The notes beneath the pieces were generated by a model. It was not told the origin of the DNA and made no database searches. It was given only the letters and a program-made list of their open reading frames with translations. A stretch of DNA of 64,000 nucleotides, from the NCBI RefSeq assembly GCF_003576245.1, contig NZ_QWGA01000006.1, positions 62,001 through 126,000 on the forward strand. Reading direction: 5' to 3'. The translations under genes were made by a program, and so were the position numbers. Source of the stretch: Henriciella algicola (GTDB lineage: Bacteria; Pseudomonadota; Alphaproteobacteria; Caulobacterales; Hyphomonadaceae). Shown here piece by piece: positions 1 to 64,000 of this stretch. Every line of letters starts with the position of its first letter. Positions within the stretch are counted from its first letter, which is position 1.

Positions 1-2
1 AG

Positions 3-1553
3 TCAGTGCGCGACCACTTCTCGACCATTGCCGAAGCGCTGAGTTCTGTCATCCCGAATGACGGCGTCGCTGCCTATGTCGATGGGGATTTCGTTACGCT
101 GGGCACCACACCCACGCGCGATGAGTTCATGGGTATTATCCGCTTCCTCAACACCACAGCCGGTGGCCGCGCCTATGCGACGGACGAGCTTGGCGCCGTG
201 CACCCACCGGCGCAGGATTATGTCGACCGCGCAGCGGGCCTGCTCGCCGTCCCGGTCTCGCGTCGCCCGCGCGACTATGTCGTCCTTTTCCGGCAGGAGT
301 TCACCCGTAAAGTAAACTGGGCTGGCAATCCGGAGAAATCCGTGACGCTCGGACCGAACGGTGCGCGCCTCACCCCGCGCAAGAGCTTCGAGACCTGGCA
401 ACAAACGGTCACCGGCCAGTCGATGCCATGGCTCAAATCGGAGATCGCCGCCGCCGAGCAGCTGCGCGTCACCCTGCTCGAAGTCGTCCTGCGCATGTCG
501 GACGAGGCCAATCAGGAGCGCATGCGCGCGAATGAGCGCCAGGAGCTCCTCATCGCAGAGCTCAATCACCGCGTTCGCAACATTCTGAACCTCATCCGCG
601 GCCTTGTCGGCCAGAGCTCGCGTGAGGCGAGCTCAGTTGAAGAACTGGCCAAGATTATCGGCAACCGCGTGCATGCGCTCGCCCGCGCCCATGACCAGCT
701 CACCGAAGACAATTGGGGGCCCGCCTCCCTGCAGGCGCTCATTCGGACCGAGACGGAGGCCTATCTTGGCAACAAGGCGTCGCGCGTGCGTGTCGAAGGC
801 CCGGATGTACTTCTCATGCCGAACGCTTTCAGCACGCTCTCGCTCGTTCTGCATGAGCTGACCACCAACTCAGCGAAGTATGGCGCGCTCGCAGACTCCG
901 AGGGTGAGATCATCATCGAGGTCAAAGCCGGGACAGACGATGATCTGGCGCTCTCCTGGCGCGAGCAAGGCGGCCCGGCAGTGCAGGCACCGACCCGTCA
1001 GGGTTTCGGCACGACGATCATCACAAGGTCCATCCCTCATGAACTCGGCGGTACGGCAGACATCCGCTACACTTTCACGGGGCTCGAGGCCGACTTTTTG
1101 ATCCCAGGCAAGCATGTCGCGAAATTTGTCGAGAACACCTATGAGCCGACCACGATCACGCCGCTCGCTCCGGCTTCGGAAGGCGCCGGAAGCGGCTTGC
1201 AGGGGCCAATTCTTCTGGTCGAAGACAATATGATCATTGCGCTCGATGCTGAAGACATCCTGATGGATGCGGGCGCCGAGAACGTCTCGGTCTGCTCTTC
1301 TGTTCGCGAAGCGCGCCAGGCCATGGCGTCAACCGAGTTCCGGATTGCCCTCCTCGACGTCAATCTCGGGAATGAGACGAGTGAGCCGGTCGCTCACGAC
1401 CTGCAGGAAGCCGGAACGCCGTTCGTTTTCGCCACCGGCTATGGCGACTCCAGCGTGTTGTCAGCGAAGTTCCCATCCGTCCCCGTCCTCAAGAAGCCCT
1501 ACAATCAGGCAGACCTGCTAAGCGCGATCAAGGCGGCCCTTTCAAAGGACTAA
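3..1553 (+). CDS. Bacteriophytochrome-type HWE histidine kinase with C-terminal receiver domain (5' end outside window)
   Basis: The reading frame is open through the left edge, so only the C-terminal ~515 residues are seen. The first ~110 residues match the end of a phytochrome PHY domain: an LFRQE stretch, then VNWAGNP.K, then LTPRKSFE.W, then PW...EI.AAE.LR. A helical linker leads to an HWE-family kinase core with phospho-acceptor His in LNHRVRN (codon at 567-569), N-box HELTTNSAKYGAL, the W-x-E of LSWREQG and a GFGT G-box. After ~residue 390 follows a receiver domain (ILLVEDN, phospho-accepting Asp in LLDVNL, Lys in VLKKPY). The family senses red/far-red light through biliverdin bound to the PAS-GAF part, which lies outside the window. 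Autophosphorylation and transfer to the fused receiver are inferred. The next gene starts 50 bp downstream on the same strand. Confidence 0.88.
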   Translation, partial: SVRDHFSTIAEALSSVIPNDGVAAYVDGDFVTLGTTPTRDEFMGIIRFLNTTAGGRAYATDELGAVHPPAQDYVDRAAGLLAVPVSRRPRDYVVLFRQEFTRKVNWAGNPEKSVTLGPNGARLTPRKSFETWQQTVTGQSMPWLKSEIAAAEQLRVTLLEVVLRMSDEANQERMRANERQELLIAELNHRVRNILNLIRGLVGQSSREASSVEELAKIIGNRVHALARAHDQLTEDNWGPASLQALIRTETEAYLGNKASRVRVEGPDVLLMPNAFSTLSLVLHELTTNSAKYGALADSEGEIIIEVKAGTDDDLALSWREQGGPAVQAPTRQGFGTTIITRSIPHELGGTADIRYTFTGLEADFLIPGKHVAKFVENTYEPTTITPLAPASEGAGSGLQGPILLVEDNMIIALDAEDILMDAGAENVSVCSSVREARQAMASTEFRIALLDVNLGNETSEPVAHDLQEAGTPFVFATGYGDSSVLSAKFPSVPVLKKPYNQADLLSAIKAALSKD

Positions 1554-1603
1554 GGAAGGGCGGCCCGCTTGCCTTTGGGCCCGTCAGACGTACAGTCTGA
1601 GCA

Positions 1604-2626
1604 ATGACAACTGCACTCGTTCCGACAGATGCGACCGCATTGCCCGACAAGCCCGCTGATGGCCCAATGCTCTTCGGTTGCATCCTTGATGGCCGAGGCG
1701 GCGCCACGGAGATTGACTGGCAGAGCGCGAAGAATTGGGTACCGTCACGGTCTGGCGAAGTTCTCTGGCTGCATCTCGACCGGATGTATGAGGATCTTGA
1801 TGACTGGCTGATCGAGTCCTTGGATCTTTGCGAAGCGACAGCTGAACTGCTCCTCTCCAACGAGACCCGCCCCCGCGCTTTCCGTGAGCGCGACAGCCTC
1901 ATCACCGTCCTGCGCGGTATCAATTTCAATCCGGGCGCCGAGCCTGAAGACATGATCGCCATGCAGATTTGGAGCGATGGCCAGCGGCTGATCACGCTGC
2001 GCCGCAGGCGCCTGCAGACGCCGCGCGATGTGCACCAGGAATTGATGGCAGGCCGTGGCCCCTGTTCGGCTGGCGACCTGTTTACCACGCTCGCCGAGCA
2101 GCTGGTCATCAAGATGAACCACTCCATCGTCGACATGAATGACCGTATCGATGAGATGGAGGAGGATGAGGATACCGACGTCGAGGAGCTCCTCTCCGAG
2201 ATCGCTACGATCCGGCGCAACTGCCTTGCGCTGAAACGCTATATGTCGCCTCAGCACGAAGCGATGCTGGCCATTCAGAAGGCCCCGCCGCCCTGGCTTT
2301 CAGAAGAGAATCTCACCGACATCAGAGAGACGGGCGAGCGTCTCAAGCGTTATCTGGAAGACCTTGATGTTTCGAAGGAAAGCGCCATCGTCCTGCAGGA
2401 TGATCTCAATAATCGCGCGCAGGCCAAGATGAACCAGACGATGTATATGCTGTCCATCGTCGCAGCGATCTTCCTGCCGCTTGGCTTTCTGACCGGCCTT
2501 CTCGGAATCAATGTGGGCGGCATGCCTGGTGTCGATTCCTCCAACGCCTTCTGGATCACCTGCAGCGCGCTGGTCATCCTCATGGGCTTTCAGTTCTTCA
2601 TTTTCAGGAAACTCAAATGGCTCTGA
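1604..2626 (+). CDS. zntB: ZntB/CorA-family divalent metal transporter
   Basis: This 340-residue protein has CorA-superfamily architecture: a large soluble N-terminal domain, a long acidic helical stretch (EMEEDEDTDVEELL), and two C-terminal membrane helices at about 281-301 and 316-335. The pore motif between them is GINVGGMPG (G301-I-N), the ZntB form, rather than the GMN signature of Mg2+-importing CorA. ZntB proteins move Zn2+ across the inner membrane. Direction and metal cannot be read from the sequence. The last codons overlap the next gene, a mechanosensitive channel, so the two are probably translated together. Confidence 0.85.
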   Translation: MTTALVPTDATALPDKPADGPMLFGCILDGRGGATEIDWQSAKNWVPSRSGEVLWLHLDRMYEDLDDWLIESLDLCEATAELLLSNETRPRAFRERDSLITVLRGINFNPGAEPEDMIAMQIWSDGQRLITLRRRRLQTPRDVHQELMAGRGPCSAGDLFTTLAEQLVIKMNHSIVDMNDRIDEMEEDEDTDVEELLSEIATIRRNCLALKRYMSPQHEAMLAIQKAPPPWLSEENLTDIRETGERLKRYLEDLDVSKESAIVLQDDLNNRAQAKMNQTMYMLSIVAAIFLPLGFLTGLLGINVGGMPGVDSSNAFWITCSALVILMGFQFFIFRKLKWL

Positions 2627-4227
2627 TGACGATTGCTTCCTTCCTCGCCCGGCAAGCCACACCCAGCGAACAGATCGCCGAGGAGCTACCTTCCGGCGAT
2701 GAAAGCGCTCAGGAGGGGTCAGGCGATGCGCCGGACGGGGGCGACGGTGAAGGCGGGAACGATTTCGTTCAAGCCAACATAGAATGGGAAGACATTCGCG
2801 AAGGTGCAGTTTCCACGTTCCAGTCGGTTCAGGAGAACTTCTTTTCGTGGGCTTCGCTGTGGCAGCTTCTCGCCGTGCTCGCAGCGCTCGGCGTTGGCTA
2901 CATCACCTCGCGCTATCCCGCCAAACGCCTTCGCGCCTGGGCTGATGCACGCGAGACGCGCGATGTTCTCACAAGGCTCGCCCACTCCGTTGCGAAGATT
3001 GTCTGGCCCGCTTTCACGGTCGTCGGGCTCTGGATTGCGACTGCCGTGTTCGAGGCGGTCGGCTTTCCGAATGAGGGTTTGCGCGTTGCGGCAAGCCTGA
3101 TGAATGCGTGGATCGTAGTGCGTTTCGTCACCGCCAACATGCAGCCCGGCTTCTGGCAGACCGCTATCGCCGTCATCGCCTGGACAGTGGCTGCCCTCTA
3201 TATCCTCCACCTGCTCGACCCTGTCGTCGATGCCCTCAACGCCGCGGCCTTTACTGTGGCTGGCGTCAAGGTGACCTTGCTGCGCGTCATTACGAGCATC
3301 TTCATTGCGATCGTCGCGCTCTGGCTTGGGCGAATAGCGGGGGATGCGGCGCAGTCCCAGCTGAAATCGAACAAGGCGCTCAACCCGTCTATCGCCGGCA
3401 TTCTGGGTCAGGTCCTGAAAGTGGGCTTCATGGCCGCGGCGATCATCGTCGCCATGTCGACCTTGGGCATCAATCTCACCGCGCTGACCGTGTTCGGCGG
3501 CGCGCTCGGTGTCGGTATCGGTTTTGGCCTACAGTCGATTTTCTCGAACTTCATTTCAGGCATCATCATTCTCTTTGAACGCTCTGTAAAAGTTGGAGAT
3601 TTCATTGAGCTGCAGTCAGGCGTCACAGGTCTCGTCAAGGAGATCAATATCCGCTCGACACTGGTCACAACGAACGACAATGTCGATATCCTCGTCCCCA
3701 ATGAAGAGTTCATCAAGGCGCAGGTCATCAACTGGACACTGCGCGATGCGCGTCGGCGCATGCGGGTCGGTTTCGGCGTCGCCTATGGCACTGACAAGGA
3801 GCTGGTGAAGAAGGCCGCGCTCGAGGCGGCCGAAGCCGTGCCTTGGACGTTCAGCGGCATCCCGGGACGTGAGCCGCAGGTCTGGCTCGTCGGCTTTGGC
3901 GACTCCAGCCTCGACTTTGAACTCGTCGTCTGGCTGACCGAAGAGGCGGTGAAAAAGCCATCGCGCGTGAAGGCAGACTATAATTGGGAGCTGCACACAG
4001 CCCTCTACAAATACGAGATCGAGATCCCGTTTCCGCAGCGCGATATCAACTTCCGCAATGTCGGAGAGATCGCCCTGCTCAAGGACGGCGCGCGCGTCAG
4101 CGACACTCAGCCCAAGCCCGAAGCGCTGCCAGCATCCTCACCGACGCCGCTTCGCGATGAGCCTGAGGGCAGCACCACGAGCCTCGCTGGCGAAGGTGAT
4201 GATGGCGACGGAGATGCAGGCGACTAG
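2617..4227 (+). CDS. MscS-family mechanosensitive ion channel
   Basis: This 536-residue inner-membrane channel has an acidic, Gly-rich N-terminal region (to ~50), several membrane helices, and the diagnostic pore-lining helix from about residue 289: a Gly/Ala-rich LTVFGGALGVGIGFG followed by LQSIFSNFISG and FERSVKVGDFI. The MscS beta and C-terminal alpha/beta domains follow (INIRSTLV.T.DN..ILVPNEEF). MscS channels release solutes on hypo-osmotic shock. Two in-frame starts overlap the zntB stop: ATG 2617, and ATG 2626, which forms a TGATG stop/start junction. Either is consistent with translational coupling. The stop codon shares a CTAG with the convergent S41 peptidase gene. Confidence 0.9.
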   Translation: MALMTIASFLARQATPSEQIAEELPSGDESAQEGSGDAPDGGDGEGGNDFVQANIEWEDIREGAVSTFQSVQENFFSWASLWQLLAVLAALGVGYITSRYPAKRLRAWADARETRDVLTRLAHSVAKIVWPAFTVVGLWIATAVFEAVGFPNEGLRVAASLMNAWIVVRFVTANMQPGFWQTAIAVIAWTVAALYILHLLDPVVDALNAAAFTVAGVKVTLLRVITSIFIAIVALWLGRIAGDAAQSQLKSNKALNPSIAGILGQVLKVGFMAAAIIVAMSTLGINLTALTVFGGALGVGIGFGLQSIFSNFISGIIILFERSVKVGDFIELQSGVTGLVKEINIRSTLVTTNDNVDILVPNEEFIKAQVINWTLRDARRRMRVGFGVAYGTDKELVKKAALEAAEAVPWTFSGIPGREPQVWLVGFGDSSLDFELVVWLTEEAVKKPSRVKADYNWELHTALYKYEIEIPFPQRDINFRNVGEIALLKDGARVSDTQPKPEALPASSPTPLRDEPEGSTTSLAGEGDDGDGDAGD

Positions 4228-5498
4228 CGGCTGAGCCAGTCCTCAGCAGCCTGCAGCGCAAGGTCTGGCCCATCACCATTGTCAGCAATGACGGGGTATG
4301 GCGGGTGCCAGACGTGCCGCTCCATGCCCTTCATATGGTAGAGATTATAGCTCGGCAGGCGCACCGACCAGCCGCTAGCTGGCAACTGGAAGCTTTCGAC
4401 CCCGCCCGCAAGCGCCGCCATCGGAGAGCCGAAAACCCGCGCCCGGCGAAGGCCATCAAAGCCAATCGCCAGCCCCTCGCCCATACTGCCCGTCCAGCGC
4501 CCGGCGAGCACGGCAACGCGGCCTTTGACCCGCCAAGGGCCGCGCGAAGCGACATGCCGGACGGCCTCGCCTTCCCAGCGCGGACCAGCCTTCTGATAGG
4601 GCTTCACGCCGCGAATGAAGCGGCCAAGCATCGGCTCTGCGACGCCCGTATTGCCACCGCTCGGCGTATTTCGAAGGTCGATGATCCAGCCGGATGCGCC
4701 ATTCAGCGCTTCTAGCGCAGCATCGAATGCGGCGACAGCGGCTTCATCGCCAAGCGAGTCCTCGATCCGGATATAGCCGATATTGCCCTCAAGACGCTTG
4801 TAGGTAACCGGCTCGTCGGGCGGTTCAGGCATCGGCTCATCGAGGAGCAGATTGAGCTCCGTCCCGCCTCTTTCGACGGTGACACCGCGCATCTGGCCGC
4901 GATATCCCGCGGCCTGCGCATTCAGCGCCCAATTGAGCCGCCCTTCGCTGACGGCGTTTCGGCCATACCGGATCCTGTCACTGGCCGCGCTCAGTACGGG
5001 CATGCCAGTCATCGCGACCACGCGGTCACCCACCTCCAGACCCGCTTTGGCCGCGCCGGAGCTCGGCCGAACAGCCGTCACCACAGCATCGCCGCCTTTG
5101 AAATCAAGCCAGTAGTCGCTCCCCGATGGCACCAGCCGCGGTGAGGTGGAGGAGTTGATATTCAGCGAGGCGTGATTATCCCAGAGCTGGTCTAGCATGT
5201 GTTCGAGCAGCTCAAGGTGCCCGGCTGGCGTCGCTGCAGCCTCTGTCAGCGCCGCATCTCGCGCCGCTTCGCAAGTCGCTTCCCAGACATCCTCGCGCGG
5301 CGCGAAGTAGACATAGTGCTCACGCACAAGCGCGCAGAGCGCCTCGACATCCTGCAGCGCGTCGCTGGTTTCCCCCGTCGGAAAGTCTGTTGCAGCTTCA
5401 TGGGATGTTTGCGCGTATCCATGGTGCACTGACGGTGCAGCCACGGTGCATAGGCAGGCCATCAGAGCGGCCCGGAAAAAACCTGCGAAATTCCTCAC
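4224..5498 (-). CDS. S41-family peptidase, exported (tail-specific protease/TSPc type)
   Basis: This 424-residue protein begins with a signal peptide (MRNFAGFFRAALMACLC..., predicted cleavage after HGYAQ). It has a PDZ-like segment around 140-200 (SGAAKAGLEVGDRVVAM) and an S41 catalytic region: GYIRIEDSLGDE, then IIDLRNTPSGGNTG, then the GRWTGSMGEG loop, where S338 is the likely nucleophile. Such proteases cut periplasmic proteins from unstructured C-termini; the substrate here is unknown. The chosen start is GTG at 5498, which gives a better signal peptide n-region than the internal ATG at 5462. The Shine-Dalgarno is weak. The LapA-like gene lies 41 bp upstream on the same strand, so co-transcription is possible. 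Confidence 0.82.
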   Translation of the reverse strand: MRNFAGFFRAALMACLCTVAAPSVHHGYAQTSHEAATDFPTGETSDALQDVEALCALVREHYVYFAPREDVWEATCEAARDAALTEAAATPAGHLELLEHMLDQLWDNHASLNINSSTSPRLVPSGSDYWLDFKGGDAVVTAVRPSSGAAKAGLEVGDRVVAMTGMPVLSAASDRIRYGRNAVSEGRLNWALNAQAAGYRGQMRGVTVERGGTELNLLLDEPMPEPPDEPVTYKRLEGNIGYIRIEDSLGDEAAVAAFDAALEALNGASGWIIDLRNTPSGGNTGVAEPMLGRFIRGVKPYQKAGPRWEGEAVRHVASRGPWRVKGRVAVLAGRWTGSMGEGLAIGFDGLRRARVFGSPMAALAGGVESFQLPASGWSVRLPSYNLYHMKGMERHVWHPPYPVIADNGDGPDLALQAAEDWLSR

Positions 5499-5539
5499 CA
5501 GTCAATTCTGGCGCAAACCGGTGGCGCGCGTCTATCGGC

Positions 5540-5734
5540 TCAGCTGCGTTTAAACCGGATGGTCTTGCCGAGAACGAAACCGATAATGACGCAGATGAAG
5601 ATCAGGAGGACCCGGCGCGTCTCGAAACCAAAGCCAAGGAAGTTCACACTGATCAGCTCCATGTTCTGAAGCGCAAAGATCATGATCAGCGCGACGAGAA
5701 TGATGGCGAGCCAGTTTTTCGGGTTTTTCATCAT
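5540..5734 (-). CDS. LapA-domain (DUF1049) small membrane protein
   Basis: This 64-residue protein consists of two hydrophobic helices (NWLAIILVALIMIFALQN and RVLLIFICVIIGFVLG) joined by the typical LapA-domain linker with ELISVNFLGF, and ends in a basic tail. In E. coli the related LapA/YciS acts with LapB in lipopolysaccharide assembly; short DUF1049 proteins in alphaproteobacteria are usually uncharacterised. Two consecutive ATG codons (5732-5734 and 5729-5731) follow a good GGAGGGAAG ribosome-binding site. The gene is divergent from the YihY-family gene and precedes the S41 peptidase gene. Confidence 0.75.
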   Translation of the reverse strand: MMKNPKNWLAIILVALIMIFALQNMELISVNFLGFGFETRRVLLIFICVIIGFVLGKTIRFKRS

Positions 5735-5836
5735 GGGTCTTCCCTCCAGATTTCAGCTTTATCCAATACTGGCCGGGGGGCGGCCTGCGTCAAGGCGACG
5801 CCGGAACAGGCCGTTCTGGCCGGAGTTGATAGGCTG

Positions 5837-6808
5837 ATGATTGGTTCGGACATTATCTACAAGATCAGGAACGCTCCGCTTTACCAGCGCTGGGGCCATC
5901 CCGTCGTGAACATCGTGACGCGCACCTTTGGCCGTATCGGCGAAGACGATGTGGCGCTGGTTTCTGGCGGCGTCGCTTTTTACGCCTTCCTGTCCGTCTT
6001 TCCGGCCGTCGCTTGCGCGCTGATGGTCTGGGGGCTGTTCACAAGTTCTGCCGACCTTCGCGACTATTTCGAGATCATGCAGACCTTCCTGCCGGAAGAG
6101 GCCTACCGGCTGATCACGGACCAGATGATCCGCATCGCGGATTCGCAGTCCTCAGGCCTTTCCTGGGGTGCGCTGATCTCGCTCGTCATCGCGCTCTGGT
6201 CGGCCTCTCGCGGGGCGAATGCCCTGCTGCTGGCAATCGCTGTGACCTATGACAGGCCCGCCAAGCGCGGCTTCCTGCAGCAGAATCTGCTAGCGCTTGG
6301 CTTTACGGCTGGCGCGATTGTGTTCGCCATCATCTCGCTTGCTGCGATTGGCGCGGTGCCGCCAATCATTGAAGCGTTGCAACTCGGCGCGTTTCTCGAC
6401 GCCTTGCTTCGCATCATTCGCTGGCTTGGCCTGATCAGCCTTTTCCTGCTCGGTATCTATGCCTTCATGCGGACCGCCCGCCCCCACAGTGTGCGCGCTC
6501 ATGAAAGCCGCGCGCGCCCCATCCTGCCCGGCGCAATCGTGGCGGGTGTCATCTGGCTGATGGCCTCGATCGCCTTTTCTTTCTATCTAAGCGCCTTCGC
6601 TGACTATAATGAGACGTTCGGGTCACTGGGCGCCGTCGCCGCCCTCCTCATGTGGCTGTGGCTCTCCTCTTTCGCGATCTGCGCCGGCGCCGAAGTCAAT
6701 GGCGTTATCAGCCGCCGGGAACGCGGCCTGACAACAAAGACAGCGAAGCAGCGGGCCGAGAACACTGAAAAGCCAAGGCGCTTCAGGCGCCAGAAGAAGG
6801 CCGACTGA
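5837..6808 (+). CDS. YihY/BrkB-family inner-membrane protein
   Basis: This protein of about 323 residues has six predicted membrane helices and the YihY hallmark regions: DDVALVSGGVAFYAFLSVFP near the N-terminus, LWSASRGANALLLAI..TYD in the middle, and YNETFGSLGAVAALLMWLWLSS near the C-terminus, followed by a basic tail. The frame is open far upstream, but that extension runs opposite the LapA and S41 genes and lacks family similarity. The ATG at 5837 preceded by GGAG is therefore chosen. The function of the family is not settled; the old RNase BN label is obsolete. Confidence 0.85.
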   Translation: MIGSDIIYKIRNAPLYQRWGHPVVNIVTRTFGRIGEDDVALVSGGVAFYAFLSVFPAVACALMVWGLFTSSADLRDYFEIMQTFLPEEAYRLITDQMIRIADSQSSGLSWGALISLVIALWSASRGANALLLAIAVTYDRPAKRGFLQQNLLALGFTAGAIVFAIISLAAIGAVPPIIEALQLGAFLDALLRIIRWLGLISLFLLGIYAFMRTARPHSVRAHESRARPILPGAIVAGVIWLMASIAFSFYLSAFADYNETFGSLGAVAALLMWLWLSSFAICAGAEVNGVISRRERGLTTKTAKQRAENTEKPRRFRRQKKAD

Positions 6809-6892
6809 ACCCTGCGTCATGGCTTGCCGACCCGGCAGGCGCAGATAGTCTCGCGCGTCAGAGAAGATAAAAAACGCCCGAGGAGACGCGCC

Positions 6893-7504
6893 ATGAAACT
6901 CTATAATTCAGTCGGACCGAACCCGCATGTCGTTCGCATGTTCATGGCCGAGCGGGGCATCGAAATCCCGACAGAAGACATCGACATCATGGTCGGCGCG
7001 AACCGCCAGCCTGACTATCTGGAAAAGAACCCGCACGGCCAATCGCCAGCGCTCTTTCTCGATGACGGCTCGCTAATCACCGAAATCACCGCGATCTGCG
7101 AATATCTTGATGAGACCAATCCCGGCGACAGCCTGATCGGCTCAACCCCGGAAGAACGCGCCCAGACCCGCCGCTGGACCCGTTGGGTCGATCTAAAGAT
7201 CGTCGAGCCCATGACCACGGCTTTCCGCGGCGCTGAAGGCCTGCCAATGTTCAAGGACCGGATGCGCTGCCTGCCAGAGGCCTCTGACGGCCTCAAGGCC
7301 TTCACCCAGGACAATATCGCCTTTCTCGACAAGCAGATGGCCGGCCGCGAATATGTCGCTGGCGACAAGCTCACCCTCGCTGACATCCTGCTCTTCTGCT
7401 TCCTCGCCTTCGGCGAACAGGTCGGCCAGCCGCTAAACCGCGACTTCAAGAATGTCGCTGCCTGGTTCGACAAGGTGTCGAAACGCGAGAGCGTGAAGGC
7501 TTAG
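6893..7504 (+). CDS. Glutathione S-transferase family protein
   Basis: This 203-residue protein has a thioredoxin-like N-terminal domain (MKLYNSVGPNPHVVRMF; the cis-Pro region NPHGQSPAL; the glutathione-contacting D-D-G-S-L-I-T-E-I-T segment) and a helical C-terminal domain with the conserved LTLADILLF motif. GSTs conjugate or transfer glutathione; the substrate is unknown. The start at 6893 has a strong GAGGAGACGCGCC leader. The in-frame codons further upstream add residues foreign to the family. Confidence 0.87.
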   Translation: MKLYNSVGPNPHVVRMFMAERGIEIPTEDIDIMVGANRQPDYLEKNPHGQSPALFLDDGSLITEITAICEYLDETNPGDSLIGSTPEERAQTRRWTRWVDLKIVEPMTTAFRGAEGLPMFKDRMRCLPEASDGLKAFTQDNIAFLDKQMAGREYVAGDKLTLADILLFCFLAFGEQVGQPLNRDFKNVAAWFDKVSKRESVKA

Positions 7505-7599
7505 GATCAGTCTCACTCGGCGCTGCTGAGCTTTAACAAGGTGCTTGCGGCGATGGCAGGAGATGAACCCTCAGACCGCTGGCGCGGTCGAGGGCAACT

Positions 7600-7875
7600 T
7601 CATTCCGCTTCCCTGAGCCTCTGAACAAACGCGAAAAGTAAGGCGCAAAGAACCAGTCCGCTGACGATAGACCCAACCAGCGAGAAGACATTCATCAGCG
7701 TCGGCGCCAGTATGAAATGCAACAGCGATGGAACGTCGCAATCAGGAGCGTTGGCAGCTTCGCAGCCTAGTTTTTCTGCGGCGCTGGTCCGAACGGCAGA
7801 GCGTATGTTCAGGTATAGCGAGGCAACAATGCCGCTGCCCACAAACAGCCATGACCAAACCTTTTCTCTCTTCAA
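7600..7875 (-). CDS. Small two-helix membrane protein, unknown function
   Basis: This 91-residue protein was not recognised. It has an N-terminal helix (WSWLFVGSGIVASLYLNI), a central loop with two cysteines spaced for a possible disulfide (LGCEAANAPDCDVP), and a C-terminal helix. The only upstream start is TTG at 7873-7875, preceded by GCGGAGCGAG, which makes the start uncertain. It lies between a GST gene and a marR gene. Coding status is likely but not certain. Confidence 0.45.
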   Translation of the reverse strand: MKREKVWSWLFVGSGIVASLYLNIRSAVRTSAAEKLGCEAANAPDCDVPSLLHFILAPTLMNVFSLVGSIVSGLVLCALLFAFVQRLREAE

Positions 7876-7948
7876 ACTCGCTCCGCTGGACGTCCGTTAG
7901 TCGCTCGCTTGATTGCCGCAATCGGCTCGCTGGCTGATTTGTGCAGCC

Positions 7949-8407
7949 CTATCCCTCAGCCTCAACCATCGATTCCTCGTCGCAAAGGGCGATGATGCGG
8001 TTCAGCTTTTCGGTGAATTGCAGCAGCGCCTCTGCACCGAATTCCTGTTCGATGCGGCGGTTGATGGCGATCGGGTGGCTCACGGCCCGGTCGATCGCGG
8101 TCTGGCCCTGTTCGGTCAGCTTGAGCACGAAGGCGCGGCTGTCGCTTTCGCTACGCGTCTTTTCCAGCATCCCCATACCGATCAGGCGGCGCACCATGGC
8201 CGTGATGGCCGAGTCGTTGAGGCGAAGGTCCCGCGCGAGGCTTGTCTGGTTCAGCGCCTTTGCCGCGCCGACCCGTGTCAGCACGCCAAGCTGCGGCGCG
8301 GTCAGGCCTGCGGTCTCCACCAGCTGGCGATCTGCAACCTTGCGATAGAGCTGGGCGGCGATCTGCAGGCGCGAGTAGATTCGCGGATTTCGTGTGTCGT
8401 GCGTCAT
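7949..8407 (-). CDS. MarR-family transcriptional regulator
   Basis: This 152-residue protein has a winged-helix DNA-binding core: LTAPQLGVLTRVG, then LNQTSLARDLRLNDSAITAMVRRLIGMGMLEK, then a wing with RSESDSRAFVLKLTEQG. MarR proteins bind as dimers to palindromes and are usually released by small aromatic or acyl ligands. The frame continues upstream, but the ATG at 8405-8407 has a GGGGCAGGA ribosome-binding site and fits family length. The gene is divergent from an acyl-CoA dehydrogenase gene, and a perfect 12-bp palindrome lies between them. Control of that gene and of itself is inferred. Confidence 0.88.
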   Translation of the reverse strand: MTHDTRNPRIYSRLQIAAQLYRKVADRQLVETAGLTAPQLGVLTRVGAAKALNQTSLARDLRLNDSAITAMVRRLIGMGMLEKTRSESDSRAFVLKLTEQGQTAIDRAVSHPIAINRRIEQEFGAEALLQFTEKLNRIIALCDEESMVEAEG

Positions 8408-8444
8408 TCCTGCCCCTTGCGAGTCCTCGTCCCGGACGATATAC

Positions 8445-8456
8445 TTCACTAGTGAA
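8445..8456. promoter_or_regulatory. Perfect 12-bp palindrome, probable MarR operator
   Basis: TTCACTAGTGAA is an uninterrupted inverted repeat in the 127-bp region between divergent marR and acyl-CoA dehydrogenase starts. Size and symmetry fit MarR-family sites; flanking ATAC and ACAA add A/T context. It sits 38 bp from the marR start and 79 bp from the dehydrogenase start, placed to affect both promoters. Binding is inferred. Confidence 0.6.
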
Positions 8457-8534
8457 ACAATCAACTGTTCGGCCAGTCCCAACCCTGTCCGGGCAGATGT
8501 CCGCTTAACACTCGATCTTTGGGAGGATCAGGAA

Positions 8535-9818
8535 ATGGATACCGCAACAATCGGCACAATGGGCGTTCGCGATGAGCTGAATGACCTGCGCATGTCGGAA
8601 AAGACCGTGCCGCTTTACGAGCACGTGAAGCGCTTCATCAAGGAAGAAGTCGACCCGATGAGCGTCGAGTTCCACAAGCTTGGCGAAGGCCGCGCAGAGC
8701 GCTTTTCCTACGCGCCGGGCCAGCTGGAACTGCTCGACGCCGTCAAGCAGAAAGCCAAGGACCAGGGTCTCTGGAACTTCTTCCTGCCAGACGCCGAAAC
8801 CGGCGAAGGCCTGCCAAACCTCGACTATGCGTATATCGCTGCCGAGCTTGGCAAGAACTCGCTCGCGTCCGAGTGCATGAACTGCGCTGCGCCTGACACG
8901 GGCAATATGGAAGTGCTGGAGCGCGTCGGCACCAAGGCACAGAAAGACAAGTGGCTGAAGCCACTGCTCGAGGGCGAAATCCGCTCCTGCTTCGCGATGA
9001 CCGAGCCGCACACCGCCTGTTCTGACGCGCGCAATGTTCGCACGCAGGCTATCCTGAAAGACGGCAACTGGGTCATCAATGGCGAGAAGTACTACGCCTC
9101 CGGTGCTGGCGACCCACGCTGCAAGATCATGATCGTCATGGTCCAGACCGACCCTGACGCGCAAAGCCACCAGCAGCAGTCGCAGATCCTCGTGCCTATG
9201 GACACGCCAGGCGTCGAGGTTCTCGGCCCGATGCACGTCTTCGGCGAAGACGACGCGCCACACGGCCACATGCACATCCGCTTCACGGACGTGACCGTGC
9301 CGGAAGAGAACATCCTGCTGGGCGTTGGCCGCGGGTTCGAGATTTCTCAGCTGCGCCTCGGCCCTGGCCGCATCCACCACTGCATGCGCTCCATCGGCGC
9401 CGCAGAGAAGGCCCTCGACCTGATGCTCGAGCGCGGCATGAGCCGTGACGCCTTCGGCCAGCCGCTCATCAAGCTCGGCGGCAACCAGGAGAAAGTCTCC
9501 CGCGCGCGCATCGAGATTGAAGCCTGCCGCCTTATGGTGCTGAAAGCTGCGAAGGCGATGGACGTCCTCGGCAACAAGGAAGCCCGCGTCTGGATTTCCA
9601 TGGTGAAAGCGATGGTGCCGGAAAAGGTCTGCAAGATCATCGACGACGCGATCCAGATGCACGGCGCAACCGGCGTCTCCCAGTGGACCCCGCTCGCCCG
9701 CATGTACACCAGCCAGCGCACGCTGCGCCTCGCTGACGGTCCGGACGAAGTGCACCACATGGTCGTCGGCCGCAACGAGATCGGCCGCATGGGCATGAAA
9801 GGCATGACCAAGAAGTAG
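8535..9818 (+). CDS. Acyl-CoA dehydrogenase (ACAD10/11-like)
   Basis: This 427-residue FAD-dependent dehydrogenase spans the usual three domains: an N-terminal helical domain (LWNFFLPD, LAAELG-like YIAAELGKNSLA), a middle beta domain with CFAMTEPH.ACSDARN and the GEKYYASGAGD segment, and a C-terminal helical domain (GPGRIHHCMRSIG.AEKALD, IQMHGATGVSQWTPLA, ADGPDEVHH). The length and GPGRIHHC motif resemble ACAD10/11-type enzymes. They oxidise acyl-CoA to enoyl-CoA and pass electrons to ETF. Chain specificity cannot be told. The ATG at 8535 follows GGGAGGATCAGGAA. A rho-independent terminator follows, so the gene is probably monocistronic. Confidence 0.9.
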   Translation: MDTATIGTMGVRDELNDLRMSEKTVPLYEHVKRFIKEEVDPMSVEFHKLGEGRAERFSYAPGQLELLDAVKQKAKDQGLWNFFLPDAETGEGLPNLDYAYIAAELGKNSLASECMNCAAPDTGNMEVLERVGTKAQKDKWLKPLLEGEIRSCFAMTEPHTACSDARNVRTQAILKDGNWVINGEKYYASGAGDPRCKIMIVMVQTDPDAQSHQQQSQILVPMDTPGVEVLGPMHVFGEDDAPHGHMHIRFTDVTVPEENILLGVGRGFEISQLRLGPGRIHHCMRSIGAAEKALDLMLERGMSRDAFGQPLIKLGGNQEKVSRARIEIEACRLMVLKAAKAMDVLGNKEARVWISMVKAMVPEKVCKIIDDAIQMHGATGVSQWTPLARMYTSQRTLRLADGPDEVHHMVVGRNEIGRMGMKGMTKK

Positions 9819-9842
9819 GTCTAGTCCTTAGCCAGATATGAG

Positions 9843-9872
9843 AAAGCCGGCCTTTCGGGGCCGGCTTTTTTA
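9843..9872 (+). terminator. Rho-independent terminator after acyl-CoA dehydrogenase gene
   Basis: A 10-bp perfect stem, AAAGCCGGCC / GGCCGGCTTT, closes a six-base loop and is followed by a T-run. It lies 25 bp after the stop codon. Confidence 0.9.
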
Positions 9873-9901
9873 TTCGCTACGAAGAACCGCTTTGGCTGCG
9901 T

Positions 9902-10120
9902 TTACAGTTCGAAGTCTATGGGACCGCCGCGTCGTGTCAGATACCAGATATATGGGAAAGCAATCACTGCGGCGCCCAACGGAATGAGCAGGAGAATGCC
10001 TAGGTCCTCAAGAAGCATTCGCCAGTTCAGCGCGATAAAGAGACCGACGAAGGGCAAAAGTAGTAGGTTCCAGATCACGACGAATTTGCGCGCCGTCGTG
10101 TAATTCTCAAACCAGCTCAC
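9902..10120 (-). CDS. Small two-helix membrane protein coupled to argD, unknown function
   Basis: This protein of about 72 residues was not recognised. It has two hydrophobic helices (KFVVIWNLLLLPFVGLFIAL and LGILLLIPLGAAVIAFPYIWYL) and ends in RRGGPIDFEL. The start is probably GTG at 10118-10120, which forms a GTGA overlap with the argD stop (10117-10119) just after a GGAGATGGAGG sequence inside the end of argD. Another in-frame GTG lies 15 bp upstream. The overlap suggests translational coupling to argD. Confidence 0.55.
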   Translation of the reverse strand: MSWFENYTTARKFVVIWNLLLLPFVGLFIALNWRMLLEDLGILLLIPLGAAVIAFPYIWYLTRRGGPIDFEL

Positions 10121-11307
10121 CCCTCCATCTCCCACTCGCTCAGCGCCTCATCCATTACGGACACGGCCTTGCGGACGTCGCCGTCTTCGATGATGAGCGG
10201 CGGCGCGAGGCGGAGGACATTGTTGCCGGCGACGCCGACAAGAAGGCCTTTTTCGCGGCAGGCATTCTGGACAGGCTTTGGCGCTGATTTCAGCTTGAGG
10301 CCGGTGAGGAGGCCTTTGCCCGTGACGCCTTCGACCTTGTCTGGATGGCTGTCTGCCAGCGATTTGAGGCCCTGGCTGACCGTGCCGGAGACGCGGCGCA
10401 CTTCAGCAAGGAAAGCCTCATCAGAGATGATGTCCCAGACGGCATTGCCGACGGCCATGGCGAGCGGGTTGCCGCCATAGGTCGAGCCGTGGGAGCCGGG
10501 TTGCATGGGCAGACCGACTTCTTCGGTCATCAGGCAGGCTCCGAACGGGAAGCCGCCGCCGACGCCCTTGGCGACACACATGATGTCCGGCTGGGCGTTC
10601 TCGGCCCACTCGTGGGCGAAGAGCTTGCCCGTCCGGCCCATGCCGCACTGGACTTCGTCATAGATGAGCAGCGTGCCGGTCTCATCGCACAGCTTGCGCA
10701 AACCTGTCAGGCATTCCTCGGGCATGGCGCGCACACCGCCCTCGCCCTGCACAGGCTCTACGAATACAGCGCAGGTCTTGTCGGTCACCGCTTCCTTGAG
10801 GGCGTCGTGGTCGCCCCATTCCAGCTGGCGGAAGCCTTCAATGGCCGGGCCGAAGCCTTCGAGGTATTTCGGATTGCCGCCGGCATTGATCGCGCCGAGC
10901 GAGCGGCCGTGGAAGGCGCCGGTGAAGGTCACGAATTCGATGCGGTCATCATTGCCCTTGGACCAGTGATACTTGCGGGCCGCTTTCAGCGCGCACTCCA
11001 CCGCTTCGGTGCCGGAATTGGTGAAGAAGACGCGGTCGGCAAAGGTGCGTGCGCACATCTTGTCGGCAAGCTCCTCGCCTGCGCGCACGCGGAACATGTT
11101 GGAGAGGTGCCAGAGATTGGCGGCCTGGTCCTGCAGGACCTCGACCAGCTTGGGGTGCGAGTGGCCAAGTGAGCTCACCGCGATGCCAGCGACGAAATCA
11201 AGATACTTGTCGCCGTCCTCAGTGATGAGGTTCACCCCCTCACCTCGCACGAACACCTCCGATGGCGGGGCGTAGACGGGCATGATGTGGGCGCGAGGAT
11301 CTGACAT
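10117..11307 (-). CDS. argD: Acetylornithine aminotransferase
   Basis: This 396-residue class-III PLP aminotransferase converts N-acetylglutamate semialdehyde to N-acetylornithine in arginine synthesis, and may also serve lysine synthesis. Diagnostic segments are YLDFVAGIAV..LGH.HP near the start, FFTNSGTEAVECALK.ARK, the TFTGAFHGRS loop, IYDEVQCGMGRTG, and the Schiff-base lysine in AKGVGGGFP. The C-terminal part carries GKGLLTGL and VLRLAPPL. The frame extends upstream, but the ATG at 11305-11307 (MSDPRAHIMPVYAPP) fits the family; an AGGAG lies slightly far from it. No other arg genes are nearby. Confidence 0.9.
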   Translation of the reverse strand: MSDPRAHIMPVYAPPSEVFVRGEGVNLITEDGDKYLDFVAGIAVSSLGHSHPKLVEVLQDQAANLWHLSNMFRVRAGEELADKMCARTFADRVFFTNSGTEAVECALKAARKYHWSKGNDDRIEFVTFTGAFHGRSLGAINAGGNPKYLEGFGPAIEGFRQLEWGDHDALKEAVTDKTCAVFVEPVQGEGGVRAMPEECLTGLRKLCDETGTLLIYDEVQCGMGRTGKLFAHEWAENAQPDIMCVAKGVGGGFPFGACLMTEEVGLPMQPGSHGSTYGGNPLAMAVGNAVWDIISDEAFLAEVRRVSGTVSQGLKSLADSHPDKVEGVTGKGLLTGLKLKSAPKPVQNACREKGLLVGVAGNNVLRLAPPLIIEDGDVRKAVSVMDEALSEWEMEG

Positions 11308-11556
11308 GTCTCTTTGTGCTCCTGGGGCGTTTGGGATTGAATTTCGCCTTCGATGGCTGGGGCTGATTCCAAAGTCAACACATGGGCCTTTGCAGCCGCA
11401 AAGGCGAGCAGGAAGTTGGCATCGGCCAAATCGTTTCATTTGCAACTTTGCATGCAAGCCATGCCGCATGCCCTGTGGTCAAAACAGGATCAGGCCATTA
11501 AGTGCGCCGCTTCCGCTCTCCGAATGGGCTGGATTACGAATATTTCATAATGTTTT
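11308..11556. other. Gene-free stretch upstream of argD
   Basis: No convincing coding region was found. It contains a 10-bp palindrome TTGCATGCAA (11448-11457) next to a second TTGCAA copy, which could be an operator for argD. The argD promoter presumably lies here on the minus strand, but no clear -35/-10 pair was identified. Confidence 0.35.
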
Positions 11557-11594
11557 TCGATAATCGCTTGACGTTTATCGATAAGGCATATATT
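11557..11594 (+). promoter_or_regulatory. Promoter with repeated TCGATAA elements, driving a probable small RNA
   Basis: TTGACG (11568-11573) is followed after 15 bp by TATATT (11589-11594); TATTGA gives a 17-bp spacer instead. A perfect palindrome TTATCGATAA (11575-11584) sits in the spacer. TCGATAA occurs twice as a direct repeat (11557-11563 and 11578-11584), 21 bp apart, two helical turns, with the first copy upstream of the -35. This looks like a repressor-controlled promoter. Confidence 0.5.
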
Positions 11595-11599
11595 GAAAA

Positions 11600-11716
11600 A
11601 CAATAATAACAAACCCGGCTGGTAGCAAACCCTGACGCCCTGACCCTGAGCCGCCAGCCGGGCCCTTCAAAAATCGGAAGTGACTTACCAAGGCCCCACC
11701 GGGGCCTTTTTCTTTT
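11600..11716 (+). ncRNA. Probable trans-acting small RNA with triple CCCUGA loop
   Basis: From an expected start near 11600, about 115 nt lead to a strong terminator. The first half folds as a hairpin with a 9-bp perfect stem, CCCGGCTGG (11614-11622) with CCAGCCGGG (11654-11662). Its 31-nt loop holds CCCTGA three times (11630-11635, 11638-11643, 11644-11649). A short single-stranded A/T-rich stretch precedes the terminator. No open reading frame with a ribosome-binding site fits the interval. Loops with repeated C-rich motifs are common in alphaproteobacterial sRNAs that pair with ribosome-binding sites. The RNA assignment is inference from promoter, fold and terminator. No known RNA family was recognised. 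Confidence 0.5.
11690..11716 (+). terminator. Rho-independent terminator of the probable small RNA
   Basis: The 8-bp perfect stem AAGGCCCC / GGGGCCTT encloses a three-base loop and is followed by TTTCTTTT on the plus strand only. The minus strand shows no T-run, so it acts on plus-strand transcription. Confidence 0.85.
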
Positions 11717-12123
11717 CAGGGTTCGCCTGAAACATTTTCGAAACCTCCCCTCACGCCCTGTTGCCGAACCTCGTCGCGCATTGATTCAGGCATAGCGAAG
11801 GTCCACGAGGTCGTGAAATCAGGATCCGTTACGATCTTTCCGCTATCCTGCAGGTGATAATCACCGGCAACCGCGCGCCGATAATTGCTCAGCGGGAATG
11901 GCGGAAGAACGAACTCACCTGATCCATCTGCCTTGCGCAGGATAACGCCTTCGGTGGGCGATACGCGACTGACCCGACCATGGACCTGAAATTGCTCGGA
12001 CGCTTCACCAGCCGACTCTTCAAACGATATCCCGGCGATGACCAGCTTGCCGTTCAAGTCATCCAAATTCCGGGGATGTCTGAAGATGCGGGCTGTCAGC
12101 CAGCTTCTTAGATATCTGAGCAT
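11716..12123 (-). CDS. Hypothetical protein, unknown function
   Basis: This 135-residue protein was not recognised. It begins with a basic amphipathic stretch (MLRYLRSWLTARIFRHPRN) and continues as a probable soluble beta-rich domain (VIAGISFEES, FQVHGRVSRVSPTEGVILR, GEFVLPPFPLSNYRRA). No signal peptide or membrane helix is clear. It ends immediately beside the convergent small-RNA terminator and lies downstream of the his operon terminator, so it is transcribed separately. Confidence 0.5.
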   Translation of the reverse strand: MLRYLRSWLTARIFRHPRNLDDLNGKLVIAGISFEESAGEASEQFQVHGRVSRVSPTEGVILRKADGSGEFVLPPFPLSNYRRAVAGDYHLQDSGKIVTDPDFTTSWTFAMPESMRDEVRQQGVRGGFENVSGEP

Positions 12124-12199
12124 GCGCCACCCCTAGTCTCCTGCGAACGCCTCAGTCGACACGTGCGGCAAAGCTGCGACCAATTTCCAGCTGGGCATA

Positions 12200-12227
12200 A
12201 AAAAAGGCGCGGCTTGTGGCCGCGCCC
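12200..12227 (-). terminator. Terminator of the hisS-hisZ-hisG operon
   Basis: On the minus strand a GGCGCGGC / GCCGCGCC stem is followed by a run of seven T (the A-run at 12199-12205 of the plus strand). It lies ~70 bp beyond the hisG stop. Confidence 0.85.
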
Positions 12228-12295
12228 GTAAAAAGTATTGCAGCGTTTCCTCCCAGAAACTTGCCTCATCTGAATGCTAATTTTCTGTCACAGAG

Positions 12296-13240
12296 TCAAG
12301 CACGTGTCGAAAATTGGGCAATGAATGCCTCATAGGAGGGCGTCGCCTGGGAAAAAATGAAGTCCGACTTGAGGATCGAGACAGAATTAACGCCGGATTC
12401 AGTGAGTTTCCGGGCATTTTCCACCGCTTTCCCGGATGGGCTGAGGAAGGAATTGGCCGAGACCTCTGTCAGGCCAAGCTCGGCGCGCAGTGATTCTTCG
12501 ACCTTTCCGCCCACGACGAGCAGGCTGGTCGCGTCTGCCGATTCGACCGCTTCGATCGAGGCGAGCAGTTTCTGAAGAACGTCTTTCGCCCCGCCAGACC
12601 AGTCTGCGCGAAGCGAACCAGCGAGGGCGGCGCGGCTTTTCAGGATCACGCCGTCATCGAGAACCTTGAGGCTGTTGGCCCGCAGGGTCGTGCCGGTCGA
12701 CGTTATGTCGACGATGACTTCAGCCTGACCGGAGGCCGGGGCGGCCTCTGTCGCGCCCGCGCTTTCAACAAGGCGATACTCACCCACTGACTTTTCAGAG
12801 AAGTAGTTTCGCGTGAGGCGAAGATACTTTGTGGCGACCTTCATGCGGCGGCCATGACGCTGTCGGAAACGGGCGCCAGCGGCCTCGAGGTCGGCCATCG
12901 TGTTTACATCGAGCCAGGCCGAAGGCACGGCAACGACCACATCGGCCCCGCCAAATTCCAGCCGCTTGATGACCGATGCATCGCGGGCAAGGTCAGCCGA
13001 GAGGTCATTGAGCAGGTCCTCACCGGTCACACCGATATGGAACGAGCCATCGATGAGGCCCTGCGCAATTTCACGCGCAGAGAGGAGCAGCACGTCGGCC
13101 TTGGGCAGGCCTTTCAGCTCTGCGGTGTAGCCACGGTCACCGCCGGACTGGCGCAGTTTGAAGCCAGCGCGAGCAAGCCAGTTTTCTGCGTTGTCCTTGA
13201 GGCGCCCCTTGGACGGGATAGCGAGTTTGAGCCGGGTCAT
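12296..13240 (-). CDS. hisG: ATP phosphoribosyltransferase catalytic subunit
   Basis: This 314-residue enzyme catalyses the first committed step of histidine synthesis: ATP + PRPP to phosphoribosyl-ATP. It shows LAIPSKGRL at the N-terminus, the IGVTGEDLL region, VATKYLRLTRNYF, and the PRPP-binding loop VDITSTGTTLRANSLKVLDDG. It is longer than the ~210-residue short form that needs HisZ, although hisZ is directly upstream. The extra C-terminal segment (residues ~215-314) does not obviously match the ACT-like domain of long HisG. Its start overlaps the hisZ stop by four bases (ATGA). Confidence 0.92.
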   Translation of the reverse strand: MTRLKLAIPSKGRLKDNAENWLARAGFKLRQSGGDRGYTAELKGLPKADVLLLSAREIAQGLIDGSFHIGVTGEDLLNDLSADLARDASVIKRLEFGGADVVVAVPSAWLDVNTMADLEAAGARFRQRHGRRMKVATKYLRLTRNYFSEKSVGEYRLVESAGATEAAPASGQAEVIVDITSTGTTLRANSLKVLDDGVILKSRAALAGSLRADWSGGAKDVLQKLLASIEAVESADATSLLVVGGKVEESLRAELGLTEVSANSFLSPSGKAVENARKLTESGVNSVSILKSDFIFSQATPSYEAFIAQFSTRA

Positions 13241-14337
13241 GCAGTGGCTCCTTTTGTCAGACGATCAGGGCGGACGACACCGCCAATGCCGGTCGCTTCG
13301 ACCTTCCCGCCTGAGAGGCGTGCCAGCAGCGTGTCATAGCGCCCCCCTGCCCCGAATGGGCGGCGGCCATCGGCTTGCCCCGGATGAAACAGCTCAAACA
13401 GGAAGCCATCATAATAGTTGAAGCGGCGACCGAATGGCGTGCCGAAGCGCGCATCGGTCATGAAGTCGGGCGCAAGCGCGCTCATGCGGTCGGTCCGCGT
13501 CTGCAGCCGGTCGAGGACCGGGTCGAGGCCTTCAAGGCCTGCCTGACGGGAGATTGCGAGCAGCTTGTCTGCCGCCTGCGCAGGCGGGCAGTTCACGGCC
13601 ATGACAGCCTCAAGCGTCTGGCGCGCTGTGTCGGGCGCCGCGCCATGTTCAGCGTCTGCGGCCTGCGCCAGAAGGCCTTCGACAATCTCATCGAGGGTGC
13701 GGTGGCCCTGAGGCTGAACACCGGCAAGCGCGAAGATGTCGGCGACGATGGCTTTCGCCTCATCCGGTCGCGCGCCCTTCAGGCGGGCGGCAAGGCCGTG
13801 GACGGGCTGAGAGCCGCCGGAGTTCAAAAGCGCGGATACACCGCCTGCCTGACGGAAGGCCCGCTTCAAGGCATCTGCAAGCCCCGGCGCAAGGCCGAGC
13901 GCATCGACGAAAGCCGGGAAGACGGCGAGGTCACCCATGCGCGCTTCGCAAGCTGCGACGCCAGCGGTGCCTGCTGCTTCGCAGACGAGCGCGAAGGTTT
14001 CGGCGTCGGTTTCTGCAGTGGACGGCGCGCCATAGCGTTCGAACCCGACTTGCGTAAACTCCAGTGCATCGCCTGCGACAGCTGGCAGGCGGAAGGCCCG
14101 CGCGGCATAGCGTTTGACCGTCTCGCCCCCCACGCCCTCTTCGGCCTGCGCCAATGCGACAGGCAAGGTGAGATCGGGGCGGAGGGCACATTCCTCGCCC
14201 AGCTCATTCACGAAGACGCAGAGGCGCGCGCGAACCGCTTCGCCCGAAAGCTCCAGCGGCTGGCTGGCGGGCATCACGATTGGCGGATCGACAATGTCGC
14301 CGCCAAGGCGGGAGAAGATGTCAGCTGGCGTACTCAT
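13237..14337 (-). CDS. hisZ: ATP phosphoribosyltransferase regulatory subunit
   Basis: This 366-residue protein is a class-II aminoacyl-tRNA-synthetase-like paralogue that allosterically controls HisG. It keeps the fold signatures (LRPDLTLPVA, the GR.FNYYDGF..ELF segment, GAGGRYDTLL) but has no tRNA-binding domain. It lies between hisS and hisG with 4-bp ATGA overlaps on both sides, so the three genes are translationally coupled. Together they link tRNA charging and the first biosynthetic step in one transcript behind a His-codon leader. Confidence 0.9.
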   Translation of the reverse strand: MSTPADIFSRLGGDIVDPPIVMPASQPLELSGEAVRARLCVFVNELGEECALRPDLTLPVALAQAEEGVGGETVKRYAARAFRLPAVAGDALEFTQVGFERYGAPSTAETDAETFALVCEAAGTAGVAACEARMGDLAVFPAFVDALGLAPGLADALKRAFRQAGGVSALLNSGGSQPVHGLAARLKGARPDEAKAIVADIFALAGVQPQGHRTLDEIVEGLLAQAADAEHGAAPDTARQTLEAVMAVNCPPAQAADKLLAISRQAGLEGLDPVLDRLQTRTDRMSALAPDFMTDARFGTPFGRRFNYYDGFLFELFHPGQADGRRPFGAGGRYDTLLARLSGGKVEATGIGGVVRPDRLTKGATA

Positions 14338-15824
14338 TCCGACGCCTCCACGATTTCGCGGATGCGGGCGACCATTTCGCTGCGCGGGGCTTCGAACTGG
14401 CCCGGGCGGGCTTCGCGGTATTCCTCATTGGACTTGATCGCGGCGGCCTGTTTGGCGCCCTCTTTCAGGTCCTTGATGGTGACGACGCCCTTGGCGATCT
14501 CATCCTCGCCGACCATGACCGCGACGGGCGCGCCGCGCCGGTCTGCGTATTTCATCTGAGGCCGCATGCCGGAGCTGCCCATATAGGCCTCAGCGCGGAT
14601 ACCTGCGGCGCGAAGCTCGGTCGCAAGTTTCAGCGCTTCGGTCGGATCGTCCCGGTTCATGTTGAGGATGACGACAGGGCCGTTCAGCGTCTCGATCTCA
14701 CCAGAGATGGCAAAAGCCGTCGCGAGGCGCGAGATGCCGACGGAGAAGCCCGTCGCCGGGACTTTCTCACCTGTGAAGCGGGCGACGAGGTCGTCATAGC
14801 GACCGCCGCCGCCGACAGAGCCGATGCGGACGGTGTTGCCATCCTCATCGACGGTCTCCCGCAGCAGCTCCGCCTCGAAGACGGGGCCGGTATAGTATTC
14901 AAGACCGCGCACGACGGACGGGTCGAACAGGACATCCGTATCCGGACAATTGAAGGCTTCGAGCCCGCGCGCAATTGCGGTGAGCTCGGCAAGACCTGCT
15001 TCAGCTTCTTCGCCCGTACCGACAGCGCGGCCGAGCGCTTCAAGCGTTTCGCCGCGTGTCGGGCGGCCCGCTTTTGCGAACGCCATCACGCGGTCAATCT
15101 CTGACGTGCCAAGCCCTGCGCCCTTGGTGAAGTCGCCGCTTTCGTCTTCGCGGCCCGGGCCGAGGAGGAGTTTAACGCCCTCTTCCCCAAGCCGGTCCAG
15201 CTTGTCGAGCGCGCGCAGGATTGTGAGGCGCGCTGTGTCACTATTCGCGCCGACGCCGTCGAGGACCGCATTGAGCAGGCGGCGCGTATTCACGCGGACG
15301 GCAAACTCGCCGTCGCCTGCGCCCGCCGCACGCATCGCCTCAGCCGCCATGGCGACCATTTCAGCATCCGCATGCGCGCCTGCCGCGCCAACCGTATCGG
15401 CGTCGCATTGCAGGAATTCACGGAAACGGCCGGGGCCCGGCTTTTCATTGCGCCAGACGGGCCCGGCCGCATAGCGGCGGAACGGCTTTGGCAGGGTCTG
15501 CCAGTTCTCAGCGGCAAATCGGGCAAGCGGCGCGGTCAGGTCATAGCGCAGCGAGATCCACTGCTCGTCATCATCCTGCATGGAGAAGACGCCCGCATTC
15601 GGGCGGTCATCGTCAGGCAGGAACTTGCCGAGGGCATCAGCATATTCCCACGCGCCAGTATCAAGTGCCTCGAACCCCCAGCGGCGATAGACCGACGTGA
15701 CCCGGTCAATCATCTCGGCCTGGGCATGGATCAGCGCCTCGCGGCGGTCAGGAAAACCGCGCGGCTTTCGCGCGAGGTCCTTGCCGCTTTTCGGGGCGTC
15801 GGCGTCCTGTTTCTTCTTGGCCAT
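14334..15824 (-). CDS. hisS: Histidyl-tRNA synthetase
   Basis: This 496-residue class-II synthetase charges tRNA-His. It shows motif 1 near GFEALDTGAWEYADAL, motif 2 GPVWRNEKPGPGRFREFLQCD, the His-A region VRGLEYYTGPVFE, motif 3 GFSVGISRL, and a C-terminal anticodon-binding domain (VVILNM.RD...A..LATELRAAGI). The motif 2 form (NEKPGPGRFR.F.Q.DADTVG) is the divergent alphaproteobacterial version that, from published work, accompanies loss of the G-1 identity base in tRNA-His. The ATG follows AGGACTAGCAA. It is the first structural gene of the operon, ~180 bp after the leader peptide stop. Confidence 0.94.
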   Translation of the reverse strand: MAKKKQDADAPKSGKDLARKPRGFPDRREALIHAQAEMIDRVTSVYRRWGFEALDTGAWEYADALGKFLPDDDRPNAGVFSMQDDDEQWISLRYDLTAPLARFAAENWQTLPKPFRRYAAGPVWRNEKPGPGRFREFLQCDADTVGAAGAHADAEMVAMAAEAMRAAGAGDGEFAVRVNTRRLLNAVLDGVGANSDTARLTILRALDKLDRLGEEGVKLLLGPGREDESGDFTKGAGLGTSEIDRVMAFAKAGRPTRGETLEALGRAVGTGEEAEAGLAELTAIARGLEAFNCPDTDVLFDPSVVRGLEYYTGPVFEAELLRETVDEDGNTVRIGSVGGGGRYDDLVARFTGEKVPATGFSVGISRLATAFAISGEIETLNGPVVILNMNRDDPTEALKLATELRAAGIRAEAYMGSSGMRPQMKYADRRGAPVAVMVGEDEIAKGVVTIKDLKEGAKQAAAIKSNEEYREARPGQFEAPRSEMVARIREIVEASE

Positions 15825-15968
15825 TTGCTAGTCCTGTCTGGTCGTGCGCGCTCCGCTTAGACGAAGCCGGGATAAGAGTGAAGCAGACGCGGGCAACAAG
15901 ACGCGGGACCGGAGCTATCCGTGTGCGGGCCTCTGGCGGTTCAATGTTAGAAGATGAACACTGTGAGA

Positions 15969-16006
15969 GAGGCGCAGCCGGACCGGTTCGCGCCTCATGC
16001 GGCGCG
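15969..16006 (-). promoter_or_regulatory. Candidate his attenuator: alternative hairpins after the leader peptide
   Basis: Directly after the leader stop the transcript can form CGCGCC (16001-16006) with GGCGCG (15989-15994). Alternatively it can form GAGGCGC (15990-15996) with GCGCCTC (15969-15975). The two helices share bases and exclude each other. The downstream helix is followed by a U-rich but interrupted tract (UCUCACAGUGUUCAUCUUCU), so it is not a textbook terminator. Confidence 0.5.
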
Positions 16007-16045
16007 TCACGCGTGGTGATGATGGTGATGCAGCGTCGTGTTCAT
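16007..16045 (-). CDS. hisL: his operon leader peptide with six consecutive His codons
   Basis: On the minus strand ATG at 16043-16045 opens a 12-codon frame reading M-N-T-T-L-H-H-H-H-H-H-A and a TGA stop. The six histidines are encoded by a mix of CAT and CAC, so they are not a simple DNA repeat. A run of His codons ahead of hisS-hisZ-hisG is the hallmark of ribosome-mediated attenuation, known for gamma-proteobacterial his operons. There is no clear Shine-Dalgarno. The promoter places the transcript start almost at the A of ATG, so it may be translated as a leaderless mRNA, as described for the trpL leader of Sinorhizobium. Confidence 0.75.
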   Translation of the reverse strand: MNTTLHHHHHHA

Positions 16046-16053
16046 TACCGGGC

Positions 16054-16082
16054 TGGATATGGAGCAGCCTGCGGGAAGTCAA
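16054..16082 (-). promoter_or_regulatory. Probable sigma-70-type promoter of the his operon
   Basis: On the minus strand TTGACT (16077-16082) and TATCCA (16054-16059) are separated by exactly 17 bp. Only eight bases separate the -10 from the leader ATG, so the expected start lies at or just before that ATG. The -35 begins just after the trkH stop region. Confidence 0.6.
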
Positions 16083-16090
16083 GCAGCCCG

Positions 16091-17464
16091 CTAGAAGAGA
16101 AGCTCATTGTCCTCTTCTTCTGCCCTCGTCTCATCATGCATGGCGATAGCGATACCGAATGTCAGGATGCCGACACGCCCGGCTGTCATCAGGACAATGA
16201 TGATGAGCTTTCCGAGTGAAGACAGATCACCCGTTATGCCCATGGACAGGCCAACCGTGCCAAGCGCCGAAATCACCTCAAACACGACGCGGTCAAAGGC
16301 AAATTGCGGGTCGGTCAGACCGAGCAGGAAGACGGCGATGGCGAGAAGCACAATGAAATACACTGCCGAAGCGCCGGCCGCCTGTAGGCGTGAGGCCGCA
16401 ATCGGGCGTTTGAAGAACCGCACACGGCTACGCTGTTTCAGCGTGGAGCGCATGATCGCCAGCAAGGCAGCGAAAGTGGTCGTCTTGAGGCCGCCGCCCG
16501 TACCAGACGGTGATGCACCAATGGCCATCAGCACGAAGAGAACCATGAGGACAGACATGGACAGGGCGCCGATGGGCACGGTGTTGAAGCCGACCGTCGT
16601 GGTTGCCGTCATCGTCTGGAAGAAAGCAGCGAGCAGACGCTCCGTCGGCTGCAGGGCTGCGATGCCCGGGTCGGCCACGAACAGGACGAGCGTGCCTATG
16701 AACAGGAAGGCCCCGGTGATGCGAAGGATCACCTTGGTGGTAAAACCGAGATGGAAGGCGGCAGAGGTAAAATTGCGCCAGACGTCATGGATAACCAGGA
16801 AGCCCATCGCACCAAGCAGGCTGAGAGCCGAGATCACGACATTCAGGCCGACATCGCCGCTATAGGCCTCAAAGCTGTTCGGATTCAGGCTGAAACCGGC
16901 TGTACAGAATGCAGAAACGGCATGGAAGATGGCGCTCCAGACAGCGTCTTCCTGACCTGCGCCCGCGAAGATGAAATAGAGCGCCAGCGCGCCGATCGCT
17001 TCGCAGACCAACGTAAAGATAACGACGGTGAGAATGAAATGGCCGGGCTTCAGATCCTTCGGAAGTGCGAAGGCGGCGCGCGCCATCTTCTCACGCAGCG
17101 GCGAGAGCTTGTGCGCCGTCGCCATGACCGCGAAAGACCCGATTGTCATGTATCCGACGCCGCCAACCTGGATCAGGAGGAGAATGATCAGCTCGCCGAA
17201 AAAGCTGTAATTCGAGCCGGGGTCCACCGTGACGAGGCCGGTCGTCGATACCGCTGAAACGGCGGTGAAGAAGTTGTCGATCGCCGCGACAGGGCCCTCA
17301 TGAGCGAAAGGCAGCGAAAGGAGCAGCCAGCCCGCCAGCATGTAGCCGACATATCCGACAACGAGGAGCTTGGCGGGATTGGTGCGGAGCATGGCAAGGC
17401 GCGTGCCCCGCCACAAATTGCTCAGAAACGATCGTTTTTTGCGACCGGACGTTTCTGTTGGCAT
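16091..17464 (-). CDS. TrkH/KtrB-family potassium uptake membrane subunit
   Basis: This 457-residue inner-membrane protein has four repeated helix-P-loop-helix units with selectivity-filter sequences at STTGLVT, FCTAGFSL, TTTVGFNT and GTVGLSM. This is the K+ channel-like architecture of TrkH/KtrB. Its length and lack of extra N-terminal helices suggest KtrB/TrkG-like proteins. They import K+ together with a cytosolic TrkA/KtrA ring protein, which is not encoded nearby. The ATG at 17462-17464 is preceded by GAGGGAGG some 14 bases upstream. A TTG at 17488 would add eight residues. Transcription may read toward the his promoter, as only a short gap separates them. Confidence 0.88.
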   Translation of the reverse strand: MPTETSGRKKRSFLSNLWRGTRLAMLRTNPAKLLVVGYVGYMLAGWLLLSLPFAHEGPVAAIDNFFTAVSAVSTTGLVTVDPGSNYSFFGELIILLLIQVGGVGYMTIGSFAVMATAHKLSPLREKMARAAFALPKDLKPGHFILTVVIFTLVCEAIGALALYFIFAGAGQEDAVWSAIFHAVSAFCTAGFSLNPNSFEAYSGDVGLNVVISALSLLGAMGFLVIHDVWRNFTSAAFHLGFTTKVILRITGAFLFIGTLVLFVADPGIAALQPTERLLAAFFQTMTATTTVGFNTVPIGALSMSVLMVLFVLMAIGASPSGTGGGLKTTTFAALLAIMRSTLKQRSRVRFFKRPIAASRLQAAGASAVYFIVLLAIAVFLLGLTDPQFAFDRVVFEVISALGTVGLSMGITGDLSSLGKLIIIVLMTAGRVGILTFGIAIAMHDETRAEEEDNELLF

Positions 17465-17597
17465 CTGGTGGCTATCAGCCTCCCTCAAAATGTGGCGATC
17501 AAAACGCGCGGGAGAAGGAATAGTTTCCCGATATTCCTGTCAGGCGATTGGCATTAGCCTTGCTTCGCGTCTCAGGAGAGTTACGGAGTGTATCCTG

Positions 17598-18074
17598 ATG
17601 AAACGTCTGATCGCCTCACTTGTCCTGTCTGCCCTGCCCTTTTCGGCCGCCGCTTCGCCAGACCTTGCGCGGGATTGGGGGACGAAGGCGAGTGCGCTTT
17701 ACGAGGATACGATCGAGCTCCTCGAAAGCGATTCCGGCATTCCCGACAGCTATGAGACCGAGATTGGCCGCTTTGCGCTGACCGCCGGGCGTCTGGGCAG
17801 CTGGATCGATGGCTCAGGCGGCCCGTCAGACCTTGGATGCATTTTTCGCGGCATGGCCGAGGAAGGCGAGACGCAGCTCATGGCGCTGGAAAGCGCTGAC
17901 ACACCGGATGCCCGCGAAGATAGCCTGAAGCGTCTCGCGACCATGTTTTCCGACGCGGAAGCGATTGCCGCAGCCGCCGCTTTATCGGCTGATAAGGGCC
18001 GCCCCACCGAGCTGCATGCAGGTCAGAACAGCTGCGCAGCGAACTCAGCCGCGACCCACGCTGTCCTGCAATAA
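17598..18074 (+). CDS. Exported hypothetical protein
   Basis: This 158-residue protein was not recognised. It has a clear signal peptide (MKRLIASLVLSALPFSAAA, likely cleavage before SPDL), then a helical Ala- and Glu-rich domain with two cysteines (LGCIFRG and NSCAAN) that could form a disulfide in the periplasm. Coding is supported by the signal peptide and GGAG upstream. The frame continues upstream through trkH antisense; that part is not used. A weak hairpin follows at 18161-18179. Confidence 0.6.
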   Translation: MKRLIASLVLSALPFSAAASPDLARDWGTKASALYEDTIELLESDSGIPDSYETEIGRFALTAGRLGSWIDGSGGPSDLGCIFRGMAEEGETQLMALESADTPDAREDSLKRLATMFSDAEAIAAAAALSADKGRPTELHAGQNSCAANSAATHAVLQ

Positions 18075-18162
18075 GCATTACAGCTGCCCCATTCTGGGAC
18101 AGTTTATTTTTCTGCAGATAGTTTGGAACGGTCTCGCCCCCTCGCGCATAGTCTAGGTCAGG

Positions 18163-18214
18163 AAGGCAGAATGCCTTTCCAATGACAGACCAGCTGCGGG
18201 CAGAAAGCCCGCAG
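18163..18214. other. Two hairpins between convergent genes
   Basis: AAGGCA / TGCCTT (18163-18177) and the perfect 8-bp stem CTGCGGGC / GCCCGCAG (18194-18214) lie in the 255-bp gap between convergent genes. Neither has a good T-run. They may act as weak bidirectional terminators. Nothing else was seen in this gap. Confidence 0.35.
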
Positions 18215-18329
18215 CCTGTCCTATTCCCCCGCACGGCCAGAATGGCTGCGTCCCCAAAAAGCCGGACCTGGTGACAGAATGCACCCCGGCACTTTTTGCG
18301 GCGTTATCGGGCGGCGTTTTACCCGAAAA

Positions 18330-19175
18330 TCAGGACTTTTCGAAACGGGCCTTGAAGGCTTCCGGATCGAAGAATCGGATGATGCCGGACTGGCTTCCCG
18401 TCGCCATCAGCGTGCCATCGTCGGCGAACATGGCGACGCGGCCATGCACAAAGCCATTGTGCACGCCCTCAATCTGGATGTCGCAGCAGACCCATTCAGT
18501 CTCAACGATCTGATGAATGCGCAGCGTATTGTCGAGCGAGTTTGCGCCCGCCGGAAGGCCGAGCGCGTGGCTGGTGCCTGAGGGGACGAAGTCATTGATG
18601 ATGGCCAGCATGGCCGAGTCGATCGAGTGCCCGGTCTTTGACCGGCCCCAAAGGACGACGCGGCCATCCTTGCTGCTGCCGCCTTCAATGGAGCGGTCAG
18701 GCGAATAGCGCCCCTGCGCGACGCGCATGTCGAGATAGTGGTGCAAGTCGACATTGTGCTTGTCGAAGCGCGGCATGGGCGGGCAGTCCTCTGGCCGCGC
18801 CACATCCGGCTTGGTCTGCCATTGCTGGGAGTGTTCGGACTCGCGCTCACCGACGGCCGCGTTCACCGTGAAGATCTCGCGGTCCTTGATATGGCCGAGG
18901 ACACGCGCCTGGGTGATGTTCTTGCCAACCACGGGCGAGCGGACGTCAACATCAAGAACATCCGGTGGGTTCGCAAAAGAGAGATACTGCGCTGTTGCCC
19001 AGATGCAGGGGCGCCCTGTCGTGCGCTCCAGCGCGGTAATCGCCGTGCCGAGACCTACCCCGCCAAAAAGGAATTTCTTGCCGGGAGGGCCGACGCAATA
19101 GCGCTCCTCAACCGGCAAATACCAGCGATAGGGATTGTGGGTCGATTTCAGGTCGATGAAGGGCGCGTCTGTCAT
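18330..19175 (-). CDS. Acyl-CoA thioesterase, TesB-like double hot-dog protein
   Basis: This 281-residue protein is built of two hot-dog domains. The first contains FGGVGLGTAI.ALE...GRP, WATAQYLSFA and VDVRSPVVGKNITQARV. The second has HALGLPAGANSLDNTLRIHQ, EWVCCDIQIEGVHNGFVHGRVAMF and DGTLMATGSQSGIIR. These match TesB/ACOT8-type thioesterases that hydrolyse acyl-CoA to free fatty acid and CoA. The start MTDAPFIDL at 19173-19175 is chosen because upstream residues fit no family. A second ATG lies 33 bp upstream and neither has a strong ribosome-binding site. Confidence 0.75.
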   Translation of the reverse strand: MTDAPFIDLKSTHNPYRWYLPVEERYCVGPPGKKFLFGGVGLGTAITALERTTGRPCIWATAQYLSFANPPDVLDVDVRSPVVGKNITQARVLGHIKDREIFTVNAAVGERESEHSQQWQTKPDVARPEDCPPMPRFDKHNVDLHHYLDMRVAQGRYSPDRSIEGGSSKDGRVVLWGRSKTGHSIDSAMLAIINDFVPSGTSHALGLPAGANSLDNTLRIHQIVETEWVCCDIQIEGVHNGFVHGRVAMFADDGTLMATGSQSGIIRFFDPEAFKARFEKS

Positions 19176-19346
19176 GGCGTTGGGCTTTAGCGCAATTTTT
19201 GCTGCCATGAAAAGCCGCTTGGAAGATGACGCAGCGTCTAGCGCTTTTTCCGAGGCGAGTGGCGAGCCCTGAGGCCCCTGAGCCGTCTTGACGGCACACC
19301 AGAACATGCAACTAGTCGAGGCTCGACGATCTATCGGGGGACAGAA

Positions 19347-20021
19347 ATGATCAAACCATCGCAATCACGCCTAACATCTCGTTCGCTCAAGACCGCCCTG
19401 ACTTTTGCTCTCTTCGTGGGGATGATGGGGCAGCTAGGCGCCAATTCGCAAACCAAGGAACAGTACTACCAGGCGGGCGTGTCGGCCTACCAAGCGCAGA
19501 ATTTCACTCAAGCCTTCACGTTCTTCAAAACATCGTGCGACGCTGGCTATGCGTATGGATGTGCCTATCTCGGCGCGATGTACCAGGGCGGCCAAGGCGT
19601 TGAAAAGGATCGCTCAACTGCTCGCATCTATCACGACAAGGCATGCGCGGCCGATATGGCGTCGGCCTGCTTCAATCTCGGTGTATTGCAACGTGATGCG
19701 GAAGGCGGGCCTGCTGACCCGGTGAAAGCACGCGAAAGTTTCTCCAAAGCCTGCGCGATTGGGCAGAATTACTTCTGCTTCGACTATGGGAACATGCAGG
19801 TTTTCGGGGACGGCGGTCCAGTCGACATGACGGGCGCCCGGAGCAGCTTTACCGTGAGCTGCGCCGACGATCACAACACGTCATGCTTCAACCTGGGTAT
19901 GATGCAGGCAAAAGGTGACGGCGGGCCGAAAGAAGCCGAGGCAAGCGCAGCGAATTTCGCGAAGGCATGCACTCTCGGGTTCGAAAGAGCCTGCGTTTTC
20001 GCAGACGTCAGCGCTCCTTAG
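19347..20021 (+). CDS. Cysteine-rich Sel1/Hcp-like repeat protein, exported
   Basis: This 224-residue protein starts with a membrane-targeting segment (TALTFALFVGMMGQLGA) and then about five Sel1-like repeats of 36-38 residues. Each has paired cysteines, such as SCDAGYAYGCAYLG, KACAADMASACFNLG and KACAIGQNYFCFDYG. The regularly spaced pairs resemble Helicobacter Hcp proteins, where each repeat carries a disulfide, so periplasmic location is likely. Sel1 proteins are scaffolds for protein contacts; the partner is unknown. GGGGGACAGAA precedes the ATG. The end overlaps the convergent permease gene by 14 bp. Confidence 0.75.
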   Translation: MIKPSQSRLTSRSLKTALTFALFVGMMGQLGANSQTKEQYYQAGVSAYQAQNFTQAFTFFKTSCDAGYAYGCAYLGAMYQGGQGVEKDRSTARIYHDKACAADMASACFNLGVLQRDAEGGPADPVKARESFSKACAIGQNYFCFDYGNMQVFGDGGPVDMTGARSSFTVSCADDHNTSCFNLGMMQAKGDGGPKEAEASAANFAKACTLGFERACVFADVSAP

Positions 20022-20910
20022 GGTCGAGTGCGTCGCGCAGGCCGTCGCCGATGAAGTTAAGGCAGAGCAGCGTCACCGCCATCAGGATGGCCGGGGCCAT
20101 GAGCAGCCATGGCTTGTCCTGCATTTCCTTGGCACCGTTCGAGATCAGCACGCCGAGCGAGGTCAGCGGCTCATTCACGCCGAGGCCGAGGAAGGAGAGG
20201 AAGCTCTCTGCCATGATGACGACCGGTATGGTCAGCGTCACATACACGGCTACCGGGCCGACCACATTTGGCAGGATGTGGCGGCGGATAATCGCCGGGC
20301 CGGACACGCCTGCGGCGCGGGCGGCCTCGATGAATTCCTTGCCCTTGATGGCGAGGGTCTGGCCACGCACGATCCGGCTCATCGTCAGCCACTCCACAGC
20401 GCCGATGGCGGCGAAGATCAGAATGATGTTGCGGCCGAAAACGGTCAGCAGCAGGATCACGAAGAAGATGAAGGGCATGGCGTAGAGCACGTCCACGAAC
20501 CGCATCATGAGGTTGTCGGTGCGCCCGCCAACATAGCCGGCAATTGCGCCCCAGGTGACGCCGATGACCAGCGAGACGAGCGTTGCGACCATGCCCACGG
20601 CCAGCGAAATGCGAAGGCCGAGCAGGTTACGCGCGACAAGGTCTCGGCCCTGCTCATCGGTGCCAAGCAGGTGCCAGTTCTCGAAAGTCGGGGCGAGTTC
20701 TGTCTGCGCCGAGATGCGGCTATAGTCGTGCACCCACAGCATCGGACCGAAAGCGGCGAGGAAAATCATCACGCCGAGCACCCACATGGAGATGACGGCC
20801 GCCTTGTTGTTGAACAGGCGGCGCTTGGCGTCATCCCAGAGCGAGCGACCGCCCGCGAGCGCCTGTTCGACCGGATCCTTCCGGCCTGTCATGTCCAGTG
20901 TGTCGACCAT
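20008..20910 (-). CDS. Dipeptide/oligopeptide-type ABC transporter permease (OppC/DppC-like)
   Basis: This 300-residue permease has a cytoplasmic N-terminus, one helix followed by a periplasmic segment (WVHDYSRISAQT...HLLGTDEQGRDLVARNLLG), and the EAA loop KEFIEAARAAGVSGPAIIRRHILPNV that contacts the ATPase. The GTDEQGRD motif is typical of OppC/DppC. Its start overlaps the OppB-like stop by one base (TGATG), so the two are coupled. No substrate-binding protein or ATPase gene is nearby, so the substrate is unknown. Confidence 0.88.
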   Translation of the reverse strand: MVDTLDMTGRKDPVEQALAGGRSLWDDAKRRLFNNKAAVISMWVLGVMIFLAAFGPMLWVHDYSRISAQTELAPTFENWHLLGTDEQGRDLVARNLLGLRISLAVGMVATLVSLVIGVTWGAIAGYVGGRTDNLMMRFVDVLYAMPFIFFVILLLTVFGRNIILIFAAIGAVEWLTMSRIVRGQTLAIKGKEFIEAARAAGVSGPAIIRRHILPNVVGPVAVYVTLTIPVVIMAESFLSFLGLGVNEPLTSLGVLISNGAKEMQDKPWLLMAPAILMAVTLLCLNFIGDGLRDALDPKER

Positions 20911-21881
20911 CAGTCGTATTTCACTTTCGGATCGAGGAGTGCGTAGAGGATGTCGGCGATCAAATTGAACAGCACGATCAGCGTTGCGTAGATGATCAGC
21001 GCGCCCATCACGAGCGTGTAGTCACGGTTGATGGCGCCGTCGACGAAGTAAGACCCCATACCCGGCAGGCCGAAGATACGCTCGATGACGAGTGAACCGG
21101 TCATAACGCGGGCCATGGCGGGACCAGCATAGGAAACAAGCGGCAGGATCGCGGCTGGCAGGACGTGACGCATGATGACTTCACGCTCTGGCAGGCCCTT
21201 GGCACGGGCGGTGCGCACATGAGGCGAGCGCATTGTCTCGATCGTCGAGGCACGCATCAGACGCGAAATGATGGCGATCTGCGGCAGGGCGAGCGTCAGG
21301 ACCGGCAGGGTCATATTATTGAAGCTCATCCCGATATTCGGATACTCCCCCAGACCGCCGACAGCGAACCAGCCTGCGCCCAGCGCAAAGGCGAGAATCA
21401 GGAGCGGGCCGGTCACAAATGTTGGGATCGAGATGCCCGCCATGGCGAAGCCCATCACGGTGTAGTCACCAGTCGTATTCTGGCGAAGGCCGGCAAAAAT
21501 ACCCATGGCCGTACCAACAATGAGGGCGACCAGCATCGCCAGCGAGCCGATGGCTAGACTGACTGGAAGACCGTCGGCGATCAGGTCGTTCACGCTCTTG
21601 CCGAGCGTCTTCATCGAAGGGCCGAAATCGCCCTGGACGACGCCCAGGAGGTAATCAACGAACTGTTTCCAGAGCGGCTGGTCCATGCCGAACTTGGCGG
21701 CGATGGCCGCTTCGGTGGCTGCATTCAGCTTGCGTTCGCCGTCAAACGGACCGCCGGGCGCCAAACGCATCATGAAGAAAGCGACCGCGATAATGACGAG
21801 AAGTGTCGGGATCGCGAAGAGCAGACGCCTGATCACATAGGCCCAAGGAATGCGGGAAAGGCTTCGCTGCAGCGCTGACAC
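20910..21881 (-). CDS. Dipeptide/oligopeptide-type ABC transporter permease (OppB/DppB-like)
   Basis: This 323-residue permease has six membrane helices, the N-terminal RRLLFAIPTLLVIIAVAFFMMRLAPGGPFD signature of OppB/DppB proteins, and the EAA loop HVRTARAKGLPEREVIMRHVLPAA. The C-terminus has the conserved VIERIFGLPGMGSYFVD. It pairs with the OppC-like protein to form the pore. The start codon is GTG at 21879-21881. The missing ATPase and binding protein suggest a distant partner locus or a transporter with shared components. Confidence 0.88.
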   Translation of the reverse strand: MSALQRSLSRIPWAYVIRRLLFAIPTLLVIIAVAFFMMRLAPGGPFDGERKLNAATEAAIAAKFGMDQPLWKQFVDYLLGVVQGDFGPSMKTLGKSVNDLIADGLPVSLAIGSLAMLVALIVGTAMGIFAGLRQNTTGDYTVMGFAMAGISIPTFVTGPLLILAFALGAGWFAVGGLGEYPNIGMSFNNMTLPVLTLALPQIAIISRLMRASTIETMRSPHVRTARAKGLPEREVIMRHVLPAAILPLVSYAGPAMARVMTGSLVIERIFGLPGMGSYFVDGAINRDYTLVMGALIIYATLIVLFNLIADILYALLDPKVKYD

Positions 21882-22003
21882 GTAAGGAAACTCTCAGGCG
21901 ATGTTCAAACATAGGCGACAGGCGGACTTGGCAGCCCGCCACTGGCTTCCTAGGTTCACGCCAGACGAATGCTTGTCAACGCTACATGACACCGAGGTAC
22001 CAG

Positions 22004-22414
22004 ATGGCCGATATCCGAAACGTGACAGACAGTTTTTCTGTCGCGCCGCAAATCTCTGAAGACGATGTAGACGCCATCGCCAAGGCTGGTTTCAAGACCA
22101 TCATTGCCAACCGCCCTGATGGTGAAGGCGGCGTTGATCAGCCGCGCATGGGCTCTATCCGAGCCCGCGCAGAAGAGCTTGGTCTGACCTTTGTGGCACT
22201 GCCTTTTTCGGGTGCACCGACACCGGAGATCATCGAGCGCATGAACTCGATCCTCGCCGAGGCCCCTGCCCCGGCCCTTGCCTACTGCCGCACGGGTACG
22301 CGCTCGATCACGGCCTGGGCCCTCAGCCATGGCGGACAGGGCCAATCGGACGAAATCATCGAAGCTGGCGCAGGCGCTGGCTACGACCTCTCCGGTCTGA
22401 AGCCCCTTCTCTAG
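22004..22414 (+). CDS. TIGR01244-type phosphatase/sulfurtransferase-like protein
   Basis: This 136-residue protein carries the CX5R phosphatase-type loop AYCRTGTRS and the N-terminal pattern VAPQISEDDVDAIAKAGFKTIIANRPDGE, both typical of the TIGR01244 (beta-lactamase hydrolase-like) domain. In other bacteria this domain occurs alone or fused to metallo-beta-lactamase and sulfurtransferase parts in sulfide metabolism. The activity here is not defined. The ATG at 22004 has GAGG eight bases upstream. A second ATG 18 bp upstream is less likely. Confidence 0.78.
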   Translation: MADIRNVTDSFSVAPQISEDDVDAIAKAGFKTIIANRPDGEGGVDQPRMGSIRARAEELGLTFVALPFSGAPTPEIIERMNSILAEAPAPALAYCRTGTRSITAWALSHGGQGQSDEIIEAGAGAGYDLSGLKPLL

Positions 22415-22443
22415 CTTGACGCGTTTCAGCGCAGCGGCAGTAA

Positions 22444-22462
22444 AAGTTTGATCACGAAACTT
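22444..22462. other. Short inverted repeat upstream of the ATP-grasp-like gene
   Basis: AAGTTT and AAACTT flank a seven-base spacer in a 137-bp intergenic gap. It could be an operator or hairpin. There is no T-run to support a terminator. Confidence 0.3.
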
Positions 22463-22551
22463 CAGGGCTTTATGAATTGAAGCTCAGAGGAAGTCGTGCG
22501 ATTCCGGCATCGGTAACTAGCTCACCGCAGCCCGCACGCAGGGGATAATGC

Positions 22552-23487
22552 ATGTCCAGAAACTGGCTGGCAGATTTCAAATACGAAGATGGCGCCTGGC
22601 TCGTGAAGAAGACGGGCCACCGCGTGCCTGCTAATCGCCAGCTCGCGAACGACATTTTCACCTGGCTGACCTTTTACACCATGGCTCAGTCCTGGCGTAC
22701 CTGGCGCCGCATTACCGGGCACAAGCGCCCGACCATCGCCTTCCATCCTGACAAGCCGCGCCCCTGGTACTTCATCTGGCCGGTGATGCATGCTTCCGGC
22801 GCAAAGCTTATCTCTGACGTCTCGCAGGCCGACATCGTCTTCCAGTTCGACGATTCAACCCATGTCGACGCGAGCAAGCCGAAAACGAAGCCCGGCACCC
22901 GCCTGGTCAACTTTGGCTGTAACGATATTTCCAAATCCTGCGTCGCTGAGAGCTTCGAGCTCGCTGCAGGCTATGGCCTGAAAGTCGATCCGCTCAGCTA
23001 TGAAGGGCCGATGGTCGAAAAGTCCGAGAAGAATGCCTGCCATGATGGCCGCATCATCGAAGGTCCGATGGAGCCGCTCGACGGCAAGACCTATCAGCGC
23101 CTCATCGACAATGAGATCGAAGGCGGCCTCGTCGAAGACCTGCGCTGCTGCATCGTTGGCGGCGCACCGACTGTGGTGTTCCGGAAGCGCCGGCCCATCG
23201 CACGCCGCTTCCTGAACGAGAATGTCGACGTCATCCTCGACGAACCGCGCAAATGCTACTCGGCCGAGGAAATCGAGGTCATCACGGCCTTCGCGAAGGA
23301 AATCGGCCTTGAGTGGGGCGGCGTGGATGTGCTGCGCGACCGCAAGTCCGGCAAGATCTTCATCGTCGACGCGAACAAGACGGATATGGGCCCGCCAGTT
23401 GCCCTCAATCTGGGCGACAAGCTGAAGGCGACCCGGCGCATGGCGCGCGCTTTCGTCCTGGCCTTCGCGCCGCGCCGCAACGCCTAG
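22552..23487 (+). CDS. ATP-grasp-like protein of unknown substrate
   Basis: This 311-residue soluble protein was not assigned to a named family. The C-terminal half resembles the ATP-grasp metal-binding region: EWGGVDVLRDRKSGKIFIVDANKTDMGPP provides an Asp and an acidic/Asn pair spaced like Mg-ATP ligands. VVFRKRRPIARRF may be the nucleotide-binding strand. The N-terminal half contains RPTIAFHPDKPRPWYFIWPV and a DIVFQFDDSTH segment. ATP-grasp enzymes ligate carboxylates to amines or thiols. The start has GCAGGGGATAATGC upstream. The metallo-hydrolase gene follows after 44 bp on the same strand, suggesting an operon. Confidence 0.6.
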   Translation: MSRNWLADFKYEDGAWLVKKTGHRVPANRQLANDIFTWLTFYTMAQSWRTWRRITGHKRPTIAFHPDKPRPWYFIWPVMHASGAKLISDVSQADIVFQFDDSTHVDASKPKTKPGTRLVNFGCNDISKSCVAESFELAAGYGLKVDPLSYEGPMVEKSEKNACHDGRIIEGPMEPLDGKTYQRLIDNEIEGGLVEDLRCCIVGGAPTVVFRKRRPIARRFLNENVDVILDEPRKCYSAEEIEVITAFAKEIGLEWGGVDVLRDRKSGKIFIVDANKTDMGPPVALNLGDKLKATRRMARAFVLAFAPRRNA

Positions 23488-23531
23488 AACGGGCAATCCA
23501 GTTTTTCACAATTCAAGGTGAGGGAGTTCAC

Positions 23532-24443
23532 TTGGGAATTCCATACATCAAGGAAATCGACTTCGAATATGGCAAGGTCGAGCAGGTCTCTCCGCTCATC
23601 CGCCGCGTGGTCGCAAATAATCCGGGTCCGTTCACCTTTGTCGGCACCGGGGTCTACATCATCGGGCACGGCAAGGTCGCCGTGATCGATCCGGGCCCTG
23701 AACTGGCAGAGCATTTCGACGCCCTCAAAGAGATCCTGAAGAACGAGACGATCACGCATGTGCTCGTCACACATGGCCACTCTGATCATTCGCCTCTCGC
23801 AAAGCCGCTCGCCAACTGGGCCGGCTGTCTGACCTATGCGAAGAATTCTGGCGTGCCGACCGCCAAGGGTGAGCTTGGCTCTGCCGACGATCTTGGCTTT
23901 ATGCCGGACGTGCAGATCGGCGATGGCGATGTGATTTCGGGTCCCGGCTGGACACTGGACGTGATCGAGACGCCCGGCCACACCTGCAATCATCTCTGCT
24001 TTGGTCTGCGCGAAGAGAATGCCTGCCTGACAGGTGACCATATCATGGGCTGGTCGACGACGATCGTCGCGCCGCCGGATGGCAATATGGGCGACTATAT
24101 GCGCTCGCTCGACAAGATCGAGGAGCGCAATTTCGATATCATGTGGCCGACGCATGGCTCGCCGATCCGCGAAGATGTGAATGGCTTCATCCAGTCCTAT
24201 CGCAATCATCGTCTCGACCGGGAATCGGCCATCATCAAGCATCTCGAAGCGGGTGAGACCAACATCCCGAAGATGGTCGAGAGCATGTATGCCGACGTCG
24301 ACAAGCGCCTGCACCCAGCGGCTGCCCTCTCCGTCCTCGGCCACATGTTGAAGCTCGTCGAGGAAGGGCGCGTCGAGACCGCCGACGCCAGCCCAACGGT
24401 GCGCTCAGAGTTTCGCTGGAAGGCGCTGCAGCAGACGTCCTAG
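23532..24443 (+). CDS. Metallo-beta-lactamase-fold hydrolase (LACTB2-like)
   Basis: This protein of about 303 residues has the complete metal-ligand set: THGHSDHSP, the PGHTCNH histidine, TGDHIMGW and PTHGSP. A helical C-terminal extension includes EAGETNIPKMVESMY and LSVLGHMLKLVEEGRV, a winged-helix-like tail seen in LACTB2-type proteins. The family hydrolyses thioesters or RNA; the substrate is unknown. The only fitting start is TTG at 23532, eight bases after GAGGGAG. The stop shares a CTAG with the convergent next gene. Confidence 0.8.
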   Translation: MGIPYIKEIDFEYGKVEQVSPLIRRVVANNPGPFTFVGTGVYIIGHGKVAVIDPGPELAEHFDALKEILKNETITHVLVTHGHSDHSPLAKPLANWAGCLTYAKNSGVPTAKGELGSADDLGFMPDVQIGDGDVISGPGWTLDVIETPGHTCNHLCFGLREENACLTGDHIMGWSTTIVAPPDGNMGDYMRSLDKIEERNFDIMWPTHGSPIREDVNGFIQSYRNHRLDRESAIIKHLEAGETNIPKMVESMYADVDKRLHPAAALSVLGHMLKLVEEGRVETADASPTVRSEFRWKALQQTS

Positions 24444-25471
24444 CGGTCGGTGCGAATGCGCCAGACAAGCTGGTCGTGCCCGGCATCGCAATTTACGGAC
24501 ATGAAAGCGCGGTGAGACGCGATCGCGCCGCCCCATAGCTCCTGCCAGCAAGCCAACAGATCGTCGCGTGCTGTCCCTTCGATACCGCGAGCAATCCGAA
24601 GGCCAGTCTGCGTCACCAGCACATCTTCGCCATCTCGGGTGATCTCACACGCATCACCCATACCTGCGAGAATAGAGGCCAGGAAATCGGCGGCGTTACT
24701 GGCATCGCCATCAACGGCACCGACAGCTGCCGCCAAACCCGGATATTGCTGCAGACCTGTCAGGCGTGCTGCGCGTTTGCCAAGCTCAACTGCGCGGTCC
24801 CTGCCTATGGTTTCGGAAAGCGCGCGCAGGCCATTGCGCACATATTCCATCGCGTAGTTGCGGTTCGCCTTTGCAAGGCGTTCTTCGCTCCATTCACCGG
24901 CCGGAGGCTGAGGCTGTGCCGCAGGATCATACGCTGGCGGCCTCTCATCTGGCGCGAAAACAAGCCGCTCATCGTCGGCTAGCTTGCGGTCATATTCCTT
25001 GAAGTAGCCGCAAAGGCCGAACTGCCCTGTCACGTCTTCGGAAACGCACACAAAGCCGAGCCGCAGATTTTGCAGGCTAACGCCATTCTGCGCGTACCAG
25101 CCGTTCAGAAACCCCCGGCTTGCCTCCACTGGAATGCCGCAAATGGCCGGGCCAGCATACATCCAGCGCGGATAGCGAAACCGAACCCAGGCCTTGGTTG
25201 CGCTTTCTTCCATATACTCGACGGCGACCCCACCCATCCCGTTGGACAGAACATGATACTTGGCGCAGGCGACAGCGTGCGGCTGGCCGTTGAGACCCAG
25301 CTTTTCAAAGCTCGACAGGAATTTGTCCTCGTGCTGGCGTCGGAAGAGGCGGAACATCCAGTCGTAGACGGTCTGTTTCGTCTCTTCGACGGCCACCATG
25401 AGCTGCAGGCCGAGAAAGTATTGGTGGTGAAGTTCAGCCTGGGCGGCGATTGCGTGGTTCGTGTTCATCAT
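24440..25471 (-). CDS. Uncharacterised protein coupled to a Rieske oxygenase gene
   Basis: This 343-residue protein was not recognised. It looks soluble. The N-terminal part is helical (HHQYFLGLQLMVAVEETKQTVYDW), the middle has many aromatic and Cys residues (YPRWMYAGPAICGIPVEASRGFLNGWY, LGFVCVSEDVTGQFGLCGYF), then comes a Pro-rich linker, and a helical C-terminus (YVRNGLRALSETIGRDRAVELGKRAARLTG) that recalls helical repeats of small hydrolase or vinyl-reductase-like domains. Its ATG overlaps the Rieske gene stop by four bases, so the two are made together. A role as partner or downstream enzyme is inferred only from that. Confidence 0.6.
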   Translation of the reverse strand: MMNTNHAIAAQAELHHQYFLGLQLMVAVEETKQTVYDWMFRLFRRQHEDKFLSSFEKLGLNGQPHAVACAKYHVLSNGMGGVAVEYMEESATKAWVRFRYPRWMYAGPAICGIPVEASRGFLNGWYAQNGVSLQNLRLGFVCVSEDVTGQFGLCGYFKEYDRKLADDERLVFAPDERPPAYDPAAQPQPPAGEWSEERLAKANRNYAMEYVRNGLRALSETIGRDRAVELGKRAARLTGLQQYPGLAAAVGAVDGDASNAADFLASILAGMGDACEITRDGEDVLVTQTGLRIARGIEGTARDDLLACWQELWGGAIASHRAFMSVNCDAGHDQLVWRIRTDR

Positions 25472-26628
25472 TCTGCCGCGACCGCTTGCGAAGCCACGCC
25501 GTCAAGTTGCCTGTCTACAACCTTGTTGAACGCATCAAGCGCCCCCTCAAACCGGCCAAACAGCATGTGGTCATTGGCGCCCGAGGCAATGCTGGCCTGA
25601 ATGCTTTCACCAATCTCGAAATCCTCATCCAGCGTCGCCCGCGTGATTGCATGATTGCGCTTCCAGTGGTCAGGTCTGTCTGCCTCTCTATTGGGTGCAA
25701 GCGTCGTCATGCGCACCCGCGTCTCCCCGGCTGAAAGCGCCTCCTGATTGATCCAGGCAATATGATCGGACTGAACGAGAAGCGCCGTGTTCGGGAAGAT
25801 CGTGTAGAGTATTTGCGCGTGATCTCGCAGGCGCCAGTCTTGTCGCGCTTCGGCTTCCAGTTTCGTCATGCTGGTCCGCATGAGGATTGACCGCATGTGT
25901 GATCCGATCATCCGGTAAGATGAGAGATTATCCTCGAAGTATGGGCCGATCGTGGCGCGATGAGCGACCTTGAAGTGATAGGCCTCTATTCCGCCCTCGA
26001 CAAGGATCTTCCAGTTGGCCGCATGGACCGGCGCATCCTGCTGAGCGACGAACATGTCCTCGATACCGAGCGCATCCAGCTCTTCGCCAAGCGGACCGAG
26101 ATGATCGTCGAGGGTGACGGGGCTGTCCTCATCTGCTGTCACCCAGATAAAGCCGTGGCGCTCTTCACAGGTCAGCCGCTTAAGTCTGAGATCTGACTTC
26201 TGCAGCCCCGCAAAGCCTTCTTCAAAGTGCGGCGCGGCAATCAGTTCGCCAGAACTTGCATACGTCCAGGCATGGTAAGGGCAAGAGAAGCGGTGCTTGC
26301 AGCCAGATTCCTCCTCCACAAGTCGGGTACCCCGATGGCGGCAGACATTGAGAAAGGCGTTCGCCCGCCCAGCCTTGTCGCGCGTCAACAGGACCGGAAG
26401 ACCGGCAACTTCGCGCCTTAGGAACGCGCCTGCCCCTGATAGCTCGCTTGTGTGCGCTGCAATCGTGGGGAGTCTGCGGAAGATATGCTTACGCTCCAGC
26501 TGGAAGCGCGCTTCACTGAGATAGTGGTCAACCGGGTTCCTCGCGATCGTCTCGTCGAGAAAATGCGCCCTTTTGCTTTTCAGCGCCAGCAATTCATCGA
26601 TGAGTTCAAGCTCGAGCTGACGGTCCAT
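25468..26628 (-). CDS. Rieske non-haem iron oxygenase alpha subunit
   Basis: This 386-residue protein has a Rieske [2Fe-2S] centre with ligands C96, H98, C116 and H119 (CRHRG...SCPYHAWTY) and a mononuclear iron site with H218 and H223 in EAYHFKVAH, preceded by the typical NWKILVEGGIE. This is the alpha-subunit plan of ring-hydroxylating or demethylating oxygenases, which need a reductase for electrons. No reductase or beta subunit is adjacent; the only coupled gene is the unknown 343-residue protein. The gene is divergent from a TetR gene with two operators between the starts, so control by that TetR protein is likely. The substrate is unknown. Confidence 0.88.
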   Translation of the reverse strand: MDRQLELELIDELLALKSKRAHFLDETIARNPVDHYLSEARFQLERKHIFRRLPTIAAHTSELSGAGAFLRREVAGLPVLLTRDKAGRANAFLNVCRHRGTRLVEEESGCKHRFSCPYHAWTYASSGELIAAPHFEEGFAGLQKSDLRLKRLTCEERHGFIWVTADEDSPVTLDDHLGPLGEELDALGIEDMFVAQQDAPVHAANWKILVEGGIEAYHFKVAHRATIGPYFEDNLSSYRMIGSHMRSILMRTSMTKLEAEARQDWRLRDHAQILYTIFPNTALLVQSDHIAWINQEALSAGETRVRMTTLAPNREADRPDHWKRNHAITRATLDEDFEIGESIQASIASGANDHMLFGRFEGALDAFNKVVDRQLDGVASQAVAAE

Positions 26629-26650
26629 GGCGTCCTCCTGATTGCTGATA

Positions 26651-26690
26651 CTTACCGCTTGGTAAGTCCCTTAACTTACCGTATGGTAGG
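26651..26690. promoter_or_regulatory. Tandem TetR operators between the Rieske operon and tetR
   Basis: Two near-identical palindromes lie in the 87-bp divergent intergenic region. CTTACC-GCTT-GGTAAG (26651-26666) is perfect. CTTACC-GTAT-GGTAGG (26675-26690) has one mismatch. Their centres are 24 bp apart. Position, symmetry and duplication fit TetR-family sites. Repression of both directions is inferred. Confidence 0.75.
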
Positions 26691-26715
26691 TCGTCAAGGC
26701 GCACGGGAAATATCG

Positions 26716-27312
26716 ATGGCAAGAGACACGCGAGAACAGTTGCTCGACACCGCTGAGACGCTCTTTGCAGAACGTGGATTTTATGGCGTGAGCATCGCCG
26801 CCATCGCAGATGAGCTCGGCCTGACAAAACAGGCGCTACTTCACCACTTCGGGACCAAAGAGAAACTGTATGGTGAAGTGCTGAAGCGGATATCAGATCG
26901 CTTTGACGCCCTTGAAGACAACCGCGATCAGGCGCCGGAAGAGGTGTTTGCCGCCTATCTCAGAAACCTGAACACCTGGTCTCACGCCCAGCCGCAGCAA
27001 ACCGCGCTTCTAATGCGTGAGCTTCTTGATAACCGCCAACGGGCCGGATCGGCGGGTACCTGGTATCTGAAACCCTTTCTGGACCGATTGGCGGACAAGG
27101 TGCTGGCACTGGAAAAGTGGCAGGACGCCACGCGCCCGCAGGGGCTGGCGATGGCTTACCAGCTTCTTGGTGCCATCAACTACTTCTCCGTATCGGGCCC
27201 CACCCTGACCGGCATTTTTGGGTCAAGCTTCTATGGTGACCTCGAAAGTGCTCATGAGAACCAGTTAGCGCTCCTGATCGAAGCCGCAATCGGTTCAGGT
27301 CCTCCGGGCTAG
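26716..27312 (+). CDS. TetR-family transcriptional regulator
   Basis: This 198-residue protein has the TetR helix-turn-helix at residues ~5-50 (REQLLDTAETLFAERGFYGVS, then IAAIADELGLTKQALLHHFGTKEKLY) and a helical ligand-binding domain. The chosen ATG at 26716 gives the usual short N-terminus. An upstream in-frame ATG (26683) lies inside the second operator and would add 11 residues. It probably represses the divergent Rieske operon and itself. The stop shares CTAG with the convergent DJ-1 gene. Confidence 0.88.
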   Translation: MARDTREQLLDTAETLFAERGFYGVSIAAIADELGLTKQALLHHFGTKEKLYGEVLKRISDRFDALEDNRDQAPEEVFAAYLRNLNTWSHAQPQQTALLMRELLDNRQRAGSAGTWYLKPFLDRLADKVLALEKWQDATRPQGLAMAYQLLGAINYFSVSGPTLTGIFGSSFYGDLESAHENQLALLIEAAIGSGPPG

Positions 27313-28004
27313 AAGCCGAGCCTTTTCGCGATCGCTTTCACCTTGTCGGCACGCCCGGGTGCGGACCGGTTCACCAGCCCCCAGTAACGCTCCAACGTCG
27401 CCGGGTCAGCCTTTTCCGGTGAGCCGCTTTCGAAAGGCGGCTGCGGGTCATACTCGATAGACAGCTGGATGAATCTGGCGTGGTCTTCGCCTCTGATCTT
27501 TGCCGCGAGCGCGAGACCAAAATCGATGCCGGACGTTACCCCGCCGCCGGTGACGCGGTTGCGGTCAAAGACGACACGCTGCTTCACTGGCTCGGCGCCG
27601 AAGAAGGCGAGCTGGTCATGCGACGCCCAGTGGGTCGTGGCGCGGTAGCCCTTCAGGAGGCCCGCCGCGCCGAGCACGATGGAGCCCGTGCAGACGCTGG
27701 TGACCCAGCTTGCGTCAGCGCCCACCTTGCGGACCCAGTTCAAGACCTCTTCGTCTTGGATGACTTCCATCGTGCCAAAACCGCCCGGCACGCACAGGAT
27801 GTCGGCGCTTTGGGTTTCGGCGAATGTTCTGGTCGGCAGCAATGCAAACCCCGCATCCGTCGGCACCGGGTCTTTTGTCTTCCAGACCAGATCGACGGTC
27901 GTGTTGCCGAGCCGCGAGAGCACCTGCGCCGGGCCTGTCAGGTCAAGCTGGGTGACGTTTGGAAAGACGAGAAAAGCGACAGAAATTGGTGAAAGCTCAG
28001 ACAT
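27309..28004 (-). CDS. DJ-1/PfpI-family protein, isonitrile-hydratase-like
   Basis: This 231-residue protein has the DJ-1/PfpI fold with nucleophile C105 in SVCTGSIVLGAAGLL and D21 in QLDLTGP. The 84-residue spacing of this Asp and Cys equals that of the catalytic D17/C101 of Pseudomonas isonitrile hydratase, which turns isonitriles into N-formamides. The family also includes AraC-regulator input domains, but no DNA-binding part is present here. Function as a hydratase is plausible, not proven. It has no co-directional partner. Confidence 0.75.
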   Translation of the reverse strand: MSELSPISVAFLVFPNVTQLDLTGPAQVLSRLGNTTVDLVWKTKDPVPTDAGFALLPTRTFAETQSADILCVPGGFGTMEVIQDEEVLNWVRKVGADASWVTSVCTGSIVLGAAGLLKGYRATTHWASHDQLAFFGAEPVKQRVVFDRNRVTGGGVTSGIDFGLALAAKIRGEDHARFIQLSIEYDPQPPFESGSPEKADPATLERYWGLVNRSAPGRADKVKAIAKRLGF

Positions 28005-28450
28005 GGGCAGCCCTCCTTTGAAAGGTGAGGTTCATGCCCAGGCGCACGGCGGATCAGCGCCGCGCTCCCCGGTGGTAAACCACCCAAGCGCCAGTTACGC
28101 GGCTTTGCCAGCATATAGTGGTTTTACGTCATCGTCGATTGATGGCGATGCCCCCTTCGACCCGCATCCGCGGGCCACTTCCCCCGCAAGCGGGGGAAGA
28201 AGGGTAACCTATCAACGTATTGCCACCCTCCCCCGTGGACGGGGGAGGTGCCCGGTCCTTCGACAGGCTCAGGATGAGGGGCGGAGGGGGGCGTACTCAT
28301 GCATTGAATACAAAACGCAAACCTACCCTCTCCCGTTCTCCCAGGAAAGCTGGGACCCATGGCGGTTGAGAGGCGACGGCCCAGCCGCCATGGACCCCAC
28401 CTTTCGGTGGGGAGGCGGTATTCTTGAGTGCCAGGCGAGAAGTCGCAGAT
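28005..28450. repeat. 446-bp non-coding stretch made of palindromic intergenic repeats
   Basis: No gene is supported. Successive inverted repeats are: GGTGG/CCACC (28071-28084); CTTCCCCCG/CGGGGGAAG (28178-28199); CTCCCCCG/CGGGGGAG (28228-28247); a TCCTTCGACAGGCTCAGGAT element (28256-28280) of the kind scattered in many alphaproteobacterial genomes; CCCAG/CTGGG (28340-28355); and CCCCACC/GGTGGGG (28394-28411). This looks like a landing site for REP-type elements between genes. They are all different, so this is not a CRISPR array. Confidence 0.6.
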
Positions 28451-29347
28451 CTAAGGCTGGCGACGGCCGTCTGCGCGCGATTCCAATTCGTCCATGAAGG
28501 TGGAGACGCGGCGGGCGTTCATGCCGAGGTCGGAGAGGCCGACGCGGCTGATGGAGCGCATGTCGACGCGGGTCGCTCCTTCAACGGCACGGATGCGGAT
28601 GGCGACATCATCCTTGAAACCGAACCAGGTCGAGGTTTCGGTTGCTTCCAGCATGGTGCGCTCGACATCCTGACCGGTTTCGGGACGCGAGAAGATGTCC
28701 CAGCCGCGATCCTCTGCAATCTGGAGTGCGTAGGACGCAATCTCACCCGGCGACTGGTCGAAATAGACCGGTTCAATCGGGCGGTCATAGGCAGGCTCGA
28801 CCGTCTCACCGTCCACGGTGCGTTCGCGCTCAGCCTCTTCCTGCACTTCCGCGACGCGGCGCCCACCCATGCCGGGCCACCGGCCCTCAGCGCTCTCATC
28901 AATGGTTGGGTCGTCCTGTACTTCATTGAGCGCGCCGTCGCTGCGGCGCTGGGCAATGAGCGATTCAGAAAGGGCAATCGGCTCTGACCAGTCGGTCTGA
29001 ACATCGTGGATCGGCGGAAGCGATCCGGCCTGCGCCCCGAAGCCAGCAATCCGGAAGAAGACCATGAGCGCGATGAGAAGCGCCGCCAGCGCCAGCAGTG
29101 CGGGCTGGAAGCGAGGTGCCTTGATCAGTGCAATGATGAACGCGACGACGGCAAGGCCAAGCGCGAAGAAGGTAAGGATAGGCCCCCAGCTGAGGATCAT
29201 CTTGCCAAGGCCGAACTGCCAGCCCCAGAGCCCGAACTTTGAGCCAAGCGCGGCAGCCGCAAACCAGAGCACCGTGAAGATCGACACGCCGAGCGCGGCG
29301 CCCGCGACGGTCAGACGCCATCCACCCTTATTCGTCGTATCGCTCAT
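28451..29347 (-). CDS. DUF1499-domain membrane protein
   Basis: This 298-residue protein has about four membrane helices in the first 115 residues (LTVAGAALGVSIFTVLWF, MILSWGPILTFFALGLAVVAFIIAL, LLALAALLIALMVFF). A soluble DUF1499 domain follows (PVYFDQSPGEIASYALQIAEDRGWDIF, TSTWFGFKDDVAIRIR, GATRVDMRSISRVGLSDLGMNARRV). DUF1499 proteins are widespread in proteobacteria and of unknown function. Acidic linker residues 138-195 separate the parts. It precedes nothing co-directional within 300 bp except the repeat patch. Confidence 0.82.
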   Translation of the reverse strand: MSDTTNKGGWRLTVAGAALGVSIFTVLWFAAAALGSKFGLWGWQFGLGKMILSWGPILTFFALGLAVVAFIIALIKAPRFQPALLALAALLIALMVFFRIAGFGAQAGSLPPIHDVQTDWSEPIALSESLIAQRRSDGALNEVQDDPTIDESAEGRWPGMGGRRVAEVQEEAERERTVDGETVEPAYDRPIEPVYFDQSPGEIASYALQIAEDRGWDIFSRPETGQDVERTMLEATETSTWFGFKDDVAIRIRAVEGATRVDMRSISRVGLSDLGMNARRVSTFMDELESRADGRRQP

Positions 29348-29436
29348 TCCAGCCTCCCGAACTGTACTTATCAGAACGCGCCGAGATTTATCTCAGCGCT
29401 TTGCTTTTACAAACCTTCCCCTTGAGGAAGCGGCAG

Positions 29437-30210
29437 TTATCGCGTCTGGCCGCCATCGACAGGGATGATGGCACCGGTCACGAAACTTGCCCGATCGCTG
29501 AGAAGGTAGGCTGCCGCCGACCCGATCTCTTCCGGTTTGCCGAAGCGCTGGAGCGGGACTTCGCGGCGAATCCATTTCTTCCAGACATCGCCGCGCTCAC
29601 CCTCGCTGCGCTCTTCCCAGGCGCCGCCCGGGAAGATGATATTGCCTGGCGAGATCGCATTGATGCGGATGCCGGCTGGCCCGACGACACGGGCAAGCTC
29701 CTTGACCATATGGTTCATCGCCGCCTTGGCGGTGCCATAGGTGAGCGGCGTGCCGAGCGCGCCCATGCCCGCGATGGAGGAAATGGCCACAATCGACCCT
29801 TGTCCGCGTGGCTCCATCTTGCGCAGGCAGGTGCGGGCGAGACGGAAGGCGCTATCGAGATTTTGCTGCATCCCGGCCGTCCAGGTGTCGTCATCGACAT
29901 CGAAGCCCGGTGGGCAAGGATGAAGACCGACATTGGCGACCGCGCCCCAGAGCGGACCAAACTCGTTTTCGATGGCGTCGACCATCTCTTCGAGCGTCTT
30001 TGTTTCGCGGAGGTCGCCAGCACGCGCCCAGAGGCGGTCCTCGCCATACTGGCTGGCGAGGCGGGCGCGTTCTTCTTCCAGCTTCTCGGCGCCGCGCGCC
30101 GCAATGGCCACGCGCGCGCCTTCTTCCAGAAGCGTTTCCACGATCCCGAGGCCAATGCCGCGGCTAGCGCCCGCGACAAAGACCACCTTGTCCTTCAGGT
30201 TCAGATCCAT
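29437..30210 (-). CDS. Short-chain dehydrogenase/reductase
   Basis: This 257-residue classical SDR has the cofactor loop VAGASRGIGLGI, the NxG-like VANVG, catalytic Ser in AISSIAG, the YGTAKAAMNH Tyr-x3-Lys pair, and the C-terminal SFVTGAIIPVDGGQTR. An Arg after the second strand (AARG) hints at NADP preference, but this is uncertain. It starts four bases after the acyl-CoA ligase stop, so the two are probably co-transcribed and may act in the same fatty-acid or alcohol pathway. Confidence 0.87.
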   Translation of the reverse strand: MDLNLKDKVVFVAGASRGIGLGIVETLLEEGARVAIAARGAEKLEEERARLASQYGEDRLWARAGDLRETKTLEEMVDAIENEFGPLWGAVANVGLHPCPPGFDVDDDTWTAGMQQNLDSAFRLARTCLRKMEPRGQGSIVAISSIAGMGALGTPLTYGTAKAAMNHMVKELARVVGPAGIRINAISPGNIIFPGGAWEERSEGERGDVWKKWIRREVPLQRFGKPEEIGSAAAYLLSDRASFVTGAIIPVDGGQTR

Positions 30211-30214
30211 CCGG

Positions 30215-31837
<1,623 letters not shown>

Positions 31838-31933
31838 GTTCTTTCCTCCATAATTTTTTCACGGGTTTCCGTGGCGTTCGGTTTCTTCTATGTCCCAGCT
31901 ACTTCTACGGCAAGCGATGGCGAGCGAGGTCAA

Positions 31934-32926
31934 ATGTCCCAGACACATTTTCTAATGGGCGCCCTGTTTCTGGGCTCCGTTCTTGCTGGCTGCAACGAGA
32001 CCGCAACCGCCCCTGCGGAGACATCCGAAACCGCGGCAGCGGAATCGCCTGTCGAAACCGATCAGTCAGCGCCCCCTGTTTCGAGCGGCCGTGACCTTCC
32101 CCGTCTCTTTGACTGTGTCCGCGAAGAAGGCGGCGTGCTCATCGCTGCCCATCGCGGCGGCCCTGCCCCCGGTTTTCCGGAGAACGCGGTCGAAACCTTT
32201 CAGCACGCGCTAGATGCCGGTATTCCGATGATGGAGATCGACGTCGCCGAGAGCCGGGATGGTGTCCTGTTCCTTATGCATGACCGCTCCCTCACCCGCA
32301 CGACGACAGGTGAAGGGCCGGTGGCCGATACAGGCTGGGGTGAGATTTCGCAGCTGCGCCTCGTCGATAATGAAGGCCGGGTCACCTCGTTCAACCCACC
32401 GACGCTGGCCGACGCGCTGGAATGGGCCGTGAAGACCGGCGGGATCCTCGAACTCGACCGCAAGGAAACAACCAGCTTCCGCAACATCATCGGTGAGGTT
32501 CGCGGCGCAGGCGCCGAGAACAATGTCATCATCATCACCTATTCGGATGAGGAAGCCTGGCAGGTCGCTGAGATTGCGCCGGACCTCATGATGACGGCAG
32601 GTGTCGGCAACCGCGCGCATGAAGCCGCCCTCCTCGAAGGCGGTGTTGATCCTGACAAGCTCGTGGCATGGACGGGTACGCGCGAGCCAAGCTTCGGCAA
32701 ATGGCGCGGGCTAGCAAGCAAGGATATTGAAAGCGCCTTTGGCACGCTTGGCCGCCCGGGCGAGCGGCTCGACGATCAATACTGGGCTGATGGAGACCCG
32801 TCCGAATACGTATCACTGATAGAAAACGGGCTTGTGCTGCTTGCAACGGACACGCCGTACAGACTGGTAAGTGATGGCGGCCTTCCAACGCAATTCATAA
32901 ACGCAACTGAAACCTGTTTGAGATAG
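31934..32926 (+). CDS. Glycerophosphodiester phosphodiesterase, lipoprotein
   Basis: This 330-residue protein has a lipoprotein signal (FLMGALFLGSVLAGC, lipidated Cys ~19), a Thr/Ala/Glu-rich linker, and a GDPD TIM-barrel: AAHRGGPAPGFPENAVETF (catalytic His and Glu), EIDVAESRDGVLFLMHDRSLTRTTTG (metal ligands and second His). Such enzymes split glycerophosphodiesters from phospholipid turnover into glycerol-3-phosphate and alcohol. It is anchored on the periplasmic side of a membrane. The ATG follows GCGAGGTCAA. The frame extends upstream through the ligase antisense, which is not used. Confidence 0.87.
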   Translation: MSQTHFLMGALFLGSVLAGCNETATAPAETSETAAAESPVETDQSAPPVSSGRDLPRLFDCVREEGGVLIAAHRGGPAPGFPENAVETFQHALDAGIPMMEIDVAESRDGVLFLMHDRSLTRTTTGEGPVADTGWGEISQLRLVDNEGRVTSFNPPTLADALEWAVKTGGILELDRKETTSFRNIIGEVRGAGAENNVIIITYSDEEAWQVAEIAPDLMMTAGVGNRAHEAALLEGGVDPDKLVAWTGTREPSFGKWRGLASKDIESAFGTLGRPGERLDDQYWADGDPSEYVSLIENGLVLLATDTPYRLVSDGGLPTQFINATETCLR

Positions 32927-32977
32927 ACAGGTGTTGGCTCTCAGCCACGCATCAGCCCCCAAAAAGGCTTCAAAATT

Positions 32978-32995
32978 TTATCTTTAGAAAGATAA
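32978..32995. promoter_or_regulatory. 18-bp A/T-rich palindrome upstream of the desaturase cassettes
   Basis: TTATCTTTAGAAAGATAA is a palindrome with an AG centre, in the 173-bp gap between the GDPD gene and the first cassette. It is A/T rich against a GC-rich background. It could be a regulator site for the cassettes or a transcript hairpin; no T-run follows. Confidence 0.45.
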
Positions 32996-33099
32996 TATTC
33001 ACCTTTTCAGGCGATTAATCCTCAGTAGAAGAGCCGGTTATCGGATAGGGACACGCCTCCCGACGCTGACCAGAGTTCTGCGGAGGGGTTCGTTTGACC

Positions 33100-33297
33100 A
33101 TGCAAAAAGCCATGCTGCGTCGACTGTACAAGCTTGGTCCGATGATCTTCGGGCTCGGCTTCCTGACCCCGCTTGCTGCACAGCTTCTGCAATCGGCCGA
33201 TGTGCCGCTGCCATTTGGCATGTCGGCTCTTCTCGCCGGCTTCCTGATCGCCATGGCAATCGCCATTCCTGCACAGTTAAGGGGGCGCTGGGTCTGA
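33100..33297 (+). CDS. Small two-helix membrane protein, cassette copy 1
   Basis: This 65-residue protein was not recognised. It has a short basic N-terminus (MQKAMLRRLYKLGP), two hydrophobic helices, and ends in the motif AQLRGRWV, which is shared with the second cassette. The chosen ATG at 33100 follows GGAGGGG by 11 bases; a TTG two codons earlier is closer to it. Its TGA shares one base with the desaturase ATG (TGATG), so translation is coupled. The same gene order repeats at 34.2 kb, which argues that the protein works with the desaturase, for example as a membrane partner. Confidence 0.6.
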   Translation: MQKAMLRRLYKLGPMIFGLGFLTPLAAQLLQSADVPLPFGMSALLAGFLIAMAIAIPAQLRGRWV

Positions 33298-34169
33298 TGT
33301 CGAACCGTGACCTTTCCATGCTGACGCCGAAAGAACTTGCGCGCATCGAGCGTGAGATCGCCCGCAAGCATATTGGCAAGTTTCCCTGGCTGGCCGTGAC
33401 AGCCGGCATCGGCGTATTCATTGGCTGGCTGGCGCTCTGGCCGCTCGTTCTAATGAATATCATTCCGGCATGGGCTGGTTTCATTGCCGCAACCATTTTC
33501 GCGATCATCGGCTATCTTCCGTCGCACGAAGCCCAGCATGACATCATTGCCCGGCCCGGCTCTCGGCTTCGATGGCTCAACGAACTGGTCGGACATGTGT
33601 CGACTGTTCCGCTTGCTCTTCCCTTCGACCTCGCGCGGGTAACGCATAGAGAACACCACCTCCACACAAACCACCCAGAGCTGGACCCGGACCACGGCTC
33701 CAGTGCGTCAGGGCCTCTCATGGCGATCTGGACCGCCATCCAGAACGTCCAGCCAAAGGGGCGGGGCGGCCACAATGCCTATAGCCGCACGCTGAAGCGT
33801 CTCGGCCGGAAAGATGTCCTGATAAGCTCAGCGCTGTACCGCGTCGCCTGGTTTCTGACCCTGTTTGCCCTTGCCTGGACCGGGCACGCCATCGAGGCAG
33901 CGGCGCTCTGGTGGCTGCCGCACCATGTCGGCTACATCTATATCCAGTATTATCTGAGCTGGGCGCCGCACCACCCGGCCAATGAGACCGCCCGCTACCG
34001 CCACACCCGCAGCTTCCGCGCCGCGCTTGGCAATATCGGATCGCTCGGCATGCAGTACCACATCGTGCACCACCTGCACCCGCGCATCCCTTTCCTGCGC
34101 ACGCCCGAGGCCTACTGGGAAATGAAACCTGTTCTGGAAGCGCAAGGCGCACGGGTCGAGGACCTCTAG
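33297..34169 (+). CDS. Desaturase/hydroxylase-superfamily membrane enzyme, cassette copy 1
   Basis: This 290-residue integral membrane protein has the three histidine clusters of the di-iron fatty acid desaturase superfamily: H77/H81 in PSHEAQHD, H117/H120/H121 in THREHH, and H255/H258/H259 in QYHIVHHLHP. Four predicted helices separate them. The NHPELDPDHG segment after the second box recalls CrtR-type carotenoid hydroxylases, so a carotenoid or other lipid substrate is possible. The substrate is not determined. The paralogue in copy 2 shares all boxes. Confidence 0.8.
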   Translation: MSNRDLSMLTPKELARIEREIARKHIGKFPWLAVTAGIGVFIGWLALWPLVLMNIIPAWAGFIAATIFAIIGYLPSHEAQHDIIARPGSRLRWLNELVGHVSTVPLALPFDLARVTHREHHLHTNHPELDPDHGSSASGPLMAIWTAIQNVQPKGRGGHNAYSRTLKRLGRKDVLISSALYRVAWFLTLFALAWTGHAIEAAALWWLPHHVGYIYIQYYLSWAPHHPANETARYRHTRSFRAALGNIGSLGMQYHIVHHLHPRIPFLRTPEAYWEMKPVLEAQGARVEDL

Positions 34170-34238
34170 CGACCCGTCCACGGCGGTGCATTGCCAAAAG
34201 TTGACGCATGTGTCATTTTCTTCCTCGGGAGAAAACGC

Positions 34239-34433
34239 ATGGCCATTGCTCTACGCACCTTGTTCAGGTTCGGACCGCTCATTTTTGCTTTCGGTTTCCT
34301 TGCGCCGCTGGCCGCGCAGATCATCGAGGCACTTGAAATCATACCTCCATTTGGTCTCGCTCCGCTGACAGTCGGGCTCGCTCTTGCCGGTCTGCTGGGG
34401 CTGGCCGCGCAATTGAGGGGGCGCTGGGTATGA
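34239..34433 (+). CDS. Small two-helix membrane protein, cassette copy 2
   Basis: This 64-residue paralogue of the first small protein has a similar basic N-terminus (MAIALRTLFRFGPLIFAFGFL), a shared Pro-Leu-Ala-Ala-Gln turn (APLAAQ; TPLAAQ in copy 1) and the same AAQLRGRWV end. GGGAGAAAACGC precedes the ATG; upstream in-frame codons are ignored. The ATGA junction with the downstream desaturase overlaps four bases. Confidence 0.62.
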   Translation: MAIALRTLFRFGPLIFAFGFLAPLAAQIIEALEIIPPFGLAPLTVGLALAGLLGLAAQLRGRWV

Positions 34434-35287
34434 GTGATCTCGCTTCGAAAAGCCAAGCAGAGCTGATGCGCATCGAGCGCGACATTGCGCGCAGACACAT
34501 CGGCAAATTCCCCTGGCTCGCCGTCACATGGGCGTTGACCAATCTTGCCGTCTGGCTGAGCCTGTGGCCGCTTGTCCTGATGGGTGTCATCCCGCTCTGG
34601 GTAGGGTTTATCGTCGCCACATTGAATGTGATGCTGAGTTACCTGCCCTCACATGAGGCCCAGCATGACATCATCGCCCTGCCCGGCGCGCGGCTGCGCT
34701 GGCTGAATGAGCTTGTCGGCCATCTATCGACGATACCGCTCGTCTTGCCTTACCGGGTCGCGAAACTGACCCATCTTGAGCATCACAAGCATGCCAATGA
34801 CCCTGCACTGGACCCTGACCACGGCACCAGCGCACGCGGCCCGCTCCATGCAATCTGGAAAAGCATCCTCAACCGGCAACCGGGCAACAAGAATGCCTAT
34901 GGCGACACACTTGTCCGGATAGGCCGGTCTGATGTTGCGCTCGATTTCATCGCCTATGAACTGATCTTCTACGGCACGCTGTTCACACTCGCCTGGACTG
35001 GCTTCGCGTTGGAGGCAGCGTTGCTCTGGTGGCTGCCGCGTCACATCGCGCTCACCTATATCCAGTATTATCTCAGCTGGGCGCCGCATCATCCGGCCAC
35101 CGAGCAGGGTCGATACCGTAACACCCGCAGCTTCCGCTCCATCCTTGGCAATATCGGCTCGATGGGGATGCAGTATCACGTCATCCATCATCTTCACCCG
35201 CGTATCCCGCTCTACAGGACGCCGCAGGCGTACTGGGAAATGAAGCCTGTCCTTGAGGCCCGCGGCGCGCGAGTGGATGAGCTCTAG
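34430..35287 (+). CDS. Desaturase/hydroxylase-superfamily membrane enzyme, cassette copy 2
   Basis: This 285-residue paralogue of the copy 1 enzyme has identical box architecture (PSHEAQHDI, THLEHHKHANDPALDPDHG, QYHVIHHLHPRIP) and the same C-terminal AYWEMKPVLEA.GARV.... The two copies differ most in the loop after DPDHG and in helix 3, where substrate choice is often set, so they may act on different lipids. It is the last gene of the four-gene block. Confidence 0.8.
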   Translation: MSDLASKSQAELMRIERDIARRHIGKFPWLAVTWALTNLAVWLSLWPLVLMGVIPLWVGFIVATLNVMLSYLPSHEAQHDIIALPGARLRWLNELVGHLSTIPLVLPYRVAKLTHLEHHKHANDPALDPDHGTSARGPLHAIWKSILNRQPGNKNAYGDTLVRIGRSDVALDFIAYELIFYGTLFTLAWTGFALEAALLWWLPRHIALTYIQYYLSWAPHHPATEQGRYRNTRSFRSILGNIGSMGMQYHVIHHLHPRIPLYRTPQAYWEMKPVLEARGARVDEL

Positions 35288-35322
35288 CCTTTTCGACGGA
35301 CCAGGCTTGAAAACCCTTTTTG

Positions 35323-35351
35323 TTGACGTTTCGCCCGATCAGGCGTATCTG
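35323..35351 (+). promoter_or_regulatory. Sigma-70-type promoter upstream of the glyoxalase-related gene
   Basis: TTGACG (35323-35328) and TATCTG (35346-35351) have an exact 17-bp spacer, just after the second desaturase gene. It would give a ~170-nt untranslated leader before the next start at 35529. No known riboswitch was recognised in that leader. Confidence 0.5.
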
Positions 35352-35528
35352 CCCGCCCCAAGGTGAGAGACGCCTGCCGTTCGCCGGACGAAATGTCCGA
35401 TGGTGAAGATCTCCGGGGCGAAAGCCTCGTCCTCCCGGAACTGTCCTTCCCATCAGGGGACCGGTCCAGCGGCAAGGCGAACATCCGCATCATGCGCCCG
35501 GTCTATCGATGTGAAAGACGAACGGAAG

Positions 35529-35978
35529 ATGTCACTCAACATTATGACGAGAGCGCAGGCGAAAGCCCATGCGCGAGAACTACGTGCCGAGGCCGCCCAG
35601 CGCGGCGAAAGCCTCAGCCATGCCCGCGCGCTCGAAGCGGTCGCGCACAAGCTTGGCTATCGCGACTGGAACACGGCGTCAGCGCGCCTGTCGAACCAGG
35701 CCGACGTGCCGATCCAAGTCGGTGAGCGTGTGTCGGGCCGCTATCTGAAACAGCCCTTCGAAGGCCGCGTGCATGGTGTGCGCGAACTTGCCGGCGGCAT
35801 GGGCTATGAGATTACACTCCACTTTGATGAACCGGTGGATGTGGTTGAATTCGATAGCTTTTCCGGCCTTCGCCAACGCGTCAGCGCGATGATTTCCGAG
35901 GAGGGAATCTCCTGGGACAAGACCAGCGATGGGGTACCGCACCTCATCGTGCAACGCGACAGCGCTGGCCTGATCTGA
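35529..35978 (+). CDS. Glyoxalase-superfamily-related protein
   Basis: This 149-residue protein carries the N-terminal pattern MTRAQAKAHARELRAEAAQRGESLSHARALEAVAHKLGYRDWNTASARL, which defines a group annotated as glyoxalase-related proteins in proteobacteria. A beta-rich half follows (VGERVSGRYLKQPFEGRVHGVREL, YEITLHFDEPVDVVEF). Metal ligands of true glyoxalases are not apparent, so enzymatic activity is doubtful. ATG 35529 or 35544 could be used. Confidence 0.62.
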   Translation: MSLNIMTRAQAKAHARELRAEAAQRGESLSHARALEAVAHKLGYRDWNTASARLSNQADVPIQVGERVSGRYLKQPFEGRVHGVRELAGGMGYEITLHFDEPVDVVEFDSFSGLRQRVSAMISEEGISWDKTSDGVPHLIVQRDSAGLI

Positions 35979-36022
35979 CCTATAGGCCCGGGCGGCTCGC
36001 CTCTTTATATCCTTGCTTGTGC

Positions 36023-36065
36023 GCAAGTACCGGTTCGCAAACGATCCGGTTTGCTGCGAACTTGC
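36023..36065. repeat. Imperfect hairpin downstream of pdxH
   Basis: GCAAG / CTTGC and GTTCGCA / TGCGAAC arms lie immediately beyond the pdxH stop on the minus strand. There is no T-run. It could be a weak terminator or part of a dispersed repeat. Confidence 0.35.
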
Positions 36066-36066
36066 T

Positions 36067-36729
36067 CTAGGGGTAGAGCCGCTCGGGTGTCCAGACGCCG
36101 TTCTTCATGGTGAATTTCAGCCGGTCATGCATGCGGAAGGCCTGGTCCTGCCAGAACTCTATGCTTTCCGGCACGACGCGGTAGCCGCCCCAATTGTCCG
36201 GACGCGGAATATCCTCGCGGCCATCATACTCCTCGCTGAGCGCGTCGATGCGCTGGGCAAAGACATCGCGCGATGGCAGCGGGCGGGACTGATCGGACGC
36301 TATCGCGCTGATCCGGCTCGCCTTGGCGCGTGAGGCGAAATACTCGTCGGCTTCAGCTTCCGGCACAGAGATGACGCTGCCGCGCACACGAACCTGCCGG
36401 CGCAGAGACTTCCAGTGAAAACCGAGCGCCGCATGCGGGCTCGCCTTCAGCTGTTCGCCCTTGGCACTGTCAAAATTGGTGTAGAAGGTGAAACCCTCCT
36501 CACCGACAGACTTCAGAAGCACGACGCGCACGTCCGGGCGCCCGTGAGCGTCAACCGTAGCAAGCGACATGGCGTTGGAGTCGTTGAGCTCTTTCTCACG
36601 CGCCGTCGCCATCCAGTCTCTGAACAGGGTAAGCGGGTCAGCCACGTCCGGGATCAGCGGATTGCCTTCACTGTCGCGCTTATAGTCCGCCTCTGTCGGC
36701 GTTGGCGGGATGACACTGTTGTCGCTCAT
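36067..36729 (-). CDS. pdxH: Pyridoxamine 5'-phosphate oxidase
   Basis: This 220-residue FMN enzyme makes pyridoxal phosphate from the pyridoxine or pyridoxamine phosphates. It shows DPLTLFRDWMATAREKE, NAMSLATVDA.GRPDVRVVLLK, the FYTNFDSAKG FMN-binding segment, LGFHWKSLRRQVRVRG, SRPLPSRD and the conserved C-terminal WTPERLYP. It precedes nothing coupled; an SDR gene lies 21 bp upstream on the same strand, so both may be in one transcript. Confidence 0.94.
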   Translation of the reverse strand: MSDNSVIPPTPTEADYKRDSEGNPLIPDVADPLTLFRDWMATAREKELNDSNAMSLATVDAHGRPDVRVVLLKSVGEEGFTFYTNFDSAKGEQLKASPHAALGFHWKSLRRQVRVRGSVISVPEAEADEYFASRAKASRISAIASDQSRPLPSRDVFAQRIDALSEEYDGREDIPRPDNWGGYRVVPESIEFWQDQAFRMHDRLKFTMKNGVWTPERLYP

Positions 36730-36750
36730 CTTCTGCTCTTTCAGTCGTGA

Positions 36751-37509
36751 TCAGGCGAGGATGCCGCCATCTACGCGCAGCACCTGGCCGGTAATATAGT
36801 CTGCCTTGTCCGAGGCGAGGAATGCGACAGCATCAGCAATGTTCTGTGCACTGCCCCAGCGCCCTTCCAGCGGAATGACCTTGGCGATGCCCGCCATCGT
36901 CTTCTCCCGATCGACCCGCCCGCTTTCGAAGGCGGTCGTCCACATGCCATCATCGATCACACCTGGCGCGACAGCGTTCACGCGGACCCCTGCCCGGCCG
37001 AGATCGATCGACATATTGCGCGTCATGGAATTCACCGCGCCCTTGGAGGCCGAATAGGCGATCTGGCCGATACTGCCCGTGCTGGCCGAAACGGAAGAGA
37101 TGTTGACGACATTGCCCTTTCGCGACTTCAGGCTGTCAGTCAGCGCGTCGGTGAGCAGGATCAGATTGCGGACATTTACATTAAGCGTGTTGTCGAGGCC
37201 GTCTTCCGTGACGCGGCCAGCCGGCTCATGCACGCTGACGCCGGCATTGTTCACAAGGATATCGACGGGGCCGAGCTGTTCCAGGATGGCTTCGGCCGTC
37301 GGCTTCCAGCCATCGGATGAGCCAAGGTCAGCGTGAATAACGACCGGCTCACCGGGCAGCTCCTTGGCGAGGTCCTCAAGCGCCTCGACACTGCGAGCGA
37401 CGAGCGCAAGACGCGCGCCGCCTTCGGCCAGCGTCTTTGCGATGGCCCGGCCGATGCCGCGGCTCGCGCCGGTCACGACGGCATTCTTGCCTTTGAAGTC
37501 ATAAGTCAT
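36751..37509 (-). CDS. Short-chain dehydrogenase/reductase
   Basis: This 252-residue classical SDR has VTGASRGIGRAI at the cofactor site, VNNAGVS, catalytic Ser in NISSVSA, the YSASKGAVNS pair and TGQVLRVDGGI at the end. ARSVE after the second strand suggests an NADP-type Arg. The start at 37507-37509 has GAGGAGGATCAGGCA; the longer frame is not used. It lies 21 bp upstream of pdxH on the same strand and divergent from mdh. Confidence 0.87.
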   Translation of the reverse strand: MTYDFKGKNAVVTGASRGIGRAIAKTLAEGGARLALVARSVEALEDLAKELPGEPVVIHADLGSSDGWKPTAEAILEQLGPVDILVNNAGVSVHEPAGRVTEDGLDNTLNVNVRNLILLTDALTDSLKSRKGNVVNISSVSASTGSIGQIAYSASKGAVNSMTRNMSIDLGRAGVRVNAVAPGVIDDGMWTTAFESGRVDREKTMAGIAKVIPLEGRWGSAQNIADAVAFLASDKADYITGQVLRVDGGILA

Positions 37510-37690
37510 TGCCTGATCCTCCTCGTCTTTTCTTGTCAGGAATGAGCGTATTGCGTTCGCGCGCTGCGGCAAATGGCAAACTGGCGCAGCGTGAGCGCGC
37601 TGCGGTCATGCGCGGCGCTTGCCCTCGCCCTCCAAATTCGCCATTGATGCGCGCAATAGACAGAACGCCAATGCTGGAAGGAAACCTCCC

Positions 37691-38671
37691 ATGAAAAAGC
37701 CCGTCAAAGTTGCCGTTACAGGTGCCGCCGGTCAGATCGGTTACGCCCTGCTCTTCCGTATCGCCGCTGGCGACATGCTGGGCCCGGACCAGCCCGTCGA
37801 CCTTCACCTGCTCGAAATCACCCCGGCGCTCGGCGCGCTCGAAGGCGTGACGATGGAGCTTAATGACTGCGCCTTCCCGCTGCTCAACAAGATCGTGCAG
37901 ACCGACGACCCGAACGTCGCCTTCAAGGATTGCGATTATGCGCTTCTGGTTGGCGCCATGCCGCGCAAGCAGGGCATGGAGCGCAAGGACTTGCTGTCCG
38001 CCAATGGCGGTATCTTTGGCCCGCAAGGCAAGGCGATCAACGATCACGCCTCACGCGATGTGAAAGTCCTCGTCGTCGGCAACCCGGCCAACACGAACGC
38101 GCTTATCGCCCAGCAGAACGCACCGGACCTCGACCCAAAGTGCTTCACCGCGATGGTCCGTCTCGACCACAACCGCGCGATGAGCCAGCTCGCCGAGAAG
38201 ACCGGCGCGCACAATACCGATATCAAGAACGTCATCATCTGGGGTAACCACTCGGCGACCCAGTATCCGGACATCCATCACGCAACGGTCAAAGGCAAAG
38301 ACGCCAAGCCGCAGGTCGACGATGCCTGGTACACCGACACCTTCATCCCTGACGTGCAGCAGCGCGGCGCGGCGATCATCAAGGCGCGCGGTGCCTCCTC
38401 TGCCGCTTCGGCTGCCTCTGCCGCCATCGACCATATGCGCAGCTGGGCCCTCGGCACGCCTGAGGGTGAGTGGGTGTCCATGGGCATTCCGTCGGACGGC
38501 TCCTACGGCATCGAGCCGGGCGTGATCTATGGCTATCCATGCACCTGCAAGGACGGCAAGTATGAGATCGTCAAGGGCCTCGAGATCAATGAATTCTCGC
38601 GCGGCAAGATGGATGCAACCGATGCGGAGCTGCGCGAAGAGCGCGCCGCCGTCGAGCACCTGTTCGCCTAG
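37691..38671 (+). CDS. mdh: NAD-dependent malate dehydrogenase, MDH1 (cytosolic) type
   Basis: This 326-residue enzyme oxidises malate to oxaloacetate in the TCA cycle. It shows the Rossmann motif [20 protein letters not shown] (Asp replaced by Glu for NAD), substrate Arg in [30 protein letters not shown] and the catalytic His in IIWGNHS. The MPRKQGM and NPANTNA forms mark the group containing eukaryotic cytosolic and actinobacterial MDH, not the lactate-dehydrogenase-like MDH usual in many alphaproteobacteria. GGAAGGAAACC precedes the ATG. Confidence 0.92.
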
Positions 38672-38703
38672 CGCCTGAGGCTAACTGACAAAGACGGGCA
38701 GCC

Positions 38704-39792
38704 ATGTCGCACAATACGTTCGGCCACCTCTTCCGCGTGACCACCTGGGGCGAAAGCCACGGGGCGGCCATCGGATGCGTGGTGGATGGCTGCCCGCCAA
38801 ACCTGCCGCTGGATGAGGCTTATGTGCAGGGCTTCCTCGACAAGAGAAAGCCAGGCACCAGCCGCTTCGTGACCCAGCGCAAGGAGCCGGACGAGGTGCG
38901 CATCCTCTCCGGCGTCTTCGCTGACGACCGCACGGACGGGCAAGTCACGACCGGCACGCCCATCTCGATGATGATCGAGAATGTCGACCAGCGCTCCAAG
39001 GATTATTCGGAAATCCGGGACCGCTATCGCCCCGGCCACGCCGACTATGCCTATGACCAGAAATACGGGATCCGCGACTATCGCGGCGGCGGGCGCAGCT
39101 CTGCGCGCGAAACCGCGATGCGGGTTGCTGCAGGCGCCGTGGCGCGGCGCGTTCTCGGCGATGGCATCACGATCCGCGGCGCCGTCATCCAGATCGGCCC
39201 GCATATGATCGACCCGGAACACTGGGACTGGGACGAGACCGGCAACAACCCCTTCTGGTGCCCGGACGCCAAGACGGCCGCGCAGTGGGAAGACTTTCTG
39301 GACGAGACCCGCAAGGCAGGCTCCAGCGCCGGCGCCATTGTCGAGGTCCACGCTTCAGGCGTGCCTGCCGGATGGGGCGCACCCATCTATGGCAAGCTCG
39401 ACAGCGAACTTGCTAGCGCCATGATGAGCATTAACGCCGCCAAAGGCGTCGAGATTGGCGCAGGCTTTGCCGCCGCCTCCTATTCTGGCGAGGAGAATGC
39501 CGACGAGATGCGCATGGGCAATGAAGGCGTGCGCTTCCTGTCGAACAATAATGGCGGTGTCGCAGGCGGTATCAGCACAGGGCAGGATGTCGTGGTCCGC
39601 GTCGCGATCAAGCCGACCTCATCCATCCTGTCTCAAACCCGCTCTGTGACCCGCGACGGTGATGAAGTCGATGTCCGCACCAAAGGTCGCCACGACCCCT
39701 GCGTCGGCATCCGCGCCGTCCCTGTCGCCGAAGCGATGATGGCCTGCGTCCTCGCAGACGCAAAGCTGCGTCATCGCGGGCAGCTGGGCTAA
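38704..39792 (+). CDS. aroC: Chorismate synthase
   Basis: This 362-residue FMN-dependent enzyme makes chorismate from EPSP, the end of the shikimate pathway. Signatures are [57 protein letters not shown] in several segments, [19 protein letters not shown] and the C-terminal [17 protein letters not shown]. It starts 32 bp after mdh and may be co-transcribed. No other aro genes are present. Confidence 0.95.
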
Positions 39793-39802
39793 GAAATCAG
39801 AA

Positions 39803-40432
39803 CTAATCCTGGCGCCAACTCACGAGTTTGGCGCGAGCCAACTCATTGATCGCTTTGAAAAGGACGACCTGTTCCATCGGCAGCTCGTACACCACGAGAA
39901 CGTCATCCAATTCGAACGAGACCTCACAGTCGTAGCGAACTGTTCCGGGATAGCAGAGAGCAACGACTGTATCGCGGCCACTTACCTTGAAATTGCTATG
40001 GCTCGGCCGCTCGGACATGACCAATATGTCGTCGGCAGGATAGATGCGCACCAGATAGTAGTTTCCGCCATTCGCGAACCTGACTTCTGGTTCGCTGTGG
40101 TGCTCCATTTCAAAAAACTGGTCCAACATTTCATCGTATGTGCCGACCGATTTCGGCACGACCTGAATGACCACTTCGTCATCAACGCTGAAGCTGGGCT
40201 GCTTTACGCCCACGCCTTCTGTGGCTGCGTGGATCTCCGATCCTGGCAGCACAAAAAGGAATCCGTCGCCATCACCGTTTCTGAATCCAGTGAACGCCGT
40301 CACCAGCGGACTATCATAATCATATTTGGCGGGGACCACGAAGATTTCCTCGCCCACATCATAGCGGCCGCCGCACCCGGCAAGCAGTGCGCAAAGAGAT
40401 GCAAATATCAGAACTGACTTGAGTGGACCCAA
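39803..40432 (-). CDS. Putative lipoprotein, unknown function
   Basis: This 209-residue protein was not recognised. It begins with a lipoprotein signal (VLIFASLCALLAGC, Cys at ~20) and continues as a probable beta-rich periplasmic domain (VVIQVVPKSVGTYDEMLDQFFEM, NYYLVRIYPADDILVM, VALCYPGTVRYDCEVSFELDDVLVVYEL) with two cysteines that could pair. Its end is ten bases from the convergent aroC stop. Local codon use is less GC-rich than in its neighbours, which may point to a faster-evolving or acquired gene. Confidence 0.6.
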   Translation of the reverse strand: MGPLKSVLIFASLCALLAGCGGRYDVGEEIFVVPAKYDYDSPLVTAFTGFRNGDGDGFLFVLPGSEIHAATEGVGVKQPSFSVDDEVVIQVVPKSVGTYDEMLDQFFEMEHHSEPEVRFANGGNYYLVRIYPADDILVMSERPSHSNFKVSGRDTVVALCYPGTVRYDCEVSFELDDVLVVYELPMEQVVLFKAINELARAKLVSWRQD

Positions 40433-40521
40433 CAGCGCCTCCCGCAGAGGTCCATAAGGCTTAACCCAAGGCTTTCACCGGGCAACAGGTCAATCTGGCG
40501 CAGACGGCACGCTGCCGTCTC

Positions 40522-41337
40522 CTACCCCACAAACGCCTTCTCGATGACAAACTCGGCCGGGGCGGCATTCGAGCCTTCTGTCAGACCCGCTTCCTGCATG
40601 AGATCCTTCATCTCCAGCGTCATCGGCATGGAGCCGCAGATCATCACGCGGTCCGTGGACGGATCGAGCGGCGGCAGGTCCAGCTGCTTGAACAGCTCGC
40701 CAGAGCGGATGAGATCCGTTGGGCGACCCATACGATCTGACTGCTCCTGCGTGCAGGAAGTGAACAGCTTTAGCTTGCCATGCACCATCTCACCGACGAG
40801 CGGATCATTGACGAGGTCCTCGACCAGTTTGGTGGAGTATTGCAGCTCCCCATTCTGGCGGCAGGTATGGGTGACAATGACGTCCTCGAACTTCTCATAG
40901 GTCTCCGGGTCGCGCACCAGGCTGGCGAAGGGCGCAAAACCGGTGCCCGTAGAGAACATGTAGAGGCGCTTGCCAGGCGTCAGCGCGTCGAGGACCAGCG
41001 TGCCGGTCGGCTTCTTGCCAAGCAGCACCTTGTCGCCGGGCTGGATCTTCTGGAGGCGGGAGGTCAGCGGGCCGTCCGGCACCTTGATCGAATAGAATTC
41101 GAGAGACTCATCCCAGGACGGCGAGGCCACTGAATAGGCCCGTAGCAGCGGTTTGCCGTCTTCGCGTGGCAGGCCGATCATGACGAACTCCCCAGAGCGA
41201 AAGCGGAAGCTTTGCGGGCGCGAGATGCGGAAAGAGAAAAGCCGATCGGTATAATGCTCTACCGAGAGCACAGTCTCTTCGGTTGGCGCGTTCGGATTGA
41301 CGCGTGGCGCGGCAGATTGCTGGCTGGCAGTCGTCAT
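40522..41337 (-). CDS. fpr: Ferredoxin-NADP reductase
   Basis: This 271-residue flavoprotein has FAD-binding RAYSVASPSWDESLEFYSIKV and GPLTSRLQ segments, the NADP-site STGTGFAPFASLVRD, MICGSMPMTLEMKDLM, and the short C-terminal end EKAFVG characteristic of bacterial Fpr. It shuttles electrons between NADPH and ferredoxin or flavodoxin, and could supply the Rieske oxygenase encoded 14 kb away (inference). No clear terminator follows. Confidence 0.92.
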   Translation of the reverse strand: MTTASQQSAAPRVNPNAPTEETVLSVEHYTDRLFSFRISRPQSFRFRSGEFVMIGLPREDGKPLLRAYSVASPSWDESLEFYSIKVPDGPLTSRLQKIQPGDKVLLGKKPTGTLVLDALTPGKRLYMFSTGTGFAPFASLVRDPETYEKFEDVIVTHTCRQNGELQYSTKLVEDLVNDPLVGEMVHGKLKLFTSCTQEQSDRMGRPTDLIRSGELFKQLDLPPLDPSTDRVMICGSMPMTLEMKDLMQEAGLTEGSNAAPAEFVIEKAFVG

Positions 41338-41434
41338 TGTTTCGTCCCGATAATCACTGGTCGATGGGTGACATGACGGCGAAAGCGTCGATGTGCAAGC
41401 GGCGTAACGGTCGCATTAGCAGAACTAAATAAGG

Positions 41435-41471
41435 AAAGGCAGGCGCGGCGATGGGGAGCCGGCCTGCCTTT
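41435..41471 (-). terminator. Terminator of the rhodanese gene
   Basis: A 10-bp perfect stem AAAGGCAGGC / GCCTGCCTTT with a 17-base loop lies 24 bp past the rhodanese stop. On the minus strand TTTCCTTATTT follows. Confidence 0.8.
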
Positions 41472-41494
41472 CGCAGGTGGTGCGCAGCTGAGGT

Positions 41495-42028
41495 TCAGGG
41501 CATTTGCGGCGCACTCACCCAGTTCACGTCCGGATCATTCGTGCTGACGAGCTCTCCCAGCTCATAGACATTGGTGTAGCCATAGCCGTGCAGGTTGATG
41601 AAGGTCGGGATGTTCAGCGCGAGCGGGGCCCGCTTCAGCATCACCGGCGCGATATCGTCAGCGAAATTATTGTTGCAATAGATGAGGATGCGCGTGCCGC
41701 GATGGGCGATCAGATCGGCCAGCTTCTCATCGGTGAAGTCGGCAAAGTTGATGTTGATGGCGCCGTCGATATGGCCCAGCGCGAAAGCCTCCGCGCTCCG
41801 GCTATCGAGGATGATCGTGTCGGCTTCGCTCGCCATCTCATTGAATTCGGCGAGGCTGACGAGGCGTGTGGCGCGCAACGCCATGACATCCTCACCGGCC
41901 TGCATGAAACCGGCATAGTCGATATTTGGAGAGCCAGCGGCCTGCGCGTCGGCCTTGGCGCTCACACCTGCGAGAACGAATGAAAGCAGCGCCGTCAGCG
42001 CGAATGCAGTGTTGCGGCGGGCACCCAT
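41495..42028 (-). CDS. Exported rhodanese-domain protein
   Basis: This 177-residue protein has a signal peptide (RRNTAFALTALLSFVLAGVSAKADA) and one rhodanese domain: VSLAEFNEMASEADTIILDSRSAEAFALGHIDGAINI and the active-site loop IYCNNNFADDIAP with a Cys. The loop differs from canonical CRxGx[R/T], so sulfur transfer is uncertain. A periplasmic location follows from the signal. GAGGAGAGG precedes the ATG. Confidence 0.83.
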   Translation of the reverse strand: MGARRNTAFALTALLSFVLAGVSAKADAQAAGSPNIDYAGFMQAGEDVMALRATRLVSLAEFNEMASEADTIILDSRSAEAFALGHIDGAININFADFTDEKLADLIAHRGTRILIYCNNNFADDIAPVMLKRAPLALNIPTFINLHGYGYTNVYELGELVSTNDPDVNWVSAPQMP

Positions 42029-42125
42029 GACCTCTCCTCCTCAGTCAGTGCGATGAGGCGACAGTCACCCCCAAATGGGGCGGCAATCGGGTGAGGCGCG
42101 GGCGATTGAGGGGTTTTCATAAGAA

Positions 42126-42153
42126 AAGCGGCGCCACACTCGCAGCGCCGCTT
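42126..42153 (-). terminator. Terminator of the PRC-barrel gene
   Basis: A 9-bp perfect stem AAGCGGCGC / GCGCCGCTT is followed on the minus strand by TTTTCTTAT, 21 bp after the stop. Confidence 0.85.
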
Positions 42154-42173
42154 CCCTCAAGATTTGCGCAGGA

Positions 42174-42551
42174 TCAGTCGGCGCCGACAACCCAGTAGCG
42201 CTCGACCTTGTAGTAGTCGAAGGCCGCATCGCGCGCGGCCGCGCCATCATCCTTGGTCAGCTCTTTCAGACTGTGTGACGGGGCCTGCTTCAGCTGCTCC
42301 TCGCTGAACGGGACGATATAGCCGCCCTTGTCTTTCTCATAGTCGAGCGAGGCCCACGGGATGGCGTGAAACTTCTCACCAAAGCCGAGAAAGCCGCCAA
42401 AGCCGACAACCGCAAACATGATCTGGTTATCGAGCTTGTTCAGCATGACGTCCTCGATCTCACCGATCTTGTCGCCGCTGGTGGAGTAGACATCCGTCCC
42501 GATAACGCGGGAGGCGCGGATGGCGGTGGTATGTCCGTCTGGTGTGGGCAT
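42174..42551 (-). CDS. PRC-barrel domain protein
   Basis: This 125-residue protein has a PRC-barrel at residues ~10-80 (RASRVIGTDVYSTSGDKIGEIEDVMLNK, IMFAVVGFGGFLGFGEKFHAIPWASLDY) and a short acidic/basic tail. Stand-alone PRC-barrel proteins of this size are common in alphaproteobacteria and often stress-associated, with unknown function. The ATG at 42549-42551 follows AAAGGAACTGCAA. The longer frame into tdk is rejected. It follows tdk on the same strand. Confidence 0.78.
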   Translation of the reverse strand: MPTPDGHTTAIRASRVIGTDVYSTSGDKIGEIEDVMLNKLDNQIMFAVVGFGGFLGFGEKFHAIPWASLDYEKDKGGYIVPFSEEQLKQAPSHSLKELTKDDGAAARDAAFDYYKVERYWVVGAD

Positions 42552-42631
42552 TTGCAGTTCCTTTCTGGGTTTGCACGGGGAGCGTTCGGCTCCTGCCCCA
42601 AACAACCAGATGGATAGCCCACTTGTTCCTG

Positions 42632-43222
42632 TCAGCTCGCTTGCAAACCGGTAACTTCTTTCCAGTGCTGGCGGCAAAGCGACAGATAGTGGTCCTTGTC
42701 GATATCGACCTGCTGGCCTTCTGTCTGTGGCTGACCGGCCTCATCGACGCGGGCCGTCATCGTTGCCTTCTTGCCGCAATGACAAATGGTGCGGATTTCC
42801 CGAAGGCTGTCGGCAATGCCGAGCAATTCAGCTGAGCCATCGAATAGCTTGCCCTGGAAGTCCGTGCGCAGGCCGTAGCAGAGAACAGGGATGCCCAGCT
42901 CATCTGCCACGCGTGATAGCTGCCAGACCTGCGCAGGGCTCAAGAATTGCGCCTCATCTAGCAGGACAGCGCTCAGCGGCGTGCCTGCATGCGTTGTCTC
43001 GATTGCCGAAAAGAGATCGACATCGCCATTGAACCGGTGCGCGTCAGAAGCAAGTCCGATCCGCGATGAAATACGCGCGTCCTCAGCGTCATCGGCCTTG
43101 GTGAAGTGAGACGTCCACAACATGACCGTCATGCCCCGCTCGCGGTAGTTATGCGCCGATTGCAGAAGGATGGTCGATTTGCCGGCATTCATCGCCGAAT
43201 AGGTGAAATAGAGCTTCGCCAC
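42632..43222 (-). CDS. tdk: Thymidine kinase (class II)
   Basis: This 196-residue enzyme phosphorylates thymidine with ATP in nucleotide salvage. It has the P-loop SAMNAGKSTILLQ (E. coli type), the DEAQFL Walker B-like catalytic Glu, the lasso loop with GLRTDFQGKLF, and zinc-binding cysteines in ICHCGKKA and a C-terminal Cys (LSLCRQHW). GGAGAGACCGTGG precedes the ATG. Confidence 0.94.
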   Translation of the reverse strand: MAKLYFTYSAMNAGKSTILLQSAHNYRERGMTVMLWTSHFTKADDAEDARISSRIGLASDAHRFNGDVDLFSAIETTHAGTPLSAVLLDEAQFLSPAQVWQLSRVADELGIPVLCYGLRTDFQGKLFDGSAELLGIADSLREIRTICHCGKKATMTARVDEAGQPQTEGQQVDIDKDHYLSLCRQHWKEVTGLQAS

Positions 43223-43298
43223 GGTCTCTCCTCATCTCAGGCAGGCCCTGCCTTTAGTAGACATTCGGCTTGGCCTGATTCCATCCGCTGCCGGACAC

Positions 43299-43652
43299 TC
43301 AATCGGCAGGCGCCTCGATCTCTTCTGTCAGGAAATGGCGCGCTTCGCGATCCTCGATCTCAATCACCCAGAGGTCGCTGTCGCGGCTGCGGGCGCGGCG
43401 AACATAATCATCTGCCTCTGCCTCGCTTTCGCACACGCCCTGAAGGCGCACATCAGAGAAGATGCGGGTGCCTTCCATACTTGTACGGGGGACATAGACT
43501 CGCGCACTGCCCTGAAGGTCAGCCACCTTTACGATGACGTCGCCCCTCTCGCGGTCGCCCTTCTGCAAAATAAAGCAGCTTGCACCAGCCACTTGTACCC
43601 GGCGCACAAGTGCATCGACCCAGAGCCATGTCGGCAAGCGTTCTTCAAACAT
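43299..43652 (-). CDS. DUF1491-family protein
   Basis: This 117-residue soluble protein matches DUF1491 by PTWLWVDALVRRVQVAGASCFILQKGDRERGDVIVKV in parts and RDSDLWVIEIEDREARHFL at the end. The family is largely confined to alphaproteobacteria, of unknown function. It supports the taxonomic call. No partner gene is coupled. Confidence 0.82.
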   Translation of the reverse strand: MFEERLPTWLWVDALVRRVQVAGASCFILQKGDRERGDVIVKVADLQGSARVYVPRTSMEGTRIFSDVRLQGVCESEAEADDYVRRARSRDSDLWVIEIEDREARHFLTEEIEAPAD

Positions 43653-43701
43653 ACCGTCCGGCTCCTCTCATCCGGCACGCGCCTTGCAAGTTGCGTATTC
43701 G

Positions 43702-43716
43702 TTAACAGTTTACTAA
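43702..43716 (+). promoter_or_regulatory. CtrA-like site upstream of the small membrane-protein gene
   Basis: TTAA-N7-CTAA (TTAACAGTTTACTAA) differs by one base from the CtrA consensus TTAA-N7-TTAA and ends 21 bp before the next ATG (43738). Control by the cell-cycle regulator is an inference from one near match. Confidence 0.3.
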
Positions 43717-43737
43717 TACGCCGCCAGGGAGTGGGCC

Positions 43738-43974
43738 ATGTTCAGCATCATCATTCAATCGGGCGCCGCTGTAAAAGCTGCCAGTGAAACCGCAAGCGTG
43801 AATGCCCTGTCGCTCGGCGGCAAGGATTTCCTGTCGGCGCGCGCTATCGATGTCACCGGCTCACCTGTCCTGCCGCTCGAAGTCGTGATCGTCATGATCG
43901 GCGCGCTTCTGGTCAGCGGCTTTGCGCTTCTTCTGCGTGAGACGCGCATCGAACGGCGCAAGCACAGGGCCTAA
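43738..43974 (+). CDS. Small single-helix membrane protein, unknown function
   Basis: This 78-residue protein was not recognised. An N-terminal Ser/Ala-rich region without clear signal cleavage is followed by one helix (VLPLEVVIVMIGALLVSGFALLL) and a basic tail (RETRIERRKHRA), so the N-terminus probably faces the periplasm. Coding is supported by an AGGGAGTGGGCC leader and the membrane-positive end. It lies between DUF1491 and a histidine kinase. Confidence 0.5.
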   Translation: MFSIIIQSGAAVKAASETASVNALSLGGKDFLSARAIDVTGSPVLPLEVVIVMIGALLVSGFALLLRETRIERRKHRA

Positions 43975-44002
43975 CGCGCCCTCGCCCTGAACCAAATTCC
44001 GA

Positions 44003-45664
44003 TTAGACGCTGGTCGTTTCCAACAGCGCGCCCTCAGCCTCTTCTAGCTCGGCTTTTGGCAGAATGACCCGCACCCGCGTGCCCTCGCCGGGCGCGGTAT
44101 CGATGATCACCTTGCCCTGCATCAGGTCTGCGAACGTCTTCACGACGGCCAGGCCAAGCCCTGTACCTGCCCTGCCCTTTGCATTGCTTCCCTGCTGGAA
44201 GGGCCGCGCAACTTGTTCAAGGTCGCTCGCACTCATCCCGGCGCCCATATCCCGCACGGACAAGGCGACGGTGGTAGAACCTGACCGCGCATCAATGCTG
44301 ACCATTGAGCCTCTAGGCGAGTATTTGATCGCGTTCGACAGAAGGTTCTGCCAGATCTGGCGCACCGCGCGCGCATCGGCCAGCGCCCAGACTTCATTGC
44401 CCGCTTTCTGGCGAATGGAGACGCCCGCCCGGTCAGCAAAGGCAGAAAGCTGCGCGATGACGGACTCGCTGCTGGCGACCAGATCGACTGGCTCAAGGTC
44501 GAACCGGATATGTCCCGACTCTGCCTTGGCATAATCGAGAATGTCCTCAACGGTCAGAAGCAGGTCCTGGCCGCTCTCATGGATCAGCTCGACATATTCG
44601 CGGTAGACTTCCGGCAGGTCGCCGCGCAGCTCATTACGCATGAGATCGGAGAAACCGAGAATGGCGTTGAGCGGGGTCTTGAGCTCATGACCGAGGCTCG
44701 CAAAGAAGGCGGTACGCTCTGCAAGCGCCTCTTCGGCGGCATGGGCACGGACGAGTGCATCATCGTCGCCCGTCTCCAGATCCTCTTCTTCCGCTTCAGG
44801 TTCTTCGACCAGGCTCATGAAGACGCGCATGCCCGCTGCGTGCGGATCAAAGATGAGCTCAAGCGGTGCGCGGCCAATGTCGATATCGAGGCGTGTGCCG
44901 TCAGATGAGAGGGCCGCCTCGATCCTTGGCCGGTGGGGTTCGTCGAACGCCTCAACGAAAGGTTGCTTCTGGCGCGGGCTGACTGGCGCATTGATCTCGC
45001 CAGACACCATGCGCACGCGTCCATCATCAGCGACATCGACGATCATTACCGGGCCGGTGCGCGCAGGCGTGTCTTCCTTGATCTCAGGACCAGCCCTCAC
45101 AGGCGCAAGAGCCGCTGCGGCGAACACATCCGCAGGCTCACGCCGCAGGATCGCCACCAGCAGCAGCGCCCCGGCAAAGATCGCATTCAGCGAGAGTACG
45201 CCGCTGAACATGTCCAGCGCAGGATCATCGAGGGCGCTATTGAGGAAGGCGGCGGCGAGAAGGCTGCCAGCAAGGCCCAGAAGCGCGAAGACGCAGATCT
45301 CCGTCACATGTGAGCGCCAGCCAAACGCCAGCACGAAGAGCGGGGCCAGCGCGCCTGTCGCAATCGCAGGCGAAAAGAAGCCGCCCGTCACGAAGACGAG
45401 GCCGGACGCAAGCGCGATCCATGGCAGGATGGCGAGAACCGATTTGCGCGCGACAGGCCAGCGGCGCCCGCGCAGGGCAACGAGGATGGTCAGGACCGAT
45501 GGCAGCGCCGCGCAGGCGAACACAGCCACCGCAATTAGCCCCGGCATGCCTTCGCGAACAGCAAGCACAGCTGCAGCGACGGCCCCGGCCAGCCAGATCA
45601 GGGAGGCAGATGTTACCGCGATTTTAGACGAGCTGTTCATCTGTCGGTTAGAAATGCCACGCAT
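44003..45664 (-). CDS. Membrane sensor histidine kinase
   Basis: This protein of about 553 residues has five or six membrane helices in the first ~190 residues, a soluble PAS-like region, then the kinase core: H-box SLGHELKTPLNAILGF, N-box QIWQNLLSNAIKYSPRG, DMGAGM, and GRAGTGLGLAVVKTFADL. No receiver domain is fused and no response-regulator gene is adjacent, so its partner is encoded elsewhere. The start is uncertain: ATG 45664 (MRGISN) is chosen; ATG 45640 and a longer frame to 45751 are possible. Confidence 0.83.
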   Translation of the reverse strand: MRGISNRQMNSSSKIAVTSASLIWLAGAVAAAVLAVREGMPGLIAVAVFACAALPSVLTILVALRGRRWPVARKSVLAILPWIALASGLVFVTGGFFSPAIATGALAPLFVLAFGWRSHVTEICVFALLGLAGSLLAAAFLNSALDDPALDMFSGVLSLNAIFAGALLLVAILRREPADVFAAAALAPVRAGPEIKEDTPARTGPVMIVDVADDGRVRMVSGEINAPVSPRQKQPFVEAFDEPHRPRIEAALSSDGTRLDIDIGRAPLELIFDPHAAGMRVFMSLVEEPEAEEEDLETGDDDALVRAHAAEEALAERTAFFASLGHELKTPLNAILGFSDLMRNELRGDLPEVYREYVELIHESGQDLLLTVEDILDYAKAESGHIRFDLEPVDLVASSESVIAQLSAFADRAGVSIRQKAGNEVWALADARAVRQIWQNLLSNAIKYSPRGSMVSIDARSGSTTVALSVRDMGAGMSASDLEQVARPFQQGSNAKGRAGTGLGLAVVKTFADLMQGKVIIDTAPGEGTRVRVILPKAELEEAEGALLETTSV

Positions 45665-45776
45665 CCTTGCGGCTGAAGAATTCAAGTTGAGTCGGTTGCC
45701 TATTTTGCCGTAGATTATGGCGAGTTGCGCAAGAATGATAGAGCGAGGCATGCCTTCGCGTCTCAGGGGAAACAGA

Positions 45777-46826
45777 ATGAAACTCGGAAGAATTCACGCA
45801 GCAGTGACCGCCGGTACCCTCATGGCGCTGGCAGCTACAGCGCAGGATACGACGCCTGAACAGGCCGCTCAGCCGGCGACCACAACAACCATTCCAACGG
45901 TTCAACCTTACAGCGTCGGCCCTGCCCCAGACCCGCTCGCGACAGCCGCAGCCGTCTATGCCACATACCAGAGCGATGTGACCCGGCTTGAGCAGCAGAA
46001 GTTCGAGGACGTCGCCTCGATCCAGACTGCGCTCAATGATCTCGGCAGCCAGAACCATGACCAGCTCTCGCGCGGCTGGATCGCCTATTCGGCGCTGATC
46101 GCCTCGCAGGACCCCGAATTCCGCGCCGCTGTGCGCGACGGTGAAGCCTATTATGGCCGCGACTTCCTCGTGCGCGGCCTGCAGAATGATGTGCGTTATG
46201 CGCGCACGCTGCATGGCGGCTCGGCCGCTGTCAGCGCGGCCCTGAACGCAGGCGCAGCCGATGCGCAGCGCCTTCAGGCGACCGCACAGACCGTGAAGCA
46301 ACAGGCCTACAGCCTCCAGTCCTATGGCTGGGCCAAGGGCAAGCTGGGCGACTCCGGTGCGCTCGCAACCCGCCTGCGCGCTGACTCTCTCGTTGGCCGT
46401 ACCGCCAGCAGTGACATGACAACCGCTTTCCGCGCGCCTGATATCGGCAACGTGCTCTCGACGGCTGGCCGTGCTGGTGCCCCATCGATCTGGCGCAACA
46501 TCAGCGGTGCCGCAGATCGTGTTCGCGTTGCGAATGTCACCAACATCACGCGTGGCACCCGCCGCAGCGTTGCCCCGGGCAGTGAGCAGGTCGCTGACAA
46601 GATCGCGACGCTCGCCGCCTACCGCGTGCTCGGCAGCGAAGAAACCGGCCCTGCCCCGATCCAGGGCGCGATGACCGAAAGCCAGACCTCTGGCTGTATG
46701 AACATGGCCAATCTGAATCTGCAGCAATGCATCGCCGCGACGCACCAGCATTTTGAGGTGCCATTCTGCCTCGGCGAGCACGCGCTTGCTGAGATTGGAA
46801 GTTGCATCGCCAAGGTCAGCAACTAG
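45777..46826 (+). CDS. Exported protein of unknown function
   Basis: This 349-residue protein was not recognised. A short signal peptide (KLGRIHAAVTAGTLMALAATAQ) is followed by a Thr/Pro-rich region, a mainly helical domain (DVTRLEQQKFEDVASIQTALNDLG, RDFLVRGLQNDVRYARTLHGG), a Thr/Arg/Ala-rich part, and a C-terminus with four cysteines (SGCMNMANLNLQQCIAA, PFCLGEHALAEIGSC) likely paired in the periplasm. AGGGGAAACAGA precedes the ATG. A terminator follows. It is divergent from the histidine kinase gene. Confidence 0.62.
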   Translation: MKLGRIHAAVTAGTLMALAATAQDTTPEQAAQPATTTTIPTVQPYSVGPAPDPLATAAAVYATYQSDVTRLEQQKFEDVASIQTALNDLGSQNHDQLSRGWIAYSALIASQDPEFRAAVRDGEAYYGRDFLVRGLQNDVRYARTLHGGSAAVSAALNAGAADAQRLQATAQTVKQQAYSLQSYGWAKGKLGDSGALATRLRADSLVGRTASSDMTTAFRAPDIGNVLSTAGRAGAPSIWRNISGAADRVRVANVTNITRGTRRSVAPGSEQVADKIATLAAYRVLGSEETGPAPIQGAMTESQTSGCMNMANLNLQQCIAATHQHFEVPFCLGEHALAEIGSCIAKVSN

Positions 46827-46849
46827 GATCACGAGTATTCAATCTCTCG

Positions 46850-46880
46850 CCCCGACCCTCAACTGGGGGCCGGGGTTTTC
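46850..46880 (+). terminator. Terminator after the exported-protein gene
   Basis: A CCCCG...CGGGG stem with a C/G-rich interior is followed by TTTTCTTTT, 24 bp beyond the stop. Confidence 0.75.
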
Positions 46881-46901
46881 TTTTGCCTGTTTCTGCCCCA
46901 A

Positions 46902-47336
46902 ATGACCGGCATGACCGTTACAGAACGCGCACAGGACATCACCGCAGAGTTCGAGTTTCTCGACGACTGGGAGACCCGCTATGCCCACATCATCGATATG
47001 GGCAAGGCGAACCCGCCGCTTGAGGCAAGCGAACGAAGTGAAGACACCCGCGTTCGCGGATGCGCCTCACAAGTCTGGATGGTGATTGAGCCAGAGAATG
47101 GCGACCACCTGAAAATCCGCGCCGAGTCCGATGCGCTGATCGTTTCAGGCCTGATCGCGATCCTCATCCGGCTTTATTCAGGTGCAAAGGCCACAGAGAT
47201 TGCGGCCTTCGATGCAATGGCATTCTTCGATGAGATCGGCGTCAGCGAAGCCCTGTCGGCGCAGCGCTCCAATGGGCTGGCCTCTATGCTGGAACGGATC
47301 AAGTCGGTCGCCGGCACTGAAGCGGCCGCTGGCTGA
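46902..47336 (+). CDS. sufE: SufE-family sulfur acceptor protein
   Basis: This 144-residue protein has the SufE fold pattern: EFEFLDDWETRYAHIIDMGK, then VRGCASQVWM with the persulfide-accepting Cys, and a helical end (FDEIGVSEALSAQRSNGLASMLERIKSVA). SufE takes sulfur from the SufS desulfurase for Fe-S assembly. No suf operon is near. ATG 46902 or 46911 may be used; the ribosome-binding site is poor. Its 3' end overlaps the convergent DnaA-like gene by 38 bp. Confidence 0.85.
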   Translation: MTGMTVTERAQDITAEFEFLDDWETRYAHIIDMGKANPPLEASERSEDTRVRGCASQVWMVIEPENGDHLKIRAESDALIVSGLIAILIRLYSGAKATEIAAFDAMAFFDEIGVSEALSAQRSNGLASMLERIKSVAGTEAAAG

Positions 47337-47685
47337 GGCCCCGGCCCTCACCTGACTGGCCCACATCTGCTGCCTCGCGCAGCTTGTTCTCCATCAGATC
47401 GAGCCAGGCATCGATATCCGGATCATCGCGCATATCCTCAATCCTGTGGCAGCCATGCGCAACGGTGGACCTGTCGCGCTCCATCGCCATTGCCACGCGC
47501 GCAAGGCTCATCCCTAGCCCGACATGTGAAAGGTACATCGCGACCTGCCGGGCCCGCACGACATTGTGGTCGCGCGCCGCTGCGGACAGGATCGCCTCTG
47601 ACGGGATCTGCAGTGCATAGCCTGTCAGCCCCACAGCAAGGCGGACGCTGTGCTCATCGTGGAGCCTGTTCTTGGTAGAGTTCAT
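47299..47685 (-). CDS. DnaA domain-IV-like DNA-binding protein
   Basis: This 128-residue protein lacks the AAA+ ATPase of DnaA but matches its C-terminal DNA-binding domain: VVRARQVAMYLSHVGLGMSLARVAMAMERDRSTVAHGCHRIED. This includes the RDRSTVAHGC helix that reads the DnaA box (RDHTTVLHAC in DnaA). It might bind DnaA-box-like sequence or its own promoter. The C-terminal ~30 residues are polar and overlap the sufE end on the other strand. It could be a regulator or a competitor of DnaA; this is inference. Confidence 0.75.
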   Translation of the reverse strand: MNSTKNRLHDEHSVRLAVGLTGYALQIPSEAILSAAARDHNVVRARQVAMYLSHVGLGMSLARVAMAMERDRSTVAHGCHRIEDMRDDPDIDAWLDLMENKLREAADVGQSGEGRGLSQRPLQCRRPT

Positions 47686-47736
47686 TTCCTACTCCTTTTG
47701 TCTCGTGCGTCCCACCTTAAGGCGAGCAAGACAGGT

Positions 47737-47763
47737 GTAGGATATTTTTCCTATATCAGGAAA
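47737..47763. promoter_or_regulatory. Overlapping inverted repeats upstream of the DnaA-like gene
   Basis: TTTCCT-ATATC-AGGAAA (47747-47763) is perfect. It overlaps TAGGA-TATTTT-TCCTA (47739-47753). Both lie 54-78 bp upstream of the gene, in an A/T-rich patch. A self-regulation site is plausible. Confidence 0.45.
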
Positions 47764-47778
47764 TCAATCTTTTGTGGA

Positions 47779-48279
47779 TCAGGCGGCTACGGCGCGCGGC
47801 GCTGAGGGATGAAGAGAGAAAACAGGCCGGGACATACGGGTCTTTTTCCGGCGCAGGACATCATGGCAGAGCACCATCGTTGGCGCGTCGTCGGCGGCTA
47901 AATGGCGAAGCGGCAAGCGGAGCCAGGCGTGATGGGTCTCGCCAAGGTCGACGACGCCTTGCTGCGGCTGGCAGCCTTCAAGCAGGGAAAGCCCGCCCAT
48001 CCGCCAGATGGAGGCGTGTTCCTCGGGCAGGTCATCGATCCGGCAGCCGCGCATGTCGGCGCCAATCAGGTTGCGAAGCTGGGTACCGATCAGGCGGAAG
48101 GTTGCGCCGCCCTGCCCGTCAAGCTCGAGGATCGAAATGCAGTGGAGATGAGCGCGCAGCGCGCCCGGGTCTATGTCGGCGCGAAGGGGCGCCGAGCCAA
48201 CTTCCCTTCTGGAATTCCAGTAATCGACAATCTCGTTCTGAGCATCGATCAGGCTAAAAATATCTGATTGACTCTTCAT
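47779..48279 (-). CDS. PAS_5-family (PF07310-like) protein
   Basis: This 166-residue protein has the pattern of PAS_5 domains: VDYWNSRREVGSAPLRADIDPGALRAHLHCISILEL, ATFRLIGTQLRNLIGADMRG, LPLRHLAADDAPTMVLC. The family, common in alphaproteobacteria, is a single PAS fold without an output domain. Its ligand is unknown. The start at 48277-48279 is chosen over the longer frame. It lies upstream of the DnaA-like gene on the same strand, 93 bp apart. Confidence 0.7.
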   Translation of the reverse strand: MKSQSDIFSLIDAQNEIVDYWNSRREVGSAPLRADIDPGALRAHLHCISILELDGQGGATFRLIGTQLRNLIGADMRGCRIDDLPEEHASIWRMGGLSLLEGCQPQQGVVDLGETHHAWLRLPLRHLAADDAPTMVLCHDVLRRKKTRMSRPVFSLHPSAPRAVAA

Positions 48280-48344
48280 CGTCAGCCACCCCAAGCGATT
48301 CGACAGAATCAGGTGTGTCTGAATTCGATTCGCGCCGCAAGAGT

Positions 48345-48372
48345 CAATCTAAGAAAAAATTAACCTAGATTG
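48345..48372. repeat. A/T-rich inverted repeat between mucR and the PAS_5 gene
   Basis: CAATCTA (48345-48351) and TAGATTG (48366-48372) enclose a 14-base A-rich loop. This fits a regulator site for the PAS_5 promoter or a MucR-bound region. No other feature was seen in the 166-bp gap. Confidence 0.35.
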
Positions 48373-48445
48373 CCAAAGTATTTCATTTCGCAAGCGTAAC
48401 GATCTTGATTGTCAGTATTCGGGCGGCACACCGAAGATGACCGAC

Positions 48446-48859
48446 CTATTTCTTGCCGGTGCCAAGGCCCATCTTCTTGGCAAGCTGCGAGCGCTTGCGG
48501 GCATAGCTTGGCGCGACCATCGGATAGTCGAATGGCAGGCCCCACTTCTCGCGGTACTCGTCCGGGGTCATGTCATACTTGGCGCGCAGGTGGCGCTTCA
48601 GCGACTTGAACTTCTTCCCGTCTTCGAGACAGATCAGGTAGTCATCGGTGACGGATTTCTTGACCGGGATAGCAGGCTTCGCCTCAGGCGCCTGGACTTC
48701 CTCAGTTGAGAGGTTGGTCAGCGCATCGTGGACGTTGCGAATAAGATTGGCGAGGTCGCTGCTCTGCACAGGATTATTGCTCACATAGGCCGCCACAATC
48801 TCAGTGGTCAGCTCAAGCGTGTCCACGCCAGGGGCTTTTTTTTCTGTGCCGGTATCCAC
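48446..48859 (-). CDS. mucR: MucR/Ros-family transcriptional regulator
   Basis: This 137-residue protein has the MucR dimerisation N-terminus (LELTTEIVAAYVSNNPVQSSDLANLIRNVHDAL) and the prokaryotic zinc-finger core CLEDGKKFKSLKRHLRAKYDMTPDEYREKWGLP.DYPMVAP in segments. The usual Cys-Cys/Asp-His-His set is incomplete: C77, D80 and H90 are present, but the last His is replaced by Lys94/Tyr95. Family members without full ligands are known to fold without zinc. MucR proteins control many genes and, in Caulobacter, the cell cycle. A palindrome lies upstream of its start. Confidence 0.9.
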   Translation of the reverse strand: MDTGTEKKAPGVDTLELTTEIVAAYVSNNPVQSSDLANLIRNVHDALTNLSTEEVQAPEAKPAIPVKKSVTDDYLICLEDGKKFKSLKRHLRAKYDMTPDEYREKWGLPFDYPMVAPSYARKRSQLAKKMGLGTGKK

Positions 48860-48881
48860 GTTTCTCTCCTATACGCTCAAG

Positions 48882-48899
48882 TCAGATCAATTCATCTGA
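48882..48899. promoter_or_regulatory. Palindrome upstream of mucR
   Basis: TCAGAT-CAATTC-ATCTGA is a perfect 6+6 inverted repeat starting 23 bp upstream of the mucR start, with A/T-rich flanks. It fits autoregulation, known for the family, but MucR sites are poorly defined. Confidence 0.4.
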
Positions 48900-49025
48900 T
48901 CAGGCTTGGTTCCAAGTACATCGAAATAAGTACAGCGCATTCCAGTAGAATACACAGCCTGCAAATGCACTGATTTATATCAACATCATTGGAATGAACT
49001 TTGGCTGGCTACAGTCTGGCTGCAT

Positions 49026-50774
49026 TCAGCGGATAAAGAACGCGATCAACAGCGCAAGACCAAGCAGCACGGCCGTCCAGATCGCCATGCCATTATAGAG
49101 CCCGCCTGACGCCAGCGTCCCACGCGGACTGAAGGCAGCCTCCAGCCGCGAGAAGGTCCGCGCACCAAGACTGCCGAACACGCCGCTCATCGCCGGGCCG
49201 ACCTTGTTCCAGACAAGGCCCGCCCAGTTCGCAAGGCCATAGCCCGCCTTGCGATAGATGATGTCGGTATCGATGATGATACCGCGCTTTTCTGGCGGAT
49301 AGGCACCGAGGCGCTGCAGCAGCGCGAAGGCGAAGATCGCCAGCACAAGAAGCTGCATCTGCGTCAGGATATGGTCGCCAGTATAAGGCTCATAGCGGAC
49401 CGTATACGGGTCGTTGGCGAATGGCAGGATCGAGTAGAGCCAGTTGAAGCCAAAGCCGGGGAAGAAGGCTGGCAGGCCAACAGCGATACAGATGAAGGCA
49501 GCAAGGCCCATCGCGACCAGCATGTTGAACGGCGCTTCCTTGGGACGCTTGCCGCTATCATGGCCGAAGAAGGCAAAGTACGGGATCTTGATGCCAGAAT
49601 GCTCAAGCACACCAGCCGACGCGAACAGAAGCATCAGCCAAGGGATCAGGAAAGCCCCGCCTGCGACCGCGCTCATGGTGAGCGACTTCGACACAAAGCC
49701 GGAGAAGAGCGGGAAGGCCGAGATAGATGCCGCGCCGATCAGACAGAAGACCGTCGTCCACGGCATTGTGCGGAACAGGCCGCCAAGCTCGGTCGCCTTG
49801 GCCGTACCCGTCCGGTAGAGGACAGCGCCCATGCTCATGAAGAGCAGCGACTTGTACATGATGTGGCAGAAGGCGTGTGCCGCCGCGCCATTAAGCGCCA
49901 GCGGCGTACCGACACCGATCGCACAGACCATGAAGCCGAGCTGGTTGTTCAGCGAGAAGGACAGAACCTTGCGGAGGTCATTCTCCACGACGGCGAAGAA
50001 GACCGGATAGACGGTCATGATCGCGCCGATCCAGATAAGGCTCTGCTCACCCGCAAAAGTCCGCGCGAGCGCATAGATGGCGAGCTTCGTCGTGAAGGCA
50101 GACAGGATGACCGTGCCGACCACGGTTGCCTTTGGATAGGCATCCGCGATCCAGGTGTGGAGGAAGGGGAAGCCTGCCTTGATACCGAAAGCGAGGAAGA
50201 CCAGCAGCACGCCCGGATTGCCAAGCTCCAGCGCGCGGATGCTCATGTCGCCGGTGTCGAAATAGATCTGCATCGCGCCGAACAACAGCAGCACGCCCGA
50301 CAGGATGTGCAGGCCGAGATAGCGCATACCCGCCTTGTAGGCGGCCCGCGTGCCTGAGCGGAAAATCAGGAAGACCGACGTAATGGCGGTCAGTTCCCAG
50401 AACACGAACAGGCTGATGAAGTCGCCGCAGAAGGCCGCAGCCACAGCCGCGCCCATGTAGGTCAGCCCCATCGTGTCTTCGAACTGGCTGTCCTGATGCA
50501 GCGCGTAGACCGCATTGATGAAGGCCGCGATCAGGAAGGCGAGGCCAAAGATGAAGGACAGCGAGTCGACACGGTACAGCACCATGTCAAAGCCCATCAT
50601 GGACAGGCTTGCGAGGTCAGTTTCACGCGGGGCAGCGAGCAGCAGCGCTGTCGCGATAACTGGCGCGAGCAGCGCCAGGATCTGACGGATGCGCTGGACC
50701 GGAATGACAGCGGCCAGCATCCCCGCAAGGATGAGCACCAGGCCCGGATTGATGGTTGCAAGCAGGCCGTTCAT
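49026..50774 (-). CDS. Mrp-like antiporter subunit, ND5/ND4-type (third D-like subunit)
   Basis: This 582-residue membrane protein has ~14-16 helices with the conserved proton-pathway residues of complex-I antiporter-like subunits: Glu in FVFWELTAITSVF, Lys in FGIKAGFPFLHTWIADAYP, and Lys in FCHIMYKSLLFMSMG. It belongs to the group annotated as Na+/H+ antiporter subunit D. The C-terminal ~90 residues form an extension ending FFIR. It is the last gene of the ten-gene operon and overlaps the preceding small gene by four bases. Confidence 0.82.
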   Translation of the reverse strand: MNGLLATINPGLVLILAGMLAAVIPVQRIRQILALLAPVIATALLLAAPRETDLASLSMMGFDMVLYRVDSLSFIFGLAFLIAAFINAVYALHQDSQFEDTMGLTYMGAAVAAAFCGDFISLFVFWELTAITSVFLIFRSGTRAAYKAGMRYLGLHILSGVLLLFGAMQIYFDTGDMSIRALELGNPGVLLVFLAFGIKAGFPFLHTWIADAYPKATVVGTVILSAFTTKLAIYALARTFAGEQSLIWIGAIMTVYPVFFAVVENDLRKVLSFSLNNQLGFMVCAIGVGTPLALNGAAAHAFCHIMYKSLLFMSMGAVLYRTGTAKATELGGLFRTMPWTTVFCLIGAASISAFPLFSGFVSKSLTMSAVAGGAFLIPWLMLLFASAGVLEHSGIKIPYFAFFGHDSGKRPKEAPFNMLVAMGLAAFICIAVGLPAFFPGFGFNWLYSILPFANDPYTVRYEPYTGDHILTQMQLLVLAIFAFALLQRLGAYPPEKRGIIIDTDIIYRKAGYGLANWAGLVWNKVGPAMSGVFGSLGARTFSRLEAAFSPRGTLASGGLYNGMAIWTAVLLGLALLIAFFIR

Positions 50775-51154
50775 GGATGCGGCTCCGTTCCGGCAGGTTC
50801 CTGCTCGTCCTCGTAATAGTCTTCAGAGCGGCGCAGCAGGCGGCCGAGTGGCCAGCCAGCCAGCACAACGAGCGCGAAGGCGCCAAAGCCCCAGATGGCG
50901 TTGAAGCCTGTCGTGCCGTCGATGCTGAAATATGGATGGCGGAAATGCTCACCCTCAGGCGCCAGCATTTCCAGCACAGGCTCAATGGCGATCAGCAGGA
51001 TCGAGACGACCAGCAGTCCCCAGAACAGGGCCTTGCCGATCCACGGTTTGGTCGTCCAGCCGAACAGTGCGCGGGCTGCTGGAACCGTCTGGCTCTCATC
51101 GGGCGCATGTTCTCCATGATCGCTCAGATGAGGCGGGGTTGCATGATCGCTCAT
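50771..51154 (-). CDS. Small two-helix protein inside the Mrp-like operon
   Basis: This 127-residue protein was not recognised as a standard Mrp subunit. It has a His/Asp-rich N-terminus (SDHATPPHLSDHGEHAPDE), two helices (IGKALFWGLLVVSILLIAIEPVLEM and FNAIWGFGAFALVVLAGWPLG) and an acidic tail. Four-base ATGA overlaps on both sides show it is co-produced with two D-like subunits. A bridging or regulatory membrane subunit is a fair guess. Confidence 0.6.
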   Translation of the reverse strand: MSDHATPPHLSDHGEHAPDESQTVPAARALFGWTTKPWIGKALFWGLLVVSILLIAIEPVLEMLAPEGEHFRHPYFSIDGTTGFNAIWGFGAFALVVLAGWPLGRLLRRSEDYYEDEQEPAGTEPHP

Positions 51155-52632
51155 GGCTGGCCTCCAATCGCTGGAAGAAGGAAATCGTAGAGCTCGCCCA
51201 TGAAGAAGAACAACACGAGCGTACCGATCGCCGTGAAAACAGGCGCAGCAACAGCAAGTGCCGGGGCCCCTTCCGGGCGTTTGTAAGGTGCAGGCTCTGG
51301 CGTGCCGCGCGGTGGCATCAGGCCAAGGAAAGCGATCGGCAGCAGGTAGGCGATGTTCAGGAGCGACGAGATGATCAGCACCCAGGCGACATACGCGTCA
51401 CCGCTTTCAGACGCGCCGAGCATCAGCAGGACCTTCGGCCAGCCCCCTGCAAGCGGCGGCAGACCGATGATCGACAGCGAGCCTATCAGGAAAGCCGTGA
51501 ACACCCATGGCATACGCCGGCCAAGCCCGCGCATTTCCGAGATCGCCTTCTTGCCGGTCGCGACATAGATCGCACCCGCGCACATGAAGAGCGTCATCTT
51601 GCCAAAGGCGTGCGCCGGGATCTGTAGCGCGCCGCCCATCATGCCCGCCTCATTGGCCAGCATCACACCGGCCGTCACATAGGCAAGCTGGCCAACCGTC
51701 GAATAGGCAAGCCGTGCCTTGAGGTCGTCCTTGGTGAGAGCGATCAGCGAGGCAACGACGATCGTGAAACACGCCACAAACAGGACGAAGTCGCGCGCAG
51801 GCGTGTCCGCCAGAAGGTCTATGCCGAAGACATAGATGCCGACCTTGGCCATGGTGAAGACGCCAGCCTTCACAACTGCCACAGCGTGCAGGAGCGCGGA
51901 CACCGGCGTCGGCGCAACCATGGCGTTTGGTAGCCAAAAATGGACCGGCATCAGCGCCGCCTTACCGATACCGAAGGCAAAGAGGATGAGAAGCGCACTG
52001 GCGATCGCGGGCGTGACACCCTCTACCCCGGCGAGCAGGCCGCCCGGCACAAAGTCCATGCTGCCGGCCAGCGTCGCCGTCCAGATGATGGCGACGAGCA
52101 GCAGACCGATGGAAGTCGCGAGCAGCGTCATCAGATAGATGCGGCCACCGCGGAGTGCATTGGCGTCGCCCTTGTGCGCCACCAGCGGGAAGGTCGACAG
52201 CGTCAGCACTTCGTAGAACACGAACAGCGTGAAGAGGTTCGAGGCCATGGCAACGCCCATGGCGCCCATCAGCGCGATTGCGAAGCACATATAGAAGCGC
52301 GTCTGATGGCGCTCCTTGTTCCCGCGCATGTAGCCGATGGAATAGAAGCTGTTCACGATCCAGAGGCCGCTTGCCACAAGCGCGAACATGGCGCCGAGCG
52401 GCTCCAGCTTGAACGCCAGATCAAGGCCAGGAACCACCGTACCAAGGACGAACTCGGCAGGCTCACCGCCCATGACGGTTCCGGTCAGAAGGCAGGCCAC
52501 TGCAAAGAGCGCAGCTGCACCAACCAGCGTGACGCCTTCGCGCACATCCGGGAAGCGACCGGTAAGGTAGATACCAGCCATGGTAATCAGCGGCAGAATG
52601 AGCGCCGCGAGGATCAGGATTTCACCGCTCAT
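51151..52632 (-). CDS. Mrp-like antiporter subunit, NuoL/MrpA-N-type
   Basis: This 493-residue membrane protein carries Glu in FVFYEVLTLSTFP, Lys in GIGKAALMPVHFWLPNAM and the AP.PVSALLHAVAVVKAG segment typical of NuoL and of the N-terminal half of MrpA, rather than NuoN/MrpD. It may replace the missing N-terminal half of MrpA, because MrpA is not present as one gene here. It overlaps its neighbours by four bases on both sides. Confidence 0.85.
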   Translation of the reverse strand: MSGEILILAALILPLITMAGIYLTGRFPDVREGVTLVGAAALFAVACLLTGTVMGGEPAEFVLGTVVPGLDLAFKLEPLGAMFALVASGLWIVNSFYSIGYMRGNKERHQTRFYMCFAIALMGAMGVAMASNLFTLFVFYEVLTLSTFPLVAHKGDANALRGGRIYLMTLLATSIGLLLVAIIWTATLAGSMDFVPGGLLAGVEGVTPAIASALLILFAFGIGKAALMPVHFWLPNAMVAPTPVSALLHAVAVVKAGVFTMAKVGIYVFGIDLLADTPARDFVLFVACFTIVVASLIALTKDDLKARLAYSTVGQLAYVTAGVMLANEAGMMGGALQIPAHAFGKMTLFMCAGAIYVATGKKAISEMRGLGRRMPWVFTAFLIGSLSIIGLPPLAGGWPKVLLMLGASESGDAYVAWVLIISSLLNIAYLLPIAFLGLMPPRGTPEPAPYKRPEGAPALAVAAPVFTAIGTLVLFFFMGELYDFLLPAIGGQP

Positions 52633-54164
52633 GACGCGCCTCCGATAAAGAGCGCCTCAGCCGCATCGGTCGCAAGGCCGTAGACAAAACCGCCATCGAT
52701 GCCGACCCAGATATTCGCAATGGCGAGAATCCAGAGCGGGACGAGGATGAGAAGCGGCGCTTCACCATGCTCCTTGTGCGGGTTGGTCGGCGCGCGGAAG
52801 AAGACGGCCTCCAGGATGCGGCCCATATAGATGACCGCGAGCACGCTGGAGAACACCACGATAAGCGCAGCCCACCACCAGCCGCTTTCGAGCAGCGCGG
52901 AGACGAGTGCGAACTTGGACTGGAAGCCTGCCGTAAGCGGCACGCCGATCAGCGACAGACCGGCAATGGCAAAGGCCGTCATCGTCCAAGGGGCGCGGCG
53001 ACCAAGGCCTGCAAAGTCATGGATGCGCGCGCCCTGATAGGTCAGCACAGCGCCTGCGACAGCCATGAACAATGCGCCCTTCATCAGGGCGTGGTTGATA
53101 AGGTGGAACATGCCTGCAGACACACCAGCCGCGGTACCCAGAGAGATACCGAGCAGCATGTAGCCGACCTGCGCTACCGAGGAATAGGCAAGCGTGCGCC
53201 GGATATCGGCCTGGAAGATCGCCTGGAAGGAACAGGCGAGCATCGCCGCAATCCCCATCGGCGCAAGGATCAGCGCGAGGCTCATGCCCTCGAAAGCGAA
53301 GTCGAGCGAGAAGACGCTGAACAGGAAGCGGACCAGGGCGTAGATCGCAACCTTGGTCGCGGTCGCCGCAAGGAAGGCCGTCACGAAGCTCGGGCTGTAG
53401 GAATAGGCGTTCGGCAGCCACTGATGCAGCGGGAACATCGCCGCCTTGAGGCCGAGGCCAACAAGGATGAAGGCAAAGCCGACCTGAACGGCGCGGTTGC
53501 CGCCAACATCCTGAAGCTGGACGGCAAGGTCCGCCATGTTGAGCGTACCGGTCGCGGCATAGAGGAAGCCGACGCCAACGACGTAGAAGCTTGCCCCGAT
53601 CGTCCCCATAAGCAGGTAGTTGATCGCCGCCGGGAGCGCGCGCCGGTCACGGCCAGAGCCGAGCGCGACGAGCACATAGGTCGCGATGGAAGACAGTTCG
53701 AGGAACACGAAGAGGTTGAAGGCGTCGCCTGTCGCAGCCACACCAAGCAGGCCCATGAAGCAGACTTGGAAGGCGCCAAAGAACATGGCGCGCTTGCCGT
53801 CGGCAATCTCTGCTTTGATCGTCGGCCAGCCAAAGATGCTGGTCAGGAATGCAATCACGCTGACGAGCAGCAGCACCAGCACGTTGAGCGCGTCGATGCG
53901 GAATTCGATACCATGCGGAGGCGCCCAGCCGCCCATGGCGTAGGAAATGATCGCGCCGCCCTCAATCGAGCGGACCTGCGCAAGCAAGATCAGCGAGAGC
54001 AGCGTACAGAGGCCCGTGACGATGACCGTCATGCCCCATGCGACGCGGCCACCGCCCGGCAGGAATGCCGCGATCGGCCCAGCCAGCATTGGCAGCAGGA
54101 TGAGCAGCGCGGGTGCGTGCGCTTCAGCGAATGCTGGCGCGATTTGAAGGATCCAGTCCATCAT
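52629..54164 (-). CDS. mnhD: Mrp-like antiporter subunit D (MrpD/NuoN-type)
   Basis: This 511-residue membrane protein has Glu in FVFLELSSIATYVLV and Lys in LGLKAAMFPLHQWLPNAYSYSPS. The SFVTAFLAATATKVAIYAL helix and YSSVAQVGYMLLGISLG place it with MrpD/NuoN/MbhH. It is the first D-type subunit after mnhC and is the closest match to classical MrpD. It overlaps the mnhC stop by four bases. Confidence 0.87.
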   Translation of the reverse strand: MMDWILQIAPAFAEAHAPALLILLPMLAGPIAAFLPGGGRVAWGMTVIVTGLCTLLSLILLAQVRSIEGGAIISYAMGGWAPPHGIEFRIDALNVLVLLLVSVIAFLTSIFGWPTIKAEIADGKRAMFFGAFQVCFMGLLGVAATGDAFNLFVFLELSSIATYVLVALGSGRDRRALPAAINYLLMGTIGASFYVVGVGFLYAATGTLNMADLAVQLQDVGGNRAVQVGFAFILVGLGLKAAMFPLHQWLPNAYSYSPSFVTAFLAATATKVAIYALVRFLFSVFSLDFAFEGMSLALILAPMGIAAMLACSFQAIFQADIRRTLAYSSVAQVGYMLLGISLGTAAGVSAGMFHLINHALMKGALFMAVAGAVLTYQGARIHDFAGLGRRAPWTMTAFAIAGLSLIGVPLTAGFQSKFALVSALLESGWWWAALIVVFSSVLAVIYMGRILEAVFFRAPTNPHKEHGEAPLLILVPLWILAIANIWVGIDGGFVYGLATDAAEALFIGGAS

Positions 54165-54724
54165 GCCGGGTTAGCCTCATCAGCCTGATCCACGGCGTAC
54201 TCAGCGCGCGCGACTTCAAGGTCGGTTTCGCGGATCTCATCGCTTTCGATCGTGCCGTATGCTTCCCTGATACGCACGACAATGGCGAGGCCGACGGCAA
54301 GCGTCGCGACGCCTACCACGATGGCCGTCAGCATCAGAACGTGTGGAAGCGGGTTGGAATAGACGTGCTCCAGCCCGTGGCTGGCAGCGCCGTGCGCAGC
54401 ATCTGCCGCCCCGTGCGCAGCGTCCGCGGCGCCATGAGCCGCATCAGATGCACCATGGGCCGCATCGCTTGCCGCGCCATAGGCACCGGCTGCTTCATCA
54501 TGACCGCCGCCATGACCCTTTGCATCCTTGCCATAGAGGATCGGCGCCGTACCGCCATCAATGCGGCTGAGCGAAATGTAGAAGAGAATGATCGAGGTCT
54601 GGAAGATAGACAGACCAACGAGCTTCTTGATCAGGTTTGTGGCGGCAAACAGCGTATAGAGGCCGAGCATCATCAGGCCGATGATTGCCCAGTAGTTGCC
54701 GCGCTCCAGAACGAAATCCAGCAT
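54161..54724 (-). CDS. mnhC: Mrp-like antiporter subunit C (MrpC/NuoK-type) with repeat-rich loop
   Basis: This 187-residue protein has three membrane helices typical of MrpC/NuoK (NYWAIIGLMMLGLYTLFAATNLIKKLVGLSIFQTSIILF; VLMLTAIVVGVATLAVGLAIVV). It is longer than the usual ~110 residues. The extra length is a loop from about residue 66 to 117 with a tandem D-A-A-H-G-A repeat (about five units) next to a GHGGGHDE stretch, and a polar C-terminal tail. The one-base overlap with mnhB indicates coupling. The repeat loop is His- and Ala-rich and may be exposed. Confidence 0.85.
   Translation of the reverse strand: MLDFVLERGNYWAIIGLMMLGLYTLFAATNLIKKLVGLSIFQTSIILFYISLSRIDGGTAPILYGKDAKGHGGGHDEAAGAYGAASDAAHGASDAAHGAADAAHGAADAAHGAASHGLEHVYSNPLPHVLMLTAIVVGVATLAVGLAIVVRIREAYGTIESDEIRETDLEVARAEYAVDQADEANPA
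54374..54499 (-). repeat. Hexapeptide-coding tandem repeat inside mnhC
   Basis: About five to six imperfect copies of an 18-21-bp unit encode D-A-A-H-G-A-(A/S) in the loop between helices 2 and 3. Synonymous differences between units show it is not a fresh duplication. Confidence 0.7.
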
Positions 54725-55185
54725 TACCAGTCCTCGTCCTTGATCTCGGTGACGCGGCCGGCGAACGCATAGAAGATCGAAAGCATGGAGCCTGCGACCG
54801 CGAACAGCACGCCGACCTCAACCGCGATGATGCCATAGTGCTGGCCCATATGGCCGCCCGGCTCTTCATTGAAGAGAACATCATAGTCGAGGAAATTGCC
54901 GCCCATGATGAGCGCCCAGACGCCTACCCCGGCAAAGATGATGAAGCCAAGCGCCGCAAGCGATCTTGCAAAGACAGGCGGCACAGCGCGCATAGCCGGC
55001 GTGATGCCAAAGATCAGCGCGTAGAGCACGACGGCAACGACGATGATCACGCCGGCCTGGAAACCGCCGCCCGGGCTATAGTCACCATGGAAGTGAACAT
55101 AGAGCGCGAACAGCGCAATGATCGGGATCAGAGGCTTTGCGACAACGCGCAGGATGACGTGATGGTCTGTACGCGGGCCGGCCAT
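54724..55185 (-). CDS. mnhB: Mrp-like antiporter subunit B (MrpB/MbhF-type)
   Basis: This 153-residue protein shows the MrpB signature VIARP.I-like VVAKPLIPIIALFALYVHFHGDYSPGGGFQAGVIIVVAVVLYAL in parts, then helices and the acidic TEIKDEDW end. MrpB proteins line the interface between antiporter and small subunits. The start and stop each overlap their neighbour by one base (TAATG/TGATG-type). Confidence 0.87.
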   Translation of the reverse strand: MAGPRTDHHVILRVVAKPLIPIIALFALYVHFHGDYSPGGGFQAGVIIVVAVVLYALIFGITPAMRAVPPVFARSLAALGFIIFAGVGVWALIMGGNFLDYDVLFNEEPGGHMGQHYGIIAVEVGVLFAVAGSMLSIFYAFAGRVTEIKDEDW

Positions 55186-55781
55186 TATTTCTTGTCCTTC
55201 TTGCGGTTGAAGGTCGCCGAGAGCGAGCGCTCACCAAAACCAAGCAGGAGGATCACAGCGAGGGCTGCGGTAAACACAACGCCCGTCTCACCCAGCGTAT
55301 CAAAGCCACGATAGCTCGCGAGAACGGCAGTCACGATGTTCGGGACGGCGATCTCCTGCGGCGTGCGCTCAAGATAGTCGGTGCCAACATAAGTGTTGGC
55401 CGGGCTATCCGGGTCGCCAAAGGCTGGCAGGTCGATCGTCGCATAAACGAGCATGGCGCCCGTCGCGATCACGACGAGGATCGGCACGATGCTCCGTGCG
55501 AACGGTTCAGGTTTCGCGGTGCGCGCGGTCAGCAACATCGCCCCGAGAAGGAGCGCGGTGGAGATGCCTGCACCAACGGCCGCCTCGGTAAACGCCACAT
55601 CGACGGCGTCCAGCGCGACGAACCAGGTCGCAGAGATCAGGGAATAGATGCCCGACAGCATGACGATGGCGAACAGGCTGCGCATACGCGCAATCGCCAC
55701 GCCGATCACAAAGAGCAGGCCGAGCAAAAGGACGTTGATGAGAGCGATGGCGAGATCTGCGCCAGAATAGCCAGCGATCAT
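55185..55781 (-). CDS. DUF4040 protein equivalent to the C-terminal part of MrpA (MbhD+MbhE)
   Basis: This 198-residue protein has a DUF4040/MbhD-like half (LINVLLLGLLFVIGVAIARMRSLFAIVMLSGIYSLISATWFVALDAVDVAFTEAAVGAGIS in segments, with the key acidic residues in the helix DVAFTEA) and an MbhE-like half (PNIVTAVLASYRGFDTLGETGVVFTAALAVILLL). In classical Mrp these are the C-terminal end of MrpA; in archaeal membrane-bound hydrogenase they are separate. Here they are a stand-alone gene, without the NuoL-like part. Confidence 0.83.
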   Translation of the reverse strand: MIAGYSGADLAIALINVLLLGLLFVIGVAIARMRSLFAIVMLSGIYSLISATWFVALDAVDVAFTEAAVGAGISTALLLGAMLLTARTAKPEPFARSIVPILVVIATGAMLVYATIDLPAFGDPDSPANTYVGTDYLERTPQEIAVPNIVTAVLASYRGFDTLGETGVVFTAALAVILLLGFGERSLSATFNRKKDKK

Positions 55782-56140
55782 GCCTCCTCCTCTCTATTGT
55801 CTGGGCGCTTCAGGTCGCGGCCAAGAACAGGCTGGAGGCCAGCCGTGTGAGCGGCGTTCGCAAGCGCGTGTGAACCGGTCGGGCTGGTCAGGAAAATGAA
55901 CAGCCAGATGGCCGCCAGCTTGAACACGACGAGCCAGTTCGGGGCAAGAATCGCCATGCCGAGCAGGCCGAGCGTGACGGCGCTGGTATCAGTGATACTG
56001 GCCGCATGCAGGCGGGTGAAGAAATCAGGAAAGCGTAGCACGCCGATAGAGCCGATAAGCGCAAGCAGCGCGCCGATCACGCATAGGATGCCGCCAACCC
56101 ATGGCTTTATGAGCAGAAGGATGTCGAGAAGCTCAGACAT
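55778..56140 (-). CDS. mnhG: Mrp-like antiporter subunit G
   Basis: This 120-residue protein has three helices and the MrpG pattern GAL..LIGSIGVLRFPDFFTRLHAASITDTSAVTLGLLGMAI. It stabilises the complex. It overlaps mnhF by eight bases and the DUF4040 gene by four. Confidence 0.88.
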   Translation of the reverse strand: MSELLDILLLIKPWVGGILCVIGALLALIGSIGVLRFPDFFTRLHAASITDTSAVTLGLLGMAILAPNWLVVFKLAAIWLFIFLTSPTGSHALANAAHTAGLQPVLGRDLKRPDNREEEA

Positions 56141-56447
56141 TGTCTCTCCCCTGCACTGTCGGCGCCTTCGGGACGGGCCTGCGGTGCAGCGGCACCTGGA
56201 AGGAGCGGTAGCGGAAGAACTTCAGGATCGCGATCGTCGAGACGAAGTTGATGAGCGCATAAAGCACTGCAATATCAAGCCAGTCCGGGCGGCCCAGCAC
56301 GAAGCCGAGGAAGCCGATGAAGAGTACGATCTTGGTCCCGAGCGAGTTGACGGCCAGCACGCGGTCATAGAGCGTTGGCCCCATCAGCGCGCGAATGAGC
56401 GTCAGCCCGATCGCGATGATAATAGCGACGGCAGCGATCTCGGTCAT
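56133..56447 (-). CDS. mnhF: Mrp-like antiporter subunit F
   Basis: This 104-residue protein has three helices with the MrpF pattern RALMGPTLYDRVLAVNSLGTKIVLFI and DIAVLYALINFVSTIAILKFF. The conserved Asp in the YDRVLA segment is implicated in ion translocation in the family. The start overlaps the mnhE stop by four bases. Confidence 0.88.
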   Translation of the reverse strand: MTEIAAVAIIIAIGLTLIRALMGPTLYDRVLAVNSLGTKIVLFIGFLGFVLGRPDWLDIAVLYALINFVSTIAILKFFRYRSFQVPLHRRPVPKAPTVQGRDNV

Positions 56448-56941
56448 GCAGCCAGCTCCTCCTTACGCTTGCCATCGGCAGCGCGATAGGAACGGTGATC
56501 CATCTCGTCAAACGAGGCAGGCGTTGCGGCCTCCTCGAACAGGGCGTGGATCAGAAGTTTGTCGCCTTCGACCTCCACGGTCACCGTGCCCGGCGTCAGC
56601 GTGATCGAATTGGCAAAGATGGTCTTGGCGAGATCGCTTTCGCAGCGCGTCTTCACCCGCACAAAGGCCGGATTGATGTTCAGATTGGCGCTGACACACG
56701 CCTTGATGACCGGCCAGTTCGCCTTGAAGATCTCAACCAGCAGCCATGCCCAGTAGGACAGGATCGGGATGGTGCGGCCATAAGGAGAGCCTTCCCGGTC
56801 AACAGTCTCAAGGCGCGAAGCCAGAACAACGGAGATGAGAATCGAAATGCCGGCAAGAATGAGTAGTAACGGCTTGTAGATCCCCGAAAGGCCAAGCCAA
56901 AGTGCGGCGAGCACAAAGATCAGGCCTGCAAAATAACCCAC
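56444..56941 (-). CDS. mnhE: Mrp-like antiporter subunit E
   Basis: This 165-residue protein has two N-terminal helices and the MrpE pattern YWAWLLVEIFKANWPVIKACVSANLNINPAFVRVKT, FANSITLTPGTVTVEVEGDKLLIHAL. It is the first gene of the operon, whose order is E-F-G-DUF4040-B-C-D-(NuoL-like)-small-(D-like). The operon promoter must lie in or before the 85-bp gap to the DUF2336 gene; none was clear. Confidence 0.88.
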   Translation of the reverse strand: MGYFAGLIFVLAALWLGLSGIYKPLLLILAGISILISVVLASRLETVDREGSPYGRTIPILSYWAWLLVEIFKANWPVIKACVSANLNINPAFVRVKTRCESDLAKTIFANSITLTPGTVTVEVEGDKLLIHALFEEAATPASFDEMDHRSYRAADGKRKEELAA

Positions 56942-57026
56942 GAGTTAGCCGCTCCCATTTCGCCACAAGACAAGTATGGGTCGCTGTTACTCGCTCGACA
57001 GGGGTTTGGCCAGACCCTCTTCCAGT

Positions 57027-58271
57027 CTATGCACCAAAAACGAGCTGGGCCGTCCGCCGCGACGTTGAGAAACGGGTTTCGCTGGGCGATTCTGTCGCAT
57101 CTTCTGCAGCATGGCCCGCCCGCGGTGAGTAGGATGATGACAGCGACCAGTTCCAGTAACGCAGCGTTGTCTGCGCCTTGGCGACCGCAAGAAGCTCATA
57201 GGTTTCTGACAGATAGGCGAATTGTGGATGCAGCTTGCCGTCATCTAGCTTCAGGGGGCGGCGCAGGGCGTGCCAGAGGCGCGCGAGGTAAGGCCGTTTC
57301 AGTCCTGTCGCCTTGCAGAGAACGGCAAGCCCCTCCCCGCCCGTATCGCTGAGGATCTTTGCGATCGTCACCGGTTTGACCCCGGCCAGAAATCCGATTT
57401 CCTGGGCAAGTTCTGGATTCAGCCCCTTTTCTGCGGCGACTTCAACCGCGTGTTCAAGGCTGTCATAGGGGCTCTTCTCAATAGCGGCGCGGTTTCTCTG
57501 CCGCCGTTCGATCAGCTGCAGCGTCTTTCGCGCAACCGGGTCGGACCAATTCTCCTGCGCCGCGACCGCAAAGACATCCGAGCAAAGATCGACAAGTTCC
57601 AGCCGGTCGGCTGCCTGCCTTTGCAGGATGACCCGGCGGGTCGCGCCGTCCGCCCACCAGAACATCGCCATTGCCTGACTCGGGATCAGCTCAAGCCGTT
57701 TGATCAACAGCGTTGTCAGACCTTCAACCGTGCGCGAATGCTGGACCAAAAGATCCATGCCGCGCTCTGATATCTCGGCGCCATTATTCTGCAGAAGCGC
57801 CTTCAGGACGGCCGGTTCCTCACGCTGGCAGAGCGCTTCGGCGACGCACGGATCGATACGCTTGCGCTGCGCAATCAAAAGTCTGTGATCGAGGGTCGTT
57901 TCATCCGCGATCGTGGCGAGGTCGGCCGCGTCAAAGCCCTCATTCACCTCGAGAATCGGTTTGGCGACTTCGAGGTCCGACATGGCGAGGTAGCGCATCA
58001 GTCGCCGCGGCGCTTCCTTGTTTACCTGTAGGCGCTGGGCACAGAATCGCCTGTCATCCGGCGCGGCGTGAAACAGCATTTCCAGAAGAATGTCGCCGCC
58101 CATAGAGCGGTCCTGCGGCGCAACAGCCGTCGCCGGCAGCGCAACAAAGTCGATAAGGCGGCGCAGGAGAAGCCGCCGAGCGCGCCCGCCCACGGCACCT
58201 TCAGACTGGGGCGATTCCCCCTCTGACATCTGTTCCAATGCTGACATTGCGGCCTGTTCGCTCTGCATCAA
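57027..58271 (-). CDS. DUF2336-domain protein
   Basis: This 414-residue soluble helical protein has the DUF2336 pattern: LMRYLAMSDLEVAKPILEVNEGFDAADLATIADETTLDHRLLIAQRKRIDPCVAEALCQREEPAVLKALLQNNGAEIS in parts, a HEAT-like repeat array, and a Ser-rich end. The family occurs in alphaproteobacteria, of unknown function. Two ATG codons (58271 and 58268) compete. It precedes the antiporter operon on the same strand and might be co-transcribed. Confidence 0.8.
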   Translation of the reverse strand: MMQSEQAAMSALEQMSEGESPQSEGAVGGRARRLLLRRLIDFVALPATAVAPQDRSMGGDILLEMLFHAAPDDRRFCAQRLQVNKEAPRRLMRYLAMSDLEVAKPILEVNEGFDAADLATIADETTLDHRLLIAQRKRIDPCVAEALCQREEPAVLKALLQNNGAEISERGMDLLVQHSRTVEGLTTLLIKRLELIPSQAMAMFWWADGATRRVILQRQAADRLELVDLCSDVFAVAAQENWSDPVARKTLQLIERRQRNRAAIEKSPYDSLEHAVEVAAEKGLNPELAQEIGFLAGVKPVTIAKILSDTGGEGLAVLCKATGLKRPYLARLWHALRRPLKLDDGKLHPQFAYLSETYELLAVAKAQTTLRYWNWSLSSSYSPRAGHAAEDATESPSETRFSTSRRTAQLVFGA

Positions 58272-58318
58272 TCGAACGGGCAGATTGCCAGCACCAGGTT
58301 AACAGCGCGTTTGACGCG

Positions 58319-58795
58319 TCAGACCTCGTCCATGTCGGGCTTCTTGCGCAAGGGATGAGAGAAGAAAAGCAGGATCGACGCAGCCAGCATCGCGACCGAC
58401 AGCATGAAGACGCGGCCAAAGTCCGTCCCGCTTTCAAAAACCGCTGTGGATGCAGGCAGCTCGCGGCCAAGCACGTCCGGCATCATGTGCGCCGTGACAG
58501 CCCCCATCATGAGGAGCGCCGAAAGCGCCGCGCCGAAACGCCGGGACCCGGGAATCAACAGAAGGGCGCAGAGCAGAAGCTCGAACACGGCAACGACAAC
58601 GCGGCCGGTCGGCTCCAGCAGCTCGATGCCCGTCTTGTCGGCCATGGTTTGGAAAAAAACATTATCCCCGGGGCGGTCGAACAGCTTTACAAAGCCTTCG
58701 GGCGGATCCGGAAGCGGATGAAGGGTCGCGTTGACGTAGACGAAGATCAGGAACACCGCGAACAGCCAGCTCAAGAGCAGGCGCAAGGCAAACAT
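58319..58795 (-). CDS. DoxX-like membrane protein
   Basis: This 158-residue protein has four helices (FALRLLLSWLFAVFLIFVYVN; GRVVVAVFELLLCALLLIPG; FGAALSALLMMGAVTAHMM; VFMLSVAMLAASILLFF) with the P-D-P-P-E-G loop and GRV.VAVFELL pattern seen in DoxX-like proteins. Function is unknown. GGGAGGAACCGTG precedes the ATG at 58793-58795. The frame upstream of it runs antisense to the MFS gene and is not coding. Confidence 0.65.
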   Translation of the reverse strand: MFALRLLLSWLFAVFLIFVYVNATLHPLPDPPEGFVKLFDRPGDNVFFQTMADKTGIELLEPTGRVVVAVFELLLCALLLIPGSRRFGAALSALLMMGAVTAHMMPDVLGRELPASTAVFESGTDFGRVFMLSVAMLAASILLFFSHPLRKKPDMDEV

Positions 58796-58978
58796 CACGG
58801 TTCCTCCCGGAGGGCGACGACAGGGACAAAGCATAGTCCGCCCAATCTGAACCTCAATGAGAGGTGTGACGTGAGGCGACTTTCGAGCTGCGAATGCAGC
58901 CAGTAGGGGAAAAACGCTTTTCTGAGAGGCCGCAGACAGTAAGGTCGCGCCTTCGCCGAGAGGGAGACGGTATCGCGA

Positions 58979-60406
58979 ATGGATGAAGACGAGCGCCAGC
59001 TGGAGAACCGCGGCGAAGACCGCACCGGTCAGGTGAAATCGCCGGTCAGCGGTCTCGACAGCGCCACAACCGCCGGCGCTTCGGTTGAGTTTACAGCGCG
59101 CAGCCTGTTCACGCGGCGCACGCACCGGCGCGTGAAATCGGAGCTTCCTGCCTATCTGATGATCCAGTGCAGCTGGTTCACGGCTTTCGGCCTTCAGATG
59201 GTGCTGTTTCCCTACCTCATCACCAATCGTCTCGGCCTCGATGGCACTGAGCTCGGCCTTGCCAACATGGCCCTGTCCGGCCCGTCGGTCATCTTCCTGC
59301 TTCTGGGCGGCGTCATTGCTGAGCGCGCCTCCGGCAAATCGCTTCTCATGCTGCTTCATCTGATGGCGGCCGTTCCGGCAGCGATTCTCGCCTTCGTCCT
59401 TGCGACTGGCAACCTCGCCTATGGCTATATGATCATCTATGGGGTCGCGATGGGCACAGTGGGCGCATTCATGATGCCAGCGCGCGATTCCATCATCAAC
59501 GAAGTGGTCGACCGACGCGCCCGCGTCGGCTCCGATGTCACGCTTCAACAGGGCGTCGCCTTTGCGACCATCGCCCAGTTCGCAGCCCAGATCTGCGGCC
59601 TGATTGTGGGCGGGTATGCTGATAAGCTGACCCGGATGCCGGACTGGCTCGGTGGTTTTTCGATCGGCCCGATCCCGAGCTGGGAACTTCTGGCCTTTCA
59701 GGCCATCATCGTCGGGCTTGGCGCAGGCTTCGCCCTCTTCCTCGCTCATGGCCGCCGGGTAAAGACCGGCCGGTCTGGTCTCGGCGCCGCGTTTGGCGAC
59801 ATCAAGGAAGGCTTTCAGGTGGTAAGTGCCGACGGCAAGCTGTGGGCGATGACGGTGCTGATGTTCGGGGTTGGCATCTTCGTGATCGGCTCCTTCCTGG
59901 TCGTACTCCCGATCATCAACCGGGACATTTATGGTCTCTCCTCAGACGGCATTCGCGACATGTTCGTCACCTTCTGGCTTGGCGCATTCGTGTCATCGGT
60001 CACGCTGTCCCTCTTCCGCGCCATCAAGCGACAGGGACGCCTGCTTCTGACGGCGCAGCTCCTCGGCTCCCTCGCCATTCTCATCATGCTGGCGAAGCCG
60101 CCGCATTATGTCTTCCTCGGCATCGTCTTCGCCTGGGGCCTCGCAGCCGGTGTCTCCATCGCGATGAGCCGCTCCATCGTTCAGGACGCCGCTCCAAAAA
60201 ATCATCTCTCGCGCGTTCTTTCGATCTATCAGCTTGGCTTCATGGCCGGGGCGCCGTTCGGTGCCGCCCTCATGGGCTGGCTGATCGACTTCTTCCCCGA
60301 CCAGCCCCAGCGCGTCGCCGTTGTCCCTGCCCTCGGCATGACGCTCCTCATCGCCTGGATGGTGATCCGCACACCCATCTGGAACATGAAGCACCAGCCT
60401 GCCTGA
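58979..60406 (+). CDS. MFS transporter
   Basis: This 475-residue protein has a ~55-residue polar cytoplasmic N-terminus and 12 predicted helices with MFS-like loops (GGVIAERASGKSLLML in loop 2-3; SVTLSLFRAIKRQGRLLL in loop 8-9). It resembles the enterobactin-exporter (EntS)-like group, but the substrate cannot be told. The ATG follows GAGGGAGACGG. No regulator is adjacent. Confidence 0.83.
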   Translation: MDEDERQLENRGEDRTGQVKSPVSGLDSATTAGASVEFTARSLFTRRTHRRVKSELPAYLMIQCSWFTAFGLQMVLFPYLITNRLGLDGTELGLANMALSGPSVIFLLLGGVIAERASGKSLLMLLHLMAAVPAAILAFVLATGNLAYGYMIIYGVAMGTVGAFMMPARDSIINEVVDRRARVGSDVTLQQGVAFATIAQFAAQICGLIVGGYADKLTRMPDWLGGFSIGPIPSWELLAFQAIIVGLGAGFALFLAHGRRVKTGRSGLGAAFGDIKEGFQVVSADGKLWAMTVLMFGVGIFVIGSFLVVLPIINRDIYGLSSDGIRDMFVTFWLGAFVSSVTLSLFRAIKRQGRLLLTAQLLGSLAILIMLAKPPHYVFLGIVFAWGLAAGVSIAMSRSIVQDAAPKNHLSRVLSIYQLGFMAGAPFGAALMGWLIDFFPDQPQRVAVVPALGMTLLIAWMVIRTPIWNMKHQPA

Positions 60407-60525
60407 AACCGGGTTGTCGCCGCGAAGGCAGCGACAAAATGGTGCAATGTTTCATTAATTATTATTCTGGGAGCGGCTCATCGTGACATAGACGCGAACA
60501 TCGGTGGTGTGAGGAGGGCTTCACT

Positions 60526-61320
60526 GTGCGGGACCGATTCACATCTTCTCAAACGGTGCTTCTTGGCATTGTGCTGGGCATTTCAATCACCTGCCTCATG
60601 GGGTCGGTTCTGGGCATCGATGCCCTCAAGACTTTTGGCCGCTCAAACAGCGCGATGGTTCCGACGACGGCTTGCGCGCTGATCTCACTCTGCGCCGCAT
60701 TCGTGATCTCCACGCGTAGGGACGAACGGCGCCGCGCCCTCGCGCTCACCCTGTTCGCGCTCTTCGTAATGCTTCTGGGCCTGATACTCGGAACGAGGGT
60801 CGATGAAGAGAGCGCCCTGGCGAACCAAGCGCCGCCTGCGCGCATGTCGATCGGCACATTTGTCTGTCTTTGTTACGCCGCAAGCGTGATCTGGCTCCGC
60901 CTCGGCCGGCGGGCGCATTACCACGCACTGGCCGTCATCCTATGCGGTTCGGGCTTCTTCTCTTCGCTTTACGGCCTTTTCAGCCATACGCTGCCCGCCA
61001 ACACGTCCCACCTGCTTCCTCTCTTTGGCGCAATGTCAGTGCCGACAGCGATTGTTCTGTCGGTTTTCTTTTTCACTCTGATGAGATCACTTCAGCAGGA
61101 CGCAGACCTTTATGCAGACTCGTCGGTGACCAACTATCTGGAGCCCTTAGCCCTATCCGCGCCGCTGCTCTTCTCACCTGTCGTATTTGCCTATGCGATG
61201 GCGACGTCTGACCCGGTCGGTTTTGGCTCGAGCGCAGATGATGCGCTTACTCTGTGCATTGTCTTAGCGGCATTTGCGTTCATCGCCGCATTTCTCGTGA
61301 CCCGTCCACGGACCAAGTAA
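60526..61320 (+). CDS. Seven-helix membrane protein, unknown function
   Basis: This 264-residue protein was not recognised. It has about seven helices (VLLGIVLGISITCLMGSVLGI; ACALISLCAAFVI; ALTLFALFVMLLGLILG; and others) and short loops, no enzyme motif. The layout resembles the membrane part of sensor proteins without an output domain. GTG start at 60526 after GAGGAGGGCTTCACT. A terminator follows at once. Confidence 0.6.
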   Translation: MRDRFTSSQTVLLGIVLGISITCLMGSVLGIDALKTFGRSNSAMVPTTACALISLCAAFVISTRRDERRRALALTLFALFVMLLGLILGTRVDEESALANQAPPARMSIGTFVCLCYAASVIWLRLGRRAHYHALAVILCGSGFFSSLYGLFSHTLPANTSHLLPLFGAMSVPTAIVLSVFFFTLMRSLQQDADLYADSSVTNYLEPLALSAPLLFSPVVFAYAMATSDPVGFGSSADDALTLCIVLAAFAFIAAFLVTRPRTK

Positions 61321-61357
61321 AAAGGCTGCGGCACCTGAAGCACCGCAGCCTTTCGAA
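61321..61357. terminator. Bidirectional terminator between convergent genes
   Basis: An 11-bp perfect stem AAAGGCTGCGG / CCGCAGCCTTT with an 11-base loop lies between the membrane-protein stop and the enoyl-CoA hydratase stop. T/A runs exist on both sides. Confidence 0.8.
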
Positions 61358-61379
61358 GTTCAACGCGTAGGCTGAGCTA

Positions 61380-62300
61380 TCAGCCGCCTTTTTTGGAGAT
61401 CCATTTGAAGGATGGGTCCTTCCACCATGGGAAGAAGGTCGGCATGTCCTTGGAGACAGAGCCTTCATACTTCGCAGGGCGCTTTTCGAGGAAGCTCATC
61501 ACGCCTTCCTTGGCGTCTGGCGACTGGCCGCGCTCATAGATGGAGGCCGAATCGACGATGTGGGCATCCATCGGATGCTCTGCACCAAGCATGCGCCACA
61601 TCATGTGGCGGGTCACGGCGTTCGAAACCGGCGCGGTGTTGTCAGCGATCTCACGGGCCAGTTCCTTGGCGCGGGACATGAGGTCGGCTTGCGGGACAAC
61701 CTCAGAGACGAGACCGCCAGCAAGGGCTTCGGACGCCGGGAAGACGCGGCCGGTATAGCACCACTCAAGCGCCTTCGAGATACCGACGAGGCGCGGGAGG
61801 AACCAGCTGGAGGCGGCTTCCGGATTGATGCCGCGCTTGTTGAAGACAAAGCCGAAGCGCGCATTGTCTGACGCGATACGGATGTCCATCGGCAGCTGCA
61901 TCGTGACGCCGATGCCCACCGCTGCGCCGTTGATGGCGCCGATGACCGGCTTCAGGCTTTCGAAGATGCGGAGCGTCACACGACCGCCGCCATCGCGCTG
62001 GACATCTTCGCGGCTGGTGCGGCCAGCTTCGCCGTCGCCAGAGCGGGCGTCATAGTCGAAGGTCTTCGCGCCCGATGAAAGGTCAGCGCCTGCACAGAAG
62101 GCGCGATCGCCCGAACCGGTGACGATGACAGCCTTGATGTCGTCATCCTTGTCGGTCTCATCGAAGGCGGCGATCATTTCCTGCATCATCTTGCCGGTGA
62201 AGGCGTTCATCTTGTCAGGGCGGTAGAGGGTGAGCACGGCGATGCCGTCTTCCTTCTCCAGTTTGATCTCTTCGAATTCCTTGATTGTTGTCGCGGCCAT
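61380..62300 (-). CDS. Enoyl-CoA hydratase/isomerase family protein
   Basis: This 306-residue crotonase-fold protein has DGIAVLTLYRPDKMNAFTGKM, the oxyanion-hole segment AFCAGADLSSG, GAINGAAVGIGVTMQLPMDIRIAS, a second active-site region NPEAASSWFLPRLVG with Glu, and a C-terminal helical part ending KDPSFKWISKKGG. The insert ~residues 78-107 (DYDARSGDGEAGRTSREDVQRDG) is typical of larger crotonases. It hydrates enoyl-CoA in fatty acid oxidation; the exact reaction is uncertain. The ATG at 62298-62300 follows GGGAGACCGCC. Confidence 0.88.
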   Translation of the reverse strand: MAATTIKEFEEIKLEKEDGIAVLTLYRPDKMNAFTGKMMQEMIAAFDETDKDDDIKAVIVTGSGDRAFCAGADLSSGAKTFDYDARSGDGEAGRTSREDVQRDGGGRVTLRIFESLKPVIGAINGAAVGIGVTMQLPMDIRIASDNARFGFVFNKRGINPEAASSWFLPRLVGISKALEWCYTGRVFPASEALAGGLVSEVVPQADLMSRAKELAREIADNTAPVSNAVTRHMMWRMLGAEHPMDAHIVDSASIYERGQSPDAKEGVMSFLEKRPAKYEGSVSKDMPTFFPWWKDPSFKWISKKGG

Positions 62301-62486
62301 ATGGCGGTCTCCCTGGTTAGCTTTTGTTTCGCAGGTCACTGAGGAGAGGTTCCCCCGCGTTCGTCAAGCGCGTTTTCGAGGACGCGTCGTCGCAAAACCC
62401 GGGGCGCTCCACTTGTGCCGCCAGGATCAATATGCTCTTCAAGAGGGCACAAAACTGTACGTTAACAGAGCAATGGGGGGGCATTG

Positions 62487-63206
62487 ATGACGCGGTTTTT
62501 AATCATGTTCATGACACTGGCAGGCCTGTCGGCCACCGGGGCGGCGCAGACAGTCTGGGGGATCGAAGCCTATAGCGATGTCTGCCGGGTCGTTTTTGTG
62601 GAAGACGAAAACCGGATCGGACAAGGCACGATCGATCATCTCGATGAAGGCTGCCGGGTGGGACCATTTGAGCGATATGCGGTCGGTAATATGGGCGAGG
62701 TGCGTTTCCTTGGTGCGAGCGGTGATATCCTGATGTCGGTCATGCCAGACGGCGCTGGCTATGACGGTTATGTCGGCGATGGCGATCCAGTGACGATGAG
62801 CGTCATGAGGAGCGAACCCGCAAGGCGTTACTCTTCGCAGGACAGAGCGCGCCCACCCGCCAGACCGAGCTACGCTGCCGGAGGCGTCGGCAAAGCGACA
62901 GCTCCAGAGTGCGTGCGCTACTATGACAGCCGCCAATGTGCGCAGGACCATGACCTCGGCATGCCGGGAAGCCGATTCGACCTTCTGCCCATCGAAACCC
63001 GGGCGCGCATGAACAAGCGCTTCATGGCGAACCTCAATTCCTCGGTCGAAGGGCAAATCGAAGCTGGGGTGTGCGTCGAGGTTCGCAACTGCACCGAGCG
63101 GATGATCGATGAGGAGATCTGGTGCGAGGTCGATCATGACGGCGACTGGTCGTGGATACTCAAACAGGATGCGCAGTATGTATATGCCGGTGCTGGCTGT
63201 GGCTGA
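62487..63206 (+). CDS. Secreted protein with Inh-like N-terminal domain
   Basis: This 239-residue protein has a signal peptide (MTRFLIMFMTLAGLSATGAAQ). The next ~85 residues match the pattern of AprI/Inh metalloprotease-inhibitor beta-barrels: VWGIEAYSDVCRVVF, a second Cys in DEGCRVGPF, VRFLGASGDILMSVMPDG and GYDGYVGDGDPVTMSV. A Pro/Arg-rich linker leads to a C-terminal domain with six cysteines (ECVRYYDSRQCAQ, GVCVEVRNCTE, EIWCEV, GAGCG). Inhibitor function is inferred by pattern. The ATG 62487 follows GGGGGGGCATTG. Confidence 0.55.
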   Translation: MTRFLIMFMTLAGLSATGAAQTVWGIEAYSDVCRVVFVEDENRIGQGTIDHLDEGCRVGPFERYAVGNMGEVRFLGASGDILMSVMPDGAGYDGYVGDGDPVTMSVMRSEPARRYSSQDRARPPARPSYAAGGVGKATAPECVRYYDSRQCAQDHDLGMPGSRFDLLPIETRARMNKRFMANLNSSVEGQIEAGVCVEVRNCTERMIDEEIWCEVDHDGDWSWILKQDAQYVYAGAGCG

Positions 63207-63362
63207 GGACTGGGGACGAACTGTCTGAACTGGCCGACGGGACTGATCTGACGCTGCTGAGTGATCTGGACTTCAATGGGAATGCAGGAGAGGTTTTCGG
63301 ACTGAACCTCATTTTGTGGGTTTTGACCTCGTCGCCGTCTTTGTCGCCTTTAGCATTGAGCC

Positions 63363-64000
63363 ATGCCTGAATTTGCCTCCCCCACTACGATTGCTGCGCC
63401 TGCCTTTGTTCTGGCGGTGATCTGGGAATGGTGGGCGGTGAAGACGGGCCGCGCAGGCGGGCGGTATGAGACGAAAGACGCCATCGCCTCCATGTCGATG
63501 GGGATCGGCAATCTGGTCGTGAACACGATTACCGGCGCCATCGCCCTCTGGATGATGATGCTGGCCTGGCCCTACCGGATTGTTGAAAACCCGGTCACCT
63601 TGTGGAGCTTTCTGATCCTCTTCGTGGCCTATGACCTGGTCTATTACTGGAAGCACCGCCTGGCTCATCGCATGCGCTGGTTCTGGATGGAGCATGTCAC
63701 GCACCATTCCTCGACCCACTACAATCTGACCACAGCGCTGCGCCAACCTTGGTTCGGGCCATTCACCGGCCTCATCCTGCTTGGCCTGCCGTTAGTGCTG
63801 ATTGGCTTCCACCCGCTTTTCATCTTCTTCGCGGGCGGGCTGAACCTTCTCTACCAGTTCTGGATCCATACCGAGGCGATCGGAAAGATGCCGCGCTGGT
63901 TCGAGGCCGTGATGAACACGCCCTCCCACCACCGGGTCCATCACGCAACCAATCCACGATACCTCGACGCAAATTATGCGGGCGTCTTTATTGTCTGGGA
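63363..64000 (+). CDS. Sterol desaturase/fatty acid hydroxylase family protein (3' end outside window)
   Basis: An ATG at 63363 opens a frame that runs uninterrupted to the right edge (212 complete codons). The protein is membrane-bound with histidine clusters of the ERG3/SUR2-type di-iron hydroxylase family: YYWKHRLAH, EHVTHHSS, then an intermembrane part (FWIHTEAIG) and SHHRVHHATN. These enzymes hydroxylate or desaturate lipids such as hopanoids, sterols or carotenoids; the substrate here is unknown. Only the missing C-terminus keeps it from being complete. The start has no strong ribosome-binding site. Confidence 0.85.
   Translation, partial: MPEFASPTTIAAPAFVLAVIWEWWAVKTGRAGGRYETKDAIASMSMGIGNLVVNTITGAIALWMMMLAWPYRIVENPVTLWSFLILFVAYDLVYYWKHRLAHRMRWFWMEHVTHHSSTHYNLTTALRQPWFGPFTGLILLGLPLVLIGFHPLFIFFAGGLNLLYQFWIHTEAIGKMPRWFEAVMNTPSHHRVHHATNPRYLDANYAGVFIVW

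Follow-up and report, generated by a model that had tools for sequence, protein, structure and literature searches.

A short reading frame rich in histidine codons, followed by competing RNA helices, precedes the hisS-hisZ-hisG genes on the minus strand of the window (the whole 64,000-nucleotide stretch of Henriciella algicola DNA analysed here), and together this mini-gene and its switchable fold very probably sense histidine supply. The element is probably a ribosome-dependent attenuator that reads the charging of His-tRNA, as judged from its anatomy and its comparison among relatives. The leader frame encodes MNTTLHHHHHHA (16007-16045, minus strand; ATG at 16045-16043, stop at 16009-16007) in 12 codons, six of them for His (ATG AAC ACG ACG CTG CAT CAC CAT CAT CAC CAC GCG TGA, i.e., M-N-T-T-L-His6-Ala). 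It lies about 180 nt 5' of hisS, coding for histidine--tRNA ligase (14334-15824; NCBIfam TIGR00442, above the curated cut-off; nearest named hisS that of Henriciella marina, 99% identity), and hisZ, for the ATP phosphoribosyltransferase regulatory subunit (13237-14337; NF008953 and others, all below their cut-offs), and hisG, for ATP phosphoribosyltransferase (12296-13240; NCBIfam TIGR00070, above the curated cut-off), follow on the same strand. A trkH-like gene (NCBIfam TIGR00933, below cut-off) flanks the leader region on its 5' side. A sequence-only reading had described the promoter, the 12-codon frame, the two helices and the three genes downstream; its coordinates and elements are right by sequence, and the gene assignments agree with the NCBIfam matches. 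Its further proposal, that the leader would control hisS jointly with hisZ and hisG, is supported by the comparison.

The frame is conserved among relatives. A search for hisS in the window's family gave a match in 98 of 105 genomes, and 97 loci were fetched with their upstream DNA, a partial match (G066) being left out. Upstream of hisS, 63 of these 97 loci have a short frame containing three or more His codons: 27 of the 28 from the window's genus (g1), 34 of 39 from g4, both from g9 and none of the 28 from six other genera. For L154, the g1 locus lacking the full frame, a two-His version is visible by eye (in L020). Typical leader peptides read MNTxLHHHHHHA/S and MKTxLHHHH..., and the 63 family leaders carry three to seven His codons each, with CAC used 179 times and CAT 161 times in 31 different strings. 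Among 40 leaders having His at positions 6-11, five of the six positions vary silently, while position 7 is always CAC. Such silent variation between CAC and CAT gives the leader the mark of a translated frame. An alignment showing a conserved poly-His frame with varying CAT/CAC use had been set as a check on the sequence-only reading, and these counts provide it, so that frame conservation together with silent His codon changes supports a His leader peptide. A chance or low-complexity stretch might be suggested by the shortness of the frame, its GC-rich surroundings and its absence from 34 of the 97 loci (among them L175, with just 218 nt of upstream DNA); however, its recurrence in the other 63 at a nearly fixed distance from the promoter, with silent codon changes, makes this origin exceedingly improbable, and it was rejected.

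The promoter-like site in front of the frame, P1, consists of a -35 element TTGACT (16077-16082, minus strand) and a -10 element TATCCA (16054-16059), separated by a 17-nt spacer and ending 8 nt 5' of the leader ATG. TTGAC is kept 35-39 nt 5' of the leader ATG in all 63 family leaders, whereas of the 716 remaining ATGs in these regions just 10 have it at that distance. Over the 62 distinct upstream sequences, the spacer of the best promoter match measures 17 nt in 58 and 15 nt in four, the distance from the end of the -10 element to the ATG ranges from 6 to 11 nt (8 nt in 34, 7 nt in 12), and a Shine-Dalgarno-like site (AGGA, GGAG or GAGG) occurs in none at the expected stretch. The constant presence of TTGAC at this distance and the absence of such a site suggest, as strongly as sequence permits, that the leader mRNA is very probably leaderless, its RNA starting at the ATG, and thus bear out the leaderless start predicted from the window alone. 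A strict scan of 15800-16150 for promoters and terminators, which detected neither, counts against the element.

Downstream of the frame, two mutually exclusive helices can be drawn from three short segments. Segment 2 (CGCGCC, 16001-16006) abuts the leader stop codon, segment 3 (GAGGCGCG, 15989-15996) is common to both helices, and segment 4 (GCGCCTC, 15969-15975) lies beyond it. Helix 2:3 (CGCGCC/GGCGCG, 16006-16001 with 15994-15989) is the presumed antiterminator and helix 3:4 (GAGGCGC/GCGCCTC, 15996-15990 with 15975-15969) the presumed terminator-like form. A third pairing, 1:5, joins segment 1 (AUGAACAC, 16038-16045), the eight bases at the 5' end of the leader RNA, to their complement, segment 5 (GUGUUCAU, 15961-15954), a few bases past segment 4. 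In an alignment (A1) of 57 of the 61 distinct family leaders (L158, L186, L190 and L196 being left out), the share of paired cells is 97.0% for helix 3:4, 99.7% for helix 2:3 and 89.7% for helix 1:5. Helix 2:3 is nearly invariant, with one double change. The structure combining 3:4 and 1:5 contains 16 double-change cells against a shuffled mean of 5.2, a value reached by none of 500 shuffles, and its covariation score exceeds that of every slid version. Two results count against the switch: in this structure the number of pairs showing double changes (3, against a shuffled mean of 2.8) is not in excess, and the single-sequence fold of the window RNA, taken without its first 3 nt, does not exceed shuffles in stability (z -0.96). 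Between 15990 and 15910, two additional pairings could serve as extra antiterminator helices: GUGUU with AACAU/GAAC immediately 3' of it, and GCCUC with a GAGGC located about 50 nt farther on.

A diverged leader precedes hisS in relatives belonging to Caulobacter and Phenylobacterium, its letters differing throughout but its plan being the same. The set comprises 22 of 32 loci (L049, L051-L081), chosen for a leader already seen; the ten loci outside it include L066 and L072, each with less than 40 nt of upstream DNA. Here a first helix joins GAGCCCCG to CGGGGCUC, and a second, of up to 12 bp, joins GCGGAYGGGGCU, a segment overlapping the first, to AGCYYCRUCCGU. Double-change cells across the 22 leaders number 8 versus 2.7 and 7 versus 1.6 for the two helices. 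The mutually exclusive helices of the sequence-only reading thus recur both in the family and in this set, and the compensatory changes by which it proposed to check them appear weakly for 2:3 in the family, where that helix hardly varies, and clearly in the Caulobacter/Phenylobacterium leaders. Co-variation in both sets indicates that two families preserve one plan of competing folds although their letters differ. The -10 element ends 8-12 nt 5' of the ATG in 20 of these 22 leaders, two having no match, so that a few extra 5' nucleotides are possible there.

The 1:5 pairing is new here, being absent from the account given by the sequence-only reading. At least seven contiguous pairs are found in 72% of the 61 distinct leaders and at least eight in 54%, compared with 1.7% and 0.4% for shuffled windows. 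The two partners also change together: leaders of one clade start with AUGAAAAC, and there segment 5 reads GUUUUCAU. Paired counts differ by clade, the AUGAACAC 5' ends (38 sequences) forming 7.1 bp with their own windows versus 4.9 with those of the other clade, and the AUGAAAAC 5' ends (10 sequences) 8.0 versus 4.5. Given this complementarity of the 5' end and its co-variation with segment 5, the start of the leader should be masked in the closed form, and we read the pairing as a lock that would conceal the 5' AUG as soon as that form is established.

Put together, these parts suggest the following sequence of events. Transcription from P1 would begin at or beside the A of the leader AUG, and a 70S ribosome would start on the bare RNA 5' end. 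When charged His-tRNA is scarce, the ribosome would stall on the six His codons; segment 2, left free, would pair with segment 3, segment 4 would stay open, and transcription would continue into hisS-hisZ-hisG. When His-tRNA is plentiful, the ribosome would reach the stop codon and cover segment 2, so that segments 3 and 4 could pair; once it has gone, the 5' end AUGAACAC would pair with GUGUUCAU, the start codon would be hidden and leader translation would end. The closed form would then lead to an early stop of transcription, either through a hairpin whose U-run is weak or in some other way. Masked folding is consistent with this order of events. When the mask represents a ribosome at the stop codon, 48 of 61 leaders fold into 3:4, 26 form 1:5 and none 2:3, which the mask itself forbids. 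A ribosome set on the first His codon gives 2:3 in only 32 of the 61 and leaves 3:4 in 21, two figures that count against the model, and the bare RNA gives 2:3 in 38 and 3:4 in 20. The direction of these predicted folds fits attenuation, while their energies do not decide.

Transcription could be stopped in more than one way. The scan finds no intrinsic terminator with a U-run in the window. In the best 8-nt window just after the stem, counted in 56 leaders (the stem was unplaced in 7 of 63), at most three T occur in 40, four in 4, five in 8 and six in 4, so that the poor U-tract remarked upon in the window is real for most leaders. Eleven of the 12 leaders with five or six T come from g1, nearly all of them from the AUGAAAAC clade, which carries GUUUUC. 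With the U-run absent from most leaders, Rho is a fair rival for termination: the leader may work via Rho-dependent termination or RNA decay, in that a fast ribosome would expose untranslated RNA and the 1:5 pairing would bar further ribosomes, letting Rho or a nuclease act. The pairing itself and the absence of an evident U-run past the 12-bp helix of the Caulobacter/Phenylobacterium set also speak for this route, but GUUUUC in the AUGAAAAC clade, where 5-6 of 8 nt close to the 3' side of the stem are T, is nearer to an intrinsic terminator, and we regard the Rho or decay route as possible but rather unlikely. For the preferred attenuator, what is found is a His-rich short frame, hisS, hisZ and hisG on the same strand, and mutually exclusive helices, one adjoining the stop codon. 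The element would work like an attenuator; strict membership of the trp/his type is not claimed, the U-run of that type being lacking.

A second promoter-like site, P2, lies just 5' of hisS (CTTCAC-16-TCTAAG, 15883-15856) within an inverted repeat GCTTCG-TCTAAG-CGGAGC (P2 feature as a whole, 15850-15883, minus strand). The arms of the repeat differ among relatives with their complementarity kept (GCTTCG/CGAAGC, GCACCG/CGGTGC, CTCCG/CGGAG), and the loop is similar (TCTAAG, TCTATG, ACTATG). Hairpins of at least six pairs are found in 17 of 28 g1 loci and 21 of 39 g4 loci, compared with 18% of shuffles. Loci without a His leader, both inside and outside the order, have a comparable site by eye. 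P2 would supply basal synthetase, which would explain how the leader can be lost.

In seven of the 97 family loci (L141, L143, L144, L145, L146, L152 and L155), ARAGORN identifies a tRNA-Gln(UUG) gene between the leader and hisS, with Rfam tRNA scores of 42.6 to 61.6 (cut-off 29). The gene is single in each genome and seen nowhere else: 9 of 299 genomes of the order are matched, corresponding to the seven loci and two weak matches to other tRNA-Gln genes, and the ordinary tRNA-Gln is located apart in 9 of 10 genomes tested. It is of phage type, resembling tRNA-Gln of Pseudomonas phages (about 77-78% over 69 of 74 bases), and its anticodon stem varies among relatives with pairing kept. An array of tRNA-Arg(ACG), tRNA-Asn, a tRNA with TTA anticodon and tRNA-Gln, as in mobile elements, was also observed in L232 (G253), its tRNA-Gln being distantly like that of the his operon. 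P2 starts a few bases past the tRNA-Gln CCA, and the tRNA must therefore be read from P1, barring an unseen promoter.

This arrangement bears on whether the leader acts on transcription at all. Were it to act instead on hisS translation or RNA stability, the weak U-run would be accounted for, as would the Caulobacter second helix, which ends just about 30-40 nt 5' of hisS. Against such action, the window has about 180 nt and the P2-like site between leader and hisS, inspection by eye showed no leader segment that pairs around the hisS start, and the tRNA gene intervening in seven relatives makes sense under transcriptional, less under translational, control; we consider control of translation or stability unlikely.

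The leaders of the tRNA-bearing loci are themselves distinctive, in that Gln codons occur in all seven (HHHHQQT, HHHHQHM, QQHHHHQHS, QQHHHHHS). In L150, an eighth leader with Gln is accompanied by a decayed tRNA, and the other 55 family leaders have neither Gln nor tRNA-Gln, L142 and L148 keeping apparent acceptor-stem remnants. On a hisS tree of 79 of the 97 loci (genera g3, g5 and g10 and L204 left out, stops shown as X), the tRNA and the Gln codons change three times each on the best tree, with two independent pairs of changes on starred branches and three on all, never in opposite directions. The hisS match of L140 (G044, a draft genome) has one internal TAG. A correlated-evolution test of tRNA versus Gln codons is not significant (median p 0.5, with only two to three independent changes), and three of the 22 Caulobacter/Phenylobacterium-type leaders (L058, L069, L073) contain Gln with no tRNA-Gln nearby, which goes against a link. 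These leaders, together with the few independent changes, keep the following proposal tentative and somewhat short of an even chance: leader codons would follow operon content, capture of the tRNA-Gln being followed by entry of Gln codons, which in one clade follow the His run and in another precede it, whereby stalling would also report a shortage of Gln-tRNA and raise the tRNA; decay of the tRNA would be followed by loss of Gln, and the paired 5' AUG would make for a single-use leader. If true, the leader would respond to a tRNA encoded within the very operon it controls. The tRNA-Gln loci represent a natural experiment in which leader codons and an operon tRNA gene appear to change together, making the tracking of tRNA supply, beside amino acid supply, directly testable.

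The element looks like a novelty of Caulobacterales. A covariance model of the family leaders, run with strict filters on 385 genomes of the class, gave two matches, both in the window's family; owing to these filters, the survey says little about diverged leaders. No comparable leader was seen in 20 hisS upstream regions from 19 genomes of the class (one of the same order), which contained three unrelated His-containing frames. An Rfam covariance search of 15000-17000 returned five matches up to E 5 and no leader family, and membership of a known Rfam leader (His_leader) or of the T-box was consequently rejected. The Rfam family CC3513, a Caulobacter sRNA, has no match in the window, while in L075 (3723-3892) and L079 (3717-3897), both on the minus strand, it covers the hisS leader in antisense only; this placement may represent a true antisense RNA or a strand error. 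L049, L063, L075 and L079 also contain another Caulobacter sRNA, CrfA, about 2.3 kb past hisS (near 7700-7830). The RNA could mainly act independently, as a small RNA or a small mRNA like rnTrpL of Sinorhizobium meliloti, with hisS chiefly driven by P2. The leaderless form resembling trpL (PMC7298713), the P2-like site and the coverage of the homologous Caulobacter leader by CC3513 point that way, the last on the opposite strand. However, the His codons and the pair of competing helices answer the needs of an attenuator, the element was seen only 5' of hisS in the fetched genomes, and each of the two genomes matched by the covariance model has a single match, so that a chiefly independent RNA appears very unlikely.

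A his leader attenuator is known 5' of the gamma-proteobacterial hisGDCB operons (Rfam His_leader). The element described here shares with it the run of His codons, the mutually exclusive helices and control by His-tRNA charging, but stands 5' of hisS-hisZ-hisG, is by prediction leaderless, has a poor U-run and gives no Rfam match. In the E. coli trp leader, a distal segment pairs with the ribosome-binding region of the leader; the 1:5 pairing follows the same logic, except that the bare 5' AUG itself is paired and the partners co-vary between clades. As with the T-box, a synthetase gene would be under control of the charging of its tRNA, whereas no T-box match is present and sensing would proceed via a translated leader.

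Among published leaders, the accessible part of PMC4833913 lists His leaders 5' of hisG in gamma-proteobacteria and 5' of hisZ in Clostridium and Bacillus, and does not list alpha-proteobacterial hisS. Naville and Gautheret (PMC2965389) report His leader peptides 5' of hisZ and of a hisS paralogue of bacilli, Caulobacter not being mentioned in their main text; those leaders likewise place His codons 5' of a hisZ or hisS-type gene, but belong to Firmicutes and are apparently unrelated in sequence. The trpL/rnTrpL attenuator of Sinorhizobium meliloti, as presented in PMC7298713 and PMC10117765, is also alpha-proteobacterial, with an RNA beginning at the leader ATG, as predicted here; in contrast, it has Trp codons and precedes trpE(G), and for the His leader a released RNA is hypothetical. 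For Caulobacter, PMC4117421 reports 375 leaderless mRNAs and leader frames 5' of trpS and ilvIH, hisS being absent from its main text. Within openly licensed papers, no description of a His leader 5' of an alpha-proteobacterial hisS was found.

In principle the element is ordinary, as it would work in the manner of a his or trp attenuator; new are its host genes, its probable leaderless form, its poor U-run, the proposed 5' lock and the possible link to a captured tRNA. If true, His-codon attenuation would extend to an alpha-proteobacterial operon joining hisS charging with the first histidine enzyme and its regulatory subunit, and an attenuator would be seen to operate on an mRNA that is leaderless and lacks a proper U-run. 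A relative of the element is present in Caulobacter crescentus, a standard laboratory organism.
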